Source: Bacillus bingmayongensis (lineage in GTDB: Bacteria > Bacillota > Bacilli > Bacillales > Bacillaceae_G). From it: a stretch of 64,000 nucleotides of DNA. The stretch is from the NCBI RefSeq assembly GCF_000299035.1, contig NZ_JH921518.1:1152439-1216438 (forward strand), written 5' to 3'. The notes beneath the pieces were generated by a model, which was not told the DNA's origin, made no database searches, and was given only the letters and a program-made list of their open reading frames with translations. Position 1 is the stretch's first letter. Each line of letters begins with the position of its first letter. A program made the translations under genes and the position numbers. Shown in pieces: positions 1-64,000 of the stretch.

Positions 1-168
1 GGTATTGTCGCAGTCATTGCACTTTGCTATGCACTATGGGTCATTAAAACTGGATCCTCAGATATAAAAACATTCCTTCTTGGAATCGGCTTATTTGTAA
101 TTGGCTTTGCCTTTTATCCATTAATGAATCGTGATGAAAAAAGAAATAAAAACGAGCAAGCTGCATAA
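1..168 (+). CDS. C-terminal end of an APC-type amino acid permease (partial)
   Basis: The window opens inside a reading frame that ends with TAA at 166-168. The 55 visible residues hold two hydrophobic stretches (about residues 1-15 and 23-41) and end in a charged tail with the motif NRDEKRNKNEQ. This two-helix end followed by a basic/acidic tail is typical of APC-superfamily amino acid permeases. The substrate cannot be judged from this fragment. The stop codon lies inside the terminator hairpin that follows. Confidence 0.55.
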   Translation, partial: GIVAVIALCYALWVIKTGSSDIKTFLLGIGLFVIGFAFYPLMNRDEKRNKNEQAA

Positions 169-190
169 AGCAACTTGCTCGTTTTTATTT
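151..190 (+). terminator. Rho-independent terminator overlapping the permease stop codon
   Basis: AACGAGCAAG (151-160) pairs with CTTGCTCGTT and is followed by a T-run. The stem begins in the last codons of the permease gene. Confidence 0.85.
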
Positions 191-236
191 TGGTCTCAAC
201 AAGAAACCTTTATAATGAAAGATAGAGGTGAAAAAC

Positions 237-1436
237 ATGTCAATTGAAACACTATGGAGCTCTCGTTTCCAAAAGCATCTTCAAAATGTCATCATGTACT
301 TTGCACGTATGATTAGTGGTTTATTATATAGCTTCATCTTTATTTCATGCGTGGGCGCATATTATTACGCAAAGTTTCTGAAAACATCTCCTTCTAAAGG
401 AATCTCATTATTACTCATCATAATTGTACTTACAATCGTTATAACTAGATGCCCAATTCGTACGTTTCTCCAGAAACCTGACGCTGTGTATTTACTGGCA
501 CTAGAAGAGAAATTAGCATCTTATTTCAAACAATCTCTTCTATATAATTATGTCATGCAGCTATTTCCATTGTTATTTACGTTTCTAATCATTACACCAC
601 TAGCAATGCAAACATTACAGACAACTGTTCCATTCTTATGTACGATCTTTTTCATTTTAATGTTGCTAAAAAGTTGGAACCTATATATCAATTGGATTTG
701 GCGTGATCACTATAACAGCCAAATCTGGTTTATCATTCGTTTCACTTGTAACGCACTTACTCTTTATATGCTCTTCCAGTCCGTATCAGTCGTTCTATTA
801 GGTGCTGTTCTTTTGCTTCCAACCTTTATACTTATTTATACAGTAAAACAACCAACAAAACGAATTAACTGGGAATATATCATTGAACAAGAAGAAAAAA
901 TGGACATGCACTTTTACCAATTTGCAAACTTTTTCACCGATGTTCCTCATCTGAAAAAACAAGTAAAACAAAGAAAATGGTTAACAAGTTGGTTAGAACC
1001 TATATTACATAAAAAACAATCTACTTTTTTATATTTGAACACTTTATCATTCTTACGTGCAAATGATTATTTTGGTATATATATTCGATTAACTGCCATT
1101 GGTTCTTTCATTTTATATTTCGTACCAAATGTATTTGTAAAAGGCGCTATTACTTGTTGTCTCTTATATATGACCTCTATGCAATTGCGTTCCTTATGGA
1201 AATATTTTTTGGGAAATAATATTGTAGCATTATATCCCATTCCAGTTAAAGAAAGGATACGCCAATTTCTTACCCTTGTGTTTTTATTAGCAATCGTTCA
1301 ATTAATAGTATTTACAGTCATGATACTTGTTTCTATACAGCAGTTTTTGCCTGCTTTTTTAACTATTGTAATCAGCATACTTTTTATCAAATTTATTATC
1401 ATTCCAAAAACAAAAAAACTTATTTCTTCTTTATAA
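237..1436 (+). CDS. EcsB-like ABC transporter permease
   Basis: A 399-residue integral membrane protein with paired hydrophobic helices at about residues 20-40, 50-70, 95-135, 160-200, 285-325 and 340-395. The length, the N-terminal LW-x-x-RF motif and the helix spacing resemble EcsB, the membrane component of the Ecs exporter (about 400 residues). The start was set at ATG 237 because the upstream GTG (228) is part of the Shine-Dalgarno AGAGGTG. Unlike the classical ecsAB pair, no ATPase gene precedes it; a permease gene with its own terminator does. It would therefore need an ATPase encoded elsewhere. The family call is by resemblance only. Confidence 0.6.
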   Translation: MSIETLWSSRFQKHLQNVIMYFARMISGLLYSFIFISCVGAYYYAKFLKTSPSKGISLLLIIIVLTIVITRCPIRTFLQKPDAVYLLALEEKLASYFKQSLLYNYVMQLFPLLFTFLIITPLAMQTLQTTVPFLCTIFFILMLLKSWNLYINWIWRDHYNSQIWFIIRFTCNALTLYMLFQSVSVVLLGAVLLLPTFILIYTVKQPTKRINWEYIIEQEEKMDMHFYQFANFFTDVPHLKKQVKQRKWLTSWLEPILHKKQSTFLYLNTLSFLRANDYFGIYIRLTAIGSFILYFVPNVFVKGAITCCLLYMTSMQLRSLWKYFLGNNIVALYPIPVKERIRQFLTLVFLLAIVQLIVFTVMILVSIQQFLPAFLTIVISILFIKFIIIPKTKKLISSL

Positions 1437-1485
1437 AACAAAGCTTTCATCAACGAGCTTTTAAAAAACAAAAGAATGTTTAATG

Positions 1486-1516
1486 AAAAAAGACTGTTGT
1501 TCACAGTCTTTTTTTC
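1486..1516 (+). terminator. Terminator after the EcsB-like gene
   Basis: AGACTGT (1491-1497) and ACAGTCT (1503-1509) form a stem flanked by A-run and T-run. Confidence 0.85.
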
Positions 1517-1668
1517 ATTTCCCAACACACTTCCGCTAATTTCTAATCACTTTTTTAGGCATTTCTCATATAGTGAAAATGACTATAATTTTGACTCATT
1601 TTATTTACCATCCATAAGTTATGCAATTGTTCATCACATATATAAACAAAAAAGATGGGAGCCCTACT

Positions 1669-1872
1669 ATGAACAACAAGCAAACCTCAACGCCCCCAAA
1701 TAATTCTGAAGAAAACAAAAGAGAAATTAGCTTACAAACATTAAGGGTCATTGGACTCATTGTACTAATTAGTGGCTATATCCTTGTCGCTCTCTCTGAA
1801 GTAGGTGAACTAAAAAATCTTTTAACAAATCCAAGTGCTATCAATGACCTAGCGGAAACTGATCCTTTTTAG
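1669..1872 (+). CDS. Small single-span membrane protein, function unknown
   Basis: A 67-residue protein. The first 25 residues are polar (Asn/Thr/Pro/Glu-rich), then one transmembrane segment (about 27-46, RVIGLIVLISGYILVALS), then a short acidic tail. ATG 1669 was chosen over the in-frame ATG at 1621 because GGGAG lies seven bases before it. It stands alone between a terminator and a bcr1 derivative. I do not recognise a family. Confidence 0.6.
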   Translation: MNNKQTSTPPNNSEENKREISLQTLRVIGLIVLISGYILVALSEVGELKNLLTNPSAINDLAETDPF

Positions 1873-1886
1873 AAGCAAGTGGCTAT

Positions 1887-1969
1887 ATAAAGTGAAACTT
1901 CCATCAGTGGGGGTTTTCTTCATCCCCCACTGATGGTTAGTTAAACCAATCGGGCTTTTACGGGATAAA
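1887..1969 (+). repeat. bcr1-type repeat, internally deleted (83 bp)
   Basis: Starts ATAAAGTGAAACTT and ends GCTTTTACGGGATAAA, the same two ends as the full copies at 6947, 20326, 25073 and 27357. About 75 bp of the right half is missing. The join falls between the two CGGG tetranucleotides present in the full-length unit, as expected for a short-repeat deletion. The first hairpin (CCATCAGTGGGGG / CCCCCACTGATGG) is intact. Confidence 0.85.
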
Positions 1970-2002
1970 AAGCGAATCATTCTAAAAAATGATCCGTTTT
2001 TT
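1967..2002 (-). terminator. Terminator for the MFS gene at 2011
   Basis: AAAAAGCGAATCATT pairs with AATGATCCGTTTTTT (one mismatch). On the minus strand the T-run follows the stem. It abuts the right end of the bcr1 derivative. Confidence 0.8.
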
Positions 2003-2010
2003 GTATAATC

Positions 2011-3270
2011 CTATCCAAGATGAGTTATGCTTTCTTCACGATATTCATTCCTTCTGATCGCTTTCATAAACAATACAATACTGCTTACACCAATCAAAAA
2101 ATAAACAAGACTCATTCCCCATGATGCAATGAATGAACCGAGCATAACGCCTAATGCTCCATTCATTTTTGCCACTTGAAATACCATACCATTGATAGCC
2201 ATATAAGAGCTCCGTGCATCATCCGGAACCATATCAGCCATAATGGATTGACGAACTGGCACATACATCATCTCGCCAACCGTTTGAAACAGACCAGCTA
2301 TTAATAAAATCAACAAGCTATTACTTGATCCAAGTATAGTGAATCCAATTGTATAGATAAACAACCCTACATATAATATTTTCAAATCATTAAAACGCTT
2401 CATCATTTTAATAACAAGAGCTGAAAATAAAACAATCAAAATCGTATTCTCTGCGGAAATCCAACTTAGCATACGGATACCTGTTAAATCAAAACGAATA
2501 TCATTTCCAAATACAAACTGAATTGTTTCAAATTCCTTTTGCAAGCGTACACCTAAATAATTATTAAGCTGAAATTCTAACGATAAAGTACATATACTCG
2601 CCAAACAAAATATTAAAAATGCCCCATCTGTCATAACAACTTTATAACTTTCAACCATGTCCTTTAGCACATGCTTCTTTTTTATAATTGGCCGAGCGAC
2701 ATATACTTCTTCTATATATACAGCAATTAAATACAGCGTCAGCAGCGCTACTACTGTTAATAATACAAATAGTTGAAAACGGTAATGTTCAAATAATAAT
2801 CCCCCAAATATCGCTCCAATCGCAATAGACAAGTTGATTGCCCAATAATTGATACTATACATGATTTTTCGATTCTCAGGTGTACTTACATCAATTAGCA
2901 TTGCCTCTGTTGCCGGATTCATAAGCCCTGAACCAAGACTATGCGTTAACATAAAAACGAAAGTGAGCCAAGGTGAATCTACATAATCTGAATTCGCGAT
3001 TCCCATACAAGCAATCGAAACTACTTGTATCACTTGCCCTATAATCATAACCTTTTTTCGTCCTAATTGATCTCCAATATAACCGCCATAAAGCCCAATG
3101 ACAAGTGCCGTCATTACGTTTATTAGTAATAAGACACCTGCAAGGACACTACCCAGTTTTACTGAAAAATAAATCGCCATAAACGGGAAAATCATTGTTG
3201 ATACAGTGCGTGTTAAAAATGAAGTTATAATTCTAATTTTTATATTGCGATGCATACTCCAAAATCCCAT
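2011..3270 (-). CDS. MFS transporter (drug/metabolite efflux type)
   Basis: A 419-residue protein with 12 predicted membrane helices. The loop 2-3 signature is present as GDQLGRKKV (about residues 66-74). A short soluble insert (about residues 240-265) separates the two six-helix halves. RBS GGGGAGG precedes ATG 3270. It is divergent from the SgrR-like gene at 3378 across a 107-bp gap holding a perfect palindrome, so the regulator plausibly controls this pump. This mirrors the sgrR-setA arrangement of enteric bacteria (inference). Substrate unknown. Confidence 0.8.
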   Translation of the reverse strand: MGFWSMHRNIKIRIITSFLTRTVSTMIFPFMAIYFSVKLGSVLAGVLLLINVMTALVIGLYGGYIGDQLGRKKVMIIGQVIQVVSIACMGIANSDYVDSPWLTFVFMLTHSLGSGLMNPATEAMLIDVSTPENRKIMYSINYWAINLSIAIGAIFGGLLFEHYRFQLFVLLTVVALLTLYLIAVYIEEVYVARPIIKKKHVLKDMVESYKVVMTDGAFLIFCLASICTLSLEFQLNNYLGVRLQKEFETIQFVFGNDIRFDLTGIRMLSWISAENTILIVLFSALVIKMMKRFNDLKILYVGLFIYTIGFTILGSSNSLLILLIAGLFQTVGEMMYVPVRQSIMADMVPDDARSSYMAINGMVFQVAKMNGALGVMLGSFIASWGMSLVYFLIGVSSIVLFMKAIRRNEYREESITHLG

Positions 3271-3326
3271 TCTTTTCCTCCCCCTTATGTGTATTCATTT
3301 TACTTTGAAAAAGTGGAAGAAAAAGG

Positions 3327-3340
3327 TTAGAATATTCTAA
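3327..3340. promoter_or_regulatory. Palindromic candidate operator between MFS and SgrR-like genes
   Basis: TTAGAATATTCTAA is a perfect 14-bp palindrome centred in the 107-bp divergent intergenic region, 37 bp before the SgrR-like start. Confidence 0.5.
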
Positions 3341-3377
3341 AGAATTTCCCCTTTTAATAAGAAGGAGTCATTTAAAC

Positions 3378-5129
3378 ATGAAAGTGATGGACTATTATAT
3401 TCAACTACGATTGCATGATCCAGAAAAACAATACATGCAAAATAGCTTGCATGAATTAGCAGATATTTTATATTGCAGTACAAAGAATGTGAAAATTTTA
3501 CTTAGAAAAATGACGGAAGACAAATTAATTACGTGGACACCAGGACGAGGGCGAGGAAATAAAAGTGAAATTCTCTTTCTCCATACCATTTCAGAAGTAG
3601 TTATGCCCTATGCTGAATCTCTCTTACAACAAGATAAATTAAAAGAAGTATTTCTTCTTTTAAAACAACCATTTCCACCTTCCCTTCGAAAAAGCTTAGA
3701 AGAAAAACTACAGCAGCACTTTGGATACCAGCCTTTAAACGATATGTATGACGTATTAAAGATACCTTGTTCGAGAAAAATATTGCCACTTGATCCAGCC
3801 TTTGCAGCTGTCACAACAGAAAGTCATCTCATTAGTCAAATTTTTGATACATTAGTTCATTACAACTACGCCACAGAAGAAATTGAGCCACACCTCGCAC
3901 ATACATGGGAGGTTAGTAAGGATCAACTTACCTGGACCTTCTATTTACGAAAAGGCATCCAGTTTCATCATGGAACAATTTTATCTTCTAAAGATGTTCA
4001 ATTTTCATTTGAAAGACTACGGTGTGTTCAATCTCCCTATGCCTGGCTAACAGAAGAGATTGTACAGATTGAAACACCATCACCGTTACAAATCAGCTTT
4101 CACTTGCAAAAGCCGAACTTGTTTTTTCTACATTATGTAAGTTCGATGCAATTAGCCATTTTACCGCATGATGTAGAAATACAAAATCATCATTATATCG
4201 GGACGGGCGCTTTTAAATTACATTGTTATGACGAAGATCAAGTTATATTGGAAGCATTTACGGGCCATTTTAAAGAACGTGCTTTGCTTGATCGTATTGA
4301 GTTTTGGCGTATTCCAGAACATGCACAAATACATACACATTATGAACTACCAAATACTGAACATACAAAAGAATACGAAGTGCAAATAGAAGAAACCGGG
4401 TGTATATATGCTGCTTTCAACTTTACAAAGCCTGGTCCACATCATGATATTTATTTTCGAAAAGCTTGGAGGGAACTATATGATGTTGAATCTATTATTC
4501 ATGATTTAAAAGGTATGCGGACTATCCCTGCATCCAGCTTCTTTCCAAGTAGAAGCCGAGCAACAATAAAACTATCCTATTCTTTACATAAAGCAAAAGA
4601 ATACTTGCAAAAGAGTACATATCAAGGGGAAACTATACACATCTATTTCTTTTCATTTAAAGACAGTGCTTACGATGCCCTCTGGCTAAAAGAGCGCTGT
4701 CAAAGTTTAGGAGTTCAAATACAGCTCCATCCTTTTCCAGTCTCAGACTACTCAGATCGTTCTATTGATCAACACGCTGATATTATTTTAATGGGAGAAG
4801 TATTTGCTTCTGATTTAGAAATCGCCTTTCTAAATGTATTTAAAAGTAAAAGCTGTTTTATCAATCGCTTTATGCATCCTCACTACAAAAAGCAGATTGA
4901 TTGTTTACTAGATGCATTCTTATTGGAAGAGAATAAAGAGAAGCGTTATGAGCTTATGTACGAAATTGAAAGATTCCTTCAAACGGAATATATTATTTTA
5001 TTTAATTATCATGTTTTAAAAAAGAAAACATACCCATCGTCTCTAAAGAACGTAACAATTGATTCTTTTGGTTGGACAGACTTTTCAAAACTATGGATTC
5101 ATCCAACAGAGTCAACTAACGGACTATGA
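3378..5129 (+). CDS. SgrR-like transcriptional regulator with solute-binding domain
   Basis: A 583-residue two-part protein. Residues ~1-110 form a winged-helix DNA-binding region (MDYYIQLRLH, then a recognition-helix stretch CSTKNVKILLRKM and a wing TPGRGRGNKSEI). Residues ~150-570 match family 5 solute-binding proteins (Dpp/Opp type), with the signature ATTESHLISQIFDTLVHYN and LTWTFYLRKGIQFHHG. There is no signal peptide, so the binding domain is cytoplasmic and likely senses a small ligand, as in SgrR. RBS AGAAGGAG precedes ATG 3378. It is divergent from an MFS pump it may control. Confidence 0.8.
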   Translation: MKVMDYYIQLRLHDPEKQYMQNSLHELADILYCSTKNVKILLRKMTEDKLITWTPGRGRGNKSEILFLHTISEVVMPYAESLLQQDKLKEVFLLLKQPFPPSLRKSLEEKLQQHFGYQPLNDMYDVLKIPCSRKILPLDPAFAAVTTESHLISQIFDTLVHYNYATEEIEPHLAHTWEVSKDQLTWTFYLRKGIQFHHGTILSSKDVQFSFERLRCVQSPYAWLTEEIVQIETPSPLQISFHLQKPNLFFLHYVSSMQLAILPHDVEIQNHHYIGTGAFKLHCYDEDQVILEAFTGHFKERALLDRIEFWRIPEHAQIHTHYELPNTEHTKEYEVQIEETGCIYAAFNFTKPGPHHDIYFRKAWRELYDVESIIHDLKGMRTIPASSFFPSRSRATIKLSYSLHKAKEYLQKSTYQGETIHIYFFSFKDSAYDALWLKERCQSLGVQIQLHPFPVSDYSDRSIDQHADIILMGEVFASDLEIAFLNVFKSKSCFINRFMHPHYKKQIDCLLDAFLLEENKEKRYELMYEIERFLQTEYIILFNYHVLKKKTYPSSLKNVTIDSFGWTDFSKLWIHPTESTNGL

Positions 5130-5180
5130 AGACAGACTCTTTTTAAAAATAGCAAAACCTCCACTATTACTTAAATAATA

Positions 5181-5242
5181 AAATAACAAAGGAGATGACA
5201 GCCTACATACAAATCCTTGGCGGTCAATCTCCTTTGTTATTT
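5181..5242. terminator. Long inverted repeat, candidate terminator of the SgrR-like gene
   Basis: AAATAACAAAGGAGAT (5181-5196) is perfectly complementary to 5227-5242, with a ~30-base loop. It lies 52 bp after the SgrR-like stop. The loop is unusually long for a simple terminator. Confidence 0.5.
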
Positions 5243-5352
5243 ATCGTGGTATTATATGGACGCTTAAACGCTACATATACAACATTCAAAGCTATAATCG
5301 GAATTATAAATGCAAAGCAAAAACGAGGGATGTTTTTTGATTTGCATATCAT
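5224..5352 (-). CDS. Possible 42-residue membrane peptide (doubtful)
   Basis: Reading starts at ATG 5352: MICKSKNIPRF, then a hydrophobic run FCFAFIIPIIALNVVYVAF, then KRPYNTTINNKGD and a stop. It looks like a one-helix peptide, but no Shine-Dalgarno sequence precedes the ATG and the 3' end runs into the inverted repeat. It may be a decayed gene end. Confidence 0.2.
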   Translation of the reverse strand: MICKSKNIPRFCFAFIIPIIALNVVYVAFKRPYNTTINNKGD

Positions 5353-5728
5353 TCTTGAAAAGTGTAAATGTTAATCCATTTTATATTTCGAGGTTGCATC
5401 TGGTAAAGTAATCGTAAATCTTAAGGGATTTATCAGTTTTCAAATCGAAAACGTTTCAATTTGAAATAACGTAGTTTTAAAGGATAGCCTATCCCTTAAC
5501 TAATTTATCTTGCTATTTCTTATGACATTGCTTATGCTTTATTAATTATACTTTAGGTGCTCTAGTGACGTTGCTTGTTTTATTTATACTATTTTTCGTT
5601 AATGTCTCATATTACTTTTGTCTGTTACTTCTTTTACTTAACATGGTAAATCTCGTGTTAAAACCCGTGTGAATTTCGCTTTTACATATACGTTCAAATC
5701 ATAATTTGATTATTTTCAGGAAATCTCC

Positions 5729-5747
5729 ATGAATGACAATCAGTCAT
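5729..5747. promoter_or_regulatory. Orphan copy of the TetR-module operator
   Basis: ATGAATGACAATCAGTCAT differs at one or two positions from the reverse complements of the operators at 8603, 10849 and 11514. The similarity to the promoter of the second TetR gene continues into the following TTTATT. No efflux or TetR gene adjoins it. Confidence 0.45.
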
Positions 5748-6387
5748 TTTATTGCATGTTTAAATTCCCCTTCTTTTGTTACTAACTTCATTAACACTTT
5801 GCTTATGCATTGAGAATACATTGACTATACGTTTTTAAACATTTCATGACTTTAGGACCTATTCTAAGTTAGATGAAAAGTTACAAGGATTTTTCCCATT
5901 TCTAATTGATGTCAGTTCGTGCGTTATTATCGTTATACTACTTTTTCATTTACTGTTTTTTATTACTGATGCCACTTAATCTCACTCATAACATACTTAC
6001 TTGTTTACTACGTATTTACCACATCTAAACCCCATTATATTTATCGATACTTTTACCTCCTATTTACCACTTACATTCATCTTAACAATTATATTTTTAT
6101 TATGCTACAAGCATTTTAATATTAATCTGACATCAAAATCATACATTTATCATCCGAAAATAATCTTTTGATATAACAATAAATATATATATAAAAATTT
6201 TATGCTTAGACACATTTTCAATCGTATGCATTACGTTTTTGATTCCTACGCAACTATATCAACTAGTTAATGAATATACTTGATGTGTTTTAAAAATTGA
6301 TAAGATTGATTCATGTTTCTACATCAGAACTCCATCCTCAACCGTATTCAAAGCAGATAATCAAAAGGTAGCTTATCGCACAATCAC

Positions 6388-6822
6388 TCAAATAATACTA
6401 TAAATATTATCAATTTTTGTTACATAATGACGTATTTTTGCCCCATCAGCATCTTTCAAACTATCCAAAGTAATTTCCTTTCCTGTATTAAAAATTACTA
6501 AAGCTGCATTTACAGAACCGTATTCCGTACTATTACGAAACCACATTTTAACCTCAGTGATATTATCATACTTTAATCTTGCCATAACTACATTTTTATC
6601 TTCATCTAACATGCCGATAACAAGATAATTATCAAAAAAGAATAAGATTTCAATGCCATTTTTATTTTTTAATAAATTTTTAGGATAAACGACCTTGCAT
6701 TTCGCTATACTATGATATTCTTTTACTTTATTTACAATTTTAAAATAGTCTTCATTTTCTACTCTGGCAACCTCTTCAATCTCTTTCAGGCTAAAGCCAT
6801 CTTTACTAATAAAGTAATCCAT
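6388..6822 (-). CDS. Conserved-looking cytoplasmic protein, possibly DUF3908-like
   Basis: A 144-residue protein without signal or membrane segments. The N-terminal third is charged and helical (FSLKEIEEVARVENEDYF). The rest alternates short hydrophobic strands with turns (GIEILFFFDNYLVIGML, NVVMARLKYDNITEVKMWF), which suggests a small beta-barrel of PH-like type. RBS GAGAGGAAG precedes ATG 6822. It is a single-gene unit between non-coding DNA and a bcr1 copy. The DUF3908 association is a recollection of size and species range only. Confidence 0.65.
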   Translation of the reverse strand: MDYFISKDGFSLKEIEEVARVENEDYFKIVNKVKEYHSIAKCKVVYPKNLLKNKNGIEILFFFDNYLVIGMLDEDKNVVMARLKYDNITEVKMWFRNSTEYGSVNAALVIFNTGKEITLDSLKDADGAKIRHYVTKIDNIYSII

Positions 6823-6946
6823 GTTTTTACTTCCTCTCTATATCGTTTTTGAACTCTTATTATCAATCTATCGCCATTTGAATTCCACAAGAAATCAAGA
6901 TTTCTATTAAAAAATGAAAATTCATTACAGCAATTTCTATAGATTT

Positions 6947-7104
6947 ATAAAGTGAAACTTTAATCAGTGGGGGTTTTCTTCATCCCCCACTGATTATTAG
7001 CCCGCACCAATCGGGCTTTTACAGGCAGTTTATCTCCCACCTAACTTCTTTGCTTCCGCCAAATTTTGAGGTGGGAGTATTACTGCCTGTTAATGCGGGA
7101 TAAA
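6947..7104 (+). repeat. bcr1-type repeat, full length (158 bp including TTTAT ends)
   Basis: Read on the minus strand it begins TTTATCCCGC and ends CACTTTAT, giving the TTTAT direct repeats known for bcr1. It folds into hairpins: AATCAGTGGGGG with CCCCCACTGATT, and CTCCCACCT with AGGTGGGAG. Right arm CAGTAATACTCCCACC, left arm AAGTTTCACTTTAT. Confidence 0.9.
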
Positions 7105-7134
7105 AGCCCCTTCAAATTTCAAAGGAGCTTTTTA
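7103..7134 (-). terminator. Terminator for the MFS gene at 7181
   Basis: On the minus strand AAAAGCTCCTTT pairs with a downstream GAAGGGGCTTTT through one G-U pair, followed by T's. The terminator touches the bcr1 right end. Confidence 0.7.
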
Positions 7135-7180
7135 CTCATTTTTAAAGTGTATTTAAAAATTTAACTCCACTTGTTTTTCA

Positions 7181-8383
7181 TTATTTCGCTAAACTTTCTA
7201 CCATTTGTTTTTCTTTCCACATGACTGTAATACCGATGCCAATAGCCATAATGAAAGCAGAGAAAAGATACGGATAGTGGATGTTTATATCAAATAGTAT
7301 TCCTCCCATAGCCGGCCCAACAATATTTCCTAAACTTGTATAAGTTGAGTTCATTCCAGCAACAAACCCTTGCTCTTTTCCAGCTGCTTTTGATAAAAAT
7401 GTCGTTAATGCCGGACGAAGCAAATCGAATGCGAGAAAGATAAAACAAGTTACAGCCAATACTACCCAAAAATTAGAGATTAAGGTGGATACTACCGCCA
7501 ATATGGCACCTGTAATTAAACAGACTTGAATCAAGACTTTTTCACCAAGTATATCTACTAACTTTCCAAATAGAAATACCTGTACAACAACACCAAAGAT
7601 TGAGCTTATTGTAATAATACTAGCAATATCCTTCGGTGTGAAACCGAATTTATGATCAGAAAACAGACTAAAAACAGTTTCATATGCCGATAAACCAAAA
7701 GCAAGTACAAACACAATAACAAATGCGATAAAGTATACCGGATTTAGTGATTTTTTTAAATCGCTCATAAAGTTTGTTTGCTTCGTATTAGCAGAAATTT
7801 CTGCTAGCTGTTCCGCCGTTAACGGCTCTTTCAGAATAAATATAGAAGAAACGCATGCGATAAAGGCAATGGCTGCCGCAAAAAAGAAGGGTACACGTAT
7901 ACCGTATTCTGCAATAAAACCACCGATTCCAGGCCCAATAATAAACCCTGTACTAATAGCCGCAGAAAGATATCCCATCGCTTTTGGTCGTTCCTGAACT
8001 GAGGTAATATCTGCAACATATGCCGTAACACCAGGCATAATAAAAGCAGCACTAATTCCCCCTAACATCCTTGATATATAAAGTACCCATACATCTCTTC
8101 CTAAACCAAAGATAAGTTCTGAAGTACCAAAAAGAAATAAACCAATTATGATAATTTTCTTCCTACCATACCGATCAACCCAGCGTCCTGTTAATGGCGA
8201 CATCAGTAATTGTGCCACTGCAAACACTGCAACAAGATACCCCATCGTTTTTCCTGATAATTGCATAATATTCATGAATGACGGCATAACTGGGATAATA
8301 AGACCAATTCCGAGAAATGCAATGAATATATTACTAAGAAGAATGATTAATACCATCTTTTGTTCTTTTATTGATTTCTTCAT
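7181..8383 (-). CDS. MFS multidrug efflux transporter (Bmr/Blt/NorA type)
   Basis: A 400-residue, 12-helix transporter. The N-half shows the DHA1 signatures GRWVDRYGRKK (loop 2-3, about residues 66-76) and an antiporter motif C-like stretch GFIIGPGIGGFIAEYG (about residues 146-161). RBS AAGAGGTG precedes ATG 8383. The gene lies downstream of and in the same direction as a TetR gene (8673-9248), but a 289-bp gap holds a copy of the module operator. It is therefore probably derepressed by TetR when a toxic cation or drug binds (inference). Confidence 0.88.
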   Translation of the reverse strand: MKKSIKEQKMVLIILLSNIFIAFLGIGLIIPVMPSFMNIMQLSGKTMGYLVAVFAVAQLLMSPLTGRWVDRYGRKKIIIIGLFLFGTSELIFGLGRDVWVLYISRMLGGISAAFIMPGVTAYVADITSVQERPKAMGYLSAAISTGFIIGPGIGGFIAEYGIRVPFFFAAAIAFIACVSSIFILKEPLTAEQLAEISANTKQTNFMSDLKKSLNPVYFIAFVIVFVLAFGLSAYETVFSLFSDHKFGFTPKDIASIITISSIFGVVVQVFLFGKLVDILGEKVLIQVCLITGAILAVVSTLISNFWVVLAVTCFIFLAFDLLRPALTTFLSKAAGKEQGFVAGMNSTYTSLGNIVGPAMGGILFDINIHYPYLFSAFIMAIGIGITVMWKEKQMVESLAK

Positions 8384-8552
8384 TTATCAACACCTCTTTC
8401 TGTAAAAATCATTGATGTGAAATTCTTCTCAAAAAATAATACCCAAAAGGGTTTTAATTAGCGAAAATTCTTCATCCCCACAAATGGGGACATAAAAATA
8501 AGATCACTATTTGCTGAAATTTATATCCTCTATATGAATTGAACGATGCGAT

Positions 8553-8588
8553 TTATTTATAGTATTTACCTCTTACCTTATTTTTCAT
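8553..8588 (-). other. Leader ORF or relic start of an SMR gene
   Basis: Downstream of the operator at 8603 sits AGGGGAGG, then ATGAAAAATAAGG and only 11 codons. The same layout (operator, RBS, ATGAAAAATAAAG) starts the SMR gene at 10834 in the sister module. The MFS gene begins 170 bp further on. It may be the remnant of a lost SMR gene or a leader peptide. Confidence 0.35.
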
Positions 8589-8602
8589 AAACCTCCCCTA
8601 AA

Positions 8603-8621
8603 ATGACTGACTATCATTCAT
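8603..8621. promoter_or_regulatory. TetR operator upstream of the MFS pump
   Basis: ATGACTGACTATCATTCAT, an imperfect palindrome shared with 10849-10867 and 11514-11532. Confidence 0.7.
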
Positions 8622-8672
8622 TTTAAGCAAAATGAACCCATCTCTTTGCTATAAATGGATTCACCTAACTGT

Positions 8673-9248
8673 TTATTCTTGAATATCCAATGCATGTGTT
8701 AAAAAATCTAGTACTTCAGCTTTCTGAAGATCGGCCTGATCATCCTTTTTATGATCATATAAATAAACTTGTTCTGCTGCAGATTCAACAAGAGCGATAA
8801 ATAACTTTGCAGTTCTTTCAACATGAATAGAATTACGAATTGCACCTGAATCTTTTGCTTCACTTAAGAATTGACTTAACCACATATAAAGAGGCTGATA
8901 TACAGTTTCCCATTCTTTTATATGCTCAGTGGATGCAAGACCAGCATACATTAATGCTTGTATTTCACGATATTGCGCTATAAAGTCAAAAACCGCATCT
9001 ATTACTTGCTTCACTTTTTTTGAAAAAGGTTCATTATTCTGTACCCTTTCTTTTACTGCACGTATCATCTTTTCAACCATAACTTCTGCTATTGCAGGCA
9101 TAACAGATAATTTAGAAGGAAAATACAAATAGAAAGTTCCTTGGGCAATGCCAGCCAATTTCACAATGTCAGAGATCTTTGTTTTTTCAACTCCTTTTTC
9201 CTGAAACACTTCAATAGCTGCATAAACAATTTTCTCTTTTTTATTCAT
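8673..9248 (-). CDS. TetR/AcrR-family repressor of the MFS pump
   Basis: A 191-residue protein. N-terminal helix-turn-helix (about residues 1-47) with the family signature TKISDIVKLAGIAQGTFYLYF. The rest is a helical ligand/dimer domain. ATG 9248 (MNKKEKIV) was chosen over an upstream start because AAAGGA lies just before it and the N-terminus then matches its paralogue at 10913, of which it is a close copy along its whole length. The promoter carries its own operator, so it is likely autoregulated. Confidence 0.9.
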   Translation of the reverse strand: MNKKEKIVYAAIEVFQEKGVEKTKISDIVKLAGIAQGTFYLYFPSKLSVMPAIAEVMVEKMIRAVKERVQNNEPFSKKVKQVIDAVFDFIAQYREIQALMYAGLASTEHIKEWETVYQPLYMWLSQFLSEAKDSGAIRNSIHVERTAKLFIALVESAAEQVYLYDHKKDDQADLQKAEVLDFLTHALDIQE

Positions 9249-9274
9249 TATCTGAGTCCTTTCACACGCGTATA

Positions 9275-9320
9275 GAATGACTGTCACTCATTCTATATGA
9301 AGATTTATTGTACTGTCAAC
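9275..9320 (-). promoter_or_regulatory. Promoter and operator of the first TetR gene
   Basis: On the minus strand a -35 TTGACA (plus 9314-9319) and -10 TATAGA (plus 9292-9297) are 16 bp apart. The palindrome GAATGACTGTCACTCATTC (9275-9293) covers the start region. A second inverted pair ACTGTCA/TGACAGT (about 9312-9334) overlaps the -35. Confidence 0.65.
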
Positions 9321-9359
9321 AATAGAGTGACAGTTAACGTGAATTTTTCTCCATAGAAA

Positions 9360-9411
9360 AATCTCCTAATAGAACATAGAAGAATGTTCCTTCTTTTTCT
9401 ATTAGGAGATT
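9360..9411 (-). terminator. Terminator for yugP
   Basis: AATCTCCTAATAGAA (9360-9374) is perfectly complementary to 9397-9411. An inner pair GAACAT/ATGTTC extends the hairpin. Confidence 0.75.
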
Positions 9412-9438
9412 AAATCAAAATATATATGTTTTTTATCT

Positions 9439-10119
9439 CTACTCTTCATTCCGTTGCATACCTGTGTAAATAAGCAATAAACGAACTAGCTCCAATACCG
9501 CTACCGCGGCAGCAGCAATATACGTTAAAGCAGCTGCACTTAATACTTTACGAGCTTGCCCATATTCATCATTTGAAACAATTCCCAACGCCTTCATTTG
9601 ATGCATTGCACGCTTCGAGGCATCAATTTCAACTGGTAATGTAACCATTTGAAAAAGGACACCTGCTGCCATTAAAATAATTCCTAACAATAACATGTTT
9701 GTCATTGTTGTAAACATTCCAATCATAATGAATATCCACGATATATTTGAACCCAAATTTGCGACTGGCACTAATGAATGACGCAAACGCATAAAACTGT
9801 AATCATTCGCATCTTGAATTGCATGCCCTACCTCATGTGCCGCTACAGCTGTTCCAGCAACTGAACGGCCATAATAATTCTCAGTTGATAAACGAACTGT
9901 TTTCGCAGTTGGATCATAATGATCAGATAAATGTCCCGGAGTTTCTTCCACAGCCACATGATACAAACCATTTTCATCTAAAATTTTCCGTGCTGATTCA
10001 GCTCCTGTCATACCTGATGTTGAAAGTACTTCTTTATATTTACTATACGTTTTTTTCACTCTAAATTGTGCATATAGTGGTACACTTATAATCATAGCAA
10101 AGTAAATTAAATAAGACAT
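9439..10119 (-). CDS. yugP: Membrane-bound neutral zinc metallopeptidase YugP
   Basis: A 226-residue membrane protein. It has one N-terminal helix, then a cytoplasmic/extracellular loop with the zinc-binding motif AAHEVGHAIQ (HExxH, about residues 93-102), then helices at ~120-165 and ~190-218. This layout is that of the YugP family of putative zinc metallopeptidases. RBS AGGAGGAG precedes ATG 10119. It sits between two TetR/efflux modules with its own terminator, so it is probably independent of them. The physiological substrate is unknown. Confidence 0.88.
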   Translation of the reverse strand: MSYLIYFAMIISVPLYAQFRVKKTYSKYKEVLSTSGMTGAESARKILDENGLYHVAVEETPGHLSDHYDPTAKTVRLSTENYYGRSVAGTAVAAHEVGHAIQDANDYSFMRLRHSLVPVANLGSNISWIFIMIGMFTTMTNMLLLGIILMAAGVLFQMVTLPVEIDASKRAMHQMKALGIVSNDEYGQARKVLSAAALTYIAAAAVAVLELVRLLLIYTGMQRNEE

Positions 10120-10163
10120 TACAGCTCCTCCTATACGATATTTTTAATAAATTTTTTCTATCT

Positions 10164-10478
10164 TTAAGAAAGAGCCTTTAAACCTGTCACTCCGCATACA
10201 ATAAGAGCCACACTAATCATACGTGCCTTACTTTTTGATTCTCCAAATAGGAACATATTTAACAAAACGGCACCTGCTGTTCCTATCCCAATCCAAACTG
10301 CATAAGCTACACTTACCTGTAAAAATAGGAAAGATGTGTATAAGAATGCGAAAGAAATACCAAATCCTCCTATATAAATAGCACCATTTGTTACTGATTT
10401 ATCCTTACTGTACATTTTAAGACCTATTACACCAACAATTTCACTAATTGCGGCACAAAGGACAAAAATCCATCCCAT
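10164..10478 (-). CDS. Small multidrug resistance (SMR) subunit, YkkD-like
   Basis: A 104-residue, four-helix SMR protein. The conserved helix 1 glutamate is in AAISEIVGV (Glu13), and the helix 3 signature is AYAVWIGIGTAG. The end GVTGLKALS resembles YkkD. It starts two bases after the stop of its partner at 10481, with AAAGGAG inside the partner's last codons, so the two are translationally coupled. Paired SMR proteins such as YkkCD work as heterodimers that export toxic cations or guanidinium-type compounds by proton exchange. Confidence 0.88.
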   Translation of the reverse strand: MGWIFVLCAAISEIVGVIGLKMYSKDKSVTNGAIYIGGFGISFAFLYTSFLFLQVSVAYAVWIGIGTAGAVLLNMFLFGESKSKARMISVALIVCGVTGLKALS

Positions 10479-10480
10479 CC

Positions 10481-10834
10481 TTAAGCAGCTCCTTTCATAA
10501 CTTCTTCTTCTACTTCTTTGTTATCAGCTAACTTTAGGCCAATAACGCCAGCTACTACCATAACTATGAAAAATAATTTCCCTAGACTAAAGCTTCCACC
10601 AAAAAGAAAAACGTCCATTAAGAAAGTTCCCACAGTTCCTGCTCCGGCAAAAACGGCATATACTGTTCCTGTCGCAAGATGTTCACACGCTTTAGAAAGC
10701 ATATAAAAATCAACAACAATAATCCCTAAAATTATTACCCAATGCCACCATGCGTGAGCAGTATTAAAACCAAACACCCAAAAAACTTCAAAAATACATG
10801 TTAATATTACATATAACCAAGCTTTATTTTTCAT
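10481..10834 (-). CDS. SMR subunit, YkkC-like
   Basis: A 117-residue SMR protein with the helix 1 motif TCIFEVFWVFG containing the transport glutamate and the helix 3 motif GTVYAVFAGAGTVG. The C-terminal tail (DNKEVEEEV) is long and acidic, as in YkkC. ATG 10834 was chosen because the upstream GTG 10843 is part of the RBS AGAGGTGG. It is first in the two-gene operon and lies below a TetR operator (10849-10867) and the second TetR gene. Probable role: heterodimer partner of the next gene. Confidence 0.88.
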   Translation of the reverse strand: MKNKAWLYVILTCIFEVFWVFGFNTAHAWWHWVIILGIIVVDFYMLSKACEHLATGTVYAVFAGAGTVGTFLMDVFLFGGSFSLGKLFFIVMVVAGVIGLKLADNKEVEEEVMKGAA

Positions 10835-10848
10835 ACATTCCACCTCTT

Positions 10849-10867
10849 ATGACTGACTGTCATTCAT
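10849..10867. promoter_or_regulatory. TetR operator upstream of the SMR pair
   Basis: ATGACTGACTGTCATTCAT, 15 bp before the SMR start, so repressor binding would block initiation or elongation. Confidence 0.72.
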
Positions 10868-10912
10868 TTTTTTGACTGAAAATTTATCCATTATGTTATA
10901 ACTAATGGATAG

Positions 10913-11488
10913 TTATTTTCTTATATTCAATGCATGTGTTAAAAAATCCAAAACTTCAGCTTTTTGTAAATTCGCTTCCTCCTCTTTTGTTTGATCATAT
11001 AAATAAATTTGTTCTGCTGCCGATTCAACTAAAGCAATAAAAAGTTTTGAGGTTCTTTCAACATGAATAGAATTCCGTATAACATTAGCATCCTTCGCTT
11101 CTTCTAAAAAGCGTTTTACCCAAATATAAAGAGGTTGATATACACTCTCCCACTTTTTTATATGTTCAGTTGATGCTAAACCGACATATATTAATGCTTG
11201 TATTTCGTGATGTTCCTTTGTAAAATCAAAAATTGCATCTACAATTTGCGACAATGTATCTAAGAAAGAAGAGCTAGCTTTTGTTTTTTCTTCAACTGCA
11301 CATATCATCTTCTCAACCATAACTTCTGCAATAGCAGGCACTACGGATAGTTTTGAAGAAAAATATAAATAGAAGGTTCCTTGAGCAATACCAGCTGATT
11401 TCACAATGTCCGAAATCTTTGTTTTTTCAATCCCTTTTTCCCTAAAACATTCGATAGCAGCGTATACAATTTTTTCTTTTTTACTCAT
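10913..11488 (-). CDS. TetR/AcrR-family repressor of the SMR pair
   Basis: A 191-residue paralogue of the TetR at 8673: same length, the same HTH (TKISDIVKSAGIAQGTFYLYF) and nearly the same C-terminus (AEVLDFLTHAL). Differences cluster in the middle ligand region (about residues 65-100), as expected for repressors with diverged inducers. RBS GGAAGGGTG precedes ATG 11488. The operator ATGACTGAATGTCATTCAT lies in its promoter. Confidence 0.9.
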   Translation of the reverse strand: MSKKEKIVYAAIECFREKGIEKTKISDIVKSAGIAQGTFYLYFSSKLSVVPAIAEVMVEKMICAVEEKTKASSSFLDTLSQIVDAIFDFTKEHHEIQALIYVGLASTEHIKKWESVYQPLYIWVKRFLEEAKDANVIRNSIHVERTSKLFIALVESAAEQIYLYDQTKEEEANLQKAEVLDFLTHALNIRK

Positions 11489-11513
11489 TATCTACACCCT
11501 TCCACGAAATAAA

Positions 11514-11566
11514 ATGACTGAATGTCATTCATGTTTATTGTACATGAATAATTTATAAAATGTCAA
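11514..11566 (-). promoter_or_regulatory. Promoter and operator of the second TetR gene
   Basis: On the minus strand -35 TTGACA (plus 11561-11566) and -10 TACAAT (plus 11537-11542) are 18 bp apart. The 19-bp operator at 11514-11532 lies just after the -10. Confidence 0.7.
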
Positions 11567-11606
11567 TCACGAAATTTCAGAAATGATTAAACTTCTTACA
11601 AAACTT

Positions 11607-11640
11607 AACCCTCATTCAATTAGAACTTTGAATGAGGGTT
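11607..11640 (-). terminator. Terminator of the LtaS-type gene
   Basis: AACCCTCATTCAA (11607-11619) pairs perfectly with TTGAATGAGGGTT (11628-11640). Confidence 0.85.
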
Positions 11641-11663
11641 ATCAAAAATCTTGGTTGTTACAT

Positions 11664-13592
11664 TTACTTAGATGCTTTTTTCTCTTCTTGGATAATTGTT
11701 TTTACTTCACCTGTCTTGATTTTGTTACTGTCAGAGAAGCGAAGCAAGTCTCCCTGAATCAATTCGTCAGACATGCGCAGTTCATTTTGGGCACGATCAA
11801 TCATTGCTTGTGCTTCTTCTTTTGGTACCTCTACGACTTCACCAGTTGTACGGTCATAGAATGTACTGTTTGCATACATATACTTCTCTGTAACAAAACT
11901 ACCGTCACGAAGAACAACGAATCCTTTATTATCTGGTGAGAATACGTCATGACCAAAACGAACGTCATCGCTTGAATCAACACCAAGTAAGTTTAGAATT
12001 GTTGGTTTAATATCAATTTCACCAGTTGGTTTTGAAATTGTTTGACCTTCTGTTTGACCTGGAACATGAATGAACATTGGTGTACGTTGTAAATTCATAT
12101 GATCAAATGTTGTAATTTCTTCTTTTCCTAAGAATTGTGCCATTGCACGGTTATGGTTTTCAGAAATACCATAGTGGTCACCATAGAATACGATAACAGA
12201 GTTATCATAAATACCTTCTGCTTTTAGACGTTCAATAAAGTTTTTCAGTGCTTCGTCTAAGTAACGAGCTGTTACCATGTAATCGTCAAATACGCGGTCA
12301 CCAGAGTTGTAAGGCTCAATTAATTTTGTATCGTCATCATACGTAAATGGATAGTGATTGGTTAAACTAAGGAAGCGAGTGTAGAATGGTTGCTTCACTT
12401 GTTTTAACATATCCACTGATTGATTAAAGTACTCGATATCTTTTAATCCCCAGTTTAATTTTGTTTCTGGAGTAATTTTATAGTCAAGTTCGTTGTAATA
12501 ACGATCATAACCAAGTGCTGGATACATGATGTTGCGGTTCCAGAATGTTGCGTTGTTTGCATGGAATACAGCTGTGTAATACCCTTGCTGACGCAGAATT
12601 TCTGGTGTTGCAGTATATTCATTGTTACCGTGTGTAAAGAATACAGCACCGCGGTTTAACGGATATAGCGATGTATCCACTAAGAACTCAGCATCTGAAG
12701 TTTTTCCTTGACCAGTTTGGTGGAAGAAGTTATCGAAGTAATAACTTTCTTTTGCAAATTGGTTTAAGAATGGTGTAACTTCCTGATCGCCGACTTTTGC
12801 ACCAATTAAGAACGTTTGTAGTGATTCAAGAGAAACGACAATTACGTTTTTCCCTTTTGCCGCGCCAAACATATTTGGATCTGGTTTACTTTGTATTGTC
12901 TTCACATAGTTTTCTGTTTCTTGTAATTTGCTACCATCAGCAAATGCTTTTTGTGAACTTGATTTTGCTTGTAAGCCAAGATCATATACTTGGTGAGTAT
13001 ATAAACCTAAGTTCTTTACGAGCATAACGCGGTCAAAAGAACGTGTTAATAACTCCGGACGCTCTTTTTCTGCAAGATTTAAGTTTACAAAGAAAATACC
13101 AATTGTTACTACAAAATATAAAAAACGTACTGGGTGTGATACACGCTCAGTTTTTGCAAATTCCTTCTTTCTCTTTAATAGAACCGAAAAGATAATAATA
13201 TCAGCAAATGCAACAATGATTTTATAATTAAATAGTTCTTTCACACTGGATCCTAACTGTCCAAAGTTAGAGGTTTGTCCAAGTACCGGTAAAGTAACGA
13301 AGTCATTGTAAAATCCGTAGAACATTACGTTACCAACAAGAACGATTGTTAAAATAAAATCAATTCCAAGTGCTATATAATTACGTTTCTTTCCTTTTGC
13401 GAATAATGCGAGACCCACAAACAGTAATGATGCTGCTAATGGACTAATGAATAAGATCAATTCTTGCATGAAAGATTCAAGTTTCAAATCAAAACTCGTC
13501 CGTGTAATTATGTAAGTTTTTAGCCATACTGCCAAAGCAACAAACAAAGTAAAACGTGTATTTTGAAATTGTAATTTTAAAGATTCCTTCAT
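11664..13592 (-). CDS. ltaS: Lipoteichoic acid synthase family protein (LtaS type)
   Basis: A 642-residue enzyme with five N-terminal membrane helices (about residues 12-175) and a large extracellular sulfatase-like domain. Key residues are visible: Glu256 in VVSLES, the nucleophile Thr298 in TGQGKTSDAEF, and the metal site FYGDHYGISENHN. An Ala-x-Ala site before the domain (AFA at 216-218, then Asp) matches the place where LtaS is cleaved by signal peptidase. It polymerises glycerol phosphate from phosphatidylglycerol on the outer membrane face. The group carries several paralogues; which one this is cannot be told here. Confidence 0.9.
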   Translation of the reverse strand: MKESLKLQFQNTRFTLFVALAVWLKTYIITRTSFDLKLESFMQELILFISPLAASLLFVGLALFAKGKKRNYIALGIDFILTIVLVGNVMFYGFYNDFVTLPVLGQTSNFGQLGSSVKELFNYKIIVAFADIIIFSVLLKRKKEFAKTERVSHPVRFLYFVVTIGIFFVNLNLAEKERPELLTRSFDRVMLVKNLGLYTHQVYDLGLQAKSSSQKAFADGSKLQETENYVKTIQSKPDPNMFGAAKGKNVIVVSLESLQTFLIGAKVGDQEVTPFLNQFAKESYYFDNFFHQTGQGKTSDAEFLVDTSLYPLNRGAVFFTHGNNEYTATPEILRQQGYYTAVFHANNATFWNRNIMYPALGYDRYYNELDYKITPETKLNWGLKDIEYFNQSVDMLKQVKQPFYTRFLSLTNHYPFTYDDDTKLIEPYNSGDRVFDDYMVTARYLDEALKNFIERLKAEGIYDNSVIVFYGDHYGISENHNRAMAQFLGKEEITTFDHMNLQRTPMFIHVPGQTEGQTISKPTGEIDIKPTILNLLGVDSSDDVRFGHDVFSPDNKGFVVLRDGSFVTEKYMYANSTFYDRTTGEVVEVPKEEAQAMIDRAQNELRMSDELIQGDLLRFSDSNKIKTGEVKTIIQEEKKASK

Positions 13593-14172
13593 TCATTTCA
13601 CCCTTTCTCTATCATGATCAGTCTATTCAATAGCGACAAATACTTAAAATAAAAAAACATAGCTGAAATGGTCATGAGTAAAAAGATTTCTATTCCCCCA
13701 TACACAAATTTAACTATGCGTACCCTGTTGTTTTCTATTATGATTTTATAAGCATAACGCCATTTTTGCACTTCATTAGTTGCTGCAAAAAAAACTCTAC
13801 CATCGGTTTATATGTCCGTCAACTAGAACATATAACAAAAATAAAAGCAAGTATCAAAAAGCGTTCATATTTTATATTAAGAATTATAAATAAAAAGGAG
13901 TATGTAATATAATAGAAAGCTATGGAAACTTTTCAAACACTAAAAAAGACAGTCCTTCTAAAAAAGAAGTAACTGCCTTTTTCTAGTTCTAATAAGTCGC
14001 TCTTAATTTTATTCCGCTATTTACGATCAGTAAGATCCCACTAATTAAAATTTCACTTTATAAAAATACAAATATACAACTCTTAAGTTGATGGATACGG
14101 GGTGGGACCCCAAGTAATAATAGTTTAAAATTAAGATATAGGATAAAGTTAATAAAGAAACAGGAGGATTAG
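13593..14172. other. 580-bp intergenic region with repeat remnants
   Basis: No coding potential seen. It holds a weak hairpin at 13944-13985 (GACAGTCCTTCT against AGAAGTAACTGCC), the deleted bcr1 copy at 14008-14061 and a short repeat-like motif at about 14081-14113. Confidence 0.6.
14008..14061 (-). repeat. Degenerate, internally deleted bcr1-type copy (54 bp)
   Basis: Reads TTTATTCCGCTATTTACG, then CAGTAAGATCCCAC, then directly TTAAAATTTCACTTTAT. The two ends match the reverse strand of the full copies, while about 100 bp between the second hairpin arm and the other end are missing. Confidence 0.7.
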
Positions 14173-14865
14173 ATGTATAAATTATTGATTGTTGAAGATG
14201 AAATGAATATCGCAGGTACGCTAAAAAGCCATCTTGAAAAATACGGCTATCATTGCCTCATTGTAGAAGATTTTGAAAGGATACTAGAAGTTTTTCAGGA
14301 TTTTCAACCCCATCTTGTCATAATGGACATCACTCTTCCTGCCTTTGATGGCTATTATTGGTCTCGTAAAATAAGACAGGTATCGAATTGTCCTATTGTA
14401 ATTCTTTCTGCTCGTATAAATGAATCAGATCAAGTGTATGGGATAGAGAATGGGGCTGATGATTTCATTACAAAACCCTTTTTATTAGGAGTAGTACTTG
14501 CCAAAATAAATGGACAAATTCGCCGTGTTTATGGGGAATACGCAAAGAATATACAGATGAGAATTTTAAAACAAGGGAATACAATTTTAAACTTGGATAC
14601 TGTGCGACTATGTACATCTAAACAGGAGGAGTTATTAACGGTAAAAGAACTCCAGCTTTGTATAATGTTCTTTGAAGCGTATCCTAATGTTGTAACAAGA
14701 CAGCAACTACTTACAGCCATTTGGGATGAGGAAGAATTTGTGGAGGAAAATACATTAACAGTAAATATTGCAAGATTACGAAAGAAATTAGAAGCAATTC
14801 ATTCTACTTTAGAAATTTCAACTATTCGAGGAATCGGCTATCAGTTAACGGAGAAACTCGTATGA
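14173..14865 (+). CDS. OmpR-family response regulator of a Bce-type peptide-sensing module
   Basis: A 230-residue regulator. The receiver domain has the acidic pair at residues 8-9, the phospho-acceptor aspartate in VIMDITLP (residue 52) and the lysine in TKPF. A winged-helix DNA-binding domain follows, ending in ISTIRGIGYQL. RBS AGGAGG precedes ATG 14173. Its stop overlaps the kinase start (ATGA). Next to a BceS-like kinase and BceAB-like transporter it probably activates the transporter promoter at 15875 in response to peptide antibiotics such as bacitracin or lantibiotics. Confidence 0.88.
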   Translation: MYKLLIVEDEMNIAGTLKSHLEKYGYHCLIVEDFERILEVFQDFQPHLVIMDITLPAFDGYYWSRKIRQVSNCPIVILSARINESDQVYGIENGADDFITKPFLLGVVLAKINGQIRRVYGEYAKNIQMRILKQGNTILNLDTVRLCTSKQEELLTVKELQLCIMFFEAYPNVVTRQQLLTAIWDEEEFVEENTLTVNIARLRKKLEAIHSTLEISTIRGIGYQLTEKLV

Positions 14866-15857
14866 AGTTATTTTTAAAAGACCATATCAGCTTTATTATC
14901 CTTTATATCATTACATTTATTAGCTTACCAATTGCTATTCATCAATTAGACGGCTTTGAAAATCATTATGCCTATTTTGTATTTTTAGCTTTTTCTTTAT
15001 TAATCGTCTTACTTCTCTTCCGTTATTTACGTCGTAAGAAAATGTATGCACATATTGAGAAAAAGAGTATACACACAGACAGTTTCATGATTTATCAACC
15101 AGTTGCCCCATACGAGAAAGCGTACGCAACACAATTGCAATATATTCAATCCTTATTTCTATCAAAAGAAGAGGAGTATAAGAGTTCTTTACATGATCAG
15201 CAATTAATGATTTCTCATGCAGTCCATCAAATGAAAACGCCACTTTCTGTCATTCAACTGCTTATACAATCCAATCAGTTTAAGGAACCAAATTCATTTG
15301 TAGAATGGCAAAAAGTAAAAATTGAATGTGATAAGCTGAATTTCTCTTTAAATCAGTTACTAACGTATAGTCGTTCTACTAAATTATTAGCAGATTTAAA
15401 AATAGAACCAATTCTGTTAAAACATGTCGTACAGGAAGTTATTAACGATTTAAGGGATTATTTTATTGAGGAAGAAATATTTCCTAAAAGCACCATACCG
15501 GAGCATATATTGCTTTATTCAGATCGTAAGTGGCTAAAGGTTGTTGTTTACCAGTTATTAAGTAACGCTGTTAAATATGGAGAGAAACAATCATCCATTA
15601 TGATCCATTATGAAAATGGACGGTTACTCATTAAAAATAAAGGAGAAACGATACCTGAAAGTGAAATAAAGCGTGTTTTTGAATTATTTTACACAGGAAC
15701 TAAAGGTCGTACAAAAGGAGAAGCGACTGGTATCGGTCTTTACTTAGTAAAAAGCATCCTCTCCACATTAAACCATCCATACGATCTATATTCCGCCAAT
15801 AATGAAACAATATTTACGATAGATTTTTCAGAAAGTATAGAAACGGCTACCAAATAA
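14862..15857 (+). CDS. Intramembrane-sensing histidine kinase (BceS type)
   Basis: A 331-residue kinase with two adjacent membrane helices (about residues 10-30 and 36-55) and almost no extracellular loop, the hallmark of intramembrane-sensing kinases. The phospho-acceptor histidine is in HAVHQMKTPLSV and the ATP-binding G-box is EATGIGLYLVKS. It overlaps the regulator by four bases. Kinases of this class do not bind the peptide; they read the activity of the partner ABC transporter. The stop codon lies inside a terminator that separates it from the transporter genes. Confidence 0.88.
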   Translation: MKLFLKDHISFIILYIITFISLPIAIHQLDGFENHYAYFVFLAFSLLIVLLLFRYLRRKKMYAHIEKKSIHTDSFMIYQPVAPYEKAYATQLQYIQSLFLSKEEEYKSSLHDQQLMISHAVHQMKTPLSVIQLLIQSNQFKEPNSFVEWQKVKIECDKLNFSLNQLLTYSRSTKLLADLKIEPILLKHVVQEVINDLRDYFIEEEIFPKSTIPEHILLYSDRKWLKVVVYQLLSNAVKYGEKQSSIMIHYENGRLLIKNKGETIPESEIKRVFELFYTGTKGRTKGEATGIGLYLVKSILSTLNHPYDLYSANNETIFTIDFSESIETATK

Positions 15858-15868
15858 GGTAGCCGTTT
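15841..15868 (+). terminator. Terminator of the two-component operon
   Basis: AAACGGCTACC and GGTAGCCGTTTT form a perfect stem over the kinase stop codon. Confidence 0.85.
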
Positions 15869-15874
15869 TGAATG

Positions 15875-15938
15875 TGACAATTTTGTCATATTGCTGTCAC
15901 GTTGAGAGATGTTAGGTAGTAAAAGGCCCGTTTATACT
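15875..15938 (+). promoter_or_regulatory. Response-regulator box and promoter of the BceAB-like operon
   Basis: TGACA-ATTT-TGTCA (15875-15888) fits the TNACA-N4-TGTAA style of BceR-type boxes. A further TGTCAC half-site follows (about 15895). A -10 TATACT lies at 15933-15938 with a poor -35, as expected for an activator-dependent promoter. Confidence 0.6.
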
Positions 15939-15972
15939 AAAGTAACGAAAGATACAAAGGAGTGAAGTACTG

Positions 15973-16734
15973 ATGTCAAACACAATTTTAAATGTAAAGG
16001 AGCTTCAAAAGGAATATACAGGGGAAATTACCTATAAAGCATTAAAAGGCATTGATTTTCATTTAGACAAGAATGAGTTCGTTGCAGTAATGGGTCCTTC
16101 CGGTAGCGGGAAAACAACATTTCTTAACTGCATTTCAACAATCGATCGCCCAACTAAGGGATCAGTTACAATTAATTCAAAAAATCCTTATGAGTTAAAT
16201 GACAATGAACTAGCGAAGTTTCGTCGCTCAGAATTAGGGTTTGTATTCCAAGACTTTAACCTCGTTCATACTTTAACAGTAGAGGAAAATATTTTATTAC
16301 CTTTGACACTCGACTCTGTAAACGCTACGGAAATGAATAAACGTTTAGAGAAAGTTGCAATTTTTTTAGGAATTAAAGGAATTTTAAAAAAGCGTACATT
16401 TGAAATTTCAGGAGGACAGAAACAACGTGTGGCGATTGCGCGAGCTGTAATTCATGAACCAGGTTTATTATTGGCTGATGAGCCGACTGGAAACCTAGAT
16501 TCTAAAGCAGTAAATGATGTTATGACATTGTTTGAATCAATTAATAAGACTTTTAACACAGCCATTTTAATGGTGACACATGATGCCTACGTCGCAAGCT
16601 TTGCACATCGCGTTATCTTTATAAAAGACGGTATCCTTTATAATGAAGTGCATCGAGGTAATAATAAAAAGAAGTTTTATCAGGAAATCATGGACACACT
16701 TACATTTTTAGGTGGTGGGCAGCATGAGTTTTAA
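15973..16734 (+). CDS. BceA-like ABC transporter ATPase
   Basis: A 253-residue ATPase with Walker A GPSGSGKTT (about residues 41-49), Q-loop VFQDFNL, signature SGGQKQRVAIARA and Walker B LLADEPTGNLDS. RBS AAAGGAG precedes ATG 15973. It overlaps the permease start by 11 bases. With the next gene it forms a peptide-antibiotic resistance and sensing transporter that removes target-bound peptide from lipid II-cycle intermediates (family knowledge). Confidence 0.9.
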   Translation: MSNTILNVKELQKEYTGEITYKALKGIDFHLDKNEFVAVMGPSGSGKTTFLNCISTIDRPTKGSVTINSKNPYELNDNELAKFRRSELGFVFQDFNLVHTLTVEENILLPLTLDSVNATEMNKRLEKVAIFLGIKGILKKRTFEISGGQKQRVAIARAVIHEPGLLLADEPTGNLDSKAVNDVMTLFESINKTFNTAILMVTHDAYVASFAHRVIFIKDGILYNEVHRGNNKKKFYQEIMDTLTFLGGGQHEF

Positions 16735-18571
16735 TCATATTGTCCTTCAAAACATTTTGCGCGATAAATGGACATATATTTCCTATTTTTTAAGCAGTGT
16801 ATTTTCCATCTTGATATTTTTCTTATTTTCGATCGTAGCATTTCATCCAATGCTGGCGATCATTCAAACAGGGAGCACACTCAGCCTTGTAATGATACTT
16901 ACGAGCTTTATTGTGTATATTTTTTCATTCGTTTTCATCATTTATTCGATGTTTTCGTTTTTGAAAAAGAAAACGAAAAGTCTTGGCATTTTTATGATTA
17001 CTGGAGCATCTATGAAGCAAGTGCGTAAGATGGTGTTCAGAGAAAATATGCTTATTGCTGGTGTAGCAATTATAACAGCGATTGTGCTTGGGCTTGTAAT
17101 CGCCCCATTGTTTTTAATGGTCACCAAAAGAGTGTTACAAGCGAGTAGCTTTGGTATGTATATACCAATACAAGCTATCGCATTAACGATTATTCTATTT
17201 GCAATTTTATTCTTTATCGTTTCTAAATTTATAACACGTTTTATTAACAAAGAAGAAGCTGTTCATCTGTTAAAAGCAGATGTAACACAGGAAAAGTTAA
17301 TAGCGCCTGCACCATGGAAGTTGTTACTATCCGCAATTACGAGCGGATTCTTAGCACTATCGCTCATATTAGAAATGAATTGGGTTGAATCATCTGGAAC
17401 GATCCATTATATTTTACTATTTGTTAGTTCGCTATTAGCCATTTATTTTATTATAACGCAGGGAATGTTGTTATCGATTCGTGTATTACAAAAACGACCG
17501 TCATACTACAAAAAAACAAATATGCTTTATGTTTCGAACATAAAAGCCAAAGGACGCTCACATGCCCACCTTATCTACTTATTAACAGTATTGTTGTTAG
17601 GTGTATTTGTATGTACAAACGTATTGTACAGTTCCTATTACAATATAAATACGAGAGTAGAATCAAACGAGCCATACAGCTTCCAATATATCTCACTCCC
17701 AGGAAATACACCGGTAGTTGAAAAGGAAGATATTGCATTCATTGAAGCTACATTATCCAAGCAAGGTAACTATGATTCGTATTATTCGGCGTTTAAAACA
17801 GATAAACAACGGAATATCGGCTTTATGTCAGTTTCGAATTATAATGCACTTGGCTTTCATAAGGTGATTTCACTAAAGGATGACGAGTACTATGTTGCAG
17901 CAGGAAATAAAGATATCCTTCCAAGTACGGAATTTATTCATGACTCCCCATTTGAAAACCTTAAATATGCGGGCCTTGAGAAACGAAATATTTTATCTTC
18001 AGGCTTCCAAAAGGTGTACTATATCGTCCCAGATGCGGTCTATGAAACAATCGATTATCCTGTATTTAAAATATTTGCTTATGAGGTTGAGAATTGGACC
18101 GAAAAACTCGACTTACCTGAAACCATTTTCTCAAAAATTACCACGATACAGAATGAGCACCTAATTCTTTCAAAAATTAATTTATACAGTACAGAGAAGT
18201 CTACTGTTAGTCTCTTATTCTTTATCGGTTTCATGCTGAGTCTTATCTTTTTGAGCGCGGCAATGAGCATTCTTTATTTCTACCTGCAAACGTCTTTTGA
18301 AGGCGAAAAAGAAAAATATGCAGGAATCCGAAAAATTGGCTTTTCTGTAAAAGAATTAGCTTCTGTTGTGACCAAGGAGTTAGCAACTTTAATTTTTATC
18401 CCGTTTACAATTGCATCTATTATTCTATGTGGAATCATGCTTGGAATGCGTAACCGTTTTTCATCAGGGGTTTATGGAGTCACAGCAATAGGTGTAGGAA
18501 TATTTTTATTGCTATTTGTGATAAGCTTTTTCATCATTCGACGAAGTTATTTGAAAAAACTTATGAATTAA
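16724..18571 (+). CDS. BceB-like ABC transporter permease
   Basis: A 615-residue FtsX-type permease with about ten helices. A large extracellular domain of roughly 200 residues lies between helices 7 and 8 (about residues 290-485), the part that determines peptide specificity in this family. ATG 16724 was chosen over GTG 16712 because GGTGGTGGG precedes it. It is slightly shorter than BceB (about 646). The extracellular domain is not similar enough to name the target peptide by eye. Confidence 0.88.
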   Translation: MSFNHIVLQNILRDKWTYISYFLSSVFSILIFFLFSIVAFHPMLAIIQTGSTLSLVMILTSFIVYIFSFVFIIYSMFSFLKKKTKSLGIFMITGASMKQVRKMVFRENMLIAGVAIITAIVLGLVIAPLFLMVTKRVLQASSFGMYIPIQAIALTIILFAILFFIVSKFITRFINKEEAVHLLKADVTQEKLIAPAPWKLLLSAITSGFLALSLILEMNWVESSGTIHYILLFVSSLLAIYFIITQGMLLSIRVLQKRPSYYKKTNMLYVSNIKAKGRSHAHLIYLLTVLLLGVFVCTNVLYSSYYNINTRVESNEPYSFQYISLPGNTPVVEKEDIAFIEATLSKQGNYDSYYSAFKTDKQRNIGFMSVSNYNALGFHKVISLKDDEYYVAAGNKDILPSTEFIHDSPFENLKYAGLEKRNILSSGFQKVYYIVPDAVYETIDYPVFKIFAYEVENWTEKLDLPETIFSKITTIQNEHLILSKINLYSTEKSTVSLLFFIGFMLSLIFLSAAMSILYFYLQTSFEGEKEKYAGIRKIGFSVKELASVVTKELATLIFIPFTIASIILCGIMLGMRNRFSSGVYGVTAIGVGIFLLLFVISFFIIRRSYLKKLMN

Positions 18572-18646
18572 CAATGCATGCGTTTGATGTTTTAGATACT
18601 TCATCTAAAAATAATATAGCAAGTTTACCCAAAGTTTTACTTTTCG

Positions 18647-18676
18647 AGAGGTTCTATTCTTTATAAAAGAACCTCT
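18647..18676 (+). terminator. Hairpin after the BceB-like gene
   Basis: AGAGGTTCT (18647-18655) pairs with AGAACCTCT (18668-18676). There is no T-run, so termination here is uncertain. Confidence 0.4.
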
Positions 18677-18805
18677 TGGACAAATAATTGATACTTTTAT
18701 TATAGAGGCTTTACGAAAGTATATTGTATATGTAAGAAAACAAAATAGTGTTTCTAGAAGATTAATAGTATCTGAGTAACATGTAAAGTGGAGGTTTTGT
18801 ATTTT

Positions 18806-19516
18806 ATGAGGTTAAATGCTTTTCAATTAAAGATTTTTGCAATGATCCTTATGGTCATTGATCACGTGTATACTTATATTCCAGGTATGCCAATGTGGAT
18901 GCATCATCCAGGACGTATTGTAGCACCGATTTTCTTCTATTTTGTAGTAGAAGGATTCTTCTATACACGAAATCGTAAAAAGTATGCTACGCGTGTATTT
19001 ATGTGGGCAGCGATTATGTTTGCAGGTTCAGCGCTTATTCAATATATCTTCCCAACAGAGGGTAGATTATCAAATAATATTTTCTTGTCGTTAGGGCTAG
19101 GCATTGTTTTATTAATAGCGATTGATTATACAAAGCGCACGAAGAACTATTTAGTAGGAATTCCAGCTGCTATTATTGCGGCATTGTTAGGAATGTTTAC
19201 AGAAGCAAGCATTTTTGGGGTAGTAATGACTTTAATTTTCTACTTCTTTAAAGAGAAAAAATCTTGGTTAATTATCACATATACGTTATTTTCATTAATC
19301 GATGTTCCAACTTTAATTACGAGTGGAGAAATTTTCACGGATATGGGGCTATTCGGTTACAATAACCAATGGATGATGGTATTCGCTCTGCCTTTCCTTT
19401 TCCTCTATAACGGCGAACGTGGCTTAAATAATGCATTCACAAAATATATGTTTTATATTTTCTATCCGGTCCACTTATGGATTATCTATACAATTGGATA
19501 TTTTGTGAGTAAATAA
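18806..19516 (+). CDS. TraX-family membrane protein
   Basis: A 236-residue, multi-helix membrane protein. It begins RLNAFQLKIFAMILMVIDH and ends FYPVHLWIIYTIGYF, both typical of the TraX/acyltransferase-3-like family. In F plasmids TraX acetylates pilin; chromosomal homologues in Bacillus have no known substrate. ATG 18806 is preceded by GTGGAGGT about ten bases away. It is monocistronic, with a strong terminator. Confidence 0.82.
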   Translation: MRLNAFQLKIFAMILMVIDHVYTYIPGMPMWMHHPGRIVAPIFFYFVVEGFFYTRNRKKYATRVFMWAAIMFAGSALIQYIFPTEGRLSNNIFLSLGLGIVLLIAIDYTKRTKNYLVGIPAAIIAALLGMFTEASIFGVVMTLIFYFFKEKKSWLIITYTLFSLIDVPTLITSGEIFTDMGLFGYNNQWMMVFALPFLFLYNGERGLNNAFTKYMFYIFYPVHLWIIYTIGYFVSK

Positions 19517-19521
19517 AGACA

Positions 19522-19552
19522 AAAGCTTTGCATAATATGCAAAGCTTTCCCT
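19522..19552 (+). terminator. Terminator of the TraX-like gene
   Basis: AAAGCTTTGCAT (19522-19533) and ATGCAAAGCTTT (19537-19548) form a perfect stem, followed by a pyrimidine tail. Confidence 0.8.
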
Positions 19553-19747
19553 TTTATTCTAGTAATAATTAGAATAAATTATTAACCGCTTTTTTATAAT
19601 AAAAGAATAGACAAAAAAGAGGTATAAGATGTTTGCTTAGCGTATATTTTATGGACAAAATTTCCCTTTAGCTTGATGGGGCAGGATCCAAATAAAAAGA
19701 GGATATTGCATACTACATAATTAGAGGTTAAAAATGTGGTGAGTAAT

Positions 19748-20266
19748 TTAAGAAGAAATCATTATAAACAAAAGTAAGAATGAAACAAAAGTGATATGCC
19801 ACCATTTGTACATAACTAGAATGCCGATATACTCTCGGAGGAAAGCACTAGGCAAATAATATTTTGCTGTGTTAGAACAAACCCCTTCACATTTTAAGCC
19901 AGCTAGTCTAGCATAAATACTTGCTCTGAATACATGATAATTATTTGTTACAAAAATACTTTTATGATCTGCTTTTATACTATCCATTATATTTTTAGAG
20001 AACATCATATTTTGTAATGTATTCCTAGACTCGTCCTCCATTAATACATCTTCTTCCTTCACACCTTTATTTACCAAATATTTTTTCATCGCCGAAGCTT
20101 CACTTACTAACTCATCAGGACCTTGCCCGCCTGAAACAATAATTTTAGGTTCTTTATTATACTTCATATATTCGCCCATACCTTTATCTAAACGAGAACC
20201 TAATAGCGGCGGAATTTTATCTCCTATTAATCCAGATCCTAAAACAATAATAAAGTCTGGTTTATA
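19748..20266 (-). pseudogene. Truncated YdcF-like (DUF218) gene
   Basis: The frame reads DFIIVLGSGLIGDKIPPLLG, then SRLDKG, then PKIIVSGGQGPDE, ESRNTLQN and TNNYHVFRA, the successive DUF218 motifs, and ends with a C-terminal membrane helix. An in-frame TGA stands at 20267-20269. Upstream bases resume a plausible N-terminal text (PKIEHETHLDDI) in another frame. The N-terminal membrane part is missing, and a bcr1 copy begins at 20326. The ATG at 20179 would give a 143-residue product without the VLGSGL motif, so I treat the gene as broken. Confidence 0.7.
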
Positions 20267-20325
20267 TCATCAAGGTGTGTTTCATGTTCTATTTTGGGTT
20301 ATAACACCAAGACCATCAAGTTATG

Positions 20326-20483
20326 ATAAAGTGAAACTTTAATCAGTGGGGTTTTTCTTCATCCCCACTGATTATTAGCCCGCACCAATCGGGCTTTTAC
20401 GGGCAGTTGATCCCCCACCTATCTTCCTCGTTTCCCTCTGAATCTTGAGGTGGGGGTCTTACTGCCCGTTAATGCGGGATAAA
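20326..20483 (+). repeat. bcr1-type repeat, full length
   Basis: Same ends and hairpins as 6947-7104. The first stem is one pair shorter on both sides (GGGG against CCCC), a compensated change. It lies just upstream of the broken ydcF frame. Confidence 0.9.
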
Positions 20484-20614
20484 TTTGTATTCATATAACA
20501 ACAAAAACACTATTATTTTTGTAGAAATATGCAGAAAGGGTGGTGTTTTTTTACACTTAGGGGTAGTTAATATTCTTAAGTTGATGGGCATGGGAGATCC
20601 CCCTCTTTTATCAT

Positions 20615-21070
20615 TCATACAACATACCGAATCATCGCTACCTCATCACAACAATCAAATTTTGGACAATGTCTACAATCAATCCATGCTTTCTCCGGTA
20701 ATGATTCTTTATCAACAAAATCAAAACCACACTTCTGAAAAAACGTAGTTTGATACGTTAAGGAAATAACTCTTTTCACCTTTATTTTCGCAGCCTCATC
20801 CATTACATGATTTACTAACATACGCCCTAGTCCTTTCCCTGCATATGTATCTACTACAACCAATGACCGTATTTCAGCAAGGTCTTCCCCTAATACATGT
20901 AAACCAGCAACTCCTAAAATTTTCTCCCCTTCTTTTACGACATATAAGCACTGTAAATATTGATAGAGAGACAAAAGAGAGCGCGGTAAAACAACTCCCT
21001 CTTTTGAATATATTTCAATTAAGTTATAAATCTCTTTCACATCATTTGTAACCGCATTGGAAATTTCCAT
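20615..21070 (-). CDS. GNAT acetyltransferase, ArgA-related group
   Basis: A 151-residue GNAT protein. The acetyl-CoA loop is YAGKGLGRMLV (Q/RxxGxG/A type). The C-terminus carries the cysteine-rich stretch CRHCPKFDCCDEVAM, a mark of the N-acetylglutamate-synthase-like branch often annotated as a plain N-acetyltransferase. RBS AAGGGG precedes ATG 21070. It stands alone, convergent with nothing obvious. A role in arginine synthesis is possible but not shown by context. Confidence 0.8.
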   Translation of the reverse strand: MEISNAVTNDVKEIYNLIEIYSKEGVVLPRSLLSLYQYLQCLYVVKEGEKILGVAGLHVLGEDLAEIRSLVVVDTYAGKGLGRMLVNHVMDEAAKIKVKRVISLTYQTTFFQKCGFDFVDKESLPEKAWIDCRHCPKFDCCDEVAMIRYVV

Positions 21071-21191
21071 ATTTTATCCCCTTACAATACATATAAATAT
21101 TTATAACTACCAATGAATATTAATTCATAATTTTATATAATAATACAACCACCTTTCCTTCTCGTCAATCGTTATTCTGAATTTCACAAAA

Positions 21192-21227
21192 AAAACCAAG
21201 TACTCATTTCACTCAGTACTTAGTTTT
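21192..21227 (-). terminator. Terminator overlapping the Lrp-type gene end
   Basis: AAAACCAAGTACT and AGTACTTAGTTTT pair with one mismatch; the stem includes the last codons of the gene. Confidence 0.75.
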
Positions 21228-21703
21228 GAATTCCGTATCGGTAATACTGTTGAGTATTTTATTTTACGCAGTGCTAAACTAGTCTGTATGCGCGTAATTC
21301 CCAGCTTATTCAGCTTTCTAATAAAACGCTCAAGTTCCTTTCGATCACGGTTTGCAACTTTTAATAAATAATCGTACTCCCCTGTTAAACAATGACATTC
21401 TAACACTTCAGGCATAGATTCTAATTCTCTTTCTAACACTTCAAGCTTTTCCGACTGATGAATATTCGTACTCATAAAAATAAAGCATAATAAATCAAAT
21501 CCAAGCTTTTCTTGATTTAAAATAGCAACTTGCTTATCAATAAATCCTTCACCGTCCAGCCTTTTTATTCGAGCATGCATAGCAGCTGGCGACAAATTAA
21601 CGCGACGTGCAAGTTCGGCATTACTTACTTGTGACTCTTTTTGTAAAATATCTAAAATTTGTACGTCCAAATCATCTAACACTTTAATAACAGATGACTC
21701 CAT
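21209..21703 (-). CDS. Lrp/AsnC-family transcriptional regulator
   Basis: A 164-residue regulator. N-terminal HTH with NAELARRVNLSPAAMHARIKRL (shown here as NAELARRVNLS and PAAMHARIKRL, about residues 28-49), then a RAM ligand domain (about residues 70-145) with the typical LTGEYDYLL motif. RBS AAGGGGGAT precedes ATG 21703. It is divergent from the DMT exporter at 22096, which suggests it senses an amino acid and controls its export, as other Lrp-type regulator/exporter pairs do (inference). Confidence 0.88.
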   Translation of the reverse strand: MESSVIKVLDDLDVQILDILQKESQVSNAELARRVNLSPAAMHARIKRLDGEGFIDKQVAILNQEKLGFDLLCFIFMSTNIHQSEKLEVLERELESMPEVLECHCLTGEYDYLLKVANRDRKELERFIRKLNKLGITRIQTSLALRKIKYSTVLPIRNSKLSTE

Positions 21704-21945
21704 AAAAATCCCCCTTTTCTTTACCGACGATTCTTCGAAAAAACATATAATAAACTCAATTAATTCGAATAAAATTTTGTTATTATAATTATTTGCAGAA
21801 TATTATTTTGAATTTTATTAATTATACAAAACAACGTATTAGATAAACAAGAAAAATGCTAAAATTATTTACAATTCACATGATATAAATCCTTTTTAGA
21901 TTTTCACCATATACGTCACTGCTATGAAAAACAAAAAAAGACCTG

Positions 21946-22044
21946 CACTCGTTTTCTCTTTTTGTTTTTACTTGGCATGGAGCTAAAAGAGGCTCTGACC
22001 GCTTCTATGCATGGCCGGATTCTCTCTCCCACCTAAAAAGAAAG
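21946..22044 (+). other. ~99-nt repeated element in the DMT-transporter leader
   Basis: The segment from CACTCGTTTTCTC to AAAAAGAAAG recurs on the minus strand at 47393-47491 with roughly 80% identity. Shared blocks include ACTTGG-ATGG, TCTGACCG, TTCTATGCA and CTCTCTCC. Possible pairings are GGAGC/GCTCT and TCTGACC with GG-CGGA. It may be a dispersed repeat or a structured RNA; I do not know its name. Confidence 0.55.
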
Positions 22045-22095
22045 GGTTTTTGTCAGTTTTTTAATTTGTAATACTAATAAAAGGAGTTCCAAACT

Positions 22096-23007
22096 ATGCC
22101 TTATTTTTATGTCTTTTTATTATTACTAACAAGCTTATTATGGGGAGGAAACTTTGTTGTCGGAAAATCACTTGTCGATCATGCTTCTCCGATGACACTC
22201 ACAAGTTTAAGGTGGATCATTGCCGTTATTTGTCTACTGCCAATTGTTTGGTTTAAAGAAAAGAAACTTCTTCCGCCGCGTGCTGCCATTCTTCCCTTAC
22301 TACTTATGGGAATCACTGGCGTTGTTCTCTTTAACATTTTTCAATTCTTAGCGTTAGAGCAAACATCAGCAACGAACGTTGGACTCATTTCCACATTAAA
22401 TGCGATTTCAATTGCATTATTTTCGTCTTTATTCTTAAAAGAAAAAATAAATATGCTTCAAATTATTTCTATGATTCTCTCTTTTTTCGGTGTTATTCTC
22501 GTCCTTTCAAAAGGAAATATCGCACTTTTATTTTCATTACATTTTAATAGCGGAGATTTATGGATGATTGCTGCAGTCTGTATTTGGGGTATCTATTCAG
22601 TTTGTAGTAAATGGGCAACAAAAACAACTACACCGATGATGGTAACTTTATATTCTGGTATCTTTGGTGTCATTATATTACTCCCATTTAACATACCAAC
22701 CTTTACTATCTCTCATATCAATGCTTCATTTGTCACTTCACTACTATATACAGGCTTAATTTCTACTGTAGTCTGTATGGTATTTTGGAATATTGGTGTT
22801 CAAAAACTAGGTGCCACTACATCAGGAATTTTTCTAAATTTCAACCCAATTTTCACTGCAATTTTAGCGTTTCTTTTCTTAGGAGAAGAGCTAACTTGGG
22901 TACAAATTTTTGGAACTATGATTGTTGTGACTGGCTGTTATTTATTTTCTCACTTCAAAACCATTGTCCATCAGCCAAGTAGTACTTTAATACGAAGGCA
23001 TTCCTAA
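22096..23007 (+). CDS. EamA/DMT-family transporter
   Basis: A 303-residue protein of ten helices in two EamA repeats (about residues 5-140 and 155-290). Characteristic motifs are LLWGGNFVVGK near the start and GEELTWVQIFGTMIVVTGCY near the end. RBS AAAGGAG precedes ATG 22096. It is divergent from an Lrp-type regulator, a pairing seen for amino-acid or metabolite exporters. Substrate unknown. Confidence 0.88.
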   Translation: MPYFYVFLLLLTSLLWGGNFVVGKSLVDHASPMTLTSLRWIIAVICLLPIVWFKEKKLLPPRAAILPLLLMGITGVVLFNIFQFLALEQTSATNVGLISTLNAISIALFSSLFLKEKINMLQIISMILSFFGVILVLSKGNIALLFSLHFNSGDLWMIAAVCIWGIYSVCSKWATKTTTPMMVTLYSGIFGVIILLPFNIPTFTISHINASFVTSLLYTGLISTVVCMVFWNIGVQKLGATTSGIFLNFNPIFTAILAFLFLGEELTWVQIFGTMIVVTGCYLFSHFKTIVHQPSSTLIRRHS

Positions 23008-23012
23008 CAAAT

Positions 23013-23045
23013 AAGCACCATCATTATTTCTAATGATGGTGCTTT
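23013..23045. terminator. Bidirectional terminator
   Basis: AAGCACCATCATTA, loop TTTC, TAATGATGGTGCTT. It serves the DMT gene and the convergent gene at 23088. Confidence 0.88.
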
Positions 23046-23087
23046 AATAAATACACCGATACTGTTTTCGCAACAATGACGATGGTT

Positions 23088-23570
23088 TTATTTACCTTTC
23101 ATCTCTTTCACATACTTTTTTTCTTCTGCTGGCGATAAACGTTCTGTTGCCTTGCCAGTATCCCCACCTTGAATTTTCCACAAAAAGTTATGTTCCTCAA
23201 CTGTTTGCGAAAAATCCCCTCTTTCCCAGCGTTCTAAAATGGAAAGTAATTTTGATTTATAATTAAAATTTTTGCTGCTCTCTACAGCTTTCTTTGCATT
23301 ACGAATTTCCTTTTGTGTCATTTCAATAAATCCCCATTTCTCAGAGGATTTTACCTTTTGATGCACCATCTTATGCATAGTAGATATGATTTCATCTTCA
23401 CTAACTTGTGGCGTTTCTTCCACTACCTTCTTTTCCTTTTGAGCAATTACTTTCTGCTTCTTTAAACGTTTATCCTCTGCTTCGACATACTCAAGAAATT
23501 TATAAGCGCCAAATATAACACCCATTACAATTACGATAGTCGTAATCGTCCCTATTATCCATTTTTTCAT
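23088..23570 (-). CDS. Membrane-anchored protein, DUF6241-like
   Basis: A 160-residue protein. One N-terminal membrane anchor (about residues 3-24, KKWIIGTITTIVIVMGVIFG), a basic/acidic coiled region, then a helical domain with MHKMVHQKVKSSEKWGFIEM and NFLWKIQGG. I place the start at ATG 23570; an upstream start would lie inside the terminator of the next gene. The RBS (AGAGGAG) is rather far (about 20 bases), so initiation at a nearer non-ATG codon cannot be excluded. The DUF6241 assignment rests on general resemblance. Confidence 0.6.
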   Translation of the reverse strand: MKKWIIGTITTIVIVMGVIFGAYKFLEYVEAEDKRLKKQKVIAQKEKKVVEETPQVSEDEIISTMHKMVHQKVKSSEKWGFIEMTQKEIRNAKKAVESSKNFNYKSKLLSILERWERGDFSQTVEEHNFLWKIQGGDTGKATERLSPAEEKKYVKEMKGK

Positions 23571-23607
23571 ATTATGTATTTTGATATCTCCTCTAATTGT
23601 TACATAA

Positions 23608-23645
23608 ACAAATGGAATCGCCTGCAAACAGTCGATTCCATTTGT
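23608..23645 (-). terminator. Terminator of the MBL-NTF2 operon
   Basis: ACAAATGGAATCG (23608-23620) pairs perfectly with CGATTCCATTTGT (23633-23645). Confidence 0.8.
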
Positions 23646-23659
23646 TTGTCTATTCTACT

Positions 23660-24064
23660 TTAAGCCTTCATCGCTTCACGAACAATATGACTGTCTACAT
23701 GTTGCTTAAACTTTACGATTTTTCTATTCTCAAGTTGCCATACGTGAACGAACTCTGCTTCAAATGCTTTTCCTGTTTCTTTATAAACTCCTGAATACAC
23801 ACCTTCAGCAATAATAACATCTTTTCCTTTTACTTCATGGTACGTATTTACACTCGCTTTATAATCATTCCATTCCGATCCTAAACGACTAAATACATTT
23901 TCCATTACTGCATCTACACCAATATACGTTCCGCCATACGGAAAACCAGCTGCCTCTGTCCATTCTACTTTTTCAGAAAGAGCTTCCGCTAAATGTTTTG
24001 CATTTGAAGAAGATGGTCCTTCATATGTGCTTCGAATAATTTCTAAGTTTGTTTTTTGTGCCAT
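23660..24064 (-). CDS. NTF2-like/SnoaL-type small protein
   Basis: A 134-residue protein of the ketosteroid-isomerase-like fold: helical start IIRSTYEGPSSSNAKHLAEAL, the motif EWTEAAGFPYGGTYIG, and strands ending FVHVWQLENRKIVKFKQHVD. It begins at the base where the MBL gene stops, so the two are coupled. Such proteins act as small isomerases or hydrolases or as binding partners; the job here is probably linked to the MBL enzyme upstream. Confidence 0.78.
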   Translation of the reverse strand: MAQKTNLEIIRSTYEGPSSSNAKHLAEALSEKVEWTEAAGFPYGGTYIGVDAVMENVFSRLGSEWNDYKASVNTYHEVKGKDVIIAEGVYSGVYKETGKAFEAEFVHVWQLENRKIVKFKQHVDSHIVREAMKA

Positions 24065-24864
24065 TATTCTTTTCCTCCAAACGCATTTGCTGCTAAAACC
24101 AGTCCGATTTCTAATGCTTTAACATGCGGGAATCGTTCCTTCATCGCAGTTTGAATTTCTTCACTTGAAGGATTTCCCGCAAGAACTTCATCGAATGCCA
24201 CTAAATATTTACGAGTATGTTCAATTGCCTCTATTGTATTTGGTGTATCATAATCACGATGACCAGCTACAACAATTTCTGGATGTAGGTTTTCAATTTC
24301 TTGTAATGTTTCTAACCATTTATTACGAGCTTCTGCATCTGTTTCTAACGTCCAGGCGAATGCATTGTTATAAACAATATCTCCTGTAATAATAGCTTTT
24401 AATGATGGAATCCATACATAACTGTTATTAGGTGTGTCACCTTGTAAACCACCTTTAATGATTAATTCGTTCCCCTCTAAAATTAGCTTATCTTCCTTTA
24501 ACTCCTCTGGAATAATCGGTTGATGGGGCACATTATGTCCAATAGATGGTTTCCATTGTTCCACTTTCTTTACAAATGTATTGCGAATATCTTCTACAGT
24601 GTTTCGTAATGCTACAATTTTTGCCTCCGGGAATGCTTCCTGTAATACATTCAATCCAAAATAATGGTCTGGATGAAAATGTGTAATATAAATATGAGTT
24701 AAGTTCTTTCCTGTTTCAATAATTTGAGCTGTTAAACGGTGTGCGTCACTTAATAAGAATTGTGCATCCACAAGGATTGCATCCTTCTCTCCATAAATAA
24801 TTGTTGATGTAACTTGAAATGCTTGTTCAGATCCTGTAAAGACTTCTAAATGTAATTTTGACAT
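24064..24864 (-). CDS. MBL-fold metallo-hydrolase
   Basis: A 266-residue metallo-beta-lactamase-fold enzyme. The metal motif THFHPDH (about residues 60-66) is followed by TGDIVYNNAFAW and AGHRDYDT, which provide the remaining ligands. The overall layout is that of the quorum-quencher/SoxH-like group, but no substrate can be read from it. It is first in a two-gene operon with the NTF2-like gene. A sigma-A promoter with palindromic operators lies at 25030-25058, which suggests induction by an aromatic or electrophilic compound (inference from operator style). Confidence 0.82.
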   Translation of the reverse strand: MSKLHLEVFTGSEQAFQVTSTIIYGEKDAILVDAQFLLSDAHRLTAQIIETGKNLTHIYITHFHPDHYFGLNVLQEAFPEAKIVALRNTVEDIRNTFVKKVEQWKPSIGHNVPHQPIIPEELKEDKLILEGNELIIKGGLQGDTPNNSYVWIPSLKAIITGDIVYNNAFAWTLETDAEARNKWLETLQEIENLHPEIVVAGHRDYDTPNTIEAIEHTRKYLVAFDEVLAGNPSSEEIQTAMKERFPHVKALEIGLVLAANAFGGKE

Positions 24865-24937
24865 GTGCTTTCCTCCGTTTATTTATATAGGTTTATACTT
24901 GTATTATCTTTTTATATTTCCTCACTTGTTGTGATTA

Positions 24938-24970
24938 ATCCAGTTGTAACTTTTATAGTTACAACTGGAT
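24938..24970. promoter_or_regulatory. Palindromic operator in the MBL leader
   Basis: ATCCAGTTGTAACT (24938-24951), five bases, then its exact reverse complement (24957-24970). The core GTTGTAAC...GTTACAAC recurs at the promoter at 25021. Confidence 0.7.
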
Positions 24971-25020
24971 TAAAAAAATATACCTTCTTTATCAACCTTA
25001 TACTTCATGCTTAATAATCT

Positions 25021-25058
25021 GTTGTAATCATTATAGTTACAACCGAATACTAAGTCAA
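25021..25058 (-). promoter_or_regulatory. Sigma-A promoter of the MBL operon with overlapping operator
   Basis: On the minus strand TTGACT (plus 25053-25058), 17-bp spacer, TATAAT (plus 25030-25035). The inverted repeat GTTGTAA/TTACAAC (25021-25043) covers the -10. Confidence 0.75.
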
Positions 25059-25072
25059 TACTTTTTAAAAAA

Positions 25073-25353
25073 ATAAAGTGAAACTTTAATCAGTGGGGGG
25101 GTTTCTCCATCCCCCACTGATTATTAGCCCTCACCAATCGGGCTTTTACGGGCAGTTTATCTCCCACCTAACTTCTTTAGAAAAGCGGAAGCGGCTCGCT
25201 CAGAATCGCAGGACGTTGGAGCACCCGACAGAGAGGCGCTTTTTGCCTCGTCCGAGGGGGCGAAACGACCGGAGATTCTAGCCGCTAGAGCTGGACAATG
25301 CTTTCGCCGAATTTTGAGGTGGGAGCATTACTGCCCTAGAATAGCGGGATAAA
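25073..25353 (+). repeat. bcr1-type repeat interrupted by a second element (281 bp)
   Basis: The left half and right end match the other copies. Between CTTCTTT and GCTTTCGCC, where the other copies are continuous, 121 bp of foreign sequence are inserted. The right end is slightly degenerate (CCCTAGAATAGCGGG). The element begins only 15 bp upstream of the MBL promoter -35. Confidence 0.88.
25179..25299. mobile_element. GC-rich foldback element inserted in bcr1
   Basis: A 121-bp block, visibly richer in G+C than its surroundings, starting AGAAAAGCGGAAGCGGCT and ending GCTAGAGCTGGACAAT. AGCGGCT near the left pairs with AGCCGCT near the right, AGAATC pairs with GATTCT inside that, and GAGGC/GCCTC makes a central hairpin. 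It carries no gene, so it would be a non-autonomous element. It resembles a GAAAAGCGGAAGCG repeat I recall from several Bacillus genomes. Confidence 0.6.
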
Positions 25354-25356
25354 TAA

Positions 25357-25404
25357 AAAGCACCGTCTTTTTCGTAAATCTTCTTACGAAAAGAACAGTA
25401 CTTT
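25357..25404 (-). terminator. Terminator of the DoxX gene
   Basis: CTTTTTCGTAA and TTACGAAAAG form the core stem; outer bases AAAGCAC-GT/AC-GTACTTT extend it imperfectly. Confidence 0.75.
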
Positions 25405-25413
25405 GTATAATCA

Positions 25414-25818
25414 TTATTTTGTTTTCATTACTTTTTCCTTTAGGAAACGATCTACATACCCTTCTGCCTTTGTAACAAATAAATAAGCTCCCATTGCTAA
25501 TAATGCTAGATCTAATTCATATCCAGGATTCTTTCCATCTCCTAATAAACCAGCTGCTCCATTTACCTTTACAATTGCACCAACTAAGATAAGAGCAAAT
25601 AATAATCCTACATATCTAACACCTAAACCAATGATTAATAATAGACCACCAACTAATTCAAATGTTGCAACCCCATATGCAAGACCGCCTGGTAAGCCAA
25701 TGCTTGTAAACCAACCTGCTACATTATCAATACCTGATTGAAACTTTGCTAAACCATGTGCAAAGAACGTAACTCCTAACACGATACGAATAATTAAATT
25801 ACCAATATATTGATTCAT
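25414..25818 (-). CDS. DoxX-family membrane protein
   Basis: A 134-residue protein with four helices. The DoxX signature is clear: RIVLGVTFFAHGLAKF at the N-terminus and FELVGGLLLIIGL in the second helix, with GLLGDGKNPGYELDLALL before the last. RBS AAAGGAGAG precedes ATG 25818. Family members are linked to redox or thiol stress; the role here is not determined by context. It is monocistronic with its own terminator. Confidence 0.88.
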   Translation of the reverse strand: MNQYIGNLIIRIVLGVTFFAHGLAKFQSGIDNVAGWFTSIGLPGGLAYGVATFELVGGLLLIIGLGVRYVGLLFALILVGAIVKVNGAAGLLGDGKNPGYELDLALLAMGAYLFVTKAEGYVDRFLKEKVMKTK

Positions 25819-25918
25819 TCTGAACTCTCCTTTTGTTTTGTTATATAAAACTTTTTTTCACAAGACAAAACAATACATTGTTTCTTTTTATTCGTCAATT
25901 CTTTTTTTAGAGAAACAG

Positions 25919-25954
25919 AAAAAAACATTACCTATTTCATAGGCAATGTTTTTT
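25919..25954. terminator. Bidirectional-looking hairpin downstream of the antiporter gene
   Basis: AAAAAACATTACCTA pairs with TAGGCAATGTTTTTT (one mismatch), 135 bp past the antiporter stop on the minus strand. Confidence 0.65.
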
Positions 25955-26088
25955 GAACTACCTCCACCTTCACTTCGTTTAGAGGAGGGGGTCTTTTCGG
26001 TTAAAATGATAAAAATTACCAAAAATAGACCAGTGAACATTTCGCTCTTCTTAAGGTTCTACTATTCAGCAGGTATAACTCTTTATCT

Positions 26089-27216
26089 TTATACGAAATA
26101 CTTCTTCAATAATGGCGGGGTAATAATCGTTGTAAGGATAACAACAATTACAATTGCTGTGAAATTTTCTTTCGCCAATAAATTCGCTGTGAGTCCATTT
26201 GCTGCAATAATAAGTGCTACTTCTCCACGCGATACCATCCCAGCCCCAATACTAATGGAGGATTTCAAATTAAATCCTGTTAACCTTGCGCCTAATCCAG
26301 ATCCCACTAATTTCGTAAGAATTGCAATGATCGTCATTATAATGATAAACCAAATTTGGTTACCAATACCTTGAAATGTAATCTCCATCCCGATACTAAC
26401 AAAAAAGATTGGTACAAAAATCGCATAGGCAATCGGCTCTATTTTATGTTCTACTTCGTGTTTATATGTTGTTTGTGAAATCGCAATCCCTGCAGCAAAT
26501 GCACCAATGATACCAGCAATCCCCATTTGTTCACTATAGTAAGCAAATGAAAAACAAATAATAAGTGCTGCACTAATTAACGCCTCTGACACACGGAGCG
26601 GCACCAACATTTTCATAATCCACGGAACAACTTTCCAGCCAATGAAAACAATGCTTACGAAAAAGATGATTTTCTTAGCGATGACAAGTGTAATGCTCAC
26701 GTCTTGTGTGCCTAAAAAACTCATTACAAAGGCTAATAAAATAACAACGATAACATCATCGAATACAGCAGCTCCTAGAATCGTTGTACTTTCTCTTGTG
26801 TTCATTTTCCCCAAGTCTCGCAATGTTTGAACAGATATACTTACAGAAGTCGCACAAAGTAATAATCCTAGGAAAATGGCATGTGATTGTAACATCCCAA
26901 ATGCGAGTCCAGCCAAATACCCACCGAGAAAAGGAAAAATGATACCTCCCATCGCTACCGCGAATGAAGATTTTAAATTACGGTTTAATTCTTCTAAATC
27001 AGTCTCTAACCCTGCCATAAACATAAGTAATAAAACACCAATCTCACTCAGTTCATCAATGAGTTCAGAGCTATTAATAATTCCAAAGACAGCAGGTCCA
27101 ATAATAATTCCAACAATTAATTTACCTAATACCGATGGCTGACCGAGCCTTACACTAATATCGCCAGCTAATTTCGTACAAAGTAAAATAACGACAAGTT
27201 CAAAATAAAACAACAT
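26089..27216 (-). CDS. CPA2-family Na+/H+ antiporter, GerN-like
   Basis: A 375-residue protein with 11-12 helices. It shows the CPA2 hallmarks GQPSVLGKLIVGIIIGP near the start and the adjacent aspartates in AAVFDDVIVVILL (about residues 156-157), which bind cations in NapA/GerN-type exchangers. GerN of B. cereus is a Na+/H+-K+ antiporter needed for inosine germination, and this protein has similar length and motifs; GerT or another paralogue is equally possible. ATG 27216 lies after a weak AGGAGA. It is monocistronic. Confidence 0.82.
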   Translation of the reverse strand: MLFYFELVVILLCTKLAGDISVRLGQPSVLGKLIVGIIIGPAVFGIINSSELIDELSEIGVLLLMFMAGLETDLEELNRNLKSSFAVAMGGIIFPFLGGYLAGLAFGMLQSHAIFLGLLLCATSVSISVQTLRDLGKMNTRESTTILGAAVFDDVIVVILLAFVMSFLGTQDVSITLVIAKKIIFFVSIVFIGWKVVPWIMKMLVPLRVSEALISAALIICFSFAYYSEQMGIAGIIGAFAAGIAISQTTYKHEVEHKIEPIAYAIFVPIFFVSIGMEITFQGIGNQIWFIIIMTIIAILTKLVGSGLGARLTGFNLKSSISIGAGMVSRGEVALIIAANGLTANLLAKENFTAIVIVVILTTIITPPLLKKYFV

Positions 27217-27356
27217 AGTATCTTCTCCTACTTTATAAAATACATCTATTTCTGATGGTAGTTTTTCCTTACATTTAAGATTTTATTTGTTATATTTTTT
27301 ATTTGACAAAATATTCTGAATTATATTAAAATGACTACAGCAATTCTATATTTTTT

Positions 27357-27514
27357 ATAAAGTGAAACTTTAATCAGTGGGGGTTTTCTCCATCCCTCAC
27401 TGATTATTAGCCTTCACCAATCGGGCTTTTACGGGCAGTTTATCTCCCGCCTAACTTCTTTGCTTTCGCAGAATTTTGAGGTGAGAGTATTACTGTCCGT
27501 TAAAGCGGGATAAA
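27357..27514 (+). repeat. bcr1-type repeat, full length
   Basis: Same ends and hairpins as the other copies, with one G-U replacement in the first stem (CCCTC). The 30 bp to its left resemble the left flank of the copy at 6947 (both contain TACAGCAATT and CTATA). Confidence 0.9.
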
Positions 27515-27612
27515 AGCACACAACTGTACCTCTATTCACTTATAGACTATTTTTCAGTGGGCTCATATTATATTCGCAGTTGTGAAGATCGAAGAATGAG
27601 AGGAGAGTCCAA

Positions 27613-29016
27613 GTGAAATCATTATTACGAAAGAAACCACTTACGACTGAATCACCACGGCAATTACAAAGAACATTAACCGCATTAGATTTAACTTTTT
27701 TAGGGATCGGCGCTGTAATTGGGACAGGCATTTTCGTCTTAACAGGTATTGTTGCGGCCAAACATTCTGGTCCGGGTATTATGTTATCTTTTCTTATTGC
27801 TGCGTTTACTTGTGCATGCGTTGCCTTTTGTTACGCAGAATTTGCTTCTTCTATACCTATGTCAGGAAGCGTTTACACCTATGCATATATGACAGTTGGA
27901 GAAGTCGTTGCCTTTATCGTTGGCTGGTGCTTAATGCTAGAATACTTACTAGCTGTTGCAGCAGTAGCCGTAGGGTGGTCCGGGTATTTACAATCCTTAC
28001 TTTCCGGGTTTAATATTCATCTGCCCGCCATTATTGCCTCGGCCCCCGGAGTGGGAAAAGGCGGAATAATTGATTTACCAGCTGTATGTATTTTACTTTT
28101 AATTACACTGCTTCTTAGTTTCGGTGTACGCGAAAGTGCTCGCATTAATAACATTATGGTATTAATTAAATTGGCAGTAATTATTGCCTTTATCGTAGCG
28201 GGTGCAAAGTATGTTAAGCCTGAAAACTGGACACCATTTTTACCATTTGGATATGATGGAATCATTACAGGTGCAGCAACTGTATTCTTTGCTTTCTTAG
28301 GATTTGATGCTATCGCAACAGCCGCGGAGGAAACGAAGAAACCACAGCGCGATTTACCGATTGGAATCATCGGCTCCCTTCTCATTTGTACGGCACTCTA
28401 TATGATTGTATCCTTTGTGTTAACAGGAATGGTACCTTACACACAACTAGATGTTTCTGACCCAGTTGCTTTTGCGCTTCATTTCGTTGGTGAAGATACA
28501 ATTGCTGGCTTATTAGCCGTCGGAGCAATGACAGGAATGACGACTGTTCTTTTAGTTGTTATGTATGGACAAGTTCGCGTTTCTTATGCAATGAGCCGTG
28601 ACGGTCTACTTCCAAAAGCGTTATCTCGAGTCAATCAAAGGGTAAAAATCCCTTTATTTAACACATGGATTACTGGAATCGCAGCAGCTTTATTAGCAGG
28701 ATTACTAGATTTACATCTACTTGCAAATTTAGTGAATATCGGTACATTAACAGCCTTTGTATTTGTTTGCTGCGCTGTACTCATCTTACGAAAAACACAT
28801 CCAAATTTAAAAAGAGGCTTCCGTGCCCCTTTTGTTCCTATACTACCAATCGTTGCAATTTGTTGCTGCCTATATTTAATGATGAACCTTTCTGCAACAA
28901 CGTGGAAAAGTTTTGCCGTTTGGCTTGTCATTGGACTATGTGTATATTTCTTCTACTCTAGACGCAACAGCAACTTACTGACTGAAAAGAATAATAATGA
29001 ACAAAAAGAAGCATAA
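27613..29016 (+). CDS. APC-superfamily amino acid permease (YfnA/CAT type)
   Basis: A 467-residue, 12-helix permease. The start motif LDLTFLGIGAVIGTGIFVLTG (GxG(I/V) of helix 1) and FFAFLGFDAIATAAEETKKP are typical of the cationic amino acid transporter branch that includes B. subtilis YfnA. The GTG start at 27613 follows AGAGGAGAG. In the leader CACAACTG and CAGTTGTG (about 27518-27582) could close a long hairpin. It is monocistronic. Confidence 0.86.
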   Translation: MKSLLRKKPLTTESPRQLQRTLTALDLTFLGIGAVIGTGIFVLTGIVAAKHSGPGIMLSFLIAAFTCACVAFCYAEFASSIPMSGSVYTYAYMTVGEVVAFIVGWCLMLEYLLAVAAVAVGWSGYLQSLLSGFNIHLPAIIASAPGVGKGGIIDLPAVCILLLITLLLSFGVRESARINNIMVLIKLAVIIAFIVAGAKYVKPENWTPFLPFGYDGIITGAATVFFAFLGFDAIATAAEETKKPQRDLPIGIIGSLLICTALYMIVSFVLTGMVPYTQLDVSDPVAFALHFVGEDTIAGLLAVGAMTGMTTVLLVVMYGQVRVSYAMSRDGLLPKALSRVNQRVKIPLFNTWITGIAAALLAGLLDLHLLANLVNIGTLTAFVFVCCAVLILRKTHPNLKRGFRAPFVPILPIVAICCCLYLMMNLSATTWKSFAVWLVIGLCVYFFYSRRNSNLLTEKNNNEQKEA

Positions 29017-29018
29017 AA

Positions 29019-29049
29019 AAAACAGCTCGTCATATTGGCGAGCTGTTTT
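29019..29049 (+). terminator. Terminator of the APC permease gene
   Basis: AAAACAGCTCG and CGAGCTGTTTT, nine-base loop. Confidence 0.88.
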
Positions 29050-29227
29050 ACGTTCGAGTTTGTTTGTCCATTAAGGTTTGTAGAATGAAAAATATGCCGA
29101 TGCAAGCTGTAAACCAATCACAGTCTCCTATTGGTGACGAATCATTTACAATATCAATCGTAATTACAATCATTATGACCACCAATTGATACACAGGCTT
29201 CCATGTTCACATATCCATTCTCCTTTA

Positions 29228-29431
29228 TCATTTTGTTTCTTTCTTTTTCTTTTTCCATGCAGCCACGCTATCAAAGAAAAAGTTAATAAACAGCGTTCCT
29301 AGTCCTGCTAATAAAAAAGTCATTAAAAACAGAATCCATATGCTTTTGTCTTTCAAAAAATAATATCCAACAAGGAGCACAACTGCAATCCATACATATT
29401 CAAGAATTCTTTTTAGCTTTTTCTCTTCCAA
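29228..29431 (-). CDS. Small two-helix membrane protein
   Basis: A 67-residue protein: a basic start (LEEKKLKRILEY), two hydrophobic helices (about residues 13-27 and 31-52) and a lysine-rich tail (AAWKKKKKETK). The TTG at 29431 is the best start because AAGGGAG lies eight bases before it; the longer frame would begin inside a terminator. It is not a family I can name. It follows the phosphoesterase gene but is separated from it by that terminator. Confidence 0.6.
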   Translation of the reverse strand: MEEKKLKRILEYVWIAVVLLVGYYFLKDKSIWILFLMTFLLAGLGTLFINFFFDSVAAWKKKKKETK

Positions 29432-29470
29432 ATTATTCGCTCCCTTATCCTGTCTTTCTACTTTTAGTAT

Positions 29471-29510
29471 AACAAAAAAGAAGCTTGCCATGACAAGCTT
29501 CTTTTTTGTT
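29471..29510 (-). terminator. Strong terminator of the phosphoesterase gene
   Basis: AACAAAAAAGAAGCTTG and CAAGCTTCTTTTTTGTT, six-base loop, perfect. Confidence 0.9.
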
Positions 29511-29513
29511 TAT

Positions 29514-31982
29514 TTATTTATTTACGCTCTTTTCTACAAGTTGCACTGCATATTCCAATGTACGCTGCATTGTTTCTACATATTGATCTTTCACTGCTTG
29601 ATCTTTCATTACAGATTCTGCTACTGTGATTTTTTTCTCCAGCGCTTTTACTGGTCCTTCTGGATATTGCCCTGGCTCTTGCCCAACTTGTACTTGCTCT
29701 AATAATGCTTTTGCTACATCTATAACCTTTTGTAGTTTTTCTTTCGGTGTTTCTTGATCCGTTACCTTTGATAGTAAAAATGCTTCATGTGCTGTTTTTA
29801 AACCATGATAAGCCCCAACTGCTTGCTCACCTGTCGTCGCCATATTTTCAAATGCTGCTTTTGCCTCATTATAACTTGTTTGTAATTCTATAAAAGCAGC
29901 TTGTGAGTATTGACCTGGTTTGTCACCAAACTCATAAGAACTCGCTAATGTTTCTTTTGCTTTGCCCATCTCTTCATATAAAACATTTAGCTCTTCTAAT
30001 TTCGTACGATTTGTAAATTCATTATATGCCGCTAATACTTCAGATGAAGTTAACGCTTTACTATACAATTTCGCAAGCACAACTTGTCCATTCAATGGAA
30101 TACCGCCATTACCATTGCTTGTTGGGTCGGCACCAATCGCAAACGATACATTTGGATGATACACTTTACCTGTTGCTGGCTGACTATTTACTTTTTTACC
30201 ATCTACATAAATCGCTACTTCGTTTCCGTTATAAATTCCTGTTAGATGATATGTTTTATTTGCTTCTAATTGTGTACCTACACGTTTATAGCTACCACCA
30301 ATATGAGCCCATAATTCTACATATCCATTTCCAGTAGATTCAAATCCAATTCCACCACTCTCTGTATTTTGTAAAATACCTTGACCACGAATTTCATTCA
30401 TCGAAAACACAGTTTCTAAAGTAAATGTGTTTGCTACCTTCGTTTTTTGCTCTGCTGAAAATGGAATATAACCAAATGTATTTGCTGCACCATTTAATTT
30501 CATCACATGTTTTTTCAATGCTTTATCATATTCAATCGGTACATTTCCTTTCACATTCCCATTTGCTTCAAATGGTGAATGATCCTTAAATGTACCATCT
30601 AAAAAGTTTACATCAAATACGTCCGCTTTTGGAACTTTCACATTTGGATCAATAACTTCTTTTTTCGTTGTTACTTCAGCTTGTAATGGTTGTTCACTTT
30701 CGCTACCAAATGAGTCGATAGCTACTGCTTCTAGCGTATATGTTTTTCCACTATCTAGTCCCGCCAATGTAAACGTAAGTTCTTTCGGCACCGGATCACG
30801 ATAAAACTCGGAGAAGGCTAATAGCTTATTTTTGATTTCTCCTGTTTCTTTATCTCTTGCTTGTAAACGATAAGAATGAACAAGTAGGTTGTCCACTGCT
30901 TGTGGAAATGTCGCTGTTACTGAACTTTCCGTCACATTTGATACTGTTAATTTTGCACTTTGGTCAAAGGACGGTTTTTCTTTATCACGATTCTCTACAT
31001 GCTCAAAAGATTCTTTTTTTGCTGGCAACTGCACTTTCCACGGTTCACCTGTCCAAGAATTTGTGTGGAAATCACGGCGATTAATCGTTACTTCTTTATC
31101 ATCGACTTCTACTAGTAAACCTTGGCTTAATTCTCTTGCACCTGGCGGAATATTCCCTTGCACTTTCCCGCCCTCTACTTCCATGTAACTTACAGAAGAT
31201 GTGCCAACAGATGTAAAGTCTTTTTGATGAATCGATCTTGGATCATCTAATGGGTAATGAGAATGACCAGAGAAAGTAATGGCTTGTGGGTAATCTTTCA
31301 ATATTTCATTAATTTTTGCACTATCCTTCGTTCCCCACTCATGACTTCCATACACAGTTTCTTTAATATGCTGGTGCAAGAACACGAAAATTGGCTTTTC
31401 TGGATCATCAGCTTTTGCTTTTGCAATTTCTTCCTTCAACCAATTAATTTGTTTATCAGAATAATATCCATGTGTCGTTCCATCTTCTGGTGACATAACA
31501 AGGAAGTGATATCCTTTCACTACTTTATGATAATAAACAGATTCCATACCAGTCTTTTCTAAGAAGCGTTTTTGTGCATCCTCTACCGATAAACCATTCC
31601 AGTAATCATGGTTTCCAAGTGAATTCATTCTCACTGCATCTTTATTGGCATACTGATTATAAACTTGCATAAAACGATCATATTGCTGCGTAGAACCTGA
31701 ATCTGTAAAATCACCAACGATAACAAATGCGTCTTGTTTTGGCGCAAGTGTATTAAACTGTTCAATCGCTCTTTTCCAGCGAAACGTATCATCTGTTCCG
31801 CTATTTTTAATATGTATGTCACTTACAACCGGAAAGACAAGTTTTTTCTCCTCCGGTTTTTTCTCTTGTTTCTTCTCTTCTGTTTGTGCAGAAGTATTCC
31901 ATGGAAACGATACAAACGCTAAAATGAAAACTGCTAATAATCCTATAAGACCTTTTACCTTCTGAAACACGTTCCTGCTCAC
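29514..31982 (-). CDS. Large secreted metallophosphoesterase with LamG-like and FIVAR-like domains
   Basis: An 822-residue exported protein. Signal peptide at residues ~1-33 (GLIGLLAVFILAFVSFPW, then NTSAQ). Calcineurin-like phosphoesterase at ~45-300 with SDIHI, GDFTDSG, GNHDYW, FLHQH and GHSHYP, which supply the metal ligands. A fibronectin-III-like part follows (~345-440), then a concanavalin/LamG fold (~455-660). Two C-terminal helical repeats, each with the motif PGQY, resemble FIVAR modules. GTG 31982 was chosen because AGGGGGAT precedes it. It has no sorting motif, so it is likely released. Substrate unknown. Confidence 0.85.
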   Translation of the reverse strand: MSRNVFQKVKGLIGLLAVFILAFVSFPWNTSAQTEEKKQEKKPEEKKLVFPVVSDIHIKNSGTDDTFRWKRAIEQFNTLAPKQDAFVIVGDFTDSGSTQQYDRFMQVYNQYANKDAVRMNSLGNHDYWNGLSVEDAQKRFLEKTGMESVYYHKVVKGYHFLVMSPEDGTTHGYYSDKQINWLKEEIAKAKADDPEKPIFVFLHQHIKETVYGSHEWGTKDSAKINEILKDYPQAITFSGHSHYPLDDPRSIHQKDFTSVGTSSVSYMEVEGGKVQGNIPPGARELSQGLLVEVDDKEVTINRRDFHTNSWTGEPWKVQLPAKKESFEHVENRDKEKPSFDQSAKLTVSNVTESSVTATFPQAVDNLLVHSYRLQARDKETGEIKNKLLAFSEFYRDPVPKELTFTLAGLDSGKTYTLEAVAIDSFGSESEQPLQAEVTTKKEVIDPNVKVPKADVFDVNFLDGTFKDHSPFEANGNVKGNVPIEYDKALKKHVMKLNGAANTFGYIPFSAEQKTKVANTFTLETVFSMNEIRGQGILQNTESGGIGFESTGNGYVELWAHIGGSYKRVGTQLEANKTYHLTGIYNGNEVAIYVDGKKVNSQPATGKVYHPNVSFAIGADPTSNGNGGIPLNGQVVLAKLYSKALTSSEVLAAYNEFTNRTKLEELNVLYEEMGKAKETLASSYEFGDKPGQYSQAAFIELQTSYNEAKAAFENMATTGEQAVGAYHGLKTAHEAFLLSKVTDQETPKEKLQKVIDVAKALLEQVQVGQEPGQYPEGPVKALEKKITVAESVMKDQAVKDQYVETMQRTLEYAVQLVEKSVNK

Positions 31983-32172
31983 GTAAATCCCCCTTGTATG
32001 TTTAATGCTGTACAAGGAACATTGTAACTAACACATATTAACCACGTTTAAATGAACGATAAAAAATATTAAAGCTTTGTAAACGTACAGTCAGTTTCAT
32101 GTAAAGTTCCACAACATCTTTATAACTTATCTCAATATCTTTCGTAATTCCTGTTCACATTGCTTTTCCAAC

Positions 32173-32202
32173 GTAAAAAACACCTCTATAGGTGTTTTTT
32201 AC
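32173..32202 (-). terminator. Terminator of the DedA operon
   Basis: GTAAAAAACACCT and AGGTGTTTTTTAC, loop CTAT; it covers the stop codon of the DedA gene. Confidence 0.88.
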
Positions 32203-32804
32203 ATTGACTCCACTTTATTTTTCTTTTTCACAAACTTGAAAATGAACATTCCTATCACAATTAAACAAACAACTCCTAGTATCGGTAAGGTATATTGTTC
32301 AACAATTGCACCTGCCTTTTTCCAATGAGGACCTAATTTCAATCCTATATATACATATAACGTCGTAAGAGGCAACATCGCCACAAATGTGTATATGCTA
32401 AACTGCCAAATATTCATTTTTGCGATTCCACATGGAATGGAAATAAGCGTACGAACCCCTGGAATAAATCGGCCAAGAAACGCCACAGCTGGTCCATATT
32501 TTTCAAAGAAATGATCTGATTTTTTAATTTGCTCTTCCTTTATAAAAAAGTATTTTCCATATTTCATTAATAACGGACGACCACCATAATAACCGAGTGC
32601 ATATAAGGTTAATGGCCCCGTCGTCCCTCCAATTGTTCCAGCTAATACCGCAAGCCAAAAGTTCATATCTCCCTCATATACCCAATACCCAACAAGGGGT
32701 AAAACGATTTCTGCTGGAATAAACTCGAATGTTAATGCTAGAATTACACCAAAATAAGAAAACTGCTTTAAATAGTCAATTACATCTAAAATAAACTGCT
32801 CCAT
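32199..32804 (-). CDS. DedA-family membrane protein (YkoX-like)
   Basis: A 201-residue protein of the DedA/SNARE-associated family. Signatures: FEFIPAEIVLPLVGYWV near the N-terminus and FLGRFIPGVRTLISIPCGIAKM (given here in part: FLGRFIPGVRT, PCGIAKM) in the middle. DedA proteins are lipid flippases or membrane-homeostasis factors. It follows a DUF1232 gene by ten bases, and both lie behind a yybP-ykoY riboswitch. In B. subtilis the DedA protein YkoX adjoins riboswitch-controlled ykoY, so a link to manganese homeostasis is plausible. Confidence 0.88.
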   Translation of the reverse strand: MEQFILDVIDYLKQFSYFGVILALTFEFIPAEIVLPLVGYWVYEGDMNFWLAVLAGTIGGTTGPLTLYALGYYGGRPLLMKYGKYFFIKEEQIKKSDHFFEKYGPAVAFLGRFIPGVRTLISIPCGIAKMNIWQFSIYTFVAMLPLTTLYVYIGLKLGPHWKKAGAIVEQYTLPILGVVCLIVIGMFIFKFVKKKNKVESM

Positions 32805-32814
32805 TTATTAACTC

Positions 32815-33096
32815 CTATCCTTTATTTAAATTATATTTTTCTTGTAAGTGCTTCGGCGCCATTTTCACAATTCGCTGCAAAATAAATAAGACAACAGCAA
32901 TATCATCTAATCCCCCAAAGAATAGCAAAAAATCAGGGATAATATCAAATGGAAATACGACATACCCGATTAAAAATACAATGGATAGTATTTTCTTTTG
33001 CATAGCGACTTCTTTTGATGTAAAAAAGTCATATAGAAATGGACCAAATCGACGAAAATGAAGCATAAATCGAAATCTGTTTATAAACTTTTTCAC
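32815..33096 (-). CDS. DUF1232 membrane protein (YkvA-like)
   Basis: A 93-residue protein with the DUF1232 core IGYVVFPFDIIPDFLLFFGG followed by LDDIAVVLF. GTG 33096 follows AGGAGAGGTGAAAA. It is the first gene after the riboswitch and is co-transcribed with the DedA gene. Function unknown; the motif is found in many small membrane proteins. Confidence 0.82.
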   Translation of the reverse strand: MKKFINRFRFMLHFRRFGPFLYDFFTSKEVAMQKKILSIVFLIGYVVFPFDIIPDFLLFFGGLDDIAVVLFILQRIVKMAPKHLQEKYNLNKG

Positions 33097-33119
33097 TTTT
33101 CACCTCTCCTTTTCTGCAG

Positions 33120-33284
33120 ACAAAAAGGACCTTTACCAAATATAGTAAAGGTCCTAAAAAAGACAATAAGGGGCCTTTACCATTGCCGGTAAAGGTCTCA
33201 CTAACAACAAAAATGTTGCCAATAAAGCCGAGGGTTTCTCCCCGTAATGACGACTTTATTGTGACAAGTTACTCCCCTTTATAT
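33120..33284 (-). promoter_or_regulatory. yybP-ykoY (Mn2+) riboswitch with two terminators
   Basis: On the minus strand the leader reads AAAGGGGAGTAACTTG, then GTCGTCATTACGGGGAG, AAACCCTCGGC and GTGAGACCTTTACCGGC, matching the conserved parts of the yybP-ykoY manganese riboswitch. Outer pairing is CAATAAAG with CTTTATTG. Two terminators follow: ACCTTTACCGGCAATGGTAAAGG with a T-run (about 33158-33196, given in parts), and GGACCTTTAC/GTAAAGGTCC (33127-33154) with a T-run. Manganese binding should open the DUF1232-dedA operon. Confidence 0.85.
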
Positions 33285-33340
33285 ACGCAATCTTATAAAA
33301 TCACCTTAAAATATTTGATAGAACTTGTCAATCTTTTTGG

Positions 33341-33894
33341 TTATCCTTCATTAATAGGCTGATACATACTTGCTATAGCTTGCATTTCAGAACTCGGTGC
33401 TGGGGATAACTGATAATATCCTTTTTTCACCATATACTGCCAAATATCATAAGCGTGGTGACCGCTATTTAAAAACGTATTTTCTAAAAGCATCCTTAAC
33501 TCTGGATTTGCAATCTCTAATAAAGAACCTGCACAATTAAATGCAGAAGATTTTTGATTTAGTAAATACCCAAGTGCAATGGATCGATCATTAGGGGGCT
33601 TTGCAGCTACGCTTGGCGTAACTGGCAAGTACTCTTGTGAAGGAGCCTTTGTATACGAAGGTAACACTGGATTTAATTTAGATGGCTGAAACTTTGAAAT
33701 ATTAGGAGGAGATTCCTTTTGTACAAACTCCACCTTCAAGTTATAAGCTTGTACATGAAAAGACAGATGCTTCTGTAACATTTGTTTCAATTCAGGATCC
33801 TGTGCTTGCTGTATATATGTAGACATCGTATTAATCGTGTTGTAACACCCAGCAGTTCACTTAAATCACGTAATTCATGTGTGGCTAACTGCAT
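33341..33894 (-). pseudogene. CotF-like spore coat gene with a frameshift
   Basis: ATG 33894 has a strong RBS (GGGAGGATT) and encodes MQLATHELRDLSELLG; the text then continues in another frame as CYNTINTMSTYIQQAQDPEL. One base appears to be missing near 33848. The intact protein would have about 184 residues: N-terminal coat-F helices, a Pro-rich linker, and a second coat-F-like part (AFNCAGSLLEIANPELRMLL). A shorter product from ATG 33826 (161 residues) is possible but lacks a good RBS. Confidence 0.75.
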
Positions 33895-34022
33895 GTATGA
33901 ATCCTCCCAATGTCTGTTTAGCTTCTCCTAAAACATAAAAAATAAAAGGATGTATACAAGTTTGGTTAATACCTCATAATATACCTATTCATCTTCTTTT
34001 CATATAAAGGGGGACTATTCGT

Positions 34023-34835
34023 ATGCATACAGTATGGAAGGGCACTCTTTCACTTGGACTATTAAACGTCGGAATTAAGCTATATAGCGCCGTAGAGGAA
34101 AAGGATATTAAATTTCTAAGTCTTCATAGGGAATGTCTAACACCGATTAAATATAAAAGAGTTGCTCCTGATTGCACGGATCACGAAGTAAATAATGAAG
34201 AGGTTGTAAAGGCTTATGAATATGCACCACATAAATATATTTTGATCGAGGATAAAGAATTAGCTGAATTACAAAAAGCATATGAACCACGGGTAATTCG
34301 CATTTTTTCCTTTGTTCAAAGTGATGAGATAGATTCCATTCTTTTCGAACGCTCCTATTTTATAGGCCCTACTCCCGGCAACGAAAAGACGTATTTATTA
34401 TTAAAAGAATCACTAGAACGAACAAATAAACTTGGACTTATTCATATTTCTATCCGTAAAAAACAACATTTAGCCATTATCCGCAATTTTCAAGATGGGC
34501 TTATTTTACAAACGATCCATTATCCAAATGAAATTCGCAATATAAAACATACTCCTAATCTTCCAAGTAATGAAGATCATCCTATACAAAAACAAGAATT
34601 AACAACTGCGATGAATTTAATTCATCATCTTACACACCCATTCAAACCTGAAGAGTATACGGATGAATATAGAGAAGCTCTTAGTAATCTCATCGAAGAA
34701 AAAATTGAACAACAAGAAAAAAATGAACTTATATCTCCTACTACCAACATCATCAACATTATGGAAACATTAAATGCTAGTATTGAACAAATAAAGCAGC
34801 AAAAAGAAGACATGAACAAACAAAAAGCCACATAA
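34023..34835 (+). CDS. ku: Ku DNA end-binding protein
   Basis: A 270-residue bacterial Ku. Signatures: HTVWKGTLSLGLLNVGIKLY at the start, LHRECLTPIKYKRVAPDC, and FIGPTPGNEKTYLLL. The C-terminal part is Lys/Glu/Gln-rich (about residues 225-270), as usual for Ku proteins that recruit ligase D. RBS AAAGGGGGA precedes ATG 34023. It stands without ligD, which must be elsewhere. Role: nonhomologous end joining, important in germinating spores. Confidence 0.93.
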   Translation: MHTVWKGTLSLGLLNVGIKLYSAVEEKDIKFLSLHRECLTPIKYKRVAPDCTDHEVNNEEVVKAYEYAPHKYILIEDKELAELQKAYEPRVIRIFSFVQSDEIDSILFERSYFIGPTPGNEKTYLLLKESLERTNKLGLIHISIRKKQHLAIIRNFQDGLILQTIHYPNEIRNIKHTPNLPSNEDHPIQKQELTTAMNLIHHLTHPFKPEEYTDEYREALSNLIEEKIEQQEKNELISPTTNIINIMETLNASIEQIKQQKEDMNKQKAT

Positions 34836-34855
34836 TCGTGACTTTTCAGCTACTC

Positions 34856-35635
34856 TCAGAGCGGATTACACTTTGGCATCTCTAAGCCAGAAGCTTGAGC
34901 TAACTTCAATAAGTAATAACACTCTTCCCTTGCCATATGATCTGCTATTCTTCCAGATACTAAACTTAATATTTGATCTGATAACTCTAATTCCTCTAAT
35001 TCGTTAAGGAAACGTGAAAATAGTGTCAGTTCTAATGAAACATCTTTTGTAAACTTTTTTAGAGCTGGAAAAGAGTGTAGTTCCGTCCGTAAGTAACCCG
35101 TCATTTCCACAGCTTTTAAGTAAAATTGTTCAAAATGCTTTTCATATTCCTCACTTTTCTCTTTAAGTCGTTTTTCGACAAGATCTAGCCCACCTGAAAT
35201 GGCACCTGCATGACCCGCTGCATCCGTTAGCCAAGCTAGATGATAATGTAACTCGTGGAAAATAGGCGGCACCTCTCCTTTTATTAAATACTCTAATACT
35301 GTTATGTACTCTTCCACTTCGTTCACCATATGATTAAGAAAAGTTGGTGTAAAATGAATCGCAATTTTTCCTTCCAATTGCTTTTGTATAATACTTAACT
35401 TAAATGTTCTAATTTCCTCTGCTGCTGTATGTGCATCTTTCGCAAATGCAAGCAAATTTACTGTATGAATATTACTGAGAAATCTATCAAATGTTTGGAC
35501 CAAATACATCGCTTTTTGAATATCTTCTCTTTCATTTGGAGCTAAAGCATCTAAAATAAACTGGGCATGATCCCCAAGGATCTTCAACCAAAATTTATGC
35601 TCAAACAAGGCACTTTCTTCATACGTACTATTCAT
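34856..35635 (-). CDS. DUF2935-family protein
   Basis: A 259-residue soluble, mostly helical protein. It has two related halves, each with histidine/glutamate motifs (EHKFWLKILGDHAQF near the start, HELHYHLAWLTDAAGHA in the middle, DHMAREECYYLL near the end), which suggests a metal-binding four-helix bundle. ATG 35635 was chosen because GAGGGAGCG lies just before it. It follows the VOC gene in the same direction by 34 bases and is convergent with ku. Biochemical function unknown. Confidence 0.78.
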   Translation of the reverse strand: MNSTYEESALFEHKFWLKILGDHAQFILDALAPNEREDIQKAMYLVQTFDRFLSNIHTVNLLAFAKDAHTAAEEIRTFKLSIIQKQLEGKIAIHFTPTFLNHMVNEVEEYITVLEYLIKGEVPPIFHELHYHLAWLTDAAGHAGAISGGLDLVEKRLKEKSEEYEKHFEQFYLKAVEMTGYLRTELHSFPALKKFTKDVSLELTLFSRFLNELEELELSDQILSLVSGRIADHMAREECYYLLKLAQASGLEMPKCNPL

Positions 35636-35669
35636 ACTATCGCTCCCTCTTATAGTGAGTCTTTCATAC

Positions 35670-36044
35670 TTATACAGTCCTCGACTCAATTAGAATTTTA
35701 TACTGGTCAGGATCATGCACAGCAATCCCCCGTTTCTCCGTTTTACAGCTCTCTAATTCTTCAAATGACACGCAATAGAATTCTAATTTTTTTCGTACTT
35801 TTTCTATGTCGCATAGGGGCAAACTAAATTTTATAGAAGAAGGCATTTCCCTACTAAAATTCTCGCCCTTTTTCTTATTTAAAATGAAGCAAATTCTTGT
35901 TGAATCAATATCATACCAAACACCAGGTACATGTAATTGTGGCCTGTGTCTACTCGGTTGAAGCCCCAAAATCCCTTCATAAAAGTATAATGTTTCCTTT
36001 AAATTTCTTACTTCTAATACAATGCAATTTGTAATCGTCTCCAC
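35670..36044 (-). CDS. VOC/glyoxalase-superfamily protein
   Basis: A 124-residue protein with the VOC fold: start CIVLEVRNLKETLYFYEGIL, then GLQP, and end GIAVHDPDQYKILI. The metal ligands of classic glyoxalases are only partly visible (a His in AVHDPD, a Glu in KILIES). GTG 36044 follows AAGGGGGAAATG. Substrate unknown. Probably in one operon with the DUF2935 gene. Confidence 0.78.
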   Translation of the reverse strand: METITNCIVLEVRNLKETLYFYEGILGLQPSRHRPQLHVPGVWYDIDSTRICFILNKKKGENFSREMPSSIKFSLPLCDIEKVRKKLEFYCVSFEELESCKTEKRGIAVHDPDQYKILIESRTV

Positions 36045-36083
36045 TTACATTTCCCCCTTGACCCTACTAGTTTTTCTATATGA

Positions 36084-36114
36084 GTCATAAATGACAATTA
36101 TGTCTGAATACAAT
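36084..36114 (+). promoter_or_regulatory. Candidate sigma-E promoter of cotJABC
   Basis: GTCATAAA (36084-36091) and GAATACAAT (36106-36114) are 14 bp apart and resemble the mother-cell sigma-E -35 and -10 elements; cotJ is sigma-E dependent in B. subtilis. Confidence 0.55.
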
Positions 36115-36155
36115 ACATAGTGATGAATGTTTCACTTGTAAAGGAGGTTTATGTT

Positions 36156-36371
36156 ATGGACAAATTTATGAAATCTTACACACCTTACCGTGGTCCAAAC
36201 GATCCTTGTCCGCCGATTGGAAAGAGATATTATTCAACTCCTCCACATTTATATATGGGATTCCAACCACCAAACTTGCCTCAATTCCCACCTAACGAAG
36301 CGTTAAGGAAGGGCACTTTATGGCCTGCTTTCTATGATTTTTATGAAAATCCCTATAAGAAAGGAAGGTGA
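36156..36371 (+). CDS. cotJA: Spore coat-associated protein CotJA
   Basis: A 71-residue, proline- and tyrosine-rich protein (PYRGPNDPCPPIGKRYY, FQPPNLPQFPP), the usual CotJA make-up. ATG 36156 follows AAAGGAGG. First gene of cotJABC; the next gene begins eight bases after its stop. It is needed for assembly of CotJC into the coat (family knowledge). Confidence 0.93.
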   Translation: MDKFMKSYTPYRGPNDPCPPIGKRYYSTPPHLYMGFQPPNLPQFPPNEALRKGTLWPAFYDFYENPYKKGR

Positions 36372-36379
36372 GGGAATCC

Positions 36380-36643
36380 GTGGCTCAAACATTGCCAGAT
36401 GAATATTATAAGTGGCTGGAAGAACTGCAAGAACTCGATTTTGTATTAGTCGAACTCACTCTTTATTTAGATACCCATCCAGACGATATCGCAGCTATTA
36501 ATCAATTTAATGATTTTTCCTATAAAAGAAGATTGCAAAAACAAAAAATTGAGGAAAAGTATGGTCCGCTTCAACAATTTGGAAATAGCTATTCTAATGC
36601 GCCGTGGGAATGGAGCAAAGGCCCTTGGCCATGGCAAATATAA
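36380..36643 (+). CDS. cotJB: Spore coat protein CotJB
   Basis: An 87-residue protein, the standard CotJB length, with LEELQELDFVLVELTLYLDT and a C-terminus WSKGPWPWQI. GTG 36380 was chosen because AAGGAAGGTGAGGG precedes it; the earlier GTG at 36368 is within that RBS. Second gene of cotJABC. Confidence 0.93.
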   Translation: MAQTLPDEYYKWLEELQELDFVLVELTLYLDTHPDDIAAINQFNDFSYKRRLQKQKIEEKYGPLQQFGNSYSNAPWEWSKGPWPWQI

Positions 36644-36655
36644 AGGAGATAAAAT

Positions 36656-37225
36656 ATGTGGATATATGAAAAAAAATTGCAGTATCCTGTTAAAGTAAGT
36701 ACTTGTAATCCGGCCCTTGCAAAATTATTAATTGAGCAGTATGGTGGTGCGGACGGCGAATTAGCTGCTGCACTCCGCTATTTAAATCAACGCTACACCA
36801 TTCCTGATAAAGTAGTCGGTTTATTAACAGATATCGGTACAGAAGAATTTGCACATCTTGAAATGATTGCCACAATGGTGTACAAATTAACAAAAGATGC
36901 AACACCTGAGCAAATGAAAGCAGCTGGCCTAGATGCTCATTACGCCAATCACGATAGTGCACTATTTTATCACAATGCAGGCGGCGTTCCATTTACAGCC
37001 ACATACATACAAGCAAAAGGAGATCCAATTGCAGACTTATATGAAGACATTGCTGCGGAAGAGAAAGCAAGAGCAACTTATCAGTGGCTAATCGATCTAT
37101 CAGACGATCCAGATATAAATGATAGTTTACGCTTTTTACGCGAGCGTGAAATCGTTCATTCCCAGCGTTTCCGCGAAGCTGTTGAAATTTTAAAAGAAGA
37201 ACGCGATAGGAAAATATATTTTTAA
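36656..37225 (+). CDS. cotJC: Spore coat manganese-catalase-like protein CotJC
   Basis: A 189-residue protein of the manganese catalase family: ferritin-like helices with metal-ligand motifs GADGELAAALRYL, GTEEFAHLEMIA and AAEEKARATYQWL, plus REREIVHSQRF. RBS AAGGAG precedes ATG 36656. It ends in a strong terminator. Localised to the spore coat; presumed peroxide protection. Confidence 0.94.
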   Translation: MWIYEKKLQYPVKVSTCNPALAKLLIEQYGGADGELAAALRYLNQRYTIPDKVVGLLTDIGTEEFAHLEMIATMVYKLTKDATPEQMKAAGLDAHYANHDSALFYHNAGGVPFTATYIQAKGDPIADLYEDIAAEEKARATYQWLIDLSDDPDINDSLRFLREREIVHSQRFREAVEILKEERDRKIYF

Positions 37226-37232
37226 CTATTTC

Positions 37233-37268
37233 ACAAGCACATATCGAAACGGTATGTGCTTGTTTTTT
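37233..37268 (+). terminator. Terminator of cotJABC
   Basis: ACAAGCACATA and TATGTGCTTGT followed by six T's. Confidence 0.9.
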
Positions 37269-37524
37269 GCTATTAAAGACTCTCTCTTTCCTCTACTCCC
37301 CATAACACACTTCTTTCAAACTGCTTTTCTCCTTCCTTAACTCCTTTTATAACCCAAATTTTTCATGAAATACAAAAGTATAATTATTCAACTTAACGCA
37401 TTATTTTTAAAATTATTTAAAATTTCCTGTTGCTTTCTAGTCATCAGACGATTAAAATTAAAACAGTTACTCGACAAATTATTTGAATTTTCGACAAAAA
37501 GATATCTAGGAGGATTTTCTATAT

Positions 37525-38844
37525 ATGCGTACAACTTTAAAGCCATCGCAAATTCTCTCGATTAGCTTATTGCTATTTGCAGTTTTTTTCGGCGCTGGTA
37601 ATATGATTTTTCCACCACTTCTCGGACTTTCTTCAGGAGAAAACATGTGGGTTTCCATTTCAGGGTTTATCATTACAGATGTAGGTTTATCATTATTAGC
37701 AATCGTTGCTGTCGCCCTTGCAGGTGGTAGTTTTAAAAACTTAGCGAGCCGTGTTCATCCAAAATTCGCAGCAGTACTAGCTATCATTATCTACCTTTCA
37801 ATCGGCCCACTATTTGTTATTCCACGAACTGGATCGGTTTCTTATGAAATTGGAATCGCACCGCTTTTTCAAGATCAATGGTATTCCATGTTACTATTTA
37901 GCTTTATTTTCTTTACGGTTGTTTACTTCTTATCATTAAACCCATCCAAATTAGTTGATCATATTGGAAAAATATTAACACCAATCTTACTTGGAATTAT
38001 TGCGATTATGGCAACAAAAGCAATTCTTTCTCCAACAGGTTCATTTGCGAATCCTGTCGGCGACTATAAAGAAATTCCATTTTTCAAAGGGTTTTTAGAA
38101 GGATTTTTAACATTAGATGCTATTGGCGCTCTTGTTTTGTCGACAATTGTCGTAAATGCTATTCGTCAAAACGGTGTAAAGGAAAAAGCTTCTATTGCAA
38201 AATACACGATTATTTGCGGGAGCATTGCTGCTTTCTTTTTAACAGTTGTTTATTTCTTACTTGGATATATCGGAGCATCAAATGGAAACCTAGGACAATT
38301 TGAAAACGGCGGGCAGCTATTAGCAACTGTTATGTATCAATTATTTGGGAGAAGCGGTAATATTTTGCTAAGCATCGCAATTATATTTGCTTGCTTGACT
38401 ACAGCTATTGGCGTAGTTAGTGCATTTGCCAACTATTTCACAAATATATTAACAAATGTCTCGTATAAAAAACTTGTATTATATGTTTGTATCTTTAGCT
38501 TCATCATCTCAAACCTAGGATTAAGCTTATTAATTAAAATTACATTACCTGTGTTAATTATTCTTTATCCAATTACAATCATTTTAATCTTCGTATCATT
38601 CATTGATAAATATACGAAGCGTAAACCATCTGTATATATCGGTGCTATGATTGCTGCATTCATTATTAGCTGCATTCACGCGCTTGATAATGTCGGAATG
38701 ATGCCAGCTGCTATCACATCTATTGTAAGCACAATTCCCTTTTACAAATTAGGGATTGGTTGGATTGTCCCAGCAATTATTGGAGGTATTGTAGGATACT
38801 TTATCCCGCAAACACAAACAGAAGGTGAAGTTTCTACGAAATAA
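37525..38844 (+). CDS. brnQ: Branched-chain amino acid transporter BrnQ
   Basis: A 439-residue, 12-helix sodium-coupled transporter of the LIVCS family. Signatures: FAVFFGAGNMIFPPLLGLSS (about residues 18-37) and PLFVIPRTGSVSYE. RBS TAGGAGGA precedes ATG 37525. In the leader GAATTTTCGACAAA (about 37484-37497) weakly resembles a CodY box, which would fit regulation by branched-chain amino acids, but the match is partial. It ends in a strong terminator. Confidence 0.92.
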   Translation: MRTTLKPSQILSISLLLFAVFFGAGNMIFPPLLGLSSGENMWVSISGFIITDVGLSLLAIVAVALAGGSFKNLASRVHPKFAAVLAIIIYLSIGPLFVIPRTGSVSYEIGIAPLFQDQWYSMLLFSFIFFTVVYFLSLNPSKLVDHIGKILTPILLGIIAIMATKAILSPTGSFANPVGDYKEIPFFKGFLEGFLTLDAIGALVLSTIVVNAIRQNGVKEKASIAKYTIICGSIAAFFLTVVYFLLGYIGASNGNLGQFENGGQLLATVMYQLFGRSGNILLSIAIIFACLTTAIGVVSAFANYFTNILTNVSYKKLVLYVCIFSFIISNLGLSLLIKITLPVLIILYPITIILIFVSFIDKYTKRKPSVYIGAMIAAFIISCIHALDNVGMMPAAITSIVSTIPFYKLGIGWIVPAIIGGIVGYFIPQTQTEGEVSTK

Positions 38845-38849
38845 AAGAA

Positions 38850-38884
38850 GAAGCAAGCATTCTTAAAAAATGCTTGCTTCTTTT
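38850..38884 (+). terminator. Terminator of brnQ
   Basis: GAAGCAAGCATT and AATGCTTGCTTC, seven-base loop, then TTTT. Confidence 0.9.
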
Positions 38885-38940
38885 CATTTTCTATCACTAC
38901 ATACAATTTTTATATAAGAACGAACTGTTAACATATAAAA

Positions 38941-38976
38941 AAGAATCACTAGATTATGATTCTAGTAATTCTTTTT
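38941..38976. terminator. Hairpin at the 3' end of ywaF
   Basis: AAGAATCACTAGA and TCTAGTAATTCTT pair with one mismatch; T-runs on both strands. It overlaps the last codons of ywaF. Confidence 0.65.
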
Positions 38977-39688
38977 GCATATGTTTTTCACTTCTAGCAA
39001 ATGGCACATACAATAGTAAACAGCCTATAAACACAGCGATTTCTAACGAAATAATATAGTATGGATGCGGACCTAACATATCAAGTAATGAAGCAGTTTC
39101 TGGTTTATGTGCCAAAAACATATAATTGCCGCCGGTTTTATAATTCACAAATGAAATGATTGGAATCAACAGGTTTAAAAAAATCATTGTACGCTTAATC
39201 GATTGAAATGTCGGTCTATACCCTTCTACCCAAGTCATAAAGAGCGGTGCCCAAATAAGCAATACGTGTGCGATGAAATATTCTATGAAGCGAAAATGTG
39301 GAAAAGCATACTGTAAATTAGGTGTTAAAATTGCTTGTGATGCTCCGATAATTCCAGTAAAAAAGACGATCTCATAGATTTTATAACTTTTTGTTATAAC
39401 CATAATCGTTACTAGCACGAGACTAATCGTACATAACTCAAATGGCAGCGATGTACTTAATTGAAAAATCCCAGCTTTCATTTGCCACACATCAAGTCCA
39501 ATTTCACTTCCGATAAATAAAAAGACCATCGTATATCGAATAATCATATTCCATTGTTGTTGTCGAAGTAGGTCTTGAAAATGATAAAGAAAATAAGCTC
39601 CTATGCCGATAAGAAGAAGTATAATGACATGTTGTTTTGAGTACGGAACAAATTTCTCCACAGGAAATGCTCCAAAATATGTTTCCAT
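38954..39688 (-). CDS. YwaF-like membrane protein (TIGR02206 family)
   Basis: A 244-residue protein with seven hydrophobic helices. Motifs SLPFELCTISLVL and LTPNLQYAFPHFRFIEYF with TGGNYMFLAHKP near the end are those of the YwaF/TIGR02206 family. ATG 39688 was chosen because GGAGTGAGGA precedes it. Function unknown. Convergent with brnQ. Confidence 0.84.
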   Translation of the reverse strand: METYFGAFPVEKFVPYSKQHVIILLLIGIGAYFLYHFQDLLRQQQWNMIIRYTMVFLFIGSEIGLDVWQMKAGIFQLSTSLPFELCTISLVLVTIMVITKSYKIYEIVFFTGIIGASQAILTPNLQYAFPHFRFIEYFIAHVLLIWAPLFMTWVEGYRPTFQSIKRTMIFLNLLIPIISFVNYKTGGNYMFLAHKPETASLLDMLGPHPYYIISLEIAVFIGCLLLYVPFARSEKHMQKELLES

Positions 39689-39774
39689 ATTCCTCACTCC
39701 TTTCCTTCATACAATATTATTGTAAGAAAGAAAAGACGCGTCAAACAATCTGCTTGTCTCCCAATATGTAAACC

Positions 39775-39838
39775 TTACAAAACTGTAATGTTATTGTAAG
39801 CTAAAACGATTTGTCACATTTCCCTACTCTACTATACT
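39775..39838 (+). promoter_or_regulatory. Promoter and regulator box of the YknXYZ-like operon
   Basis: TTACA-AAAC-TGTAA (39775-39788) fits the BceR-type TNACA-N4-TGTAA pattern, with further TGTAA half-sites on both sides (about 39767 and 39794). Downstream -35 TTGTCA (39811-39816) and -10 TATACT (39833-39838) are 16 bp apart. Confidence 0.6.
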
Positions 39839-39877
39839 GAAAGCAGATACAAAAACGAGCGAAAAGGTGATAAATAA

Positions 39878-40981
39878 ATGAAAAAGAAAAATAAAGTGAT
39901 AATTACAAGTTTGATAACAATTGGGATTGCAGCAGGATCATATTTTACTTTTGCTGGTGGCGGTTCTGACGTAGTTATAGCATACAGCAGTTATAAAGTC
40001 ACAGAGAAGCAGATTGAAAATGCACAAAAATTTGGCGGCGAAGTCATTCCAAACGGAATTGAAACAATTGCATTTGATCCATCAAAAGGTACGTATGAAC
40101 TGTCCGTTAAAAAAGGCGATGAAGTAAAAAAAGGACAGCTACTTTTTAAATACAATGATCCTTCTATGAAGTTAGGTGTAACAGAAGCAGAAATGCAAAA
40201 AAAACTTGCTAATAAAGAAGTAGAATTATTAAATAAACAACTAAATGCAGCAAAACAAAAATTACAAAAAGATAAAAATGCCGGTTCACCTGGGGAGATG
40301 TTAAAAGCATCTGAAACTGAAATCGCGCAACTCGAATCACAGCTTGAAATGAAAAAATTTGAAGTTGAAAAAGCCACTCAAATGATTCAAACAAGCAACG
40401 AAAAACTAAATACTCTTTCTGTAACAAGCCCAGTTGATGGCGTAATTGAAGATATTACAAAAAATGCGGATGAAAAAACAGGTATGAGCGGTATTACACT
40501 TCGCACTGCTGGTCCTCTAAAAGTAAAAGGGCAATTATCAGAATATGAACTAGCACATGTAAAAGTTGGGCAAGAAGTAACTGTTACATCAAAAACTGTA
40601 CCAGGAAAAACATGGACTGGAAAAGTCACAGAAATCGGTACAACCCCAGTAAAGAGCATGGATGAAAATAAGACAGTTTCTAACTATCAATTTATCGTTA
40701 CATTAGATAATAATGAAGAATTACAAACTGGCTTCCATGTATACGTAACAAGCAAGTCTGGTGAAGCAACTGGTACAGTTGTTCCAAAAAGCAGCATTGT
40801 GAAAAAAGGCGATAACAATGTTGTATTCATCGTGAAAGACGGTAAAGCAAAAGAACAAGCAGTTACTGTTGAATTTGAAACAGATAGCGAGGCAAAAGTT
40901 TCTGGCGTGAAAAAAGGTGACCAAATCATCTCTAAACCAGAAAAAGACTTAAAGGATGGTATGGAGGTTAACGCCCAATGA
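39878..40981 (+). CDS. HlyD/MacA-type membrane fusion protein (YknX-like)
   Basis: A 367-residue protein. N-terminal signal anchor (about residues 5-25). A coiled-coil hairpin (about 105-170, rich in Lys/Glu/Gln) is flanked by two lipoyl half-domains (VKKGDEVKKGQLLFKYN and VTSPVDGVIEDI). A beta-barrel and membrane-proximal part follow (VGQEVTVTSKTVPGKTW, VVPKSSIVKKGDNNVVF). It links the ABC subunits to the cell exterior. It overlaps the ATPase gene by four bases. B. subtilis YknWXYZ protects against the SDP toxin; no yknW-like gene is seen here. Confidence 0.88.
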   Translation: MKKKNKVIITSLITIGIAAGSYFTFAGGGSDVVIAYSSYKVTEKQIENAQKFGGEVIPNGIETIAFDPSKGTYELSVKKGDEVKKGQLLFKYNDPSMKLGVTEAEMQKKLANKEVELLNKQLNAAKQKLQKDKNAGSPGEMLKASETEIAQLESQLEMKKFEVEKATQMIQTSNEKLNTLSVTSPVDGVIEDITKNADEKTGMSGITLRTAGPLKVKGQLSEYELAHVKVGQEVTVTSKTVPGKTWTGKVTEIGTTPVKSMDENKTVSNYQFIVTLDNNEELQTGFHVYVTSKSGEATGTVVPKSSIVKKGDNNVVFIVKDGKAKEQAVTVEFETDSEAKVSGVKKGDQIISKPEKDLKDGMEVNAQ

Positions 40982-41652
40982 TTGATTTAAGAGGCATCAC
41001 GAAATCCTTTCAAAACGGTGAAGAAACAGTTCAAATATTGCATGGTATTGATGTAACGCTTAATCAAGGCGAATTCACTTCTATCATGGGACCATCTGGT
41101 TCTGGCAAATCAACATTAATGAATATCATTGGTTGCTTAGATAAACCGACAAGCGGGACTTATTCGTTAGCTGGGCAAAATATTTCAAATATGTCTGAAA
41201 CGGAGCTAGCTCATATTCGTAATAAAGAAATCGGATTTGTATTCCAAAACTTTATGCTACTCCCTCGTCTCAATGCAATGCAAAATGTAGAATTACCTCT
41301 TATTTATGCTGGTGTAGATAAAAAAGAACGACGTGAGCGTGCATTAGCTGCACTAACAAAAGTAGGTCTAGCAGATCGCGCAACACATTTACCAAACGAA
41401 TTATCTGGCGGGCAAAAACAGCGTGTTGCTGTCGCCCGTGCGATTGTAAACAATCCGAAATTCATTTTGGCCGATGAGCCAACCGGTGCACTCGATACGA
41501 AAACAAGTAAACAAATTATGGACCTCTTTTACGAATTAAACAAACAAGGCTCAACAATCATTATGATCACCCATGACAGAGAAATTGGGGAAGCGGCAGC
41601 ACGTCAAATTGTAATTCGTGACGGAAATATCGTCCAGGATTGGAGAGGTTAA
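40978..41652 (+). CDS. MacB-type ABC transporter ATPase (YknY-like)
   Basis: A 224-residue ATPase: Walker A GPSGSGKST, Q-loop VFQNFMLLPRL, signature LSGGQKQRVAVARA and Walker B LADEPTGALDT. ATG 40978 overlaps the stop of the fusion-protein gene (ATGA). It powers the tripartite exporter with its neighbours. Confidence 0.92.
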   Translation: MIDLRGITKSFQNGEETVQILHGIDVTLNQGEFTSIMGPSGSGKSTLMNIIGCLDKPTSGTYSLAGQNISNMSETELAHIRNKEIGFVFQNFMLLPRLNAMQNVELPLIYAGVDKKERRERALAALTKVGLADRATHLPNELSGGQKQRVAVARAIVNNPKFILADEPTGALDTKTSKQIMDLFYELNKQGSTIIMITHDREIGEAAARQIVIRDGNIVQDWRG

Positions 41653-41654
41653 TT

Positions 41655-42836
41655 TTGAACACAAGTGAAAATATACGCATGGCCCTTTCCTCTATCTTCG
41701 CTCATAAAATGCGTTCTGTGTTAACGATGCTGGGAATTATTATTGGGGTTAGTGCCATTATTACAATCATCTCGATCGGGGATGGAACAAACGCCAAGTT
41801 CCGTGAACAGATTGGGAAAGAAAAGAAAGATCAATTTTCAGTAAGCTATACGACAGAAGATTATTCTGATATGGATGGCAAAATATCCGCAAGCATGTAT
41901 GAAAGTGTCTCAAAAATTTCTGGTGTTCAAGATGTTTATCCAGATGTTAGAGGCAAAGAAAAAGCGTATGCAGGTAAAAAAGAATTAGATCTTGATATAA
42001 CTGGTGTAAAAGGCGATTACTTTGAAGATACATCTCACTTCAAACTTGAGCACGGCAGGTTGTTCACTGCCGCTGATTTAGATAAACCTGAACATACAAT
42101 CGTGTTACACAAAGATGCATTTGATAAATTATTCTCTTCATGGGAACCAAACTTATATATTGATATAAAGGGGACTCCCTATAAAGTAGTCGGTGTATAC
42201 TCTACAGAAGCAATGATGGGTGGCATGGAATCTAAAGAAGGTGCTATCTCTGCAGAAAACTGGCCTGTGCTATTTGGTAAAAACAACTATGATGGTTTAA
42301 CAGTAAAACTCGCTCCAGGTCAAGATAAGGACGCAGTACAAGATGCAGTTGTAAAATCATTAAATGATGCTAAAAAACCAGAGCATACAGGAAAATTCAA
42401 AGTACCAGATCCACAAGAAATGTTAAAAGAAGTCGATAGCTTCACAGGTATTCTAAAAAGTGTATTTGGTGGTATCGCCGCTATTTCACTACTTGTTGGT
42501 GGAATTGGTGTTATGAATATCATGCTTGTATCAGTAACAGAACGTACACGTGAAATTGGTATCCGTAAAGCACTTGGTGCAACACGCGGGAAAGTATTAA
42601 TGCAGTTTCTAATTGAATCTTGTATCTTAACAGCATTAGGCGGATTCATTGGATTTATGCTAGGTATCTTCTTCGCTTGGATCGTCGCAATATTTGCGGG
42701 ATGGCCGCTTGTTGTTTCAGTGAAACTTGGACTTATTTCAGTAGGACTCTCTATGCTAATCGGTATTCTATTCGGGTTACTACCAGCTAATAAAGCTGCG
42801 AAACTTGATCCGATTGAATGTTTACGATATGAATAA
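41655..42836 (+). CDS. MacB-type ABC transporter permease (YknZ-like)
   Basis: A 393-residue permease with one N-terminal helix, a large extracellular MacB-type domain (about residues 45-265) and three C-terminal helices with the FtsX/MacB motif VTERTREIGIRKALGATR. The TTG at 41655 follows GGAGAGG and gives the usual start (NTSENIRMALSS). It starts three bases after the ATPase gene. Likely exports an antimicrobial peptide or toxin. Confidence 0.9.
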   Translation: MNTSENIRMALSSIFAHKMRSVLTMLGIIIGVSAIITIISIGDGTNAKFREQIGKEKKDQFSVSYTTEDYSDMDGKISASMYESVSKISGVQDVYPDVRGKEKAYAGKKELDLDITGVKGDYFEDTSHFKLEHGRLFTAADLDKPEHTIVLHKDAFDKLFSSWEPNLYIDIKGTPYKVVGVYSTEAMMGGMESKEGAISAENWPVLFGKNNYDGLTVKLAPGQDKDAVQDAVVKSLNDAKKPEHTGKFKVPDPQEMLKEVDSFTGILKSVFGGIAAISLLVGGIGVMNIMLVSVTERTREIGIRKALGATRGKVLMQFLIESCILTALGGFIGFMLGIFFAWIVAIFAGWPLVVSVKLGLISVGLSMLIGILFGLLPANKAAKLDPIECLRYE

Positions 42837-42870
42837 ACAAAGAAGCTACCTTTTGGTAGCTTTTTTGTTT
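42837..42870 (+). terminator. Terminator of the YknXYZ-like operon
   Basis: AAGCTACC, loop TTTT, GGTAGCTT, followed by T's. Confidence 0.9.
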
Positions 42871-42902
42871 CATATGTATTCTTTCTTAAGTGAATCGTAA
42901 TT

Positions 42903-43844
42903 TTAATTCAAATCTTGGTACATCGTTAAAATCTCGTCAGCTTGTATACGCAAATTATCTATTAATTCCTTTGGTTCTAAAACTCGCGCATGCATTCCAA
43001 GTCTGTAAAATAGTGGCGTTATAAAACCAAGTTCACCTTTATCAATGATTGTATCAATATATTCAGTTCCATCTTCTTGCTCTACTACAAAGCCCTCAAA
43101 AGTAGGAACACTTTTACATTGACGTACGCCTTCCATTGTTAATTGCACATGCAATCGAATTGGTTTTTTCACTTCATGAGAGGTCAACCATTCCTCCAAA
43201 TTCATGAATTCACCTTCAGCTTTTTCGGTTGATAAGATTGAAAGAATGCGATCTACACGATGCAGTAATACTTTTTGCTTACGATAATCATAAGCAGGTA
43301 AATACCATAATCCATCATGGGCATATACACCGATAGGATGAATATGTTTTGTTTTCATACCTGATTTAGATTCATATTGAATGTTTAAATTTCGACCATC
43401 AATAGAAGCCTCTAAAACATCTTTTAAAAATGGTGCATCAATCGTTCTTTTCGGATTCCAAAAGGCAATATAAGAACGCATTTTATCCACCTTTATTTTA
43501 GCATCACTCGGAAGTGTACTATATAATTTATGTGTAACTGAGTTAATCTCAGTATCAAAAGGCAAACTACGATAATAATTTAGAGATTGAAAAGCAAAGA
43601 AGATTGAAACAGCTTCTTCTTCTGTAAATAAAATAGGCGGAAGAAGTCTATTTGTTAATACTGTATATCCCCCGTTCCGTCCTTGTTCAGCATAAATTGG
43701 TAATCCCATATCACATAGGTCTAATATGTATCTATGAACAGTGCGAATAGAGATTTGAAATTCATCCGCTATTTCTTGTGCTGTAAACTTTCTCTTCGCA
43801 TTCACAAACAGAAGAATATCTAACAACCGCTTTGCTTTTGACAT
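42903..43844 (-). CDS. YafY-type HTH/WYL transcriptional regulator
   Basis: A 313-residue regulator. N-terminal HTH_11 (about residues 1-55, FTAQEIADEFQISIRTVHRY), a middle helical part, then a WYL domain (about 135-210, GVYAHDGLWYLPAYDYRK) and a WCX-like end. ATG 43844 was chosen for its RBS AAAGGTGAGAG. It is divergent from a dihydrofolate-reductase-like gene across 116 bp and probably controls it; such pairs are common in Bacillus. Confidence 0.86.
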   Translation of the reverse strand: MSKAKRLLDILLFVNAKRKFTAQEIADEFQISIRTVHRYILDLCDMGLPIYAEQGRNGGYTVLTNRLLPPILFTEEEAVSIFFAFQSLNYYRSLPFDTEINSVTHKLYSTLPSDAKIKVDKMRSYIAFWNPKRTIDAPFLKDVLEASIDGRNLNIQYESKSGMKTKHIHPIGVYAHDGLWYLPAYDYRKQKVLLHRVDRILSILSTEKAEGEFMNLEEWLTSHEVKKPIRLHVQLTMEGVRQCKSVPTFEGFVVEQEDGTEYIDTIIDKGELGFITPLFYRLGMHARVLEPKELIDNLRIQADEILTMYQDLN

Positions 43845-43960
43845 TTCTCTCACCTTTTCTTTTATCATGCCATTACTTGTCATGTTTTATCGTTATTATA
43901 GTGTGTACCTAATGATTTTATCAATAAGGGATATTCTATAAGAGAAAAGGAGATAAAAAT

Positions 43961-44485
43961 ATGGCACGTGAAGTTATTTTATATATTGGAACTAGTTTAG
44001 ATGGATTTATTGCGAAAGAAGATGATGACTTACAATGGTTATATGACACAGAGGGTGAAGGTGACAATGGATATACAGAAATGTATCAATCTATTGATAC
44101 AACGATTATGGGGAAAAAGACTTATGATTACGTAATGAAACACACAGAAACATTTCCGTATCCTGATAAAAAATGCTACGTCTTTACCACTTCTAAAAAA
44201 GGTTCAAGTGAGTATGTGAATTTTGTGAATGAAGATGTAGTAACGTTTACAAAAAAGTTAAAAGAACAAAAAGGCTCTAAAATATGGATGGTTGGTGGAG
44301 CAGGTATACTCGATGCATTTATAAAGGAAGATTTAATTGATGAATATATTATCACGGTTTCACCTCATATATTAGGTTCTGGTATTCCTTTATTTAAAGA
44401 AAAGAATCCACAAATAGATTTAATTTTAATTGATACAAAACGTTTTGGACAATTTGTACAACTACATTATAAGGTGAAGAGATAA
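43961..44485 (+). CDS. DHFR/RibD C-terminal-like reductase (YyaP type)
   Basis: A 174-residue protein. Motifs LYIGTSLDGFIAKEDDDLQW near the start, TTIMGKKTYDYVM and IWMVGGAGILDAFI are those of the RibD_C/dihydrofolate-reductase-like family. RBS AAAGGAG precedes ATG 43961. Natural substrate unknown. Likely controlled by the divergent WYL regulator. Ends in a terminator at 44507. Confidence 0.87.
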   Translation: MAREVILYIGTSLDGFIAKEDDDLQWLYDTEGEGDNGYTEMYQSIDTTIMGKKTYDYVMKHTETFPYPDKKCYVFTTSKKGSSEYVNFVNEDVVTFTKKLKEQKGSKIWMVGGAGILDAFIKEDLIDEYIITVSPHILGSGIPLFKEKNPQIDLILIDTKRFGQFVQLHYKVKR

Positions 44486-44506
44486 CTTTAACTATTTTTG
44501 GTGTTG

Positions 44507-44548
44507 AGACAGAACACGCCCTTCATTTAATAGACATGTTCTGTCTTT
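44507..44548 (+). terminator. Terminator of the DHFR-like gene
   Basis: AGACAGAACA and TGTTCTGTCT with a 20-base loop. Confidence 0.75.
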
Positions 44549-44580
44549 CCTTGTTCTTTCTTACTGTATTTATAAAATAA

Positions 44581-45669
44581 TTATTTCTTTAATGTAAATC
44601 CAAATTTATCCCACGCTTGTAAATAATCTAATAGGAAGATTTCCTCTTCTACCACACGACCTACTACGTTTGTCTTACCTGTATTCACCATATCTTTTAA
44701 GGCAATCTGTAATTCACCTTTATATTGACCGTATTGTTCATTATCAATAAGAAGATCACCACGTTTAATTGGTCTTGTATTATGTGGTTTAAACTCTTCT
44801 TTTTTATATTTCACACGGCTTTGTGTGGAACGAATCATATATTCAGATACATCCCCGCGGTAAAAATGTGGTTCTTCTAATACAATTTTTCTTTCTAAAT
44901 CTGTTGTTGTTTCATAAATCTCTACGTCAAACGTTTGTTTTTCTTTGTTTACTTCTCCAAGCGCTTTTAATTCTTCTTCTGATGCATAAGCATTTGCAAT
45001 GATCACATCATCAATAGATTCTGTAGCAAATAAATGTTTCGCCTGCGTTGTCATTGGCAATTCACGATGTTGTTCGATTGTACATAATCCTTCAGTTACC
45101 GGCCATGGACCATATGTCGCATCAAATGATGTAATAAAAGCAGCAGTTCTCATACCGTAATCTTTAAATTGTTTTGAGCATTTTATAAAATGCTCATAAG
45201 AAAGACCGGAATAACGATGCGGATAAAAATTATGACAACCAATTAAATTTTCACGGTTCGGACGATGACTCATAATATTATCAACATATTTCGTACCGTT
45301 ACTCATATTAATCTCAATTTTTAATCCATATGGGTTATATGTCATAATAGATTCTTCTAATCCTGAGAAACCAACATCTAGACGAATACCATATGCACCT
45401 AATTCATGGAAGAATGAAAGGTCGTTATAAGAAATACCAAGCTGTTCAAAAACGGCTGGACTAATATCAACAAGTACTTGGAAACCTAATTCATTTGCAT
45501 GCGAAATCGTTTCCTTAAATTCTTTAACAATTTTCTCTTTTTCTCCGTCCACTGATAATAAACATGTAAATACACGTGTAAAACCATATTGATGTGCTAA
45601 TGTTAAATATTCCTTATCTTTCTCTACTGTAGAATGTTCTGGATAAATAGAAATACCTAATCGTCTCAT
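44581..45669 (-). CDS. MupG-family (DUF871) 6-phospho-N-acetylmuramidase-like protein
   Basis: A 362-residue protein. The N-terminal two thirds form a TIM barrel (RRLGISIYPEHSTVEKDKEY, GIRLDVGFSG, GCHNFYPHRYSGLSYEHF), the rest a cyclophilin-like C-terminal domain. This is the layout of DUF871 proteins; the S. aureus member MupG cleaves MurNAc-6P-GlcNAc in peptidoglycan recycling. RBS AAAGAGG precedes ATG 45669. Here it is monocistronic, without the usual PTS or murQ neighbours, so the substrate is inferred from family only. Confidence 0.82.
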   Translation of the reverse strand: MRRLGISIYPEHSTVEKDKEYLTLAHQYGFTRVFTCLLSVDGEKEKIVKEFKETISHANELGFQVLVDISPAVFEQLGISYNDLSFFHELGAYGIRLDVGFSGLEESIMTYNPYGLKIEINMSNGTKYVDNIMSHRPNRENLIGCHNFYPHRYSGLSYEHFIKCSKQFKDYGMRTAAFITSFDATYGPWPVTEGLCTIEQHRELPMTTQAKHLFATESIDDVIIANAYASEEELKALGEVNKEKQTFDVEIYETTTDLERKIVLEEPHFYRGDVSEYMIRSTQSRVKYKKEEFKPHNTRPIKRGDLLIDNEQYGQYKGELQIALKDMVNTGKTNVVGRVVEEEIFLLDYLQAWDKFGFTLKK

Positions 45670-45850
45670 GCGTATACGCCTCTTTCTTCATCATCAATTT
45701 GTAAACCTTTTCAAACATATGTAGTAAAATAGTAGAAATCCTCTTCTACTTTACTATCCGTTTGAATCCGCTTTCTTTAAAAAAAAAACATCCCTATCAA
45801 TCATAACGACTAGCAGACTATACATCTATACTTTACCTTTTTTAAGAACA

Positions 45851-45871
45851 TTTGTGTAGTATTTACACAAA
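45851..45871. promoter_or_regulatory. Inverted repeat upstream of the MFS gene
   Basis: TTTGTGTA, five bases, TACACAAA. It lies about 70 bp upstream of the promoter at 45923. Confidence 0.35.
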
Positions 45872-45922
45872 TTTGTAATTTTTTCACCAAAAAAATTGTT
45901 ACCTTCTTTTAGTTCACCTTTC

Positions 45923-45952
45923 TTGACTGTTACATTGGCCACTACATATACT
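45923..45952 (+). promoter_or_regulatory. Sigma-A promoter of the MFS gene at 45990
   Basis: TTGACT (45923-45928), 18 bp, TATACT (45947-45952). Confidence 0.65.
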
Positions 45953-45989
45953 CGAAAGAACAGAGAAAAAATATTGAGGGGATGAATAT

Positions 45990-47192
45990 ATGGGAGAAGT
46001 AGCACTCGTAAAACGAGAACCATTATGGACAAAAGAATTTATCGCGCTCATCTTAGCAAACTTATGTATGTTTTTAGGATTTCAAATGTTAATTCCAACC
46101 TTACCTGTTTACGTTAAAGAAATTGGTGGCACGAGTTCAAGCATCGGATTTGTTGTTGGAATGTTTACTGTAGCAGCTTTAATTATTCGGCCGCTCACTG
46201 GAAATGCACTACAGAAATTTAGTAAAAAACTCATTTTAATGACTGGAACTGCCATTTGTCTACTGGCCATGGGTAGTTACCTGTTTGCCTCTACCGTTTT
46301 TCTTCTTCTTGCTGTTCGCATTTTGCACGGAGCTGGGTTCGGTATTACAACTACTACATATGGAACTGTAGTCTCCTACTTAATTCCAGCAGCCCGCCGT
46401 GGTGAAGGTATGGGGTATTTCGGCCTCTCTGGAACGATAGCTATGGCACTTGGCCCTCTTATCGGACTGTGGCTCATGCAAACTTATAACTTTACGATTC
46501 TTTTTTTATGTGCGCTATCTTGCACAGTGATTTCTTTAATATTAACAAAGCTACTCAAAATTCAAGCAACTGAAAAACCAATTCACCAGACACATGAATC
46601 ATTTTTAGATGGATTTATCGAAAAGAAAGCTTTACTTCCTTCATTATTAATATTGTGTATTACATTAATGTATGGGGGGATTGGTAGCTTTATCACTTTA
46701 TTTGCTACACAAGTTGGTATCGCTGATATTAGCCTTTTCTTCTTATTTAACGCTCTTGCCATCGCAGTAACACGTCCCTTCTCAGGAAGACTATACGATG
46801 TAAAAGGCCATACATTTGTTATTATTCCCGGTGTTATCTTAACATTTGCAGGAATTATCCTGTTATCGTATACAACAACAATACCAAGTTTAATTATTGC
46901 AGCAAGCTGTTACGGAAGTGGATTCGGTGCCATTCAACCTGCCTTACAAGCATGGATGATTGACCGTGTAGCCCCGCATCGCCGTGGCGTTGCTACCGCA
47001 ACATTCTTTTCTGCATTTGACCTTGGCATTGGAGCAGGAGCCATTATCTTCGGATTCATCGCACACTTTACAGACTATGCAACTGTATATCGGTACTCTT
47101 CGGTGTTACTTATCGCTTTTCTCTTTATTTACATTACAAATGTACGAAAGCAAAAACAGATGGATAAAAAGAATGAAAAAGCCGCTGGGTAA
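45990..47192 (+). CDS. MFS transporter
   Basis: A 400-residue, 12-helix transporter. The loop 2-3 region is degenerate (RPLTGNALQKFSKK), and the second half has RPFSGRLYDVKGH. A motif-C-like stretch GTIAMALGPLIGLWLMQ lies in helix 5. RBS GAGGGGATG precedes ATG 45990. A good sigma-A promoter lies just upstream. It resembles drug or metallophore/sugar exporters; the substrate is not evident. Confidence 0.83.
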   Translation: MGEVALVKREPLWTKEFIALILANLCMFLGFQMLIPTLPVYVKEIGGTSSSIGFVVGMFTVAALIIRPLTGNALQKFSKKLILMTGTAICLLAMGSYLFASTVFLLLAVRILHGAGFGITTTTYGTVVSYLIPAARRGEGMGYFGLSGTIAMALGPLIGLWLMQTYNFTILFLCALSCTVISLILTKLLKIQATEKPIHQTHESFLDGFIEKKALLPSLLILCITLMYGGIGSFITLFATQVGIADISLFFLFNALAIAVTRPFSGRLYDVKGHTFVIIPGVILTFAGIILLSYTTTIPSLIIAASCYGSGFGAIQPALQAWMIDRVAPHRRGVATATFFSAFDLGIGAGAIIFGFIAHFTDYATVYRYSSVLLIAFLFIYITNVRKQKQMDKKNEKAAG

Positions 47193-47206
47193 ACCAGTAG
47201 CTTTTA
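47177..47206 (+). terminator. Terminator of the MFS gene
   Basis: AAAAGCCGCTGG and CCAGTAGCTTTT pair with two mismatches; it overlaps the stop codon. Confidence 0.65.
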
Positions 47207-47239
47207 ATTTTATCTAGCACGATTTCTCCCTCCAAATTT

Positions 47240-47283
47240 ATAAAGTGAAACTTCCATCTGTAAATATTGCAGATGGAGTTTTA
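47240..47283 (+). repeat. bcr1 left-end fragment
   Basis: TTTATAAAGTGAAACTTCCATC matches the left end of the copy at 1887 (given here in full length 22 only as start TTTATAAAGTG and end AAACTTCCATC). It continues into a different small hairpin (CCATCTG/CAGATGG) and then loses similarity. The rest of bcr1 is absent. Confidence 0.55.
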
Positions 47284-47325
47284 GGAGAACAGGGAAAAGT
47301 TGCATTAAAACAAACACTATAATAC

Positions 47326-47358
47326 AAAAAGACGATCTTGATAAAAGATCGTCTTTTT
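47326..47358. terminator. Isolated terminator-like hairpin
   Basis: AAAAAGACGATCTT and AAGATCGTCTTTTT. No gene ends close to it, but on the minus strand it follows the repeated element at 47393-47491. Confidence 0.6.
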
Positions 47359-47392
47359 ATATAAATATAAATTGAAAAAACTGATATAAAAT

Positions 47393-47491
47393 CTTTCTTT
47401 TTTGGGTAGGAGAGAGCGTCCGACCTTGCATAGAAACGGTCAGACCCTTTTTCTGCCCATACCAAGTGAAAACAAAGGGAGAAAACGAGTG
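47393..47491 (-). other. Second copy of the ~99-nt repeated element
   Basis: Minus-strand copy of 21946-22044. It lies in a gap without protein genes and is followed on the same strand by a perfect terminator (47358-47326), so it could be an independent small RNA. Confidence 0.55.
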
Positions 47492-47560
47492 GAGATCCCC
47501 TTTTATTCTCACAACCACAACTTATATGCCAGCAAATCAAAATAGATATATACTAACTAC

Positions 47561-48601
47561 CTAATCTTGTAGTACATTTTTCATTGGATCTTCTGTACCT
47601 TGCGTTAATACGTTCACAATCGTTCTTCCCTTTAACTTCCCTTGCAATATAGGTTCAAATTTATCGTTTAATTCTTCTAATGTACATTCTGTCGTATAAG
47701 GTAATAAATTTAGATTCTTCCACTCATTTCCTAACATTGACCAAATCTTCTTTCTTAATGCCATTGGACATTGTACAGAATCGATTCCTAACAGATTGAT
47801 ACCACGCAGAATAAATGGATATACAGAAGTTTTAAATTCATGTCCCGCAACGTTACCACAGGTCGTTACACTTCCCCCGTATTGAATAACCTTCAGAGCC
47901 GTTGCTAATGTATTTCCACCAACTGTGTCAATCACACCCGCATATATTCCTTTTAACATCGGTTTTCCCGATTGATCATTCATTTCATCACGGTGAATAA
48001 TCTCTTTCGCACCTAAATGAAGCATCATTTCTTTCTCTTCCGTTTTTCCAGTCGCAGCTACTACCTCATATCCTAATCGCGCTAAAATGCTAACTGCAAC
48101 ACTTCCAACTCCTCCTGTTGCTCCTGTAACAAGAATTTTCCCCATGTCAGGTGTAATACCTGATGTAATTAACTTGTGTACAGACAAAGCAGCTGTAAAC
48201 CCTGCTGTCCCATACATCATACTCTCTTTCAATGACAGCCCTTCTGGTAACGGAACGACCCATGATGCAGGGACACGAATATATTGACCAAATCCACCAG
48301 ATGTATTCATTCCTAAATCATATCCTGTTACAATTACTTGATTCCCTTTTTTAAAGGAAGGATCTTGACTGCTAATCACTTCTCCTGCTGCATCAATTCC
48401 TGGTGTATGTGGATATTTTCTTGTAACTCCCTTATTCCCAGTAGCTGAAAGAGCATCTTTATAATTTAATGAAGAATAATGAACACGTATTAGCACTTCT
48501 CCTTCAGGTAAATCATTTATCTCCCTCTCAACAAAGGTTCTTTCAAATTGAATTCCTTCCTTTTCATTTACAAGAATTGCTCGAAATGATGTATGATTCA
48601 T
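47561..48601 (-). CDS. AcuI/YhdH-family NADPH quinone oxidoreductase
   Basis: A 346-residue medium-chain dehydrogenase/reductase. GroES-like N-terminal part (SLNYKDALSATGNKG, TPGIDAAGEV), then a Rossmann domain with VTGATGGVGSVAVSILARLG (about residues 150-169). No zinc cysteine cluster, as in the YhdH/AcuI acrylyl-CoA reductase group. ATG 48601 was chosen because AAAGGAGAT precedes it. A 10-bp inverted repeat lies 145 bp upstream. Likely detoxifies reactive enoyl/quinone compounds. Confidence 0.87.
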   Translation of the reverse strand: MNHTSFRAILVNEKEGIQFERTFVEREINDLPEGEVLIRVHYSSLNYKDALSATGNKGVTRKYPHTPGIDAAGEVISSQDPSFKKGNQVIVTGYDLGMNTSGGFGQYIRVPASWVVPLPEGLSLKESMMYGTAGFTAALSVHKLITSGITPDMGKILVTGATGGVGSVAVSILARLGYEVVAATGKTEEKEMMLHLGAKEIIHRDEMNDQSGKPMLKGIYAGVIDTVGGNTLATALKVIQYGGSVTTCGNVAGHEFKTSVYPFILRGINLLGIDSVQCPMALRKKIWSMLGNEWKNLNLLPYTTECTLEELNDKFEPILQGKLKGRTIVNVLTQGTEDPMKNVLQD

Positions 48602-48745
48602 TATGTCTATCTCCTTTACTCCTAACAAACTGTCTTTCTACTTCATTATATAAGGTCTATAGAATGTAATATAATCATCCTATTGAACATATTTCAACAA
48701 ATCTTACTTCTTTATTATTTTTTCATAATATGTATTTCTATTTCA

Positions 48746-48772
48746 AATAGAACAAACTATACTTGTTCTATT
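48746..48772. promoter_or_regulatory. Perfect inverted repeat between acuI-like and LCP genes
   Basis: AATAGAACAA, seven bases (ACTATAC), TTGTTCTATT. Its form suits an operator of a dimeric regulator (MarR/HxlR style). Confidence 0.45.
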
Positions 48773-48942
48773 GCTCATTCTCCCAAAATTCCCTTTACAA
48801 GAAGTCGAAAAATCTGACTTTTCGTAAAATAAGTTGGATTTTTGCGAAATGTAAATGATTTGTAATGTTCTTTTTCGCCAAATTTCATTATAATTAGGTG
48901 ATATGAGTATCGTATTTCAATCCAAATGAAGGAGTATATGAA

Positions 48943-50838
48943 ATGGATCAAAACCCATCTTTGCAAGAAAATATACGAAATAATAAGAAAACAGGAAAAC
49001 GAAAAACAAAAATTATTATAAGTTTCCTTTTATTATTTTTAATAATAGGAGGCGGTTATACTTGGTTTCTAGTAAATAAAGCATCCTCTGCTGTTCGAAA
49101 TGCCGCTCATGATTTAGCACGCGGTGATAAATCAGATTTACGTGATAAAGCTGTTAAACCTATTTCTAATAATGTATCTGTATTGATAATGGGCGTTGAC
49201 GAAAGTGATGTACGTGGTAAAGAATACGGTGGTGCCATAAGAACAGATGCACTGTTACTTGCAACGTTTAATAAAGATAGTAAAACTGTAAAACTTTTAA
49301 GCATTCCGCGAGACACATATACTTATATCCCAATAGAAAAGAAAATGGATAAAATTACACATGCACATGCATATGGTTCTGCTAAAAATGGAAAAGATGG
49401 TGGACCGCAAGCTAGTATTGATGCGGTAGAAAAATTACTTCATGTTCCTGTTGATTACTTTGTAAAATTCAACTTTAAATCATTTATGAAAATTGTGGAT
49501 GATTTAGGTGGTATTGAAGTAGATGTTCCTGTTGAATTTACTGAACAAGATAGCAACGATAATGCAGAAGCAATCCACTTGGAAAAAGGTGTTCAAAAAT
49601 TAAACGGTGAAGAAGCGCTTGCTCTTGCTAGAACACGCCACATTGATAGTGATGCAATGCGCGGTCAACGTCAACAACTTGTTATCGAAGCCATTTTGAA
49701 AAAAGTAACAAGCGTTGACTCTGTAACAAAAATAGGAAATATTATCGATGATATTAATGGACAATTTGTTACGAATCTAACATTTGATGATATGTTATCA
49801 TTCTATAAATATGGTGCAGATTCTTCAATTGAAAAATTACAAATCAATGGTAAAGATTGTTATATGTCCGCTGGTGATAAAGAATGTGGCCGTGCGAGTG
49901 ACGGCGGTACGTATTACTATGCACCAGTAGAGGAAGATTTAGAAGATTTAACAGATCAACTTCGTACTCACCTTGGACTACCTAAATATAAAAAAGCTGA
50001 TTCTAATGATAAAGAGAGCAGCAAGAAAACAAATTCAGAGAAAACGAAAGAATCAAAATCTAATAGCAGTAACAAGGATGAATCAGATAACAAAGAAAAT
50101 AACAATAATGATGAAGATACAGAAACAACATCGAATGAAAAAATAAACGATACAAAACAAGATAACGATAATCAACAAAATTCTAACAACAACAAAAATA
50201 ACAGTAACGATGAAGATACAGAAACAACATCGAATGAAAAAATAAACAATACAAAACAAGATAACGATAATCAACAAAATTCTAACAACAACAAAAATAA
50301 CAGTAACGATGAAGATACAGAAACAACATCGAATGAAAAAATAAACAATACAAAACAAGATAACGATAATCAACAAAATTCTAACAACAACAAAAATAAC
50401 AGTAACGATGAAGATACAGAAACAACATCGAATGAAAAAATAAACAATACAAAACAAGATAACGATAATCAACAAAATTCTAACAACAACAAAAATAACA
50501 GTAACGATGAAGATACAGAAACAACATCGAATGAAAAAATAAACAATACAAAACAAGATAACGATAATCAACAAAATTCTAACAACAACAAAAATAACAG
50601 TAACGATGAAGATACAGAAACAACATCGAATGAAAAAATAAACAATACAAAACAAGATAACGATAATCAACAAAATTCTAACAACAACAAAAATAACAGT
50701 AACGATGAAGATACAGAAACAACATCGAATGAAAAAATAAACAATACAAAACAAGATAACGATAATCAACAAAATTCTAACAACAACAAAAATAACAGTA
50801 ACGATGAAGATACAGAAACAACATCGAATGAAAATTAA
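48943..50838 (+). CDS. LytR-CpsA-Psr (LCP) family protein with repetitive C-terminal tail
   Basis: A 631-residue protein. Cytoplasmic start, one membrane helix (about residues 23-43), then the LCP domain (about 75-245) with GVDESD, RTDALLLATF, SIPRDTYTYIP and ALARTRHIDSDAMRGQRQQL; the arginines and aspartates bind the polyprenyl pyrophosphate. LCP enzymes attach teichoic acids or polysaccharides to peptidoglycan. From about residue 385 the tail is Asn/Asp/Lys/Gln-rich with 33-residue repeats. RBS AAGGAG precedes ATG 48943. It ends in a strong terminator. Confidence 0.9.
   Translation: MDQNPSLQENIRNNKKTGKRKTKIIISFLLLFLIIGGGYTWFLVNKASSAVRNAAHDLARGDKSDLRDKAVKPISNNVSVLIMGVDESDVRGKEYGGAIRTDALLLATFNKDSKTVKLLSIPRDTYTYIPIEKKMDKITHAHAYGSAKNGKDGGPQASIDAVEKLLHVPVDYFVKFNFKSFMKIVDDLGGIEVDVPVEFTEQDSNDNAEAIHLEKGVQKLNGEEALALARTRHIDSDAMRGQRQQLVIEAILKKVTSVDSVTKIGNIIDDINGQFVTNLTFDDMLSFYKYGADSSIEKLQINGKDCYMSAGDKECGRASDGGTYYYAPVEEDLEDLTDQLRTHLGLPKYKKADSNDKESSKKTNSEKTKESKSNSSNKDESDNKENNNNDEDTETTSNEKINDTKQDNDNQQNSNNNKNNSNDEDTETTSNEKINNTKQDNDNQQNSNNNKNNSNDEDTETTSNEKINNTKQDNDNQQNSNNNKNNSNDEDTETTSNEKINNTKQDNDNQQNSNNNKNNSNDEDTETTSNEKINNTKQDNDNQQNSNNNKNNSNDEDTETTSNEKINNTKQDNDNQQNSNNNKNNSNDEDTETTSNEKINNTKQDNDNQQNSNNNKNNSNDEDTETTSNEN
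50110..50838 (+). repeat. 99-bp tandem minisatellite in the LCP gene (seven full units plus a part)
   Basis: The word GATGAAGATACAGAAACA recurs at 50110, 50209, 50308, 50407, 50506, 50605, 50704 and 50803, exactly 99 bp apart. Units 2-7 look identical at DNA level; unit 1 differs by a G/A change (Asp for Asn). Each unit encodes 33 residues starting DEDTETTSNEKINN. Confidence 0.95.
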
Positions 50839-50840
50839 TA

Positions 50841-50874
50841 AAACCCAGCTCTATGGAGGTAGAGCTGGGTTTTT
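50841..50874 (+). terminator. Terminator of the LCP gene
   Basis: AAACCCAGCTCTA and TAGAGCTGGGTTT, six-base loop. Confidence 0.9.
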
Positions 50875-51038
50875 CTACCTTTTAAAGCTTCTGTCAGTGA
50901 AGGATTCTTTATTTATCCTATTGTTTGTTAATGCGCAATAAAAAATTAAAAATTCTAACTTTTTAACTATCAATTCCTATATCTTTAAATTATAATAAAG
51001 GGTAGATGTATATTCCAATTAACAGGAGGCACAAATAT

Positions 51039-51479
51039 ATGAAAGCCGCAGTTAAACATAACGTTTCAGACTTTAAAGGTTATCTAAAATCCAATGAAAT
51101 ACATATGGAAGAACACATAGATGAGAATGATGGATCCGTATTTTTTTCAGTGAACTTAGAAACAGAGACAGGTGCAAAAGTTCGCCTTATCGCTGCCTTT
51201 CATAACGACCATCCTACTGTCGATATATATTGCTTCAATGTCGCTCAAGTTCACGATTCAGCTAAGAAAAGTGAAGTATTGCATTTACTAAATGAACTAA
51301 ATACGGCATATAGATTCGCAAAATTCACGATTAGCAACAGGGATTCTATCGATATTTCGACTTCTCTTGTATTTACAGAACCATACTTTAATCCTGCCCT
51401 TGTATTTGAACATACTAAACTATTATATAAAGCTGCAAATGATGAATATGAAAGATTGATGAAACTTGTTTGGGCTTAA
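51039..51479 (+). CDS. YbjN-like small protein
   Basis: A 146-residue acidic soluble protein without membrane parts. Start MKAAVKHNVSDFKGYLKS, then strands KVRLIAAFHNDHPTVDIYCF and a helix EVLHLLNELNTAYRFAKF (typical of YbjN/T3SS-chaperone-like folds). RBS CAGGAGG precedes ATG 51039. It is monocistronic. The family assignment is by pattern and tentative. Confidence 0.65.
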   Translation: MKAAVKHNVSDFKGYLKSNEIHMEEHIDENDGSVFFSVNLETETGAKVRLIAAFHNDHPTVDIYCFNVAQVHDSAKKSEVLHLLNELNTAYRFAKFTISNRDSIDISTSLVFTEPYFNPALVFEHTKLLYKAANDEYERLMKLVWA

Positions 51480-51484
51480 TAATT

Positions 51485-51515
51485 GAACGCCACTGATTCT
51501 TCAGTGGCGTTCTTA
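51485..51515 (+). terminator. Terminator of the YbjN-like gene
   Basis: GAACGCCACTGA and TCAGTGGCGTTC, four-base loop. Confidence 0.88.
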
Positions 51516-51590
51516 CATTCTTTCTATACTAGCCTTCTTCTTAAGATATCTATACGGTAATATTTGGTAATAAACTTCAAAAAAATCATA

Positions 51591-52370
51591 TTACAACGCG
51601 ATATCCATCCAAATTTTAATAGATGTCGAAACAATCAATATCGCTAATATCCACTGCAATATTTTTTGATTTAACCTCTTCCCTACACTTGCTCCAAGGG
51701 GTGAAGCGATTAAACTTGCAATCGCGATGATTATAGACGGCAGTACTACTACTTGTCCTGTAGTTACTTTTCCAATCGTAATCCCAATAGATGAAATAAA
51801 AGTAATTGCTAATGAAGTCGCAATTGTCATATGTGTAGAGATTTTGAGAATGACAAGCATAATTGGTACAAGTAGAAATGCACCGCCTGCTCCAACAATA
51901 CCAGAAAAAGCACCTACGCTAAATGCTAAAATGCTAGCTAATCCTTTATTATACGTCAATGCTTCTAAAGGGAAATCACTCTGATTCCTTTTCGGAACAA
52001 ACATCATAATAGCTGCCACTGTAGCTAAAATAGCATATACAATATTAATTTGCCCTTCCTCTAACACTTTTGAACCTAGACTCCCGACAAAACTCCCCAC
52101 TAAAATACTCGTCCCCATATATAACACCAATGTTTTATTTATATAACCGCTTTTCCGATAAGCCCATACACCCGCAAATGTTGCGAAAAATACTTGAATA
52201 GCTGTAATACCGCTCACTTCATGCGCCGTATAACTAGTAAACCCTAATAGCACCGGAATATATAAAATCATCGGATAATTAATAATGGCACCGCCAATAC
52301 CAACCATCCCTGAAATAAATGAACCAACAAAGCCAATAAGAAAGATTACAATCATAAAACTGAAGCTCAT
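51591..52370 (-). CDS. TauE/SafE-family sulfite or organosulfur exporter
   Basis: A 259-residue, eight-helix protein. Motifs [19 protein letters not shown] (in the first helix pair; [12 protein letters not shown]) and [17 protein letters not shown] are the duplicated TauE signatures. It ends the persulfide-detoxification gene row, 49 bases after the DsrE-like gene, and probably exports sulfite or thiosulfate formed by the upstream enzymes. Confidence 0.87.
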
Positions 52371-52419
52371 CTTTATTTTTCTCCCTTCTAAAAAGAAGGC
52401 GTTCTTTAATTAATTACCT

Positions 52420-52899
52420 TTAAATAAATAGATTCACATTTCCCTCAGAAGCATCTGCTAAATAAGCTGCCACACCAGCGAACTCAACATCGTCCATAAT
52501 TTCTTCCTCTTTTAGCCCTAATAAATCAACTGTCATTTGACATGCTACAAGCTTAACACCTTGCTCTTTTGCCATATCAATTAAATCTGGAAGTGGCATA
52601 GCGTTATGCTTTTTCATAACATGCTTAATCATTTTAGGGCCCATACCCGCAAAGTTCATTTTAGACAACCCCATCTTATTTGCACCGCGAGGCATCATCT
52701 TGCCAAACATTTTCTCTAAGAAGTTTTTCTTTACTATTACATGTTCATCTTTCCGAAGCGCATTTAACCCCCAAAATGTATGAAAAATCGTCACTTCTTG
52801 ATCATAGGCCGCTGCACCATTGGCAATAATATAAGCTGCCATCGCCTTATCGTAATCTCCACTAAATAATACGATCGTTGTTTTTTTCTTGTTCTCCAT
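52420..52899 (-). CDS. DsrE/DsrF-like peroxiredoxin-family protein
   Basis: A 159-residue DsrE/F-like protein. Start KKKTTIVLFSGDYDKAMAAY; a cysteine lies in VKLVACQMTVDLLGL, the position used for sulfur transfer in this family. ATG 52899 was chosen because AAGGAGGTGGGG precedes it. An operator-like palindrome lies at 52919-52934, so it can be induced separately. Expected role: carrier of sulfane sulfur. Confidence 0.87.
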   Translation of the reverse strand: MENKKKTTIVLFSGDYDKAMAAYIIANGAAAYDQEVTIFHTFWGLNALRKDEHVIVKKNFLEKMFGKMMPRGANKMGLSKMNFAGMGPKMIKHVMKKHNAMPLPDLIDMAKEQGVKLVACQMTVDLLGLKEEEIMDDVEFAGVAAYLADASEGNVNLFI

Positions 52900-52918
52900 G
52901 TTAACTCCCCACCTCCTT

Positions 52919-52934
52919 ATACCCATATAGGTAT
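52919..52934. promoter_or_regulatory. CstR-type operator 1
   Basis: ATACCCATATAGGTAT, upstream of the DsrE-like gene. Confidence 0.7.
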
Positions 52935-52990
52935 CTTACGAAATATACGAAATCCTTTATTTATAAAAGAACTCTTCATCGTACACAGTA

Positions 52991-53287
52991 TTATTCAGTT
53001 TTACCTTCCCAATCTAACATGCCACCAGTCATATTTATAACCTGGAAACCATTGCTTTCTAAAAATTGAACAGCTCTTGAACTTCTTCCACCAGAACGAC
53101 ATACCATAATATATTCTTTGTCTTTATCTAATTCATGCATGCGAAATTCCAATAAACCAAGTGGAATATGAAGAGCTCCTGGAATTTTCCCTTCCGCCAC
53201 TTCTTCTACTTCACGAACATCAATAATGTTTAATCCTTCATGGTTCATTAATTTATTTTCTAATTCTTTGGCTGTCATTTCTTTCAT
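52991..53287 (-). CDS. Rhodanese-domain protein
   Basis: A 98-residue single-domain rhodanese. NIIDVREVEEV near the start and the active-site loop VCRSGGRSSRA (catalytic Cys63). ATG 53287 was chosen for its RBS AAGGAGGA, and it overlaps the end of the upstream rhodanese gene? No: it starts 14 bases before that gene's stop region, so the two are tightly coupled. Transfers sulfane sulfur to an acceptor such as TusA. Confidence 0.88.
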   Translation of the reverse strand: MKEMTAKELENKLMNHEGLNIIDVREVEEVAEGKIPGALHIPLGLLEFRMHELDKDKEYIMVCRSGGRSSRAVQFLESNGFQVINMTGGMLDWEGKTE

Positions 53288-53300
53288 TTTTAGTTCCTCC

Positions 53301-53669
53301 TTAATTCCAAGCATTCATACCACCTGAAACATTTGTGATATGTTGAAATCCTAATTTCTTTAACATTTTTGTTGCCTGCTTACTTCTCATCCCACTTTGA
53401 CAAATAACGATTACTTCTTTGTTTTTATCTAAATAACTCGCTTTTTGCACTAACTCATTTAAGGGAATATTACGAAAACCTTGAATATGATTCCCTCTAA
53501 ATTCACCTGGTGTGCGAACATCAATAAATTGTTTATTCTTCTGATTCATTTTAGCTTTTAGTTCTTTTCCATTTATATTTTTAACTCCCTTAATCGGTAA
53601 AAAGCGAAAAATAATAAACCAAGTAACAAGTACAATTAAAACGATATTTAATACTACATTTGCACTCAT
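53301..53669 (-). CDS. Membrane-anchored rhodanese
   Basis: A 122-residue protein with one N-terminal membrane helix (about residues 5-22), then a rhodanese domain: QFIDVRTPGEFRGNHI and the loop VICQSGMRSKQA (catalytic Cys90). It starts 39 bases after the tusA-like gene. It probably works on the inner face of the membrane in the same sulfur relay. Confidence 0.88.
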   Translation of the reverse strand: MSANVVLNIVLIVLVTWFIIFRFLPIKGVKNINGKELKAKMNQKNKQFIDVRTPGEFRGNHIQGFRNIPLNELVQKASYLDKNKEVIVICQSGMRSKQATKMLKKLGFQHITNVSGGMNAWN

Positions 53670-53708
53670 AGACCATCTCCTCCAATCTTTCTCTATACAA
53701 TTTATTTT

Positions 53709-53936
53709 TTACGCCTTTTTAATCCAGAATTTCAGTACACCGTTTTCTTCCGTATGCTGTAGTACTTCGTGTCCACCTGTTTTTGACCAAGCTGGAATAT
53801 CCTTTATCGCACCTTTATCTGTTAAATGAACCTCTAGCACTTCTCCAGTTTGTAAAGCCTCCATTGCTTTTTTTGTTCTTACAATCGGCATTGGGCACGC
53901 TAATCCTTTTACATCTAATACTTGTTTTACATTCAT
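53709..53936 (-). CDS. TusA-family sulfurtransferase
   Basis: A 75-residue protein with the diagnostic CPMP motif (DVKGLACPMPIVRTKKAM; sulfur-carrying Cys14). It begins 38 bases after the MBL-rhodanese gene. It passes persulfide sulfur between rhodaneses and acceptors. Confidence 0.9.
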   Translation of the reverse strand: MNVKQVLDVKGLACPMPIVRTKKAMEALQTGEVLEVHLTDKGAIKDIPAWSKTGGHEVLQHTEENGVLKFWIKKA

Positions 53937-53963
53937 GTTTCATACCTCCAAAATATTTTTTCT

Positions 53964-53979
53964 TTTATCCCGCATTAAC
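53964..53979. repeat. bcr1 right-end fragment at the CstB-like stop codon
   Basis: TTTATCCCGCATTAAC is identical to 16 bases of the bcr1 end (minus-strand reading of 6947-7104). The gene's TAA lies in it. No other part of the element is present. Confidence 0.4.
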
Positions 53980-55105
53980 CATGAACCGCACAGCGGTTTG
54001 GACCAATTTCCATCTCACTCTCTTCATCTACACTTGGATTGATTTTCCCCATATTTGTCTGGCGAATATCCTCATATGCATTCGGCTGAGGTGGCAAGTT
54101 TTCTGTAACTGTTTTACGAAACTCCGACTTATCCTCTATGTTTAATCCTGCATTTCGCTTAAATAGATCTTTCAGTGTTGCACGAACTACACCTTGCTCA
54201 TCCAGTTCACTCACTTTCGAATAATGCGCGGGTAAAACAATCAACTCTTGAGATAAATCCTTGTAACGTTTATATAAGGTGTTACGTAAATCGTTTACCC
54301 AATCCTCCGCTTTACCCGCAAGGTCCGGACGCCCAATAGAATCTACAAATAAAATATCACCTGATAGAAGATAAGCATCGTCTACAATGAATGATGTACT
54401 TCCAATTGTATGTCCGGGCGAATAGATTGCCTCAATATCAATTTTCGTCTCTCCTACTGTAATTACTGTTCCTTCAACAAGAGGCTCATAAGAAAAGACA
54501 ACTTCCTCAGCATCTTTTGGTGGCAACCAATACGTACCTTTCACCTTCTGTGCTAACTTACGACCACCAGAAATATGATCGGCATGTAAATGCGTATCCA
54601 TAATATTTGTAATTACAGCACCTTGTTCTCTTGCAAATTCCTCATATATTTCAATTGTTCTCACAGGATCAATAACTGCGGCTTCACCGTTAGAAATAAC
54701 CATATAGGACAAACATCCTTTTCCAAGGCGGTTAAATTGATACATGCTGCCACCATCTTTTAGGTTTCCTACTTTAATCGGCTTCACATATTCACTCCAA
54801 GCTTTCATACCACCAGTTAAATAATAAACATTTGTCACACCGCTCTCCATGAGTTGCTCAGCAACAAATTTGGAAGAACCTTCTTTCGCACATACAACAA
54901 GAATATCTTTTTCCTTTGGCAACTCTTCCAAGATGCCCTCTACGCCTTCTAATAAATCAAAATATGGTTTATTAATAGAAGAAACTTGTTTCCCTTCAAT
55001 TTTCCAATCCATATAATCCGCTTCATTACGAACATCTAAAATAAATAATTCTCCAAATAAAACCTTCTCAGCAACATCTTGCGCTTGTAATCCTATAACA
55101 CCCAC
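53975..55105 (-). CDS. Rhodanese-MBL fusion, CstB-like persulfide dioxygenase
   Basis: A 376-residue protein. Rhodanese part at residues ~1-108 with active-site Cys72 ([10 protein letters not shown]), then an ETHE1-type MBL domain at ~115-310 with [15 protein letters not shown] and LSGDILF, the iron ligands. It ends [11 protein letters not shown]. CstB in S. aureus oxidises persulfide and makes thiosulfate, with domains in MBL-first order; here the rhodanese is first. GTG 55103-55105 is the start, within an operator. First gene of the detoxification row. Its stop codon lies in a bcr1-like end fragment. Confidence 0.88.
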
Positions 55106-55109
55106 TACC

Positions 55110-55125
55110 TTACCCCCTATGGTAT
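55110..55125. promoter_or_regulatory. CstR-type operator 2
   Basis: TTACCCCCTATGGTAT, overlapping the translation start region of the CstB-like gene. Confidence 0.6.
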
Positions 55126-55194
55126 ATTTTATTTAAAAAATTTTAATGCTTTCCTAACACATTTTGTACATCCTTCCTACAGCACCAAACACAT

Positions 55195-55210
55195 ATACCT
55201 GTAGGGGTAT
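55195..55210. promoter_or_regulatory. CstR-type operator 3
   Basis: ATACCTGTAGGGGTAT, 90 bp upstream of the CstB-like gene. Confidence 0.7.
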
Positions 55211-55254
55211 AGTAAAATGTTTTTTAAAATCTGTCAACACATTCGTTTGACAGA

Positions 55255-55518
55255 TTATCTACTTTTTACAAGTAGCTGTACAGCCTCTTTAATTAAATCT
55301 TCATTTGATGTATCGCCTTTTTCAAATTGCTCTCGCAAACATTGTTCCAAGTTTGTTCCTACAATTAATCCAATTGTGCGATCCATAGCAGAGCGTGATG
55401 CGGTTAGCTGTGTAATAACCTCTTTACAATCTTTTTCTTCTTCAATCATTCGAAGTACACCGCGAATTTGCCCTTCAATTCGCTTAAGTCGGTTTTTAAT
55501 ATCTTGATTATATTCCAA
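55255..55518 (-). CDS. cstR: CsoR-family repressor, CstR-like persulfide sensor
   Basis: An 87-residue, all-helical protein of the CsoR/FrmR family (DIKNRLKRIEGQIRGVLRMI). It has Cys31 and Cys60, but the copper-binding histidine four residues before the second cysteine is replaced by Asn56 (GTNLEQC). That pattern marks CstR, which senses persulfides by linking the two cysteines. TTG 55518 is the start, after GAGGTG. Lying among sulfur-relay genes with five ATACC-type operators, it is very likely their repressor. Confidence 0.87.
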   Translation of the reverse strand: MEYNQDIKNRLKRIEGQIRGVLRMIEEEKDCKEVITQLTASRSAMDRTIGLIVGTNLEQCLREQFEKGDTSNEDLIKEAVQLLVKSR

Positions 55519-55620
55519 CGTATTATCACCTCAATACTTTAATAGACATGTTTTATCTAAAAAAATGTCTATTGCACCAAATTGTAGTAAAATTCTTATT
55601 TGAATTTACAACCTCATCAT

Positions 55621-55636
55621 ATACCCTTTAGGGTAT
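55621..55636. promoter_or_regulatory. CstR-type operator 4
   Basis: ATACCCTTTAGGGTAT; perfect half-sites. It lies about 100 bp upstream of the repressor gene. Confidence 0.75.
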
Positions 55637-55698
55637 TTTGTAAAGCCCTATTTTATATTTATTATAGGGAATAGGACTTTACTTTAGTAACTTCTACC

Positions 55699-57366
55699 TT
55701 ATTCACATACAATATGGTCTGGTAAAGCAGTTGCATACAATTTAAAACCGCCATCTACATTCTTCACCTTATATCCTTTTTCCATTAACATACGTGCAGC
55801 AACATCCCCCCTCATACCGAGCTGGCATGTAAGATATATTTCTTCATTTACTGGAATTTCATCCAATCTTTCACGTAATTCATCTAATGGAATATTGATT
55901 GAACCCTTAATCATCCCTTGTTTCAACTCATTTGGTTCACGAACATCAATTAAATATCCACCGTTTTGGACAATATGATCAATCTCATACCACTGCACTG
56001 TATCTACAAGTCCTTCAATTATATTACTTGCAGCATACCCCACCATGTTTACTGGGTCTTTTGCAGAAGAATACGGCGGTGCGTATGCTAATTCCAAATC
56101 TGGTAAATCCATTACTTTTAGCTTAGCTTTCATTGCCGTCGCAATGACATCAATTCGTTTGTCTACACCGTCACGCCCCACAGCTTGTGCACCATAGATT
56201 TCCCCTGATTCTTTATTAAAAATCAATTTTAATAAAACAGGATATGCGTTCGGATAATAACCTGCATGGGAATTTGCTTGTACATGTACTACCTCATAGG
56301 GTATATTTAAGCGCTGTAATACCTTTTCATTCACCCCCGTTGAAGCTACCGTTAATTCAAATACTTTTGCAATTGATGTTCCCATCGTCCCTTTGTATAC
56401 AGATTCTGCACGTTCATGAATGATATCCGCTAATAGACGACCTTGTCGGTTTGCTGGCCATGCTAACGGAATCATTGTTTCTGTTTCCGTTACAAAATCT
56501 TTTACCTCAATCGCATCACCAATCGCATAAATAGCCGAATCCGAAGTTTGTAGTTTTTCATTTACTTTAATTGTTCCTCTTACTCCAAGTTCTAACCCTG
56601 CTTCTTTTGCTAAACGACTCTCTGGCTGGACACCGATTGAAAGAATAATCATATCTGTATTGATTTTTGAACCACTTTTTAAACGTACGACTGCTCCATC
56701 TTCTTCAAAAGCATCTACCCCGTCTTCCAAAATGAGCTGAACACCATGCTGTTTCATATGTTCATGTACATACGCTGCCATCTCATAATCAATTGGTGGC
56801 ATTACTTGATTATTCATCTCAACAAGCGTCACACCTATTCCTTTTTCTCTCAAATTTTCTGCCATTTCAACTCCAATAAATCCTCCACCGATGACAGTCG
56901 CATGGCGTGGTTTCTTCTCATCAATATACCCTTTAATACGATCTGTATCTGGTACATTCCGTAATGTAAACAACGCCTTTGCTGTTTCAATTCCTGGAAT
57001 AGGTGGCACAATTGGTTTCGCTCCTGGTGAAAGAATTAAAATATCATAAGACTCTTCGTACGTTTCATTTGTCATTACATTTTTAACAATAATTGTTTTT
57101 TCTTCTTTATTAATTTTTATCACTTCACTTAATACACGTATATCTAAATTAAAGCGCTTTGACATCTTTTCAACTGTTTGCACTAACAACTTCTGTCTCT
57201 CTTGAATCACACCGCCAATGTAATATGGTAACCCGCAGTTCGCAAATGAAATATATTCTCCTCGCTCAAACATAATAATTTCATCATCTTCACTTAAACG
57301 ACGAAGACGTGCTGCTACTGATGCTCCGCCTGCAACTCCACCGACTACAACGATTTTTTTGCTCAT
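55699..57366 (-). CDS. cdr: Coenzyme A-disulfide/persulfide reductase with rhodanese domain
   Basis: A 555-residue flavoprotein. FAD-binding GGVAGGASVAARLRR at the start, catalytic Cys44 in SFANCGLPYY, NAD(P)H-binding VIGGGFIGVEMAENLR, then a C-terminal rhodanese domain (about residues 460-550) with the loop LTCQLGMRGDVA. B. anthracis has such a CoADR-RHD enzyme. It reduces CoA disulfide and CoA persulfide. An operator lies 75 bp upstream, so it probably belongs to the CstR regulon. Confidence 0.92.
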   Translation of the reverse strand: MSKKIVVVGGVAGGASVAARLRRLSEDDEIIMFERGEYISFANCGLPYYIGGVIQERQKLLVQTVEKMSKRFNLDIRVLSEVIKINKEEKTIIVKNVMTNETYEESYDILILSPGAKPIVPPIPGIETAKALFTLRNVPDTDRIKGYIDEKKPRHATVIGGGFIGVEMAENLREKGIGVTLVEMNNQVMPPIDYEMAAYVHEHMKQHGVQLILEDGVDAFEEDGAVVRLKSGSKINTDMIILSIGVQPESRLAKEAGLELGVRGTIKVNEKLQTSDSAIYAIGDAIEVKDFVTETETMIPLAWPANRQGRLLADIIHERAESVYKGTMGTSIAKVFELTVASTGVNEKVLQRLNIPYEVVHVQANSHAGYYPNAYPVLLKLIFNKESGEIYGAQAVGRDGVDKRIDVIATAMKAKLKVMDLPDLELAYAPPYSSAKDPVNMVGYAASNIIEGLVDTVQWYEIDHIVQNGGYLIDVREPNELKQGMIKGSINIPLDELRERLDEIPVNEEIYLTCQLGMRGDVAARMLMEKGYKVKNVDGGFKLYATALPDHIVCE

Positions 57367-57440
57367 CCTTCTCTAACCTCCACGATCCTTAATTTTCTTT
57401 TCGCTTACTAAATACGAATATACAGCGCCTCTAATTACAT

Positions 57441-57456
57441 ATACCCGTATAGGTAT
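57441..57456. promoter_or_regulatory. CstR-type operator 5
   Basis: ATACCCGTATAGGTAT, upstream of the CoA-disulfide reductase gene. Confidence 0.72.
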
Positions 57457-57540
57457 ATAATAAACATAAAAAAATATAATGACAATATATAAACCTCAAA
57501 CTTTATACTTGTTCACAAAATTGAAACAAACTGATCATTA

Positions 57541-57564
57541 AAAAAACCGCTGATTCCAGCGGCT
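57541..57564 (-). terminator. Terminator of spoVR
   Basis: On the minus strand AAGCCGCTG, loop GAAT, CAGCGGTTT, followed by T's. Confidence 0.8.
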
Positions 57565-58983
57565 TCACACATACTTCCGATGCACCATCTTTCCATCATA
57601 AGAAAAGACAACATTTTTATTCTCCACGACCGACTCCATATGCACCGTTCTTCCCCACAACTGATGAATGTAAGGCAATACTTTCTCTAAGTATTTTAAA
57701 TCAAGCTCAATTCCTTCATAACTATGCTTAATATACAGTTCACCGTTCTTTAAATAGTCTCCATCTTCCACTACTAAATACGGAAATCCACCATTTGTTC
57801 TCATATTGACGAGCTGATCACGAACATGTTCCCACTCTTTATCAATTACCTTATATTCTTTCCCTTGGCGCTGGAATAAGTACATATCTTCTCTCATCAC
57901 GAGATCTTTATTTAAATAGTTTCTAAGGAATGATACGTCCCATTCAATTTCCCGAACTTCAAAGATTTTCTCCCGACCTGATCCCGGTTTTACACCGCGC
58001 ATTTTCATTTCTTCTGTTGGATTATTATAGCGTTCTTCAATATCCTCAAAGATTTTGATACCAAGATAGTACGGGTTAATGCTTGTTTTCGATGGCTGTA
58101 CAACCCCTGCATTTAATTTCGCAAATTCGATTGCTTCATCAGAGGTTAAATCCATTTCGCGAAGAATGCGCTGATGCCAGTAGGACGCCCAGCCTTCGTT
58201 CATGATTTTTGTTTCTAGTTGTGGCCAGAAATACAACATTTCTTCTCGCATCATCGTTAAAATATCACGTTGCCATTCGTCTAGTTCTCTACTATATTCT
58301 TCAATAAAGAGAAGTAAATCTTTCTCTGGCTGTGGCGGGATTTTCTTTTTCTTCCGCATACTTGAACGTTCTCGTTTTTTATTTCTATCATCTAAATTCC
58401 ACAAATCATCATACTGTGAAACTCGTTTCTTTTCTACTTCTTCCTCTTCTAAGTCATCTATACTCCAAGCAAGCTTCGGCCGCATAAGCGATGGATCAAT
58501 ATGTTCTTGAATGGCTAAAACAGCATCTAAAAACGTTTCTACCTCTTCCTTTCCATATTTATGTTCATACGCTTTAATTCGTTCTGCTGTCGCTGCCATG
58601 CTTTCAACCATATCGCGCTTCGTATTTGAGAAGCGAATATTATTTTTAAAGAAGTCACAGTGTGCTAAAACGTGCGCCACAATTAATTTATTTTGAATCA
58701 ATGCGTTTGTATCAAGTAAAAATGCATAACATGGATCAGAGTTGATGACAAGCTCATATATTTTACTAAGTCCCAAATCATAATGCAGCTTCATTTTAAA
58801 GAACTGTTTCCCAAAACTCCAATGTGAAAACCGCGTCGGCATTCCATATGCACCAAATGTATAAATAATTTCCGCTGGACATACTTCATAACGCATCGGA
58901 TAAAAATCCAGCCCAAATCCAGTTGCAATTTCAGTAATTTCGGCAATTGCATATTGCAGTGCTTTATCATCACTAGCTCTCAT
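57565..58983 (-). CDS. spoVR: Stage V sporulation protein R (SpoVR)
   Basis: A 472-residue protein with SpoVR motifs [20 protein letters not shown] (near the start), [29 protein letters not shown], and [13 protein letters not shown] in the middle. SpoVR is needed for proper spore cortex formation; it has a conserved His/Glu set that suggests metal binding, but no reaction is known. RBS AAGGAGGG precedes ATG 58983. It is monocistronic. Confidence 0.93.
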
Positions 58984-59191
58984 TATTTTCCCTCCTTACA
59001 CTTTCCCTTAAGACAGTGTATGAGGGGAAACAAGCTTTCATGAAGACTAAACACATCAAAACAAAAATACAATATAAAAAACATCTTTTAAGTTTACAAG
59101 GGATTTTATATTTCTATAGCGAATAATTAAAATATATGGTAATAACCTCTGAATTAAACGAAGTTATGGCCCCTTATAAGGAGGTAGCAAA

Positions 59192-59656
59192 ATGAAATGG
59201 AAGGTGCATCGAGATCGAGGTTTTCTATATATTGTTTTGGGATTGAGTCTATTACCAAATCTACTTTTAACACTCCCACTATGGCTAGATCCTACATTAA
59301 CCTCTGTTGATTTTATTATTTTTCTTTCCATTATTGCAGTTTTTAATTTCTTTTGGTTTTGGATAACCTTTGATATTCGATATGAATTTAGAGAAAAGAC
59401 TTTCTACGCATGTTGTGGTCCGTTTCGCTGTAATATTCCTTATGAAGATATTACGAAAATCAATAAAACGAATGATATGCTTATGGGGTTTCGTTTATCT
59501 TCAGCTTTAGAAGGCGTTGAAATTCATTATCCTAAAGCACTTTTCGGTAGTGTAAAACTTTCTCCACAAGATCAAGATGCATTTATATCATTATTAAAAG
59601 AGAAATGTCCTAACCTACAAAATACTCCATCTAAAAAAGAAGTTAAAAATAGTTAG
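59192..59656 (+). CDS. Membrane-anchored bacterial PH-domain protein
   Basis: A 154-residue protein with two N-terminal helices (about residues 9-30 and 38-62), then a PH-like domain (about 65-140: YEFREKTFYACCGPFRCNI, YEDITKINKTN). Such bPH proteins are common, small and of unknown function. RBS AAGGAGG precedes ATG 59192. Ends near a shared terminator. Confidence 0.78.
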   Translation: MKWKVHRDRGFLYIVLGLSLLPNLLLTLPLWLDPTLTSVDFIIFLSIIAVFNFFWFWITFDIRYEFREKTFYACCGPFRCNIPYEDITKINKTNDMLMGFRLSSALEGVEIHYPKALFGSVKLSPQDQDAFISLLKEKCPNLQNTPSKKEVKNS

Positions 59657-59689
59657 CTCAATTTCACGAAAACGAATTCCACAATAAAA

Positions 59690-59716
59690 GGCATCCTTGT
59701 ACAAAACAAGAATGCC
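59690..59716. terminator. Terminator shared by convergent genes
   Basis: GGCATCCTTGT and ACAAGAATGCC, one mismatch, with a T-run on the minus strand. Confidence 0.75.
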
Positions 59717-59723
59717 CCTCTTA

Positions 59724-60284
59724 TTATCCTTCAATAACTTCAAGCTTCTCCGTAATCGGTGTACGCGCTTTTCCTTCTGGCTTTTTATCGAAATAACCAA
59801 TATGAAGAATCCCAACAATTCGTTGTCCTTTTGTTAGTCCAATTCCTTTTATAAATAAAGGATTATAGTTTAGCCCACCTGATTTCCAAACACAACCTAA
59901 ACCACGTTCCCATGCTAGTAACTGGAAGTTTTGCATAAATGCACATACTGCTGCGTAATCTTCATCTCGTTGCACTTGACGTGGATCTTCATCCATATAA
60001 ACAACAATTTGAGCCGGCGTACTTAAAAAACGATCTGATAAAATTTTACCTCGTTTTGCTCTTTCTTCTTCTGTAAAGGAATTTAATACAGCATCTACTA
60101 ATGTTTTACGACCTTCTCCAATAAATAATTTACATTTCCATGGCTCGCGATGCTGATGGTTTGGTGCCCACGTTGCATCATTTAATAATTCAATTAATAA
60201 TTCTTTTTCTACTGCTTTATCTGTAAATGTACGAATGGAACGTCTTTCCTTAATGATATTCGCAATGGAAGTATATGTAGTCAT
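59724..60284 (-). CDS. Nitroreductase-family FMN oxidoreductase
   Basis: A 186-residue protein. IIKERRSIRTFTDKAVEKEL near the start (FMN phosphate contact), the motif ATWAPNHQHREPWKCKLFIG, and GLGCVWKSGG near the end are those of the nitroreductase fold. ATG 60284 was chosen because AAGGGAGAG precedes it. Substrate unknown; possible quinone or nitroaromatic reductase. Confidence 0.88.
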   Translation of the reverse strand: MTTYTSIANIIKERRSIRTFTDKAVEKELLIELLNDATWAPNHQHREPWKCKLFIGEGRKTLVDAVLNSFTEEERAKRGKILSDRFLSTPAQIVVYMDEDPRQVQRDEDYAAVCAFMQNFQLLAWERGLGCVWKSGGLNYNPLFIKGIGLTKGQRIVGILHIGYFDKKPEGKARTPITEKLEVIEG

Positions 60285-60533
60285 ATGTTTCTCTCCCTTA
60301 TTTTTATCTATATGTATACGTCTATTATTGATATTGATATTGATTTTCAATTTCGATTATAACGCAGTTTTCTATCATTAATCAATGTTTTATGTTGTAA
60401 AACTAACAAAAAACTTTTTTGTTACATCGCGAAAAAAAACTTGAAATGTTCACAAGTTTTTCACAACTTCTCCACAACTTACGGACATGCTATGTGTAAA
60501 GTTTTCCATTTCATTCAATTAGGAGGAATTTGT

Positions 60534-61130
60534 ATGTACAAAAAAATGGTATTAAGTATGACTATGATAGCACTGCTATGTGGAGTATCTGTCTTCCCAG
60601 CTGCAGCTGCTACACAAAAAGAAGTTGTAATGCATCATCATAAGATAATCTCGGAAGAACAAATCCAGTCATTAGAAAAACAAGGTTACAAAAAGCATGA
60701 AATTTGGAAAGCCGCACACATTGCAAAGATTAGCAAAAAAGATATTAAAGATGTTTTATCGTACTATAAACAAAATAAATCTTGGAAAGAAACAGCGAAA
60801 CATTTTGGCGTGGATCCAAAGAAACTGCATAAACATCATATAAGTAAAGAAATGAAACAAGCACTATTGCAAAAAGTAGCCGAAATGCAAAACTCCACTC
60901 CAGAACAAATGAAAAAAACAATGCAAGATAACCATATTCGTTTACATCACCTAGCGGTTCTAACTATCATTGCACAAAAAAGTAATACACCATTCAATGA
61001 TGTATTACAAATGAAAAAAGATGGCATGCATGTCAAACAAATTGCAGAAAAATTAAATGTGCAGAAAGAAGATATAAGAGCCGAAATGATGAAATTAATA
61101 CAGTCTGTAAAGCAAAACAAGACAAACTAA
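60534..61130 (+). CDS. Secreted, lysine/histidine-rich protein of unknown function
   Basis: A 198-residue protein. Signal peptide MYKKMVLSMTMIALLCGVSV then FPAAAA (cleavage near residue 26). The mature part is basic and helical with two short HTH-like stretches (KSWKETAKHFGVDPKKLHKHH and HVKQIAEKLNVQKEDIRAEM, given here in part) and many His and Lys. RBS AGGAGGAA precedes ATG 60534. The repeated (K/E)-xx-A-K-x-x-x-V pattern resembles small surface or phage-like helices, but I do not recognise a family. Confidence 0.7.
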   Translation: MYKKMVLSMTMIALLCGVSVFPAAAATQKEVVMHHHKIISEEQIQSLEKQGYKKHEIWKAAHIAKISKKDIKDVLSYYKQNKSWKETAKHFGVDPKKLHKHHISKEMKQALLQKVAEMQNSTPEQMKKTMQDNHIRLHHLAVLTIIAQKSNTPFNDVLQMKKDGMHVKQIAEKLNVQKEDIRAEMMKLIQSVKQNKTN

Positions 61131-61135
61131 ATATA

Positions 61136-61173
61136 ACAAAAGAAAGAAGCATTTGTTGCTCTTCCTTTTGTTA
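61136..61173 (+). terminator. Terminator of the secreted-protein gene
   Basis: AACAAAAGAAAGAAGC and GCTCTTCCTTTTGTT pair with a few mismatches. Confidence 0.6.
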
Positions 61174-61207
61174 TGAGCAAATTAGAATATATGAGAAATT
61201 TACTAAG

Positions 61208-61300
61208 ATGAACACCGTTAATATGTGTATTCCCCCATCTCATACTCACTTTGATTCTTTACTCCAACGTGCAATTCAAGATGTAAAAATAATTTATTAA
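61208..61300 (+). CDS. Possible 30-residue peptide (doubtful)
   Basis: ATG 61208 opens MNTVNMCIPPSHTHFDSLLQ, then RAIQDVKIIY and stop. Codon use looks coding-like and a strong terminator follows at once, but no clear RBS precedes it. It may be the remnant of a longer gene. Confidence 0.25.
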   Translation: MNTVNMCIPPSHTHFDSLLQRAIQDVKIIY

Positions 61301-61304
61301 ATTG

Positions 61305-61357
61305 AAAAAAGGCTGTTCAAAAGACAATCAATATCTAACTTTTGAACAGCCTTTTTT
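61305..61357 (+). terminator. Strong terminator
   Basis: AAAAAAGGCTGTTCAAAAG and CTTTTGAACAGCCTTTTTT, perfect stem, upstream of the germination locus. Confidence 0.88.
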
Positions 61358-61432
61358 ATGTTTCCTGTATAAATTTCTGCCTTCCCCAAAAACTAACGAG
61401 AGCATTCCATATAAGGGAAAGAGGTGAAAAAT

Positions 61433-63373
61433 ATGTTTGGCTTACCACGAAAAAAATCTAAAGCCAAAAACAAAAAAACGAGCTGTACCATTCCAGAATT
61501 TATTCATACGATGAAGGAATCTACTGATTTTGCTTCTTATAACATTACAGAAAACGAAACACTATGCCTTTTTTATTATAAATCTGTCGTAGAAGCACTC
61601 ATAATTAAACAATTTATTTTAACACCTATCAAAAAGCAATTAGAACAAATACAAGATATTGCCGACTTGACTAACATCGTCTCTATTGAAGACATTGTTA
61701 TCTCACCTTCCATTGACGATATCCGTGAAAAGTTATTGGGGGGATATGTGCTCGTTAAACTACAAAATATATCACAGGCTAAACAATATGCTCTGATTCG
61801 AGCAGAAAGTACCGTCCTTGGTAAGCGTTTATATAACGATACAGAAAATGAATATAGCGTAATTGGACCCAAAATTGGTTTTGTGGAAAACATTGATACG
61901 AATCTACATTTATTACGCCGCTCTATTGTAACAGAGCAATTAATCTTTAAAGAAATTGTTGTTGGATCTATATCAAAGACAAAAGTTGTAGTGGCCTATA
62001 TAGACGGGATCACGAATGAGCAATATATTAACACCACAACGCAGCGTCTCGCGGACATTGATTTCGACGTTCCCTTTGATGCAACAATGATCGAACAATT
62101 TATTAGTGATAATAGTAACTCTCCTTTTCCGTTACTTTTACCAACAGAGAGGATTGATCGAGCTGTATTTGCTTTAATTAATGGTGAAGTGTTAATTTTA
62201 ACAGACAATTCTCCCTATGCATTAGCTGGACCGACAACACTATTAGATTTTTTCATTTCACCAGAGGATTACTATTTGCCATGGATGATCGGCTCAGCTT
62301 TTAGATTGATTCGCTTTTTTGGGGCTATATTTTCTCTATTTTCCTCAGCAATCTATACAGCTGTATTAACATTTCATTACCAAATGATTCCATCAGATTT
62401 ATTAGGACCTATTATTTTTTCTCGAGCCAATGTACCCTTTCCACCAATCCTAGAAGCACTTTTTTTAGAAATTACAATTGAGTTACTCCGCGAAGCCGGC
62501 GCCCGCTTACCTACAAAAGTTGGGCAAACAATCGGTATTGTTGGTGGAATTGTAATTGGACAAGCTTCTGTTGAAGCAGCTTTAACAAGTACAATCCTAT
62601 TAATCGCTGTGGCTTTATCTGCACTTGCTTCTTTCACAACACCAACTGTGAAAATGTCTACTACCATTCGTTTACTCCGATTCCCACTCATCCTTTTAGC
62701 GGGTGCCTTCGGAGGACTTGGTCTGATTATAGGATTTGTTGTGATATTGGCACATTTATTACATTTGAAATCACTTGGATCGCCTTACTTACTACCCTTA
62801 GCACTTGTAGATGGTTCAGTCGAAGAGCTTCTAAATCATGTCACATCAAACGGTTCATTGTATCTAGCTGACTTACTTGAACAAAATATAATGAATGAAA
62901 ATATTCCGCGGACAGCTTTGAATATTTTTTTATACAATTATTATTCGTTTGTATGCGATCCATTTCTTCCTTACATTCAAATCGCTGATAATCATGCGGT
63001 TTCTGTAAAAGGTCTTGCCTTTTTAAAAGAGGACAAAGTGGTGATGTATACCGATAAAAAAGACTCTTTTTTAGTAAAGTTGCTCCTTAATCCGACTAAA
63101 AACGGTCGTTATAAAGCGCCAATAAAAAAAGACAATCATAAAGGTCTTATCGTAGCACAAAATTTATCTGGAAAAAGTGTCTATCAAGTTGATCAAACAG
63201 GTGATGTTCCTAAAGTGACCATCCGGTTAAAATTAAACGGATTAATAAAAAACTCCCCTAGTTGGCTTGATTTATCAAAAAAAGAAAATATAAACTCTGT
63301 AAAAAATCAAGTAGAGCAAAGTATTAAAAATCAGTCTCAAAAATTGATTCAGCAATTTCAGCAAAAAAAATAG
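61433..63373 (+). CDS. Fused GerA-GerC spore germination receptor subunit
   Basis: A 646-residue protein. Residues ~1-457 are a GerA-type A subunit: polar N-terminal domain, ALAGPTTLLDFFISPEDYY, and the membrane part with LREAGARLPTKVGQTIGIVGG and SLGSPYLLPLA. A normal A subunit has about 40 more residues there. Instead, from ~460 the text is that of a GerC subunit (LYLADLLEQNIMNENIPRTA, DPFLPYIQIADNHAVSVKG, LAFLKEDKVVMYTD). The lipoprotein start and about the first 130 residues of GerC are missing. ATG 61433 follows AAAGAGGTGA. The stop at 63371 falls right after an A8 run. Confidence 0.87.
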   Translation: MFGLPRKKSKAKNKKTSCTIPEFIHTMKESTDFASYNITENETLCLFYYKSVVEALIIKQFILTPIKKQLEQIQDIADLTNIVSIEDIVISPSIDDIREKLLGGYVLVKLQNISQAKQYALIRAESTVLGKRLYNDTENEYSVIGPKIGFVENIDTNLHLLRRSIVTEQLIFKEIVVGSISKTKVVVAYIDGITNEQYINTTTQRLADIDFDVPFDATMIEQFISDNSNSPFPLLLPTERIDRAVFALINGEVLILTDNSPYALAGPTTLLDFFISPEDYYLPWMIGSAFRLIRFFGAIFSLFSSAIYTAVLTFHYQMIPSDLLGPIIFSRANVPFPPILEALFLEITIELLREAGARLPTKVGQTIGIVGGIVIGQASVEAALTSTILLIAVALSALASFTTPTVKMSTTIRLLRFPLILLAGAFGGLGLIIGFVVILAHLLHLKSLGSPYLLPLALVDGSVEELLNHVTSNGSLYLADLLEQNIMNENIPRTALNIFLYNYYSFVCDPFLPYIQIADNHAVSVKGLAFLKEDKVVMYTDKKDSFLVKLLLNPTKNGRYKAPIKKDNHKGLIVAQNLSGKSVYQVDQTGDVPKVTIRLKLNGLIKNSPSWLDLSKKENINSVKNQVEQSIKNQSQKLIQQFQQKK

Positions 63374-63510
63374 ACCCTTTAGGAATACGTGACCAAATTA
63401 GAAGTCGATCAAGAAAATGGAGCATACAGCAAATTCAAGCAATGTATCCATCTATAAATATTAATATTAACGCTGATGTTAACGTTGTACAATCTGGTAT
63501 CGGAGAATAG
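63374..63510 (+). pseudogene. Out-of-frame C-terminal end of the GerC part
   Basis: From 63376 another frame reads DPLGIRDQIRSRSRKW, then QAMYPSININ and DVNVVQSGIGE and stops at 63510. This is the usual C-terminus of GerC proteins. Adding one A to the A8 run at 63363-63370 would join it to the upstream frame, so a one-base loss probably truncated the protein by about 46 residues. Confidence 0.8.
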
Positions 63511-63522
63511 TGAGGTGATAAG

Positions 63523-64000
63523 ATGGGTACAACCAGTAAAGAACTAACCGTTTCCCCTTACTTGGTATTTTTTTTGATTCACTCTCTTCAAGTTGGAATC
63601 GGAATTTTAGGTTATCAACGCATTATTATAAAAAGTGCCGGTTATGACGCTTGGATTTCCCTTATTCTTGCGGGAATTGCAACTCACTTTGTATTGTTTT
63701 GTATGTTAAAAATGTTAGAAAAAGATAACGATCTGATCAATATTCATACAACATGCTTTGGAAAATGGATTGGTTCCTTATTTTCTTTACTTGTTACGAT
63801 TTATTTTTTATTATTTTGTCTCACTGTCCTTCGTACATATATCGAAGTAGTTCAAGTTTGGGTATTCCCGACCATTAAATTATGGAAACTCACTTTAATC
63901 TTTTTATTAGTCACTTACTATATTATAAAAGGTGGGTTCCGTTCTGTAACAGGAATTTGTTTTTGGGGAATTGTACTACCTATTTTCGTATTGTTCTTTT
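63523..64000 (+). CDS. GerB-family germination receptor subunit (partial)
   Basis: The first 159 residues are visible, continuing past the window. Start GTTSKELTVSPYLVFFLIHS and QVGIGILGYQR are typical of GerB/KB proteins of the APC-related germination permease family, with five helices seen so far. RBS GTGAGGTG precedes ATG 63523, 12 bases after the GerC end. The gene order A-C-B is that of gerK-type loci. Confidence 0.9.
   Translation, partial: MGTTSKELTVSPYLVFFLIHSLQVGIGILGYQRIIIKSAGYDAWISLILAGIATHFVLFCMLKMLEKDNDLINIHTTCFGKWIGSLFSLLVTIYFLLFCLTVLRTYIEVVQVWVFPTIKLWKLTLIFLLVTYYIIKGGFRSVTGICFWGIVLPIFVLFF

What the first reader, a model, noticed from the sequence alone, without database searches (positions are those of the whole stretch)
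61433..63373. GerA and GerC subunits fused in one reading frame
The A subunit text runs normally to SLGSPYLLPLA (about residue 460) and then changes directly to mid-GerC text. A GerC subunit is normally a separate lipoprotein outside the membrane, so a fusion would tether it to the end of the last A-subunit helix and change its topology. The A-C-B order implies that a single in-frame deletion of roughly 0.5 kb could have made it. It may be a dead receptor or a new two-in-one subunit.
Basis: partly seen in the sequence, partly recalled or inferred. Interest (0 to 1): 0.78.

Follow-up and report, generated by a model that had tools for sequence, protein, structure and literature searches.

The report
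Broken spore germination receptor operon
Two genes of a spore's nutrient sensor have been run together by a deletion, and the second part is broken again near its end, so this is most likely a recently dead receptor rather than a new kind of protein.

Summary
One open frame (ATG 61433, stop 63371-63373; 646 aa) reads as a GerA A subunit to about nt 62803, then as the middle of a GerC C subunit. Against 14 aligned intact operons it lacks 521-549 bp: the last 46-49 residues of A, the space between the genes, and the first 121-139 residues of C with signal peptide and lipobox cysteine. None of 37 A-subunit ORFs in fetched loci, and none of the 150 matches listed from 199 genomes (list cut), is fused to C. 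Published models put the A tail on the core side and C outside (PMC13170314, passages), so the remnant would sit on the wrong side. Best reading: a receptor inactivated recently, since invariant positions are no more eroded than in intact kin. No close relative was held, so the ancestral breakpoints and possible sequence error are unsettled. Interest low.

The parts
61433..62803 (+). GerA-family A-subunit piece: N-terminal domain and membrane part, without its C-terminal tail
   Evidence: Pfam PF03323 7.1e-137; 51-60% identical to 14 intact A subunits; N-terminal domain matches solved chains 9prb (named GerIA) and 6o59 (named germination protein)
62804..63370 (+). GerC-family C-subunit piece in the same frame, without signal peptide, lipobox and the first 121-139 residues
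   Evidence: PF25198 (profile 111-176/176) and PF05504 (profile 2-120/167); 22-36% identical to 14 intact C subunits
62795..62812 (+). Junction, approximate; the exact breakpoint cannot be fixed because no intact copy from a close relative was held
   Evidence: alignments of both sides
63363..63373 (+). Second lesion: run of A, then a premature stop (63371-63373), where the GerC frame is lost
   Evidence: sequence; alignment
63373..63507 (+). Out-of-frame remnant of the conserved GerC C-terminus (45 codons, stop 63508-63510)
   Evidence: aligned as a separate row with 14 intact GerC ends; no Pfam hit on its own
63523..63999 (+). Start of the B subunit (Spore_permease), open as far as the window shows (159 codons), runs off the window
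   Evidence: Pfam PF03845 4.4e-41; open end

Best explanation
This is an A-C-B germinant receptor operon that has been inactivated. A deletion of roughly 0.54 kb removed the A-subunit tail, the space between the genes, and the lipoprotein signal with about the first third of the C subunit, and happened to leave A and C in one frame. A second, separate frame change near the end of the C piece takes the conserved C-terminus out of frame. The product, if made, would be an A subunit with a partial GerC stuck to its core-side end, without the lipid-anchored outer C subunit that the receptor needs. Shown here: the fusion, what is missing, the second lesion, and no fused homologue in what was searched. 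Inferred: that a deletion did it, order of events, loss of function, core-side position.
For: Pfam coverage of both parts, broken at the junction and at the end. In 14 of 14 aligned intact relatives A and C are separate ORFs with 521-549 bp between the two points. The lipobox is found by pattern in 12 of those 14 C subunits; the other two, L001 and L014, show a cysteine there by eye; the fusion lacks this part. Conserved GerC end found out of frame. 0 of 37 A ORFs hit by either C query at 1e-5 (two of the 37 are the same place). 0 of 150 listed matches in 199 genomes run past residue 473 of the query; longest open frame 564 aa (more matches were not listed). Of 95 plasmid records with a match, 7 cover at least 80% of the query, each in two pieces over two annotated genes; two of the 7 were opened and show three separate genes. 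All three subunits are said to be essential, with C outside and the A tail inside in models (PMC13170314, passages); A and C levels depend on B (PMC8617281, passages). Receptor decay in this group is on record: gerLA called a pseudogene in B. cereus (PMC8624511, passage, citing a paper that I could not open).
Against: Outside the lesions there is no sign of erosion: the A piece breaks 10 of 150 positions invariant in seven others, against 2 to 11 of 142-151 for those seven (L010 10 of 150, L028 11 of 151); the C piece breaks 0 of 9, a weak test. So either the lesions are recent or something is still under selection. The frame stayed open across the junction (about one chance in three, my estimate). 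No copy from a close relative was held to prove the deletion. The outer position of C is itself debated: the same paper found GerBC resistant to protease, which it calls seemingly inconsistent with an outer location (PMC13170314, passage).
Confidence: 0.88

Rival explanations
1. Sequencing or assembly error: the deletion, the frame change at the A-run, or both are not in the cell.
For: The second lesion sits on a homopolymer, a classic place for an indel error. No reads or second assembly were available, and no whole genome is held for the window.
Against: Of 20 other window ORFs scanned with Pfam (20 of the 59 of at least 120 aa, chosen by me, mostly long ones) none looks obviously cut by a frame change; this choice leans towards whole genes and Pfam would miss damage outside domains. 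A false 0.54 kb deletion between two non-repetitive points would be unusual (inference). The one other A/T run of 8 inside 27 genes taken as whole lies in an open frame; one case says little.
Confidence: 0.07
2. A working two-in-one A-C subunit, with the GerC part doing a new job on the core side, or with slippage at the A-run supplying the missing end.
For: Open frame kept across the junction; invariant positions no more broken than in intact relatives; B subunit start intact as far as seen.
Against: No fused homologue in 37 ORFs or the 150 listed matches; the first 121-139 residues of C, the lipid anchor and the C end are all missing from the frame; by published models the C remnant would be on the wrong side of the membrane. 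Slippage was not tested. The structure model was too poor to help (mean pLDDT 55.6, pTM 0.31).
Confidence: 0.04

Closest known systems
GerA-family germinant receptor operons of order A-C-B (e.g. L001 Gottfriedia solisilvae; Priestia megaterium plasmid pPmC-129-3)
   Same: A, C and B parts in the same order and similar sequence (A piece 60%, C piece 36% identical to L001; gene order)
   Different: There A and C are separate genes with a full A tail and a full C; here they are fused with about 0.54 kb missing, and C is cut again at its end
Known decayed germinant receptor genes (gerLA called a pseudogene in B. cereus, PMC8624511 passage)
   Same: a receptor of this family in the B. cereus group that has lost an intact subunit gene
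   Different: here the lesion makes an in-frame A-C fusion; the paper's gene was not compared here

Membership tests
GerA-family A subunit | PF03323 N-terminal and membrane domain | tested here: met
   7.1e-137, profile 6-443/466
GerA-family A subunit | conserved C-terminal tail after the last helix | tested here: not met
   46-49 residues present in all 14 aligned intact relatives are missing
GerC-family C subunit | signal peptide and lipobox cysteine | tested here: not met
   lipobox by pattern in 12 of 14 intact C subunits, cysteine there by eye in the other two; this region is absent from the fusion
GerC-family C subunit | full N-terminal domain PF25198 and C-terminal domain PF05504 | tested here: not met
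   only profile 111-176/176 and 2-120/167 in frame
Working three-part germinant receptor | separate A, B and C proteins, all required | tested here: not met
   A and C fused, C cut at both ends; requirement for all three from PMC13170314 (passage)
Working three-part germinant receptor | complete B subunit | not testable with these tools
   the window ends 159 codons into B and no genome is held for it
Working three-part germinant receptor | expression in the forespore | tested here: inconclusive
   best upstream match to a SigG consensus that I recalled scores 10 of 13, reached or passed in 133 of 500 shuffles

The most novel reading that the evidence does not exclude
A functional A-C fusion subunit in which the GerC remnant works on the core side of the spore membrane, with the missing end supplied by slippage at the A-run.
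Probability: 0.03. Interest if true: 0.6.

Novelty: new member of a known kind. Interest (0 to 1): 0.17.

Why it matters
It is one more case of a spore former losing one of its nutrient receptors. It shows how a deletion in an A-C-B operon can leave a long open frame that annotation may name as a protein although two receptor parts are damaged. If the fusion were made and worked, it would contradict the present picture of a lipid-anchored C ring outside the membrane.

Tried and rejected
Residues 460-646 as a normal GerA C-terminus of a subfamily: rejected; 14 of 14 aligned relatives have a different tail and the residues match GerC models. A widespread natural A-C fusion: not found (viral contigs: exact junction pattern 0 matches, and no relative; plasmids: the 7 records that cover most of the query have two genes). 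The same locus in a close relative: not found; no genome is held for the window; best DNA match to this operon 69% among 19 genomes of one family; best spoVR match 79% among 397 genomes of the order; no near plasmid match for 61000-64000 or 1-25000, one 0.5 kb match at 77% for 39001-64000. So the ancestral breakpoints, and any short repeat at them, could not be tested; the repeat finder sees only what is left. Structure prediction of the fusion: too poor to use; no fold search was made on it and the second fold job was not used. A trimmed alignment made for it (A2) seemed to place the C rows wrongly and was not used; A1 was. GerC profile against PDB: no hit. SigG-like promoter: not better than shuffles. 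Papers: three sought by id were not held; searches were seen as listings (16 returned unrelated geoscience papers, 53 returned none); passages were seen of PMC3765415, PMC8624511, PMC13170314 and PMC8617281; no paper was read whole. I make no claim that this locus is unpublished.

Rows dropped: one search found 37 A-subunit ORFs (L012 is the same place as L001). The A-C alignments used 14 of the 37; left out were L007 (distant), L011 (no C ORF seen in the fetched stretch), L012 (duplicate) and 20 with no C hit. Seven of the 14 (L010, L013-L018) are close to each other. One search used 7 of the 14 (L010 for that group; L004 also left out). One search lists only the best 150 matches.

Full report
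What is there. The frame 61433-63373 is open as described. Its first part is a GerA-family A subunit (PF03323, 7.1e-137) whose soluble N-terminal domain also matches two solved chains, 9prb (GerIA) and 6o59. From about nt 62804 it reads as a GerC-family C subunit, entering the GerC N-terminal domain at profile position 111 of 176 (PF25198) and leaving the C-terminal domain at 120 of 167 (PF05504). The B subunit starts at 63523 and runs off the window.

What is missing. I collected relatives and aligned 14 intact A-C pairs. In all 14, A and C are separate ORFs. Between the points that match the two sides of the junction they hold 521-549 bp: the last 46-49 residues of A, the gap or overlap between the genes, and the first 121-139 residues of C. 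That stretch carries the signal peptide and lipobox, found by pattern in 12 of the 14 and by eye in the other two. Seven of the 14 are close to each other, so this is fewer than 14 independent cases.

A second lesion. The C frame ends at the stop 63371-63373, directly after a run of A at 63363-63370. The 45 codons from 63373 to 63507, read as a piece of their own, match the conserved end of intact GerC proteins, which is in frame in all 14. Two separate lesions in the C part speak for a gene no longer kept intact. Of six relatives inspected at this site, five have no long A-run and one, L006, has seven A in a row.

Is the fusion found elsewhere? Of 37 A-subunit ORFs in the fetched loci (36 distinct places), none is hit by either C query. 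In 199 genomes drawn from the order, 195 have matches; the 150 listed all end at query residue 473 or before, with open frames of at most 564 aa (further matches were not listed). Two of the 150 have stop codons inside the A gene, so broken A genes occur elsewhere. Among plasmids 95 records match, and the seven that cover at least 80% of the query do so as two annotated genes (two of them opened).

Effect on the protein. Published models, supported by topology tests of the A N-terminal domain, place that domain and the small A tail on the core side and the C subunits as a ring on the outer surface; all three subunits are called essential (PMC13170314, passages; PMC8617281, passages). A GerC remnant joined where the A tail should be would therefore lie on the core side, without lipid anchor or first third. 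Against this, the same paper reports GerBC resistant to protease, which it calls seemingly inconsistent with an outer position. My own structure model was too poor to test this (mean pLDDT 55.6, pTM 0.31).

Age. Outside the lesions the sequence looks well kept. At positions invariant in seven other A subunits the window breaks 10 of 150, against 2-11 for those seven tested the same way; in C it breaks 0 of 9. I read this as recent loss, but it does not exclude a working fusion.

Host. A neighbouring nitroreductase differs from PDB chain 2i7h at 16 of 187 aligned residues by my count, and a CoA-disulfide reductase is close to 3icr. I recall these as B. cereus and B. anthracis entries; the calls do not name the organism. 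This fits a member or near relative of the B. cereus group that is neither of the two. No close genome was found in what was searched, so species and sister strains could not be checked.

Verdict. A real but ordinary event: a germinant receptor operon broken by a deletion and a frame change. Sequence error is possible for the second lesion and less likely for the first. A two-in-one subunit is not excluded, but has little in its favour beyond the open frame and the lack of erosion.

Noticed in passing
window 61286-61376: Inverted repeat (two 38-nt arms, 76% complementary, 15 nt apart) just upstream of the operon, perhaps a terminator of the gene before it; the terminator scan, limited to short loops, does not list it.
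   Followed up: no
window 51591-57366: Possible sulfur or persulfide gene group: TauE exporter, a DsrE-like match in a Priestia plasmid at 52420-52902, metallo-beta-lactamase with rhodanese domain, CoA-disulfide reductase.
   Followed up: no
   Followed up: no
   Followed up: no
plasmid record CP079755.1, 306683-307753: A record named Klebsiella grimontii holds a GerA-family spore germination protein; perhaps a mislabelled or mixed record.
   Followed up: no
L022:1239-3044: A-subunit ORF of 601 aa, about 100 longer than most, without a C match.
   Followed up: no
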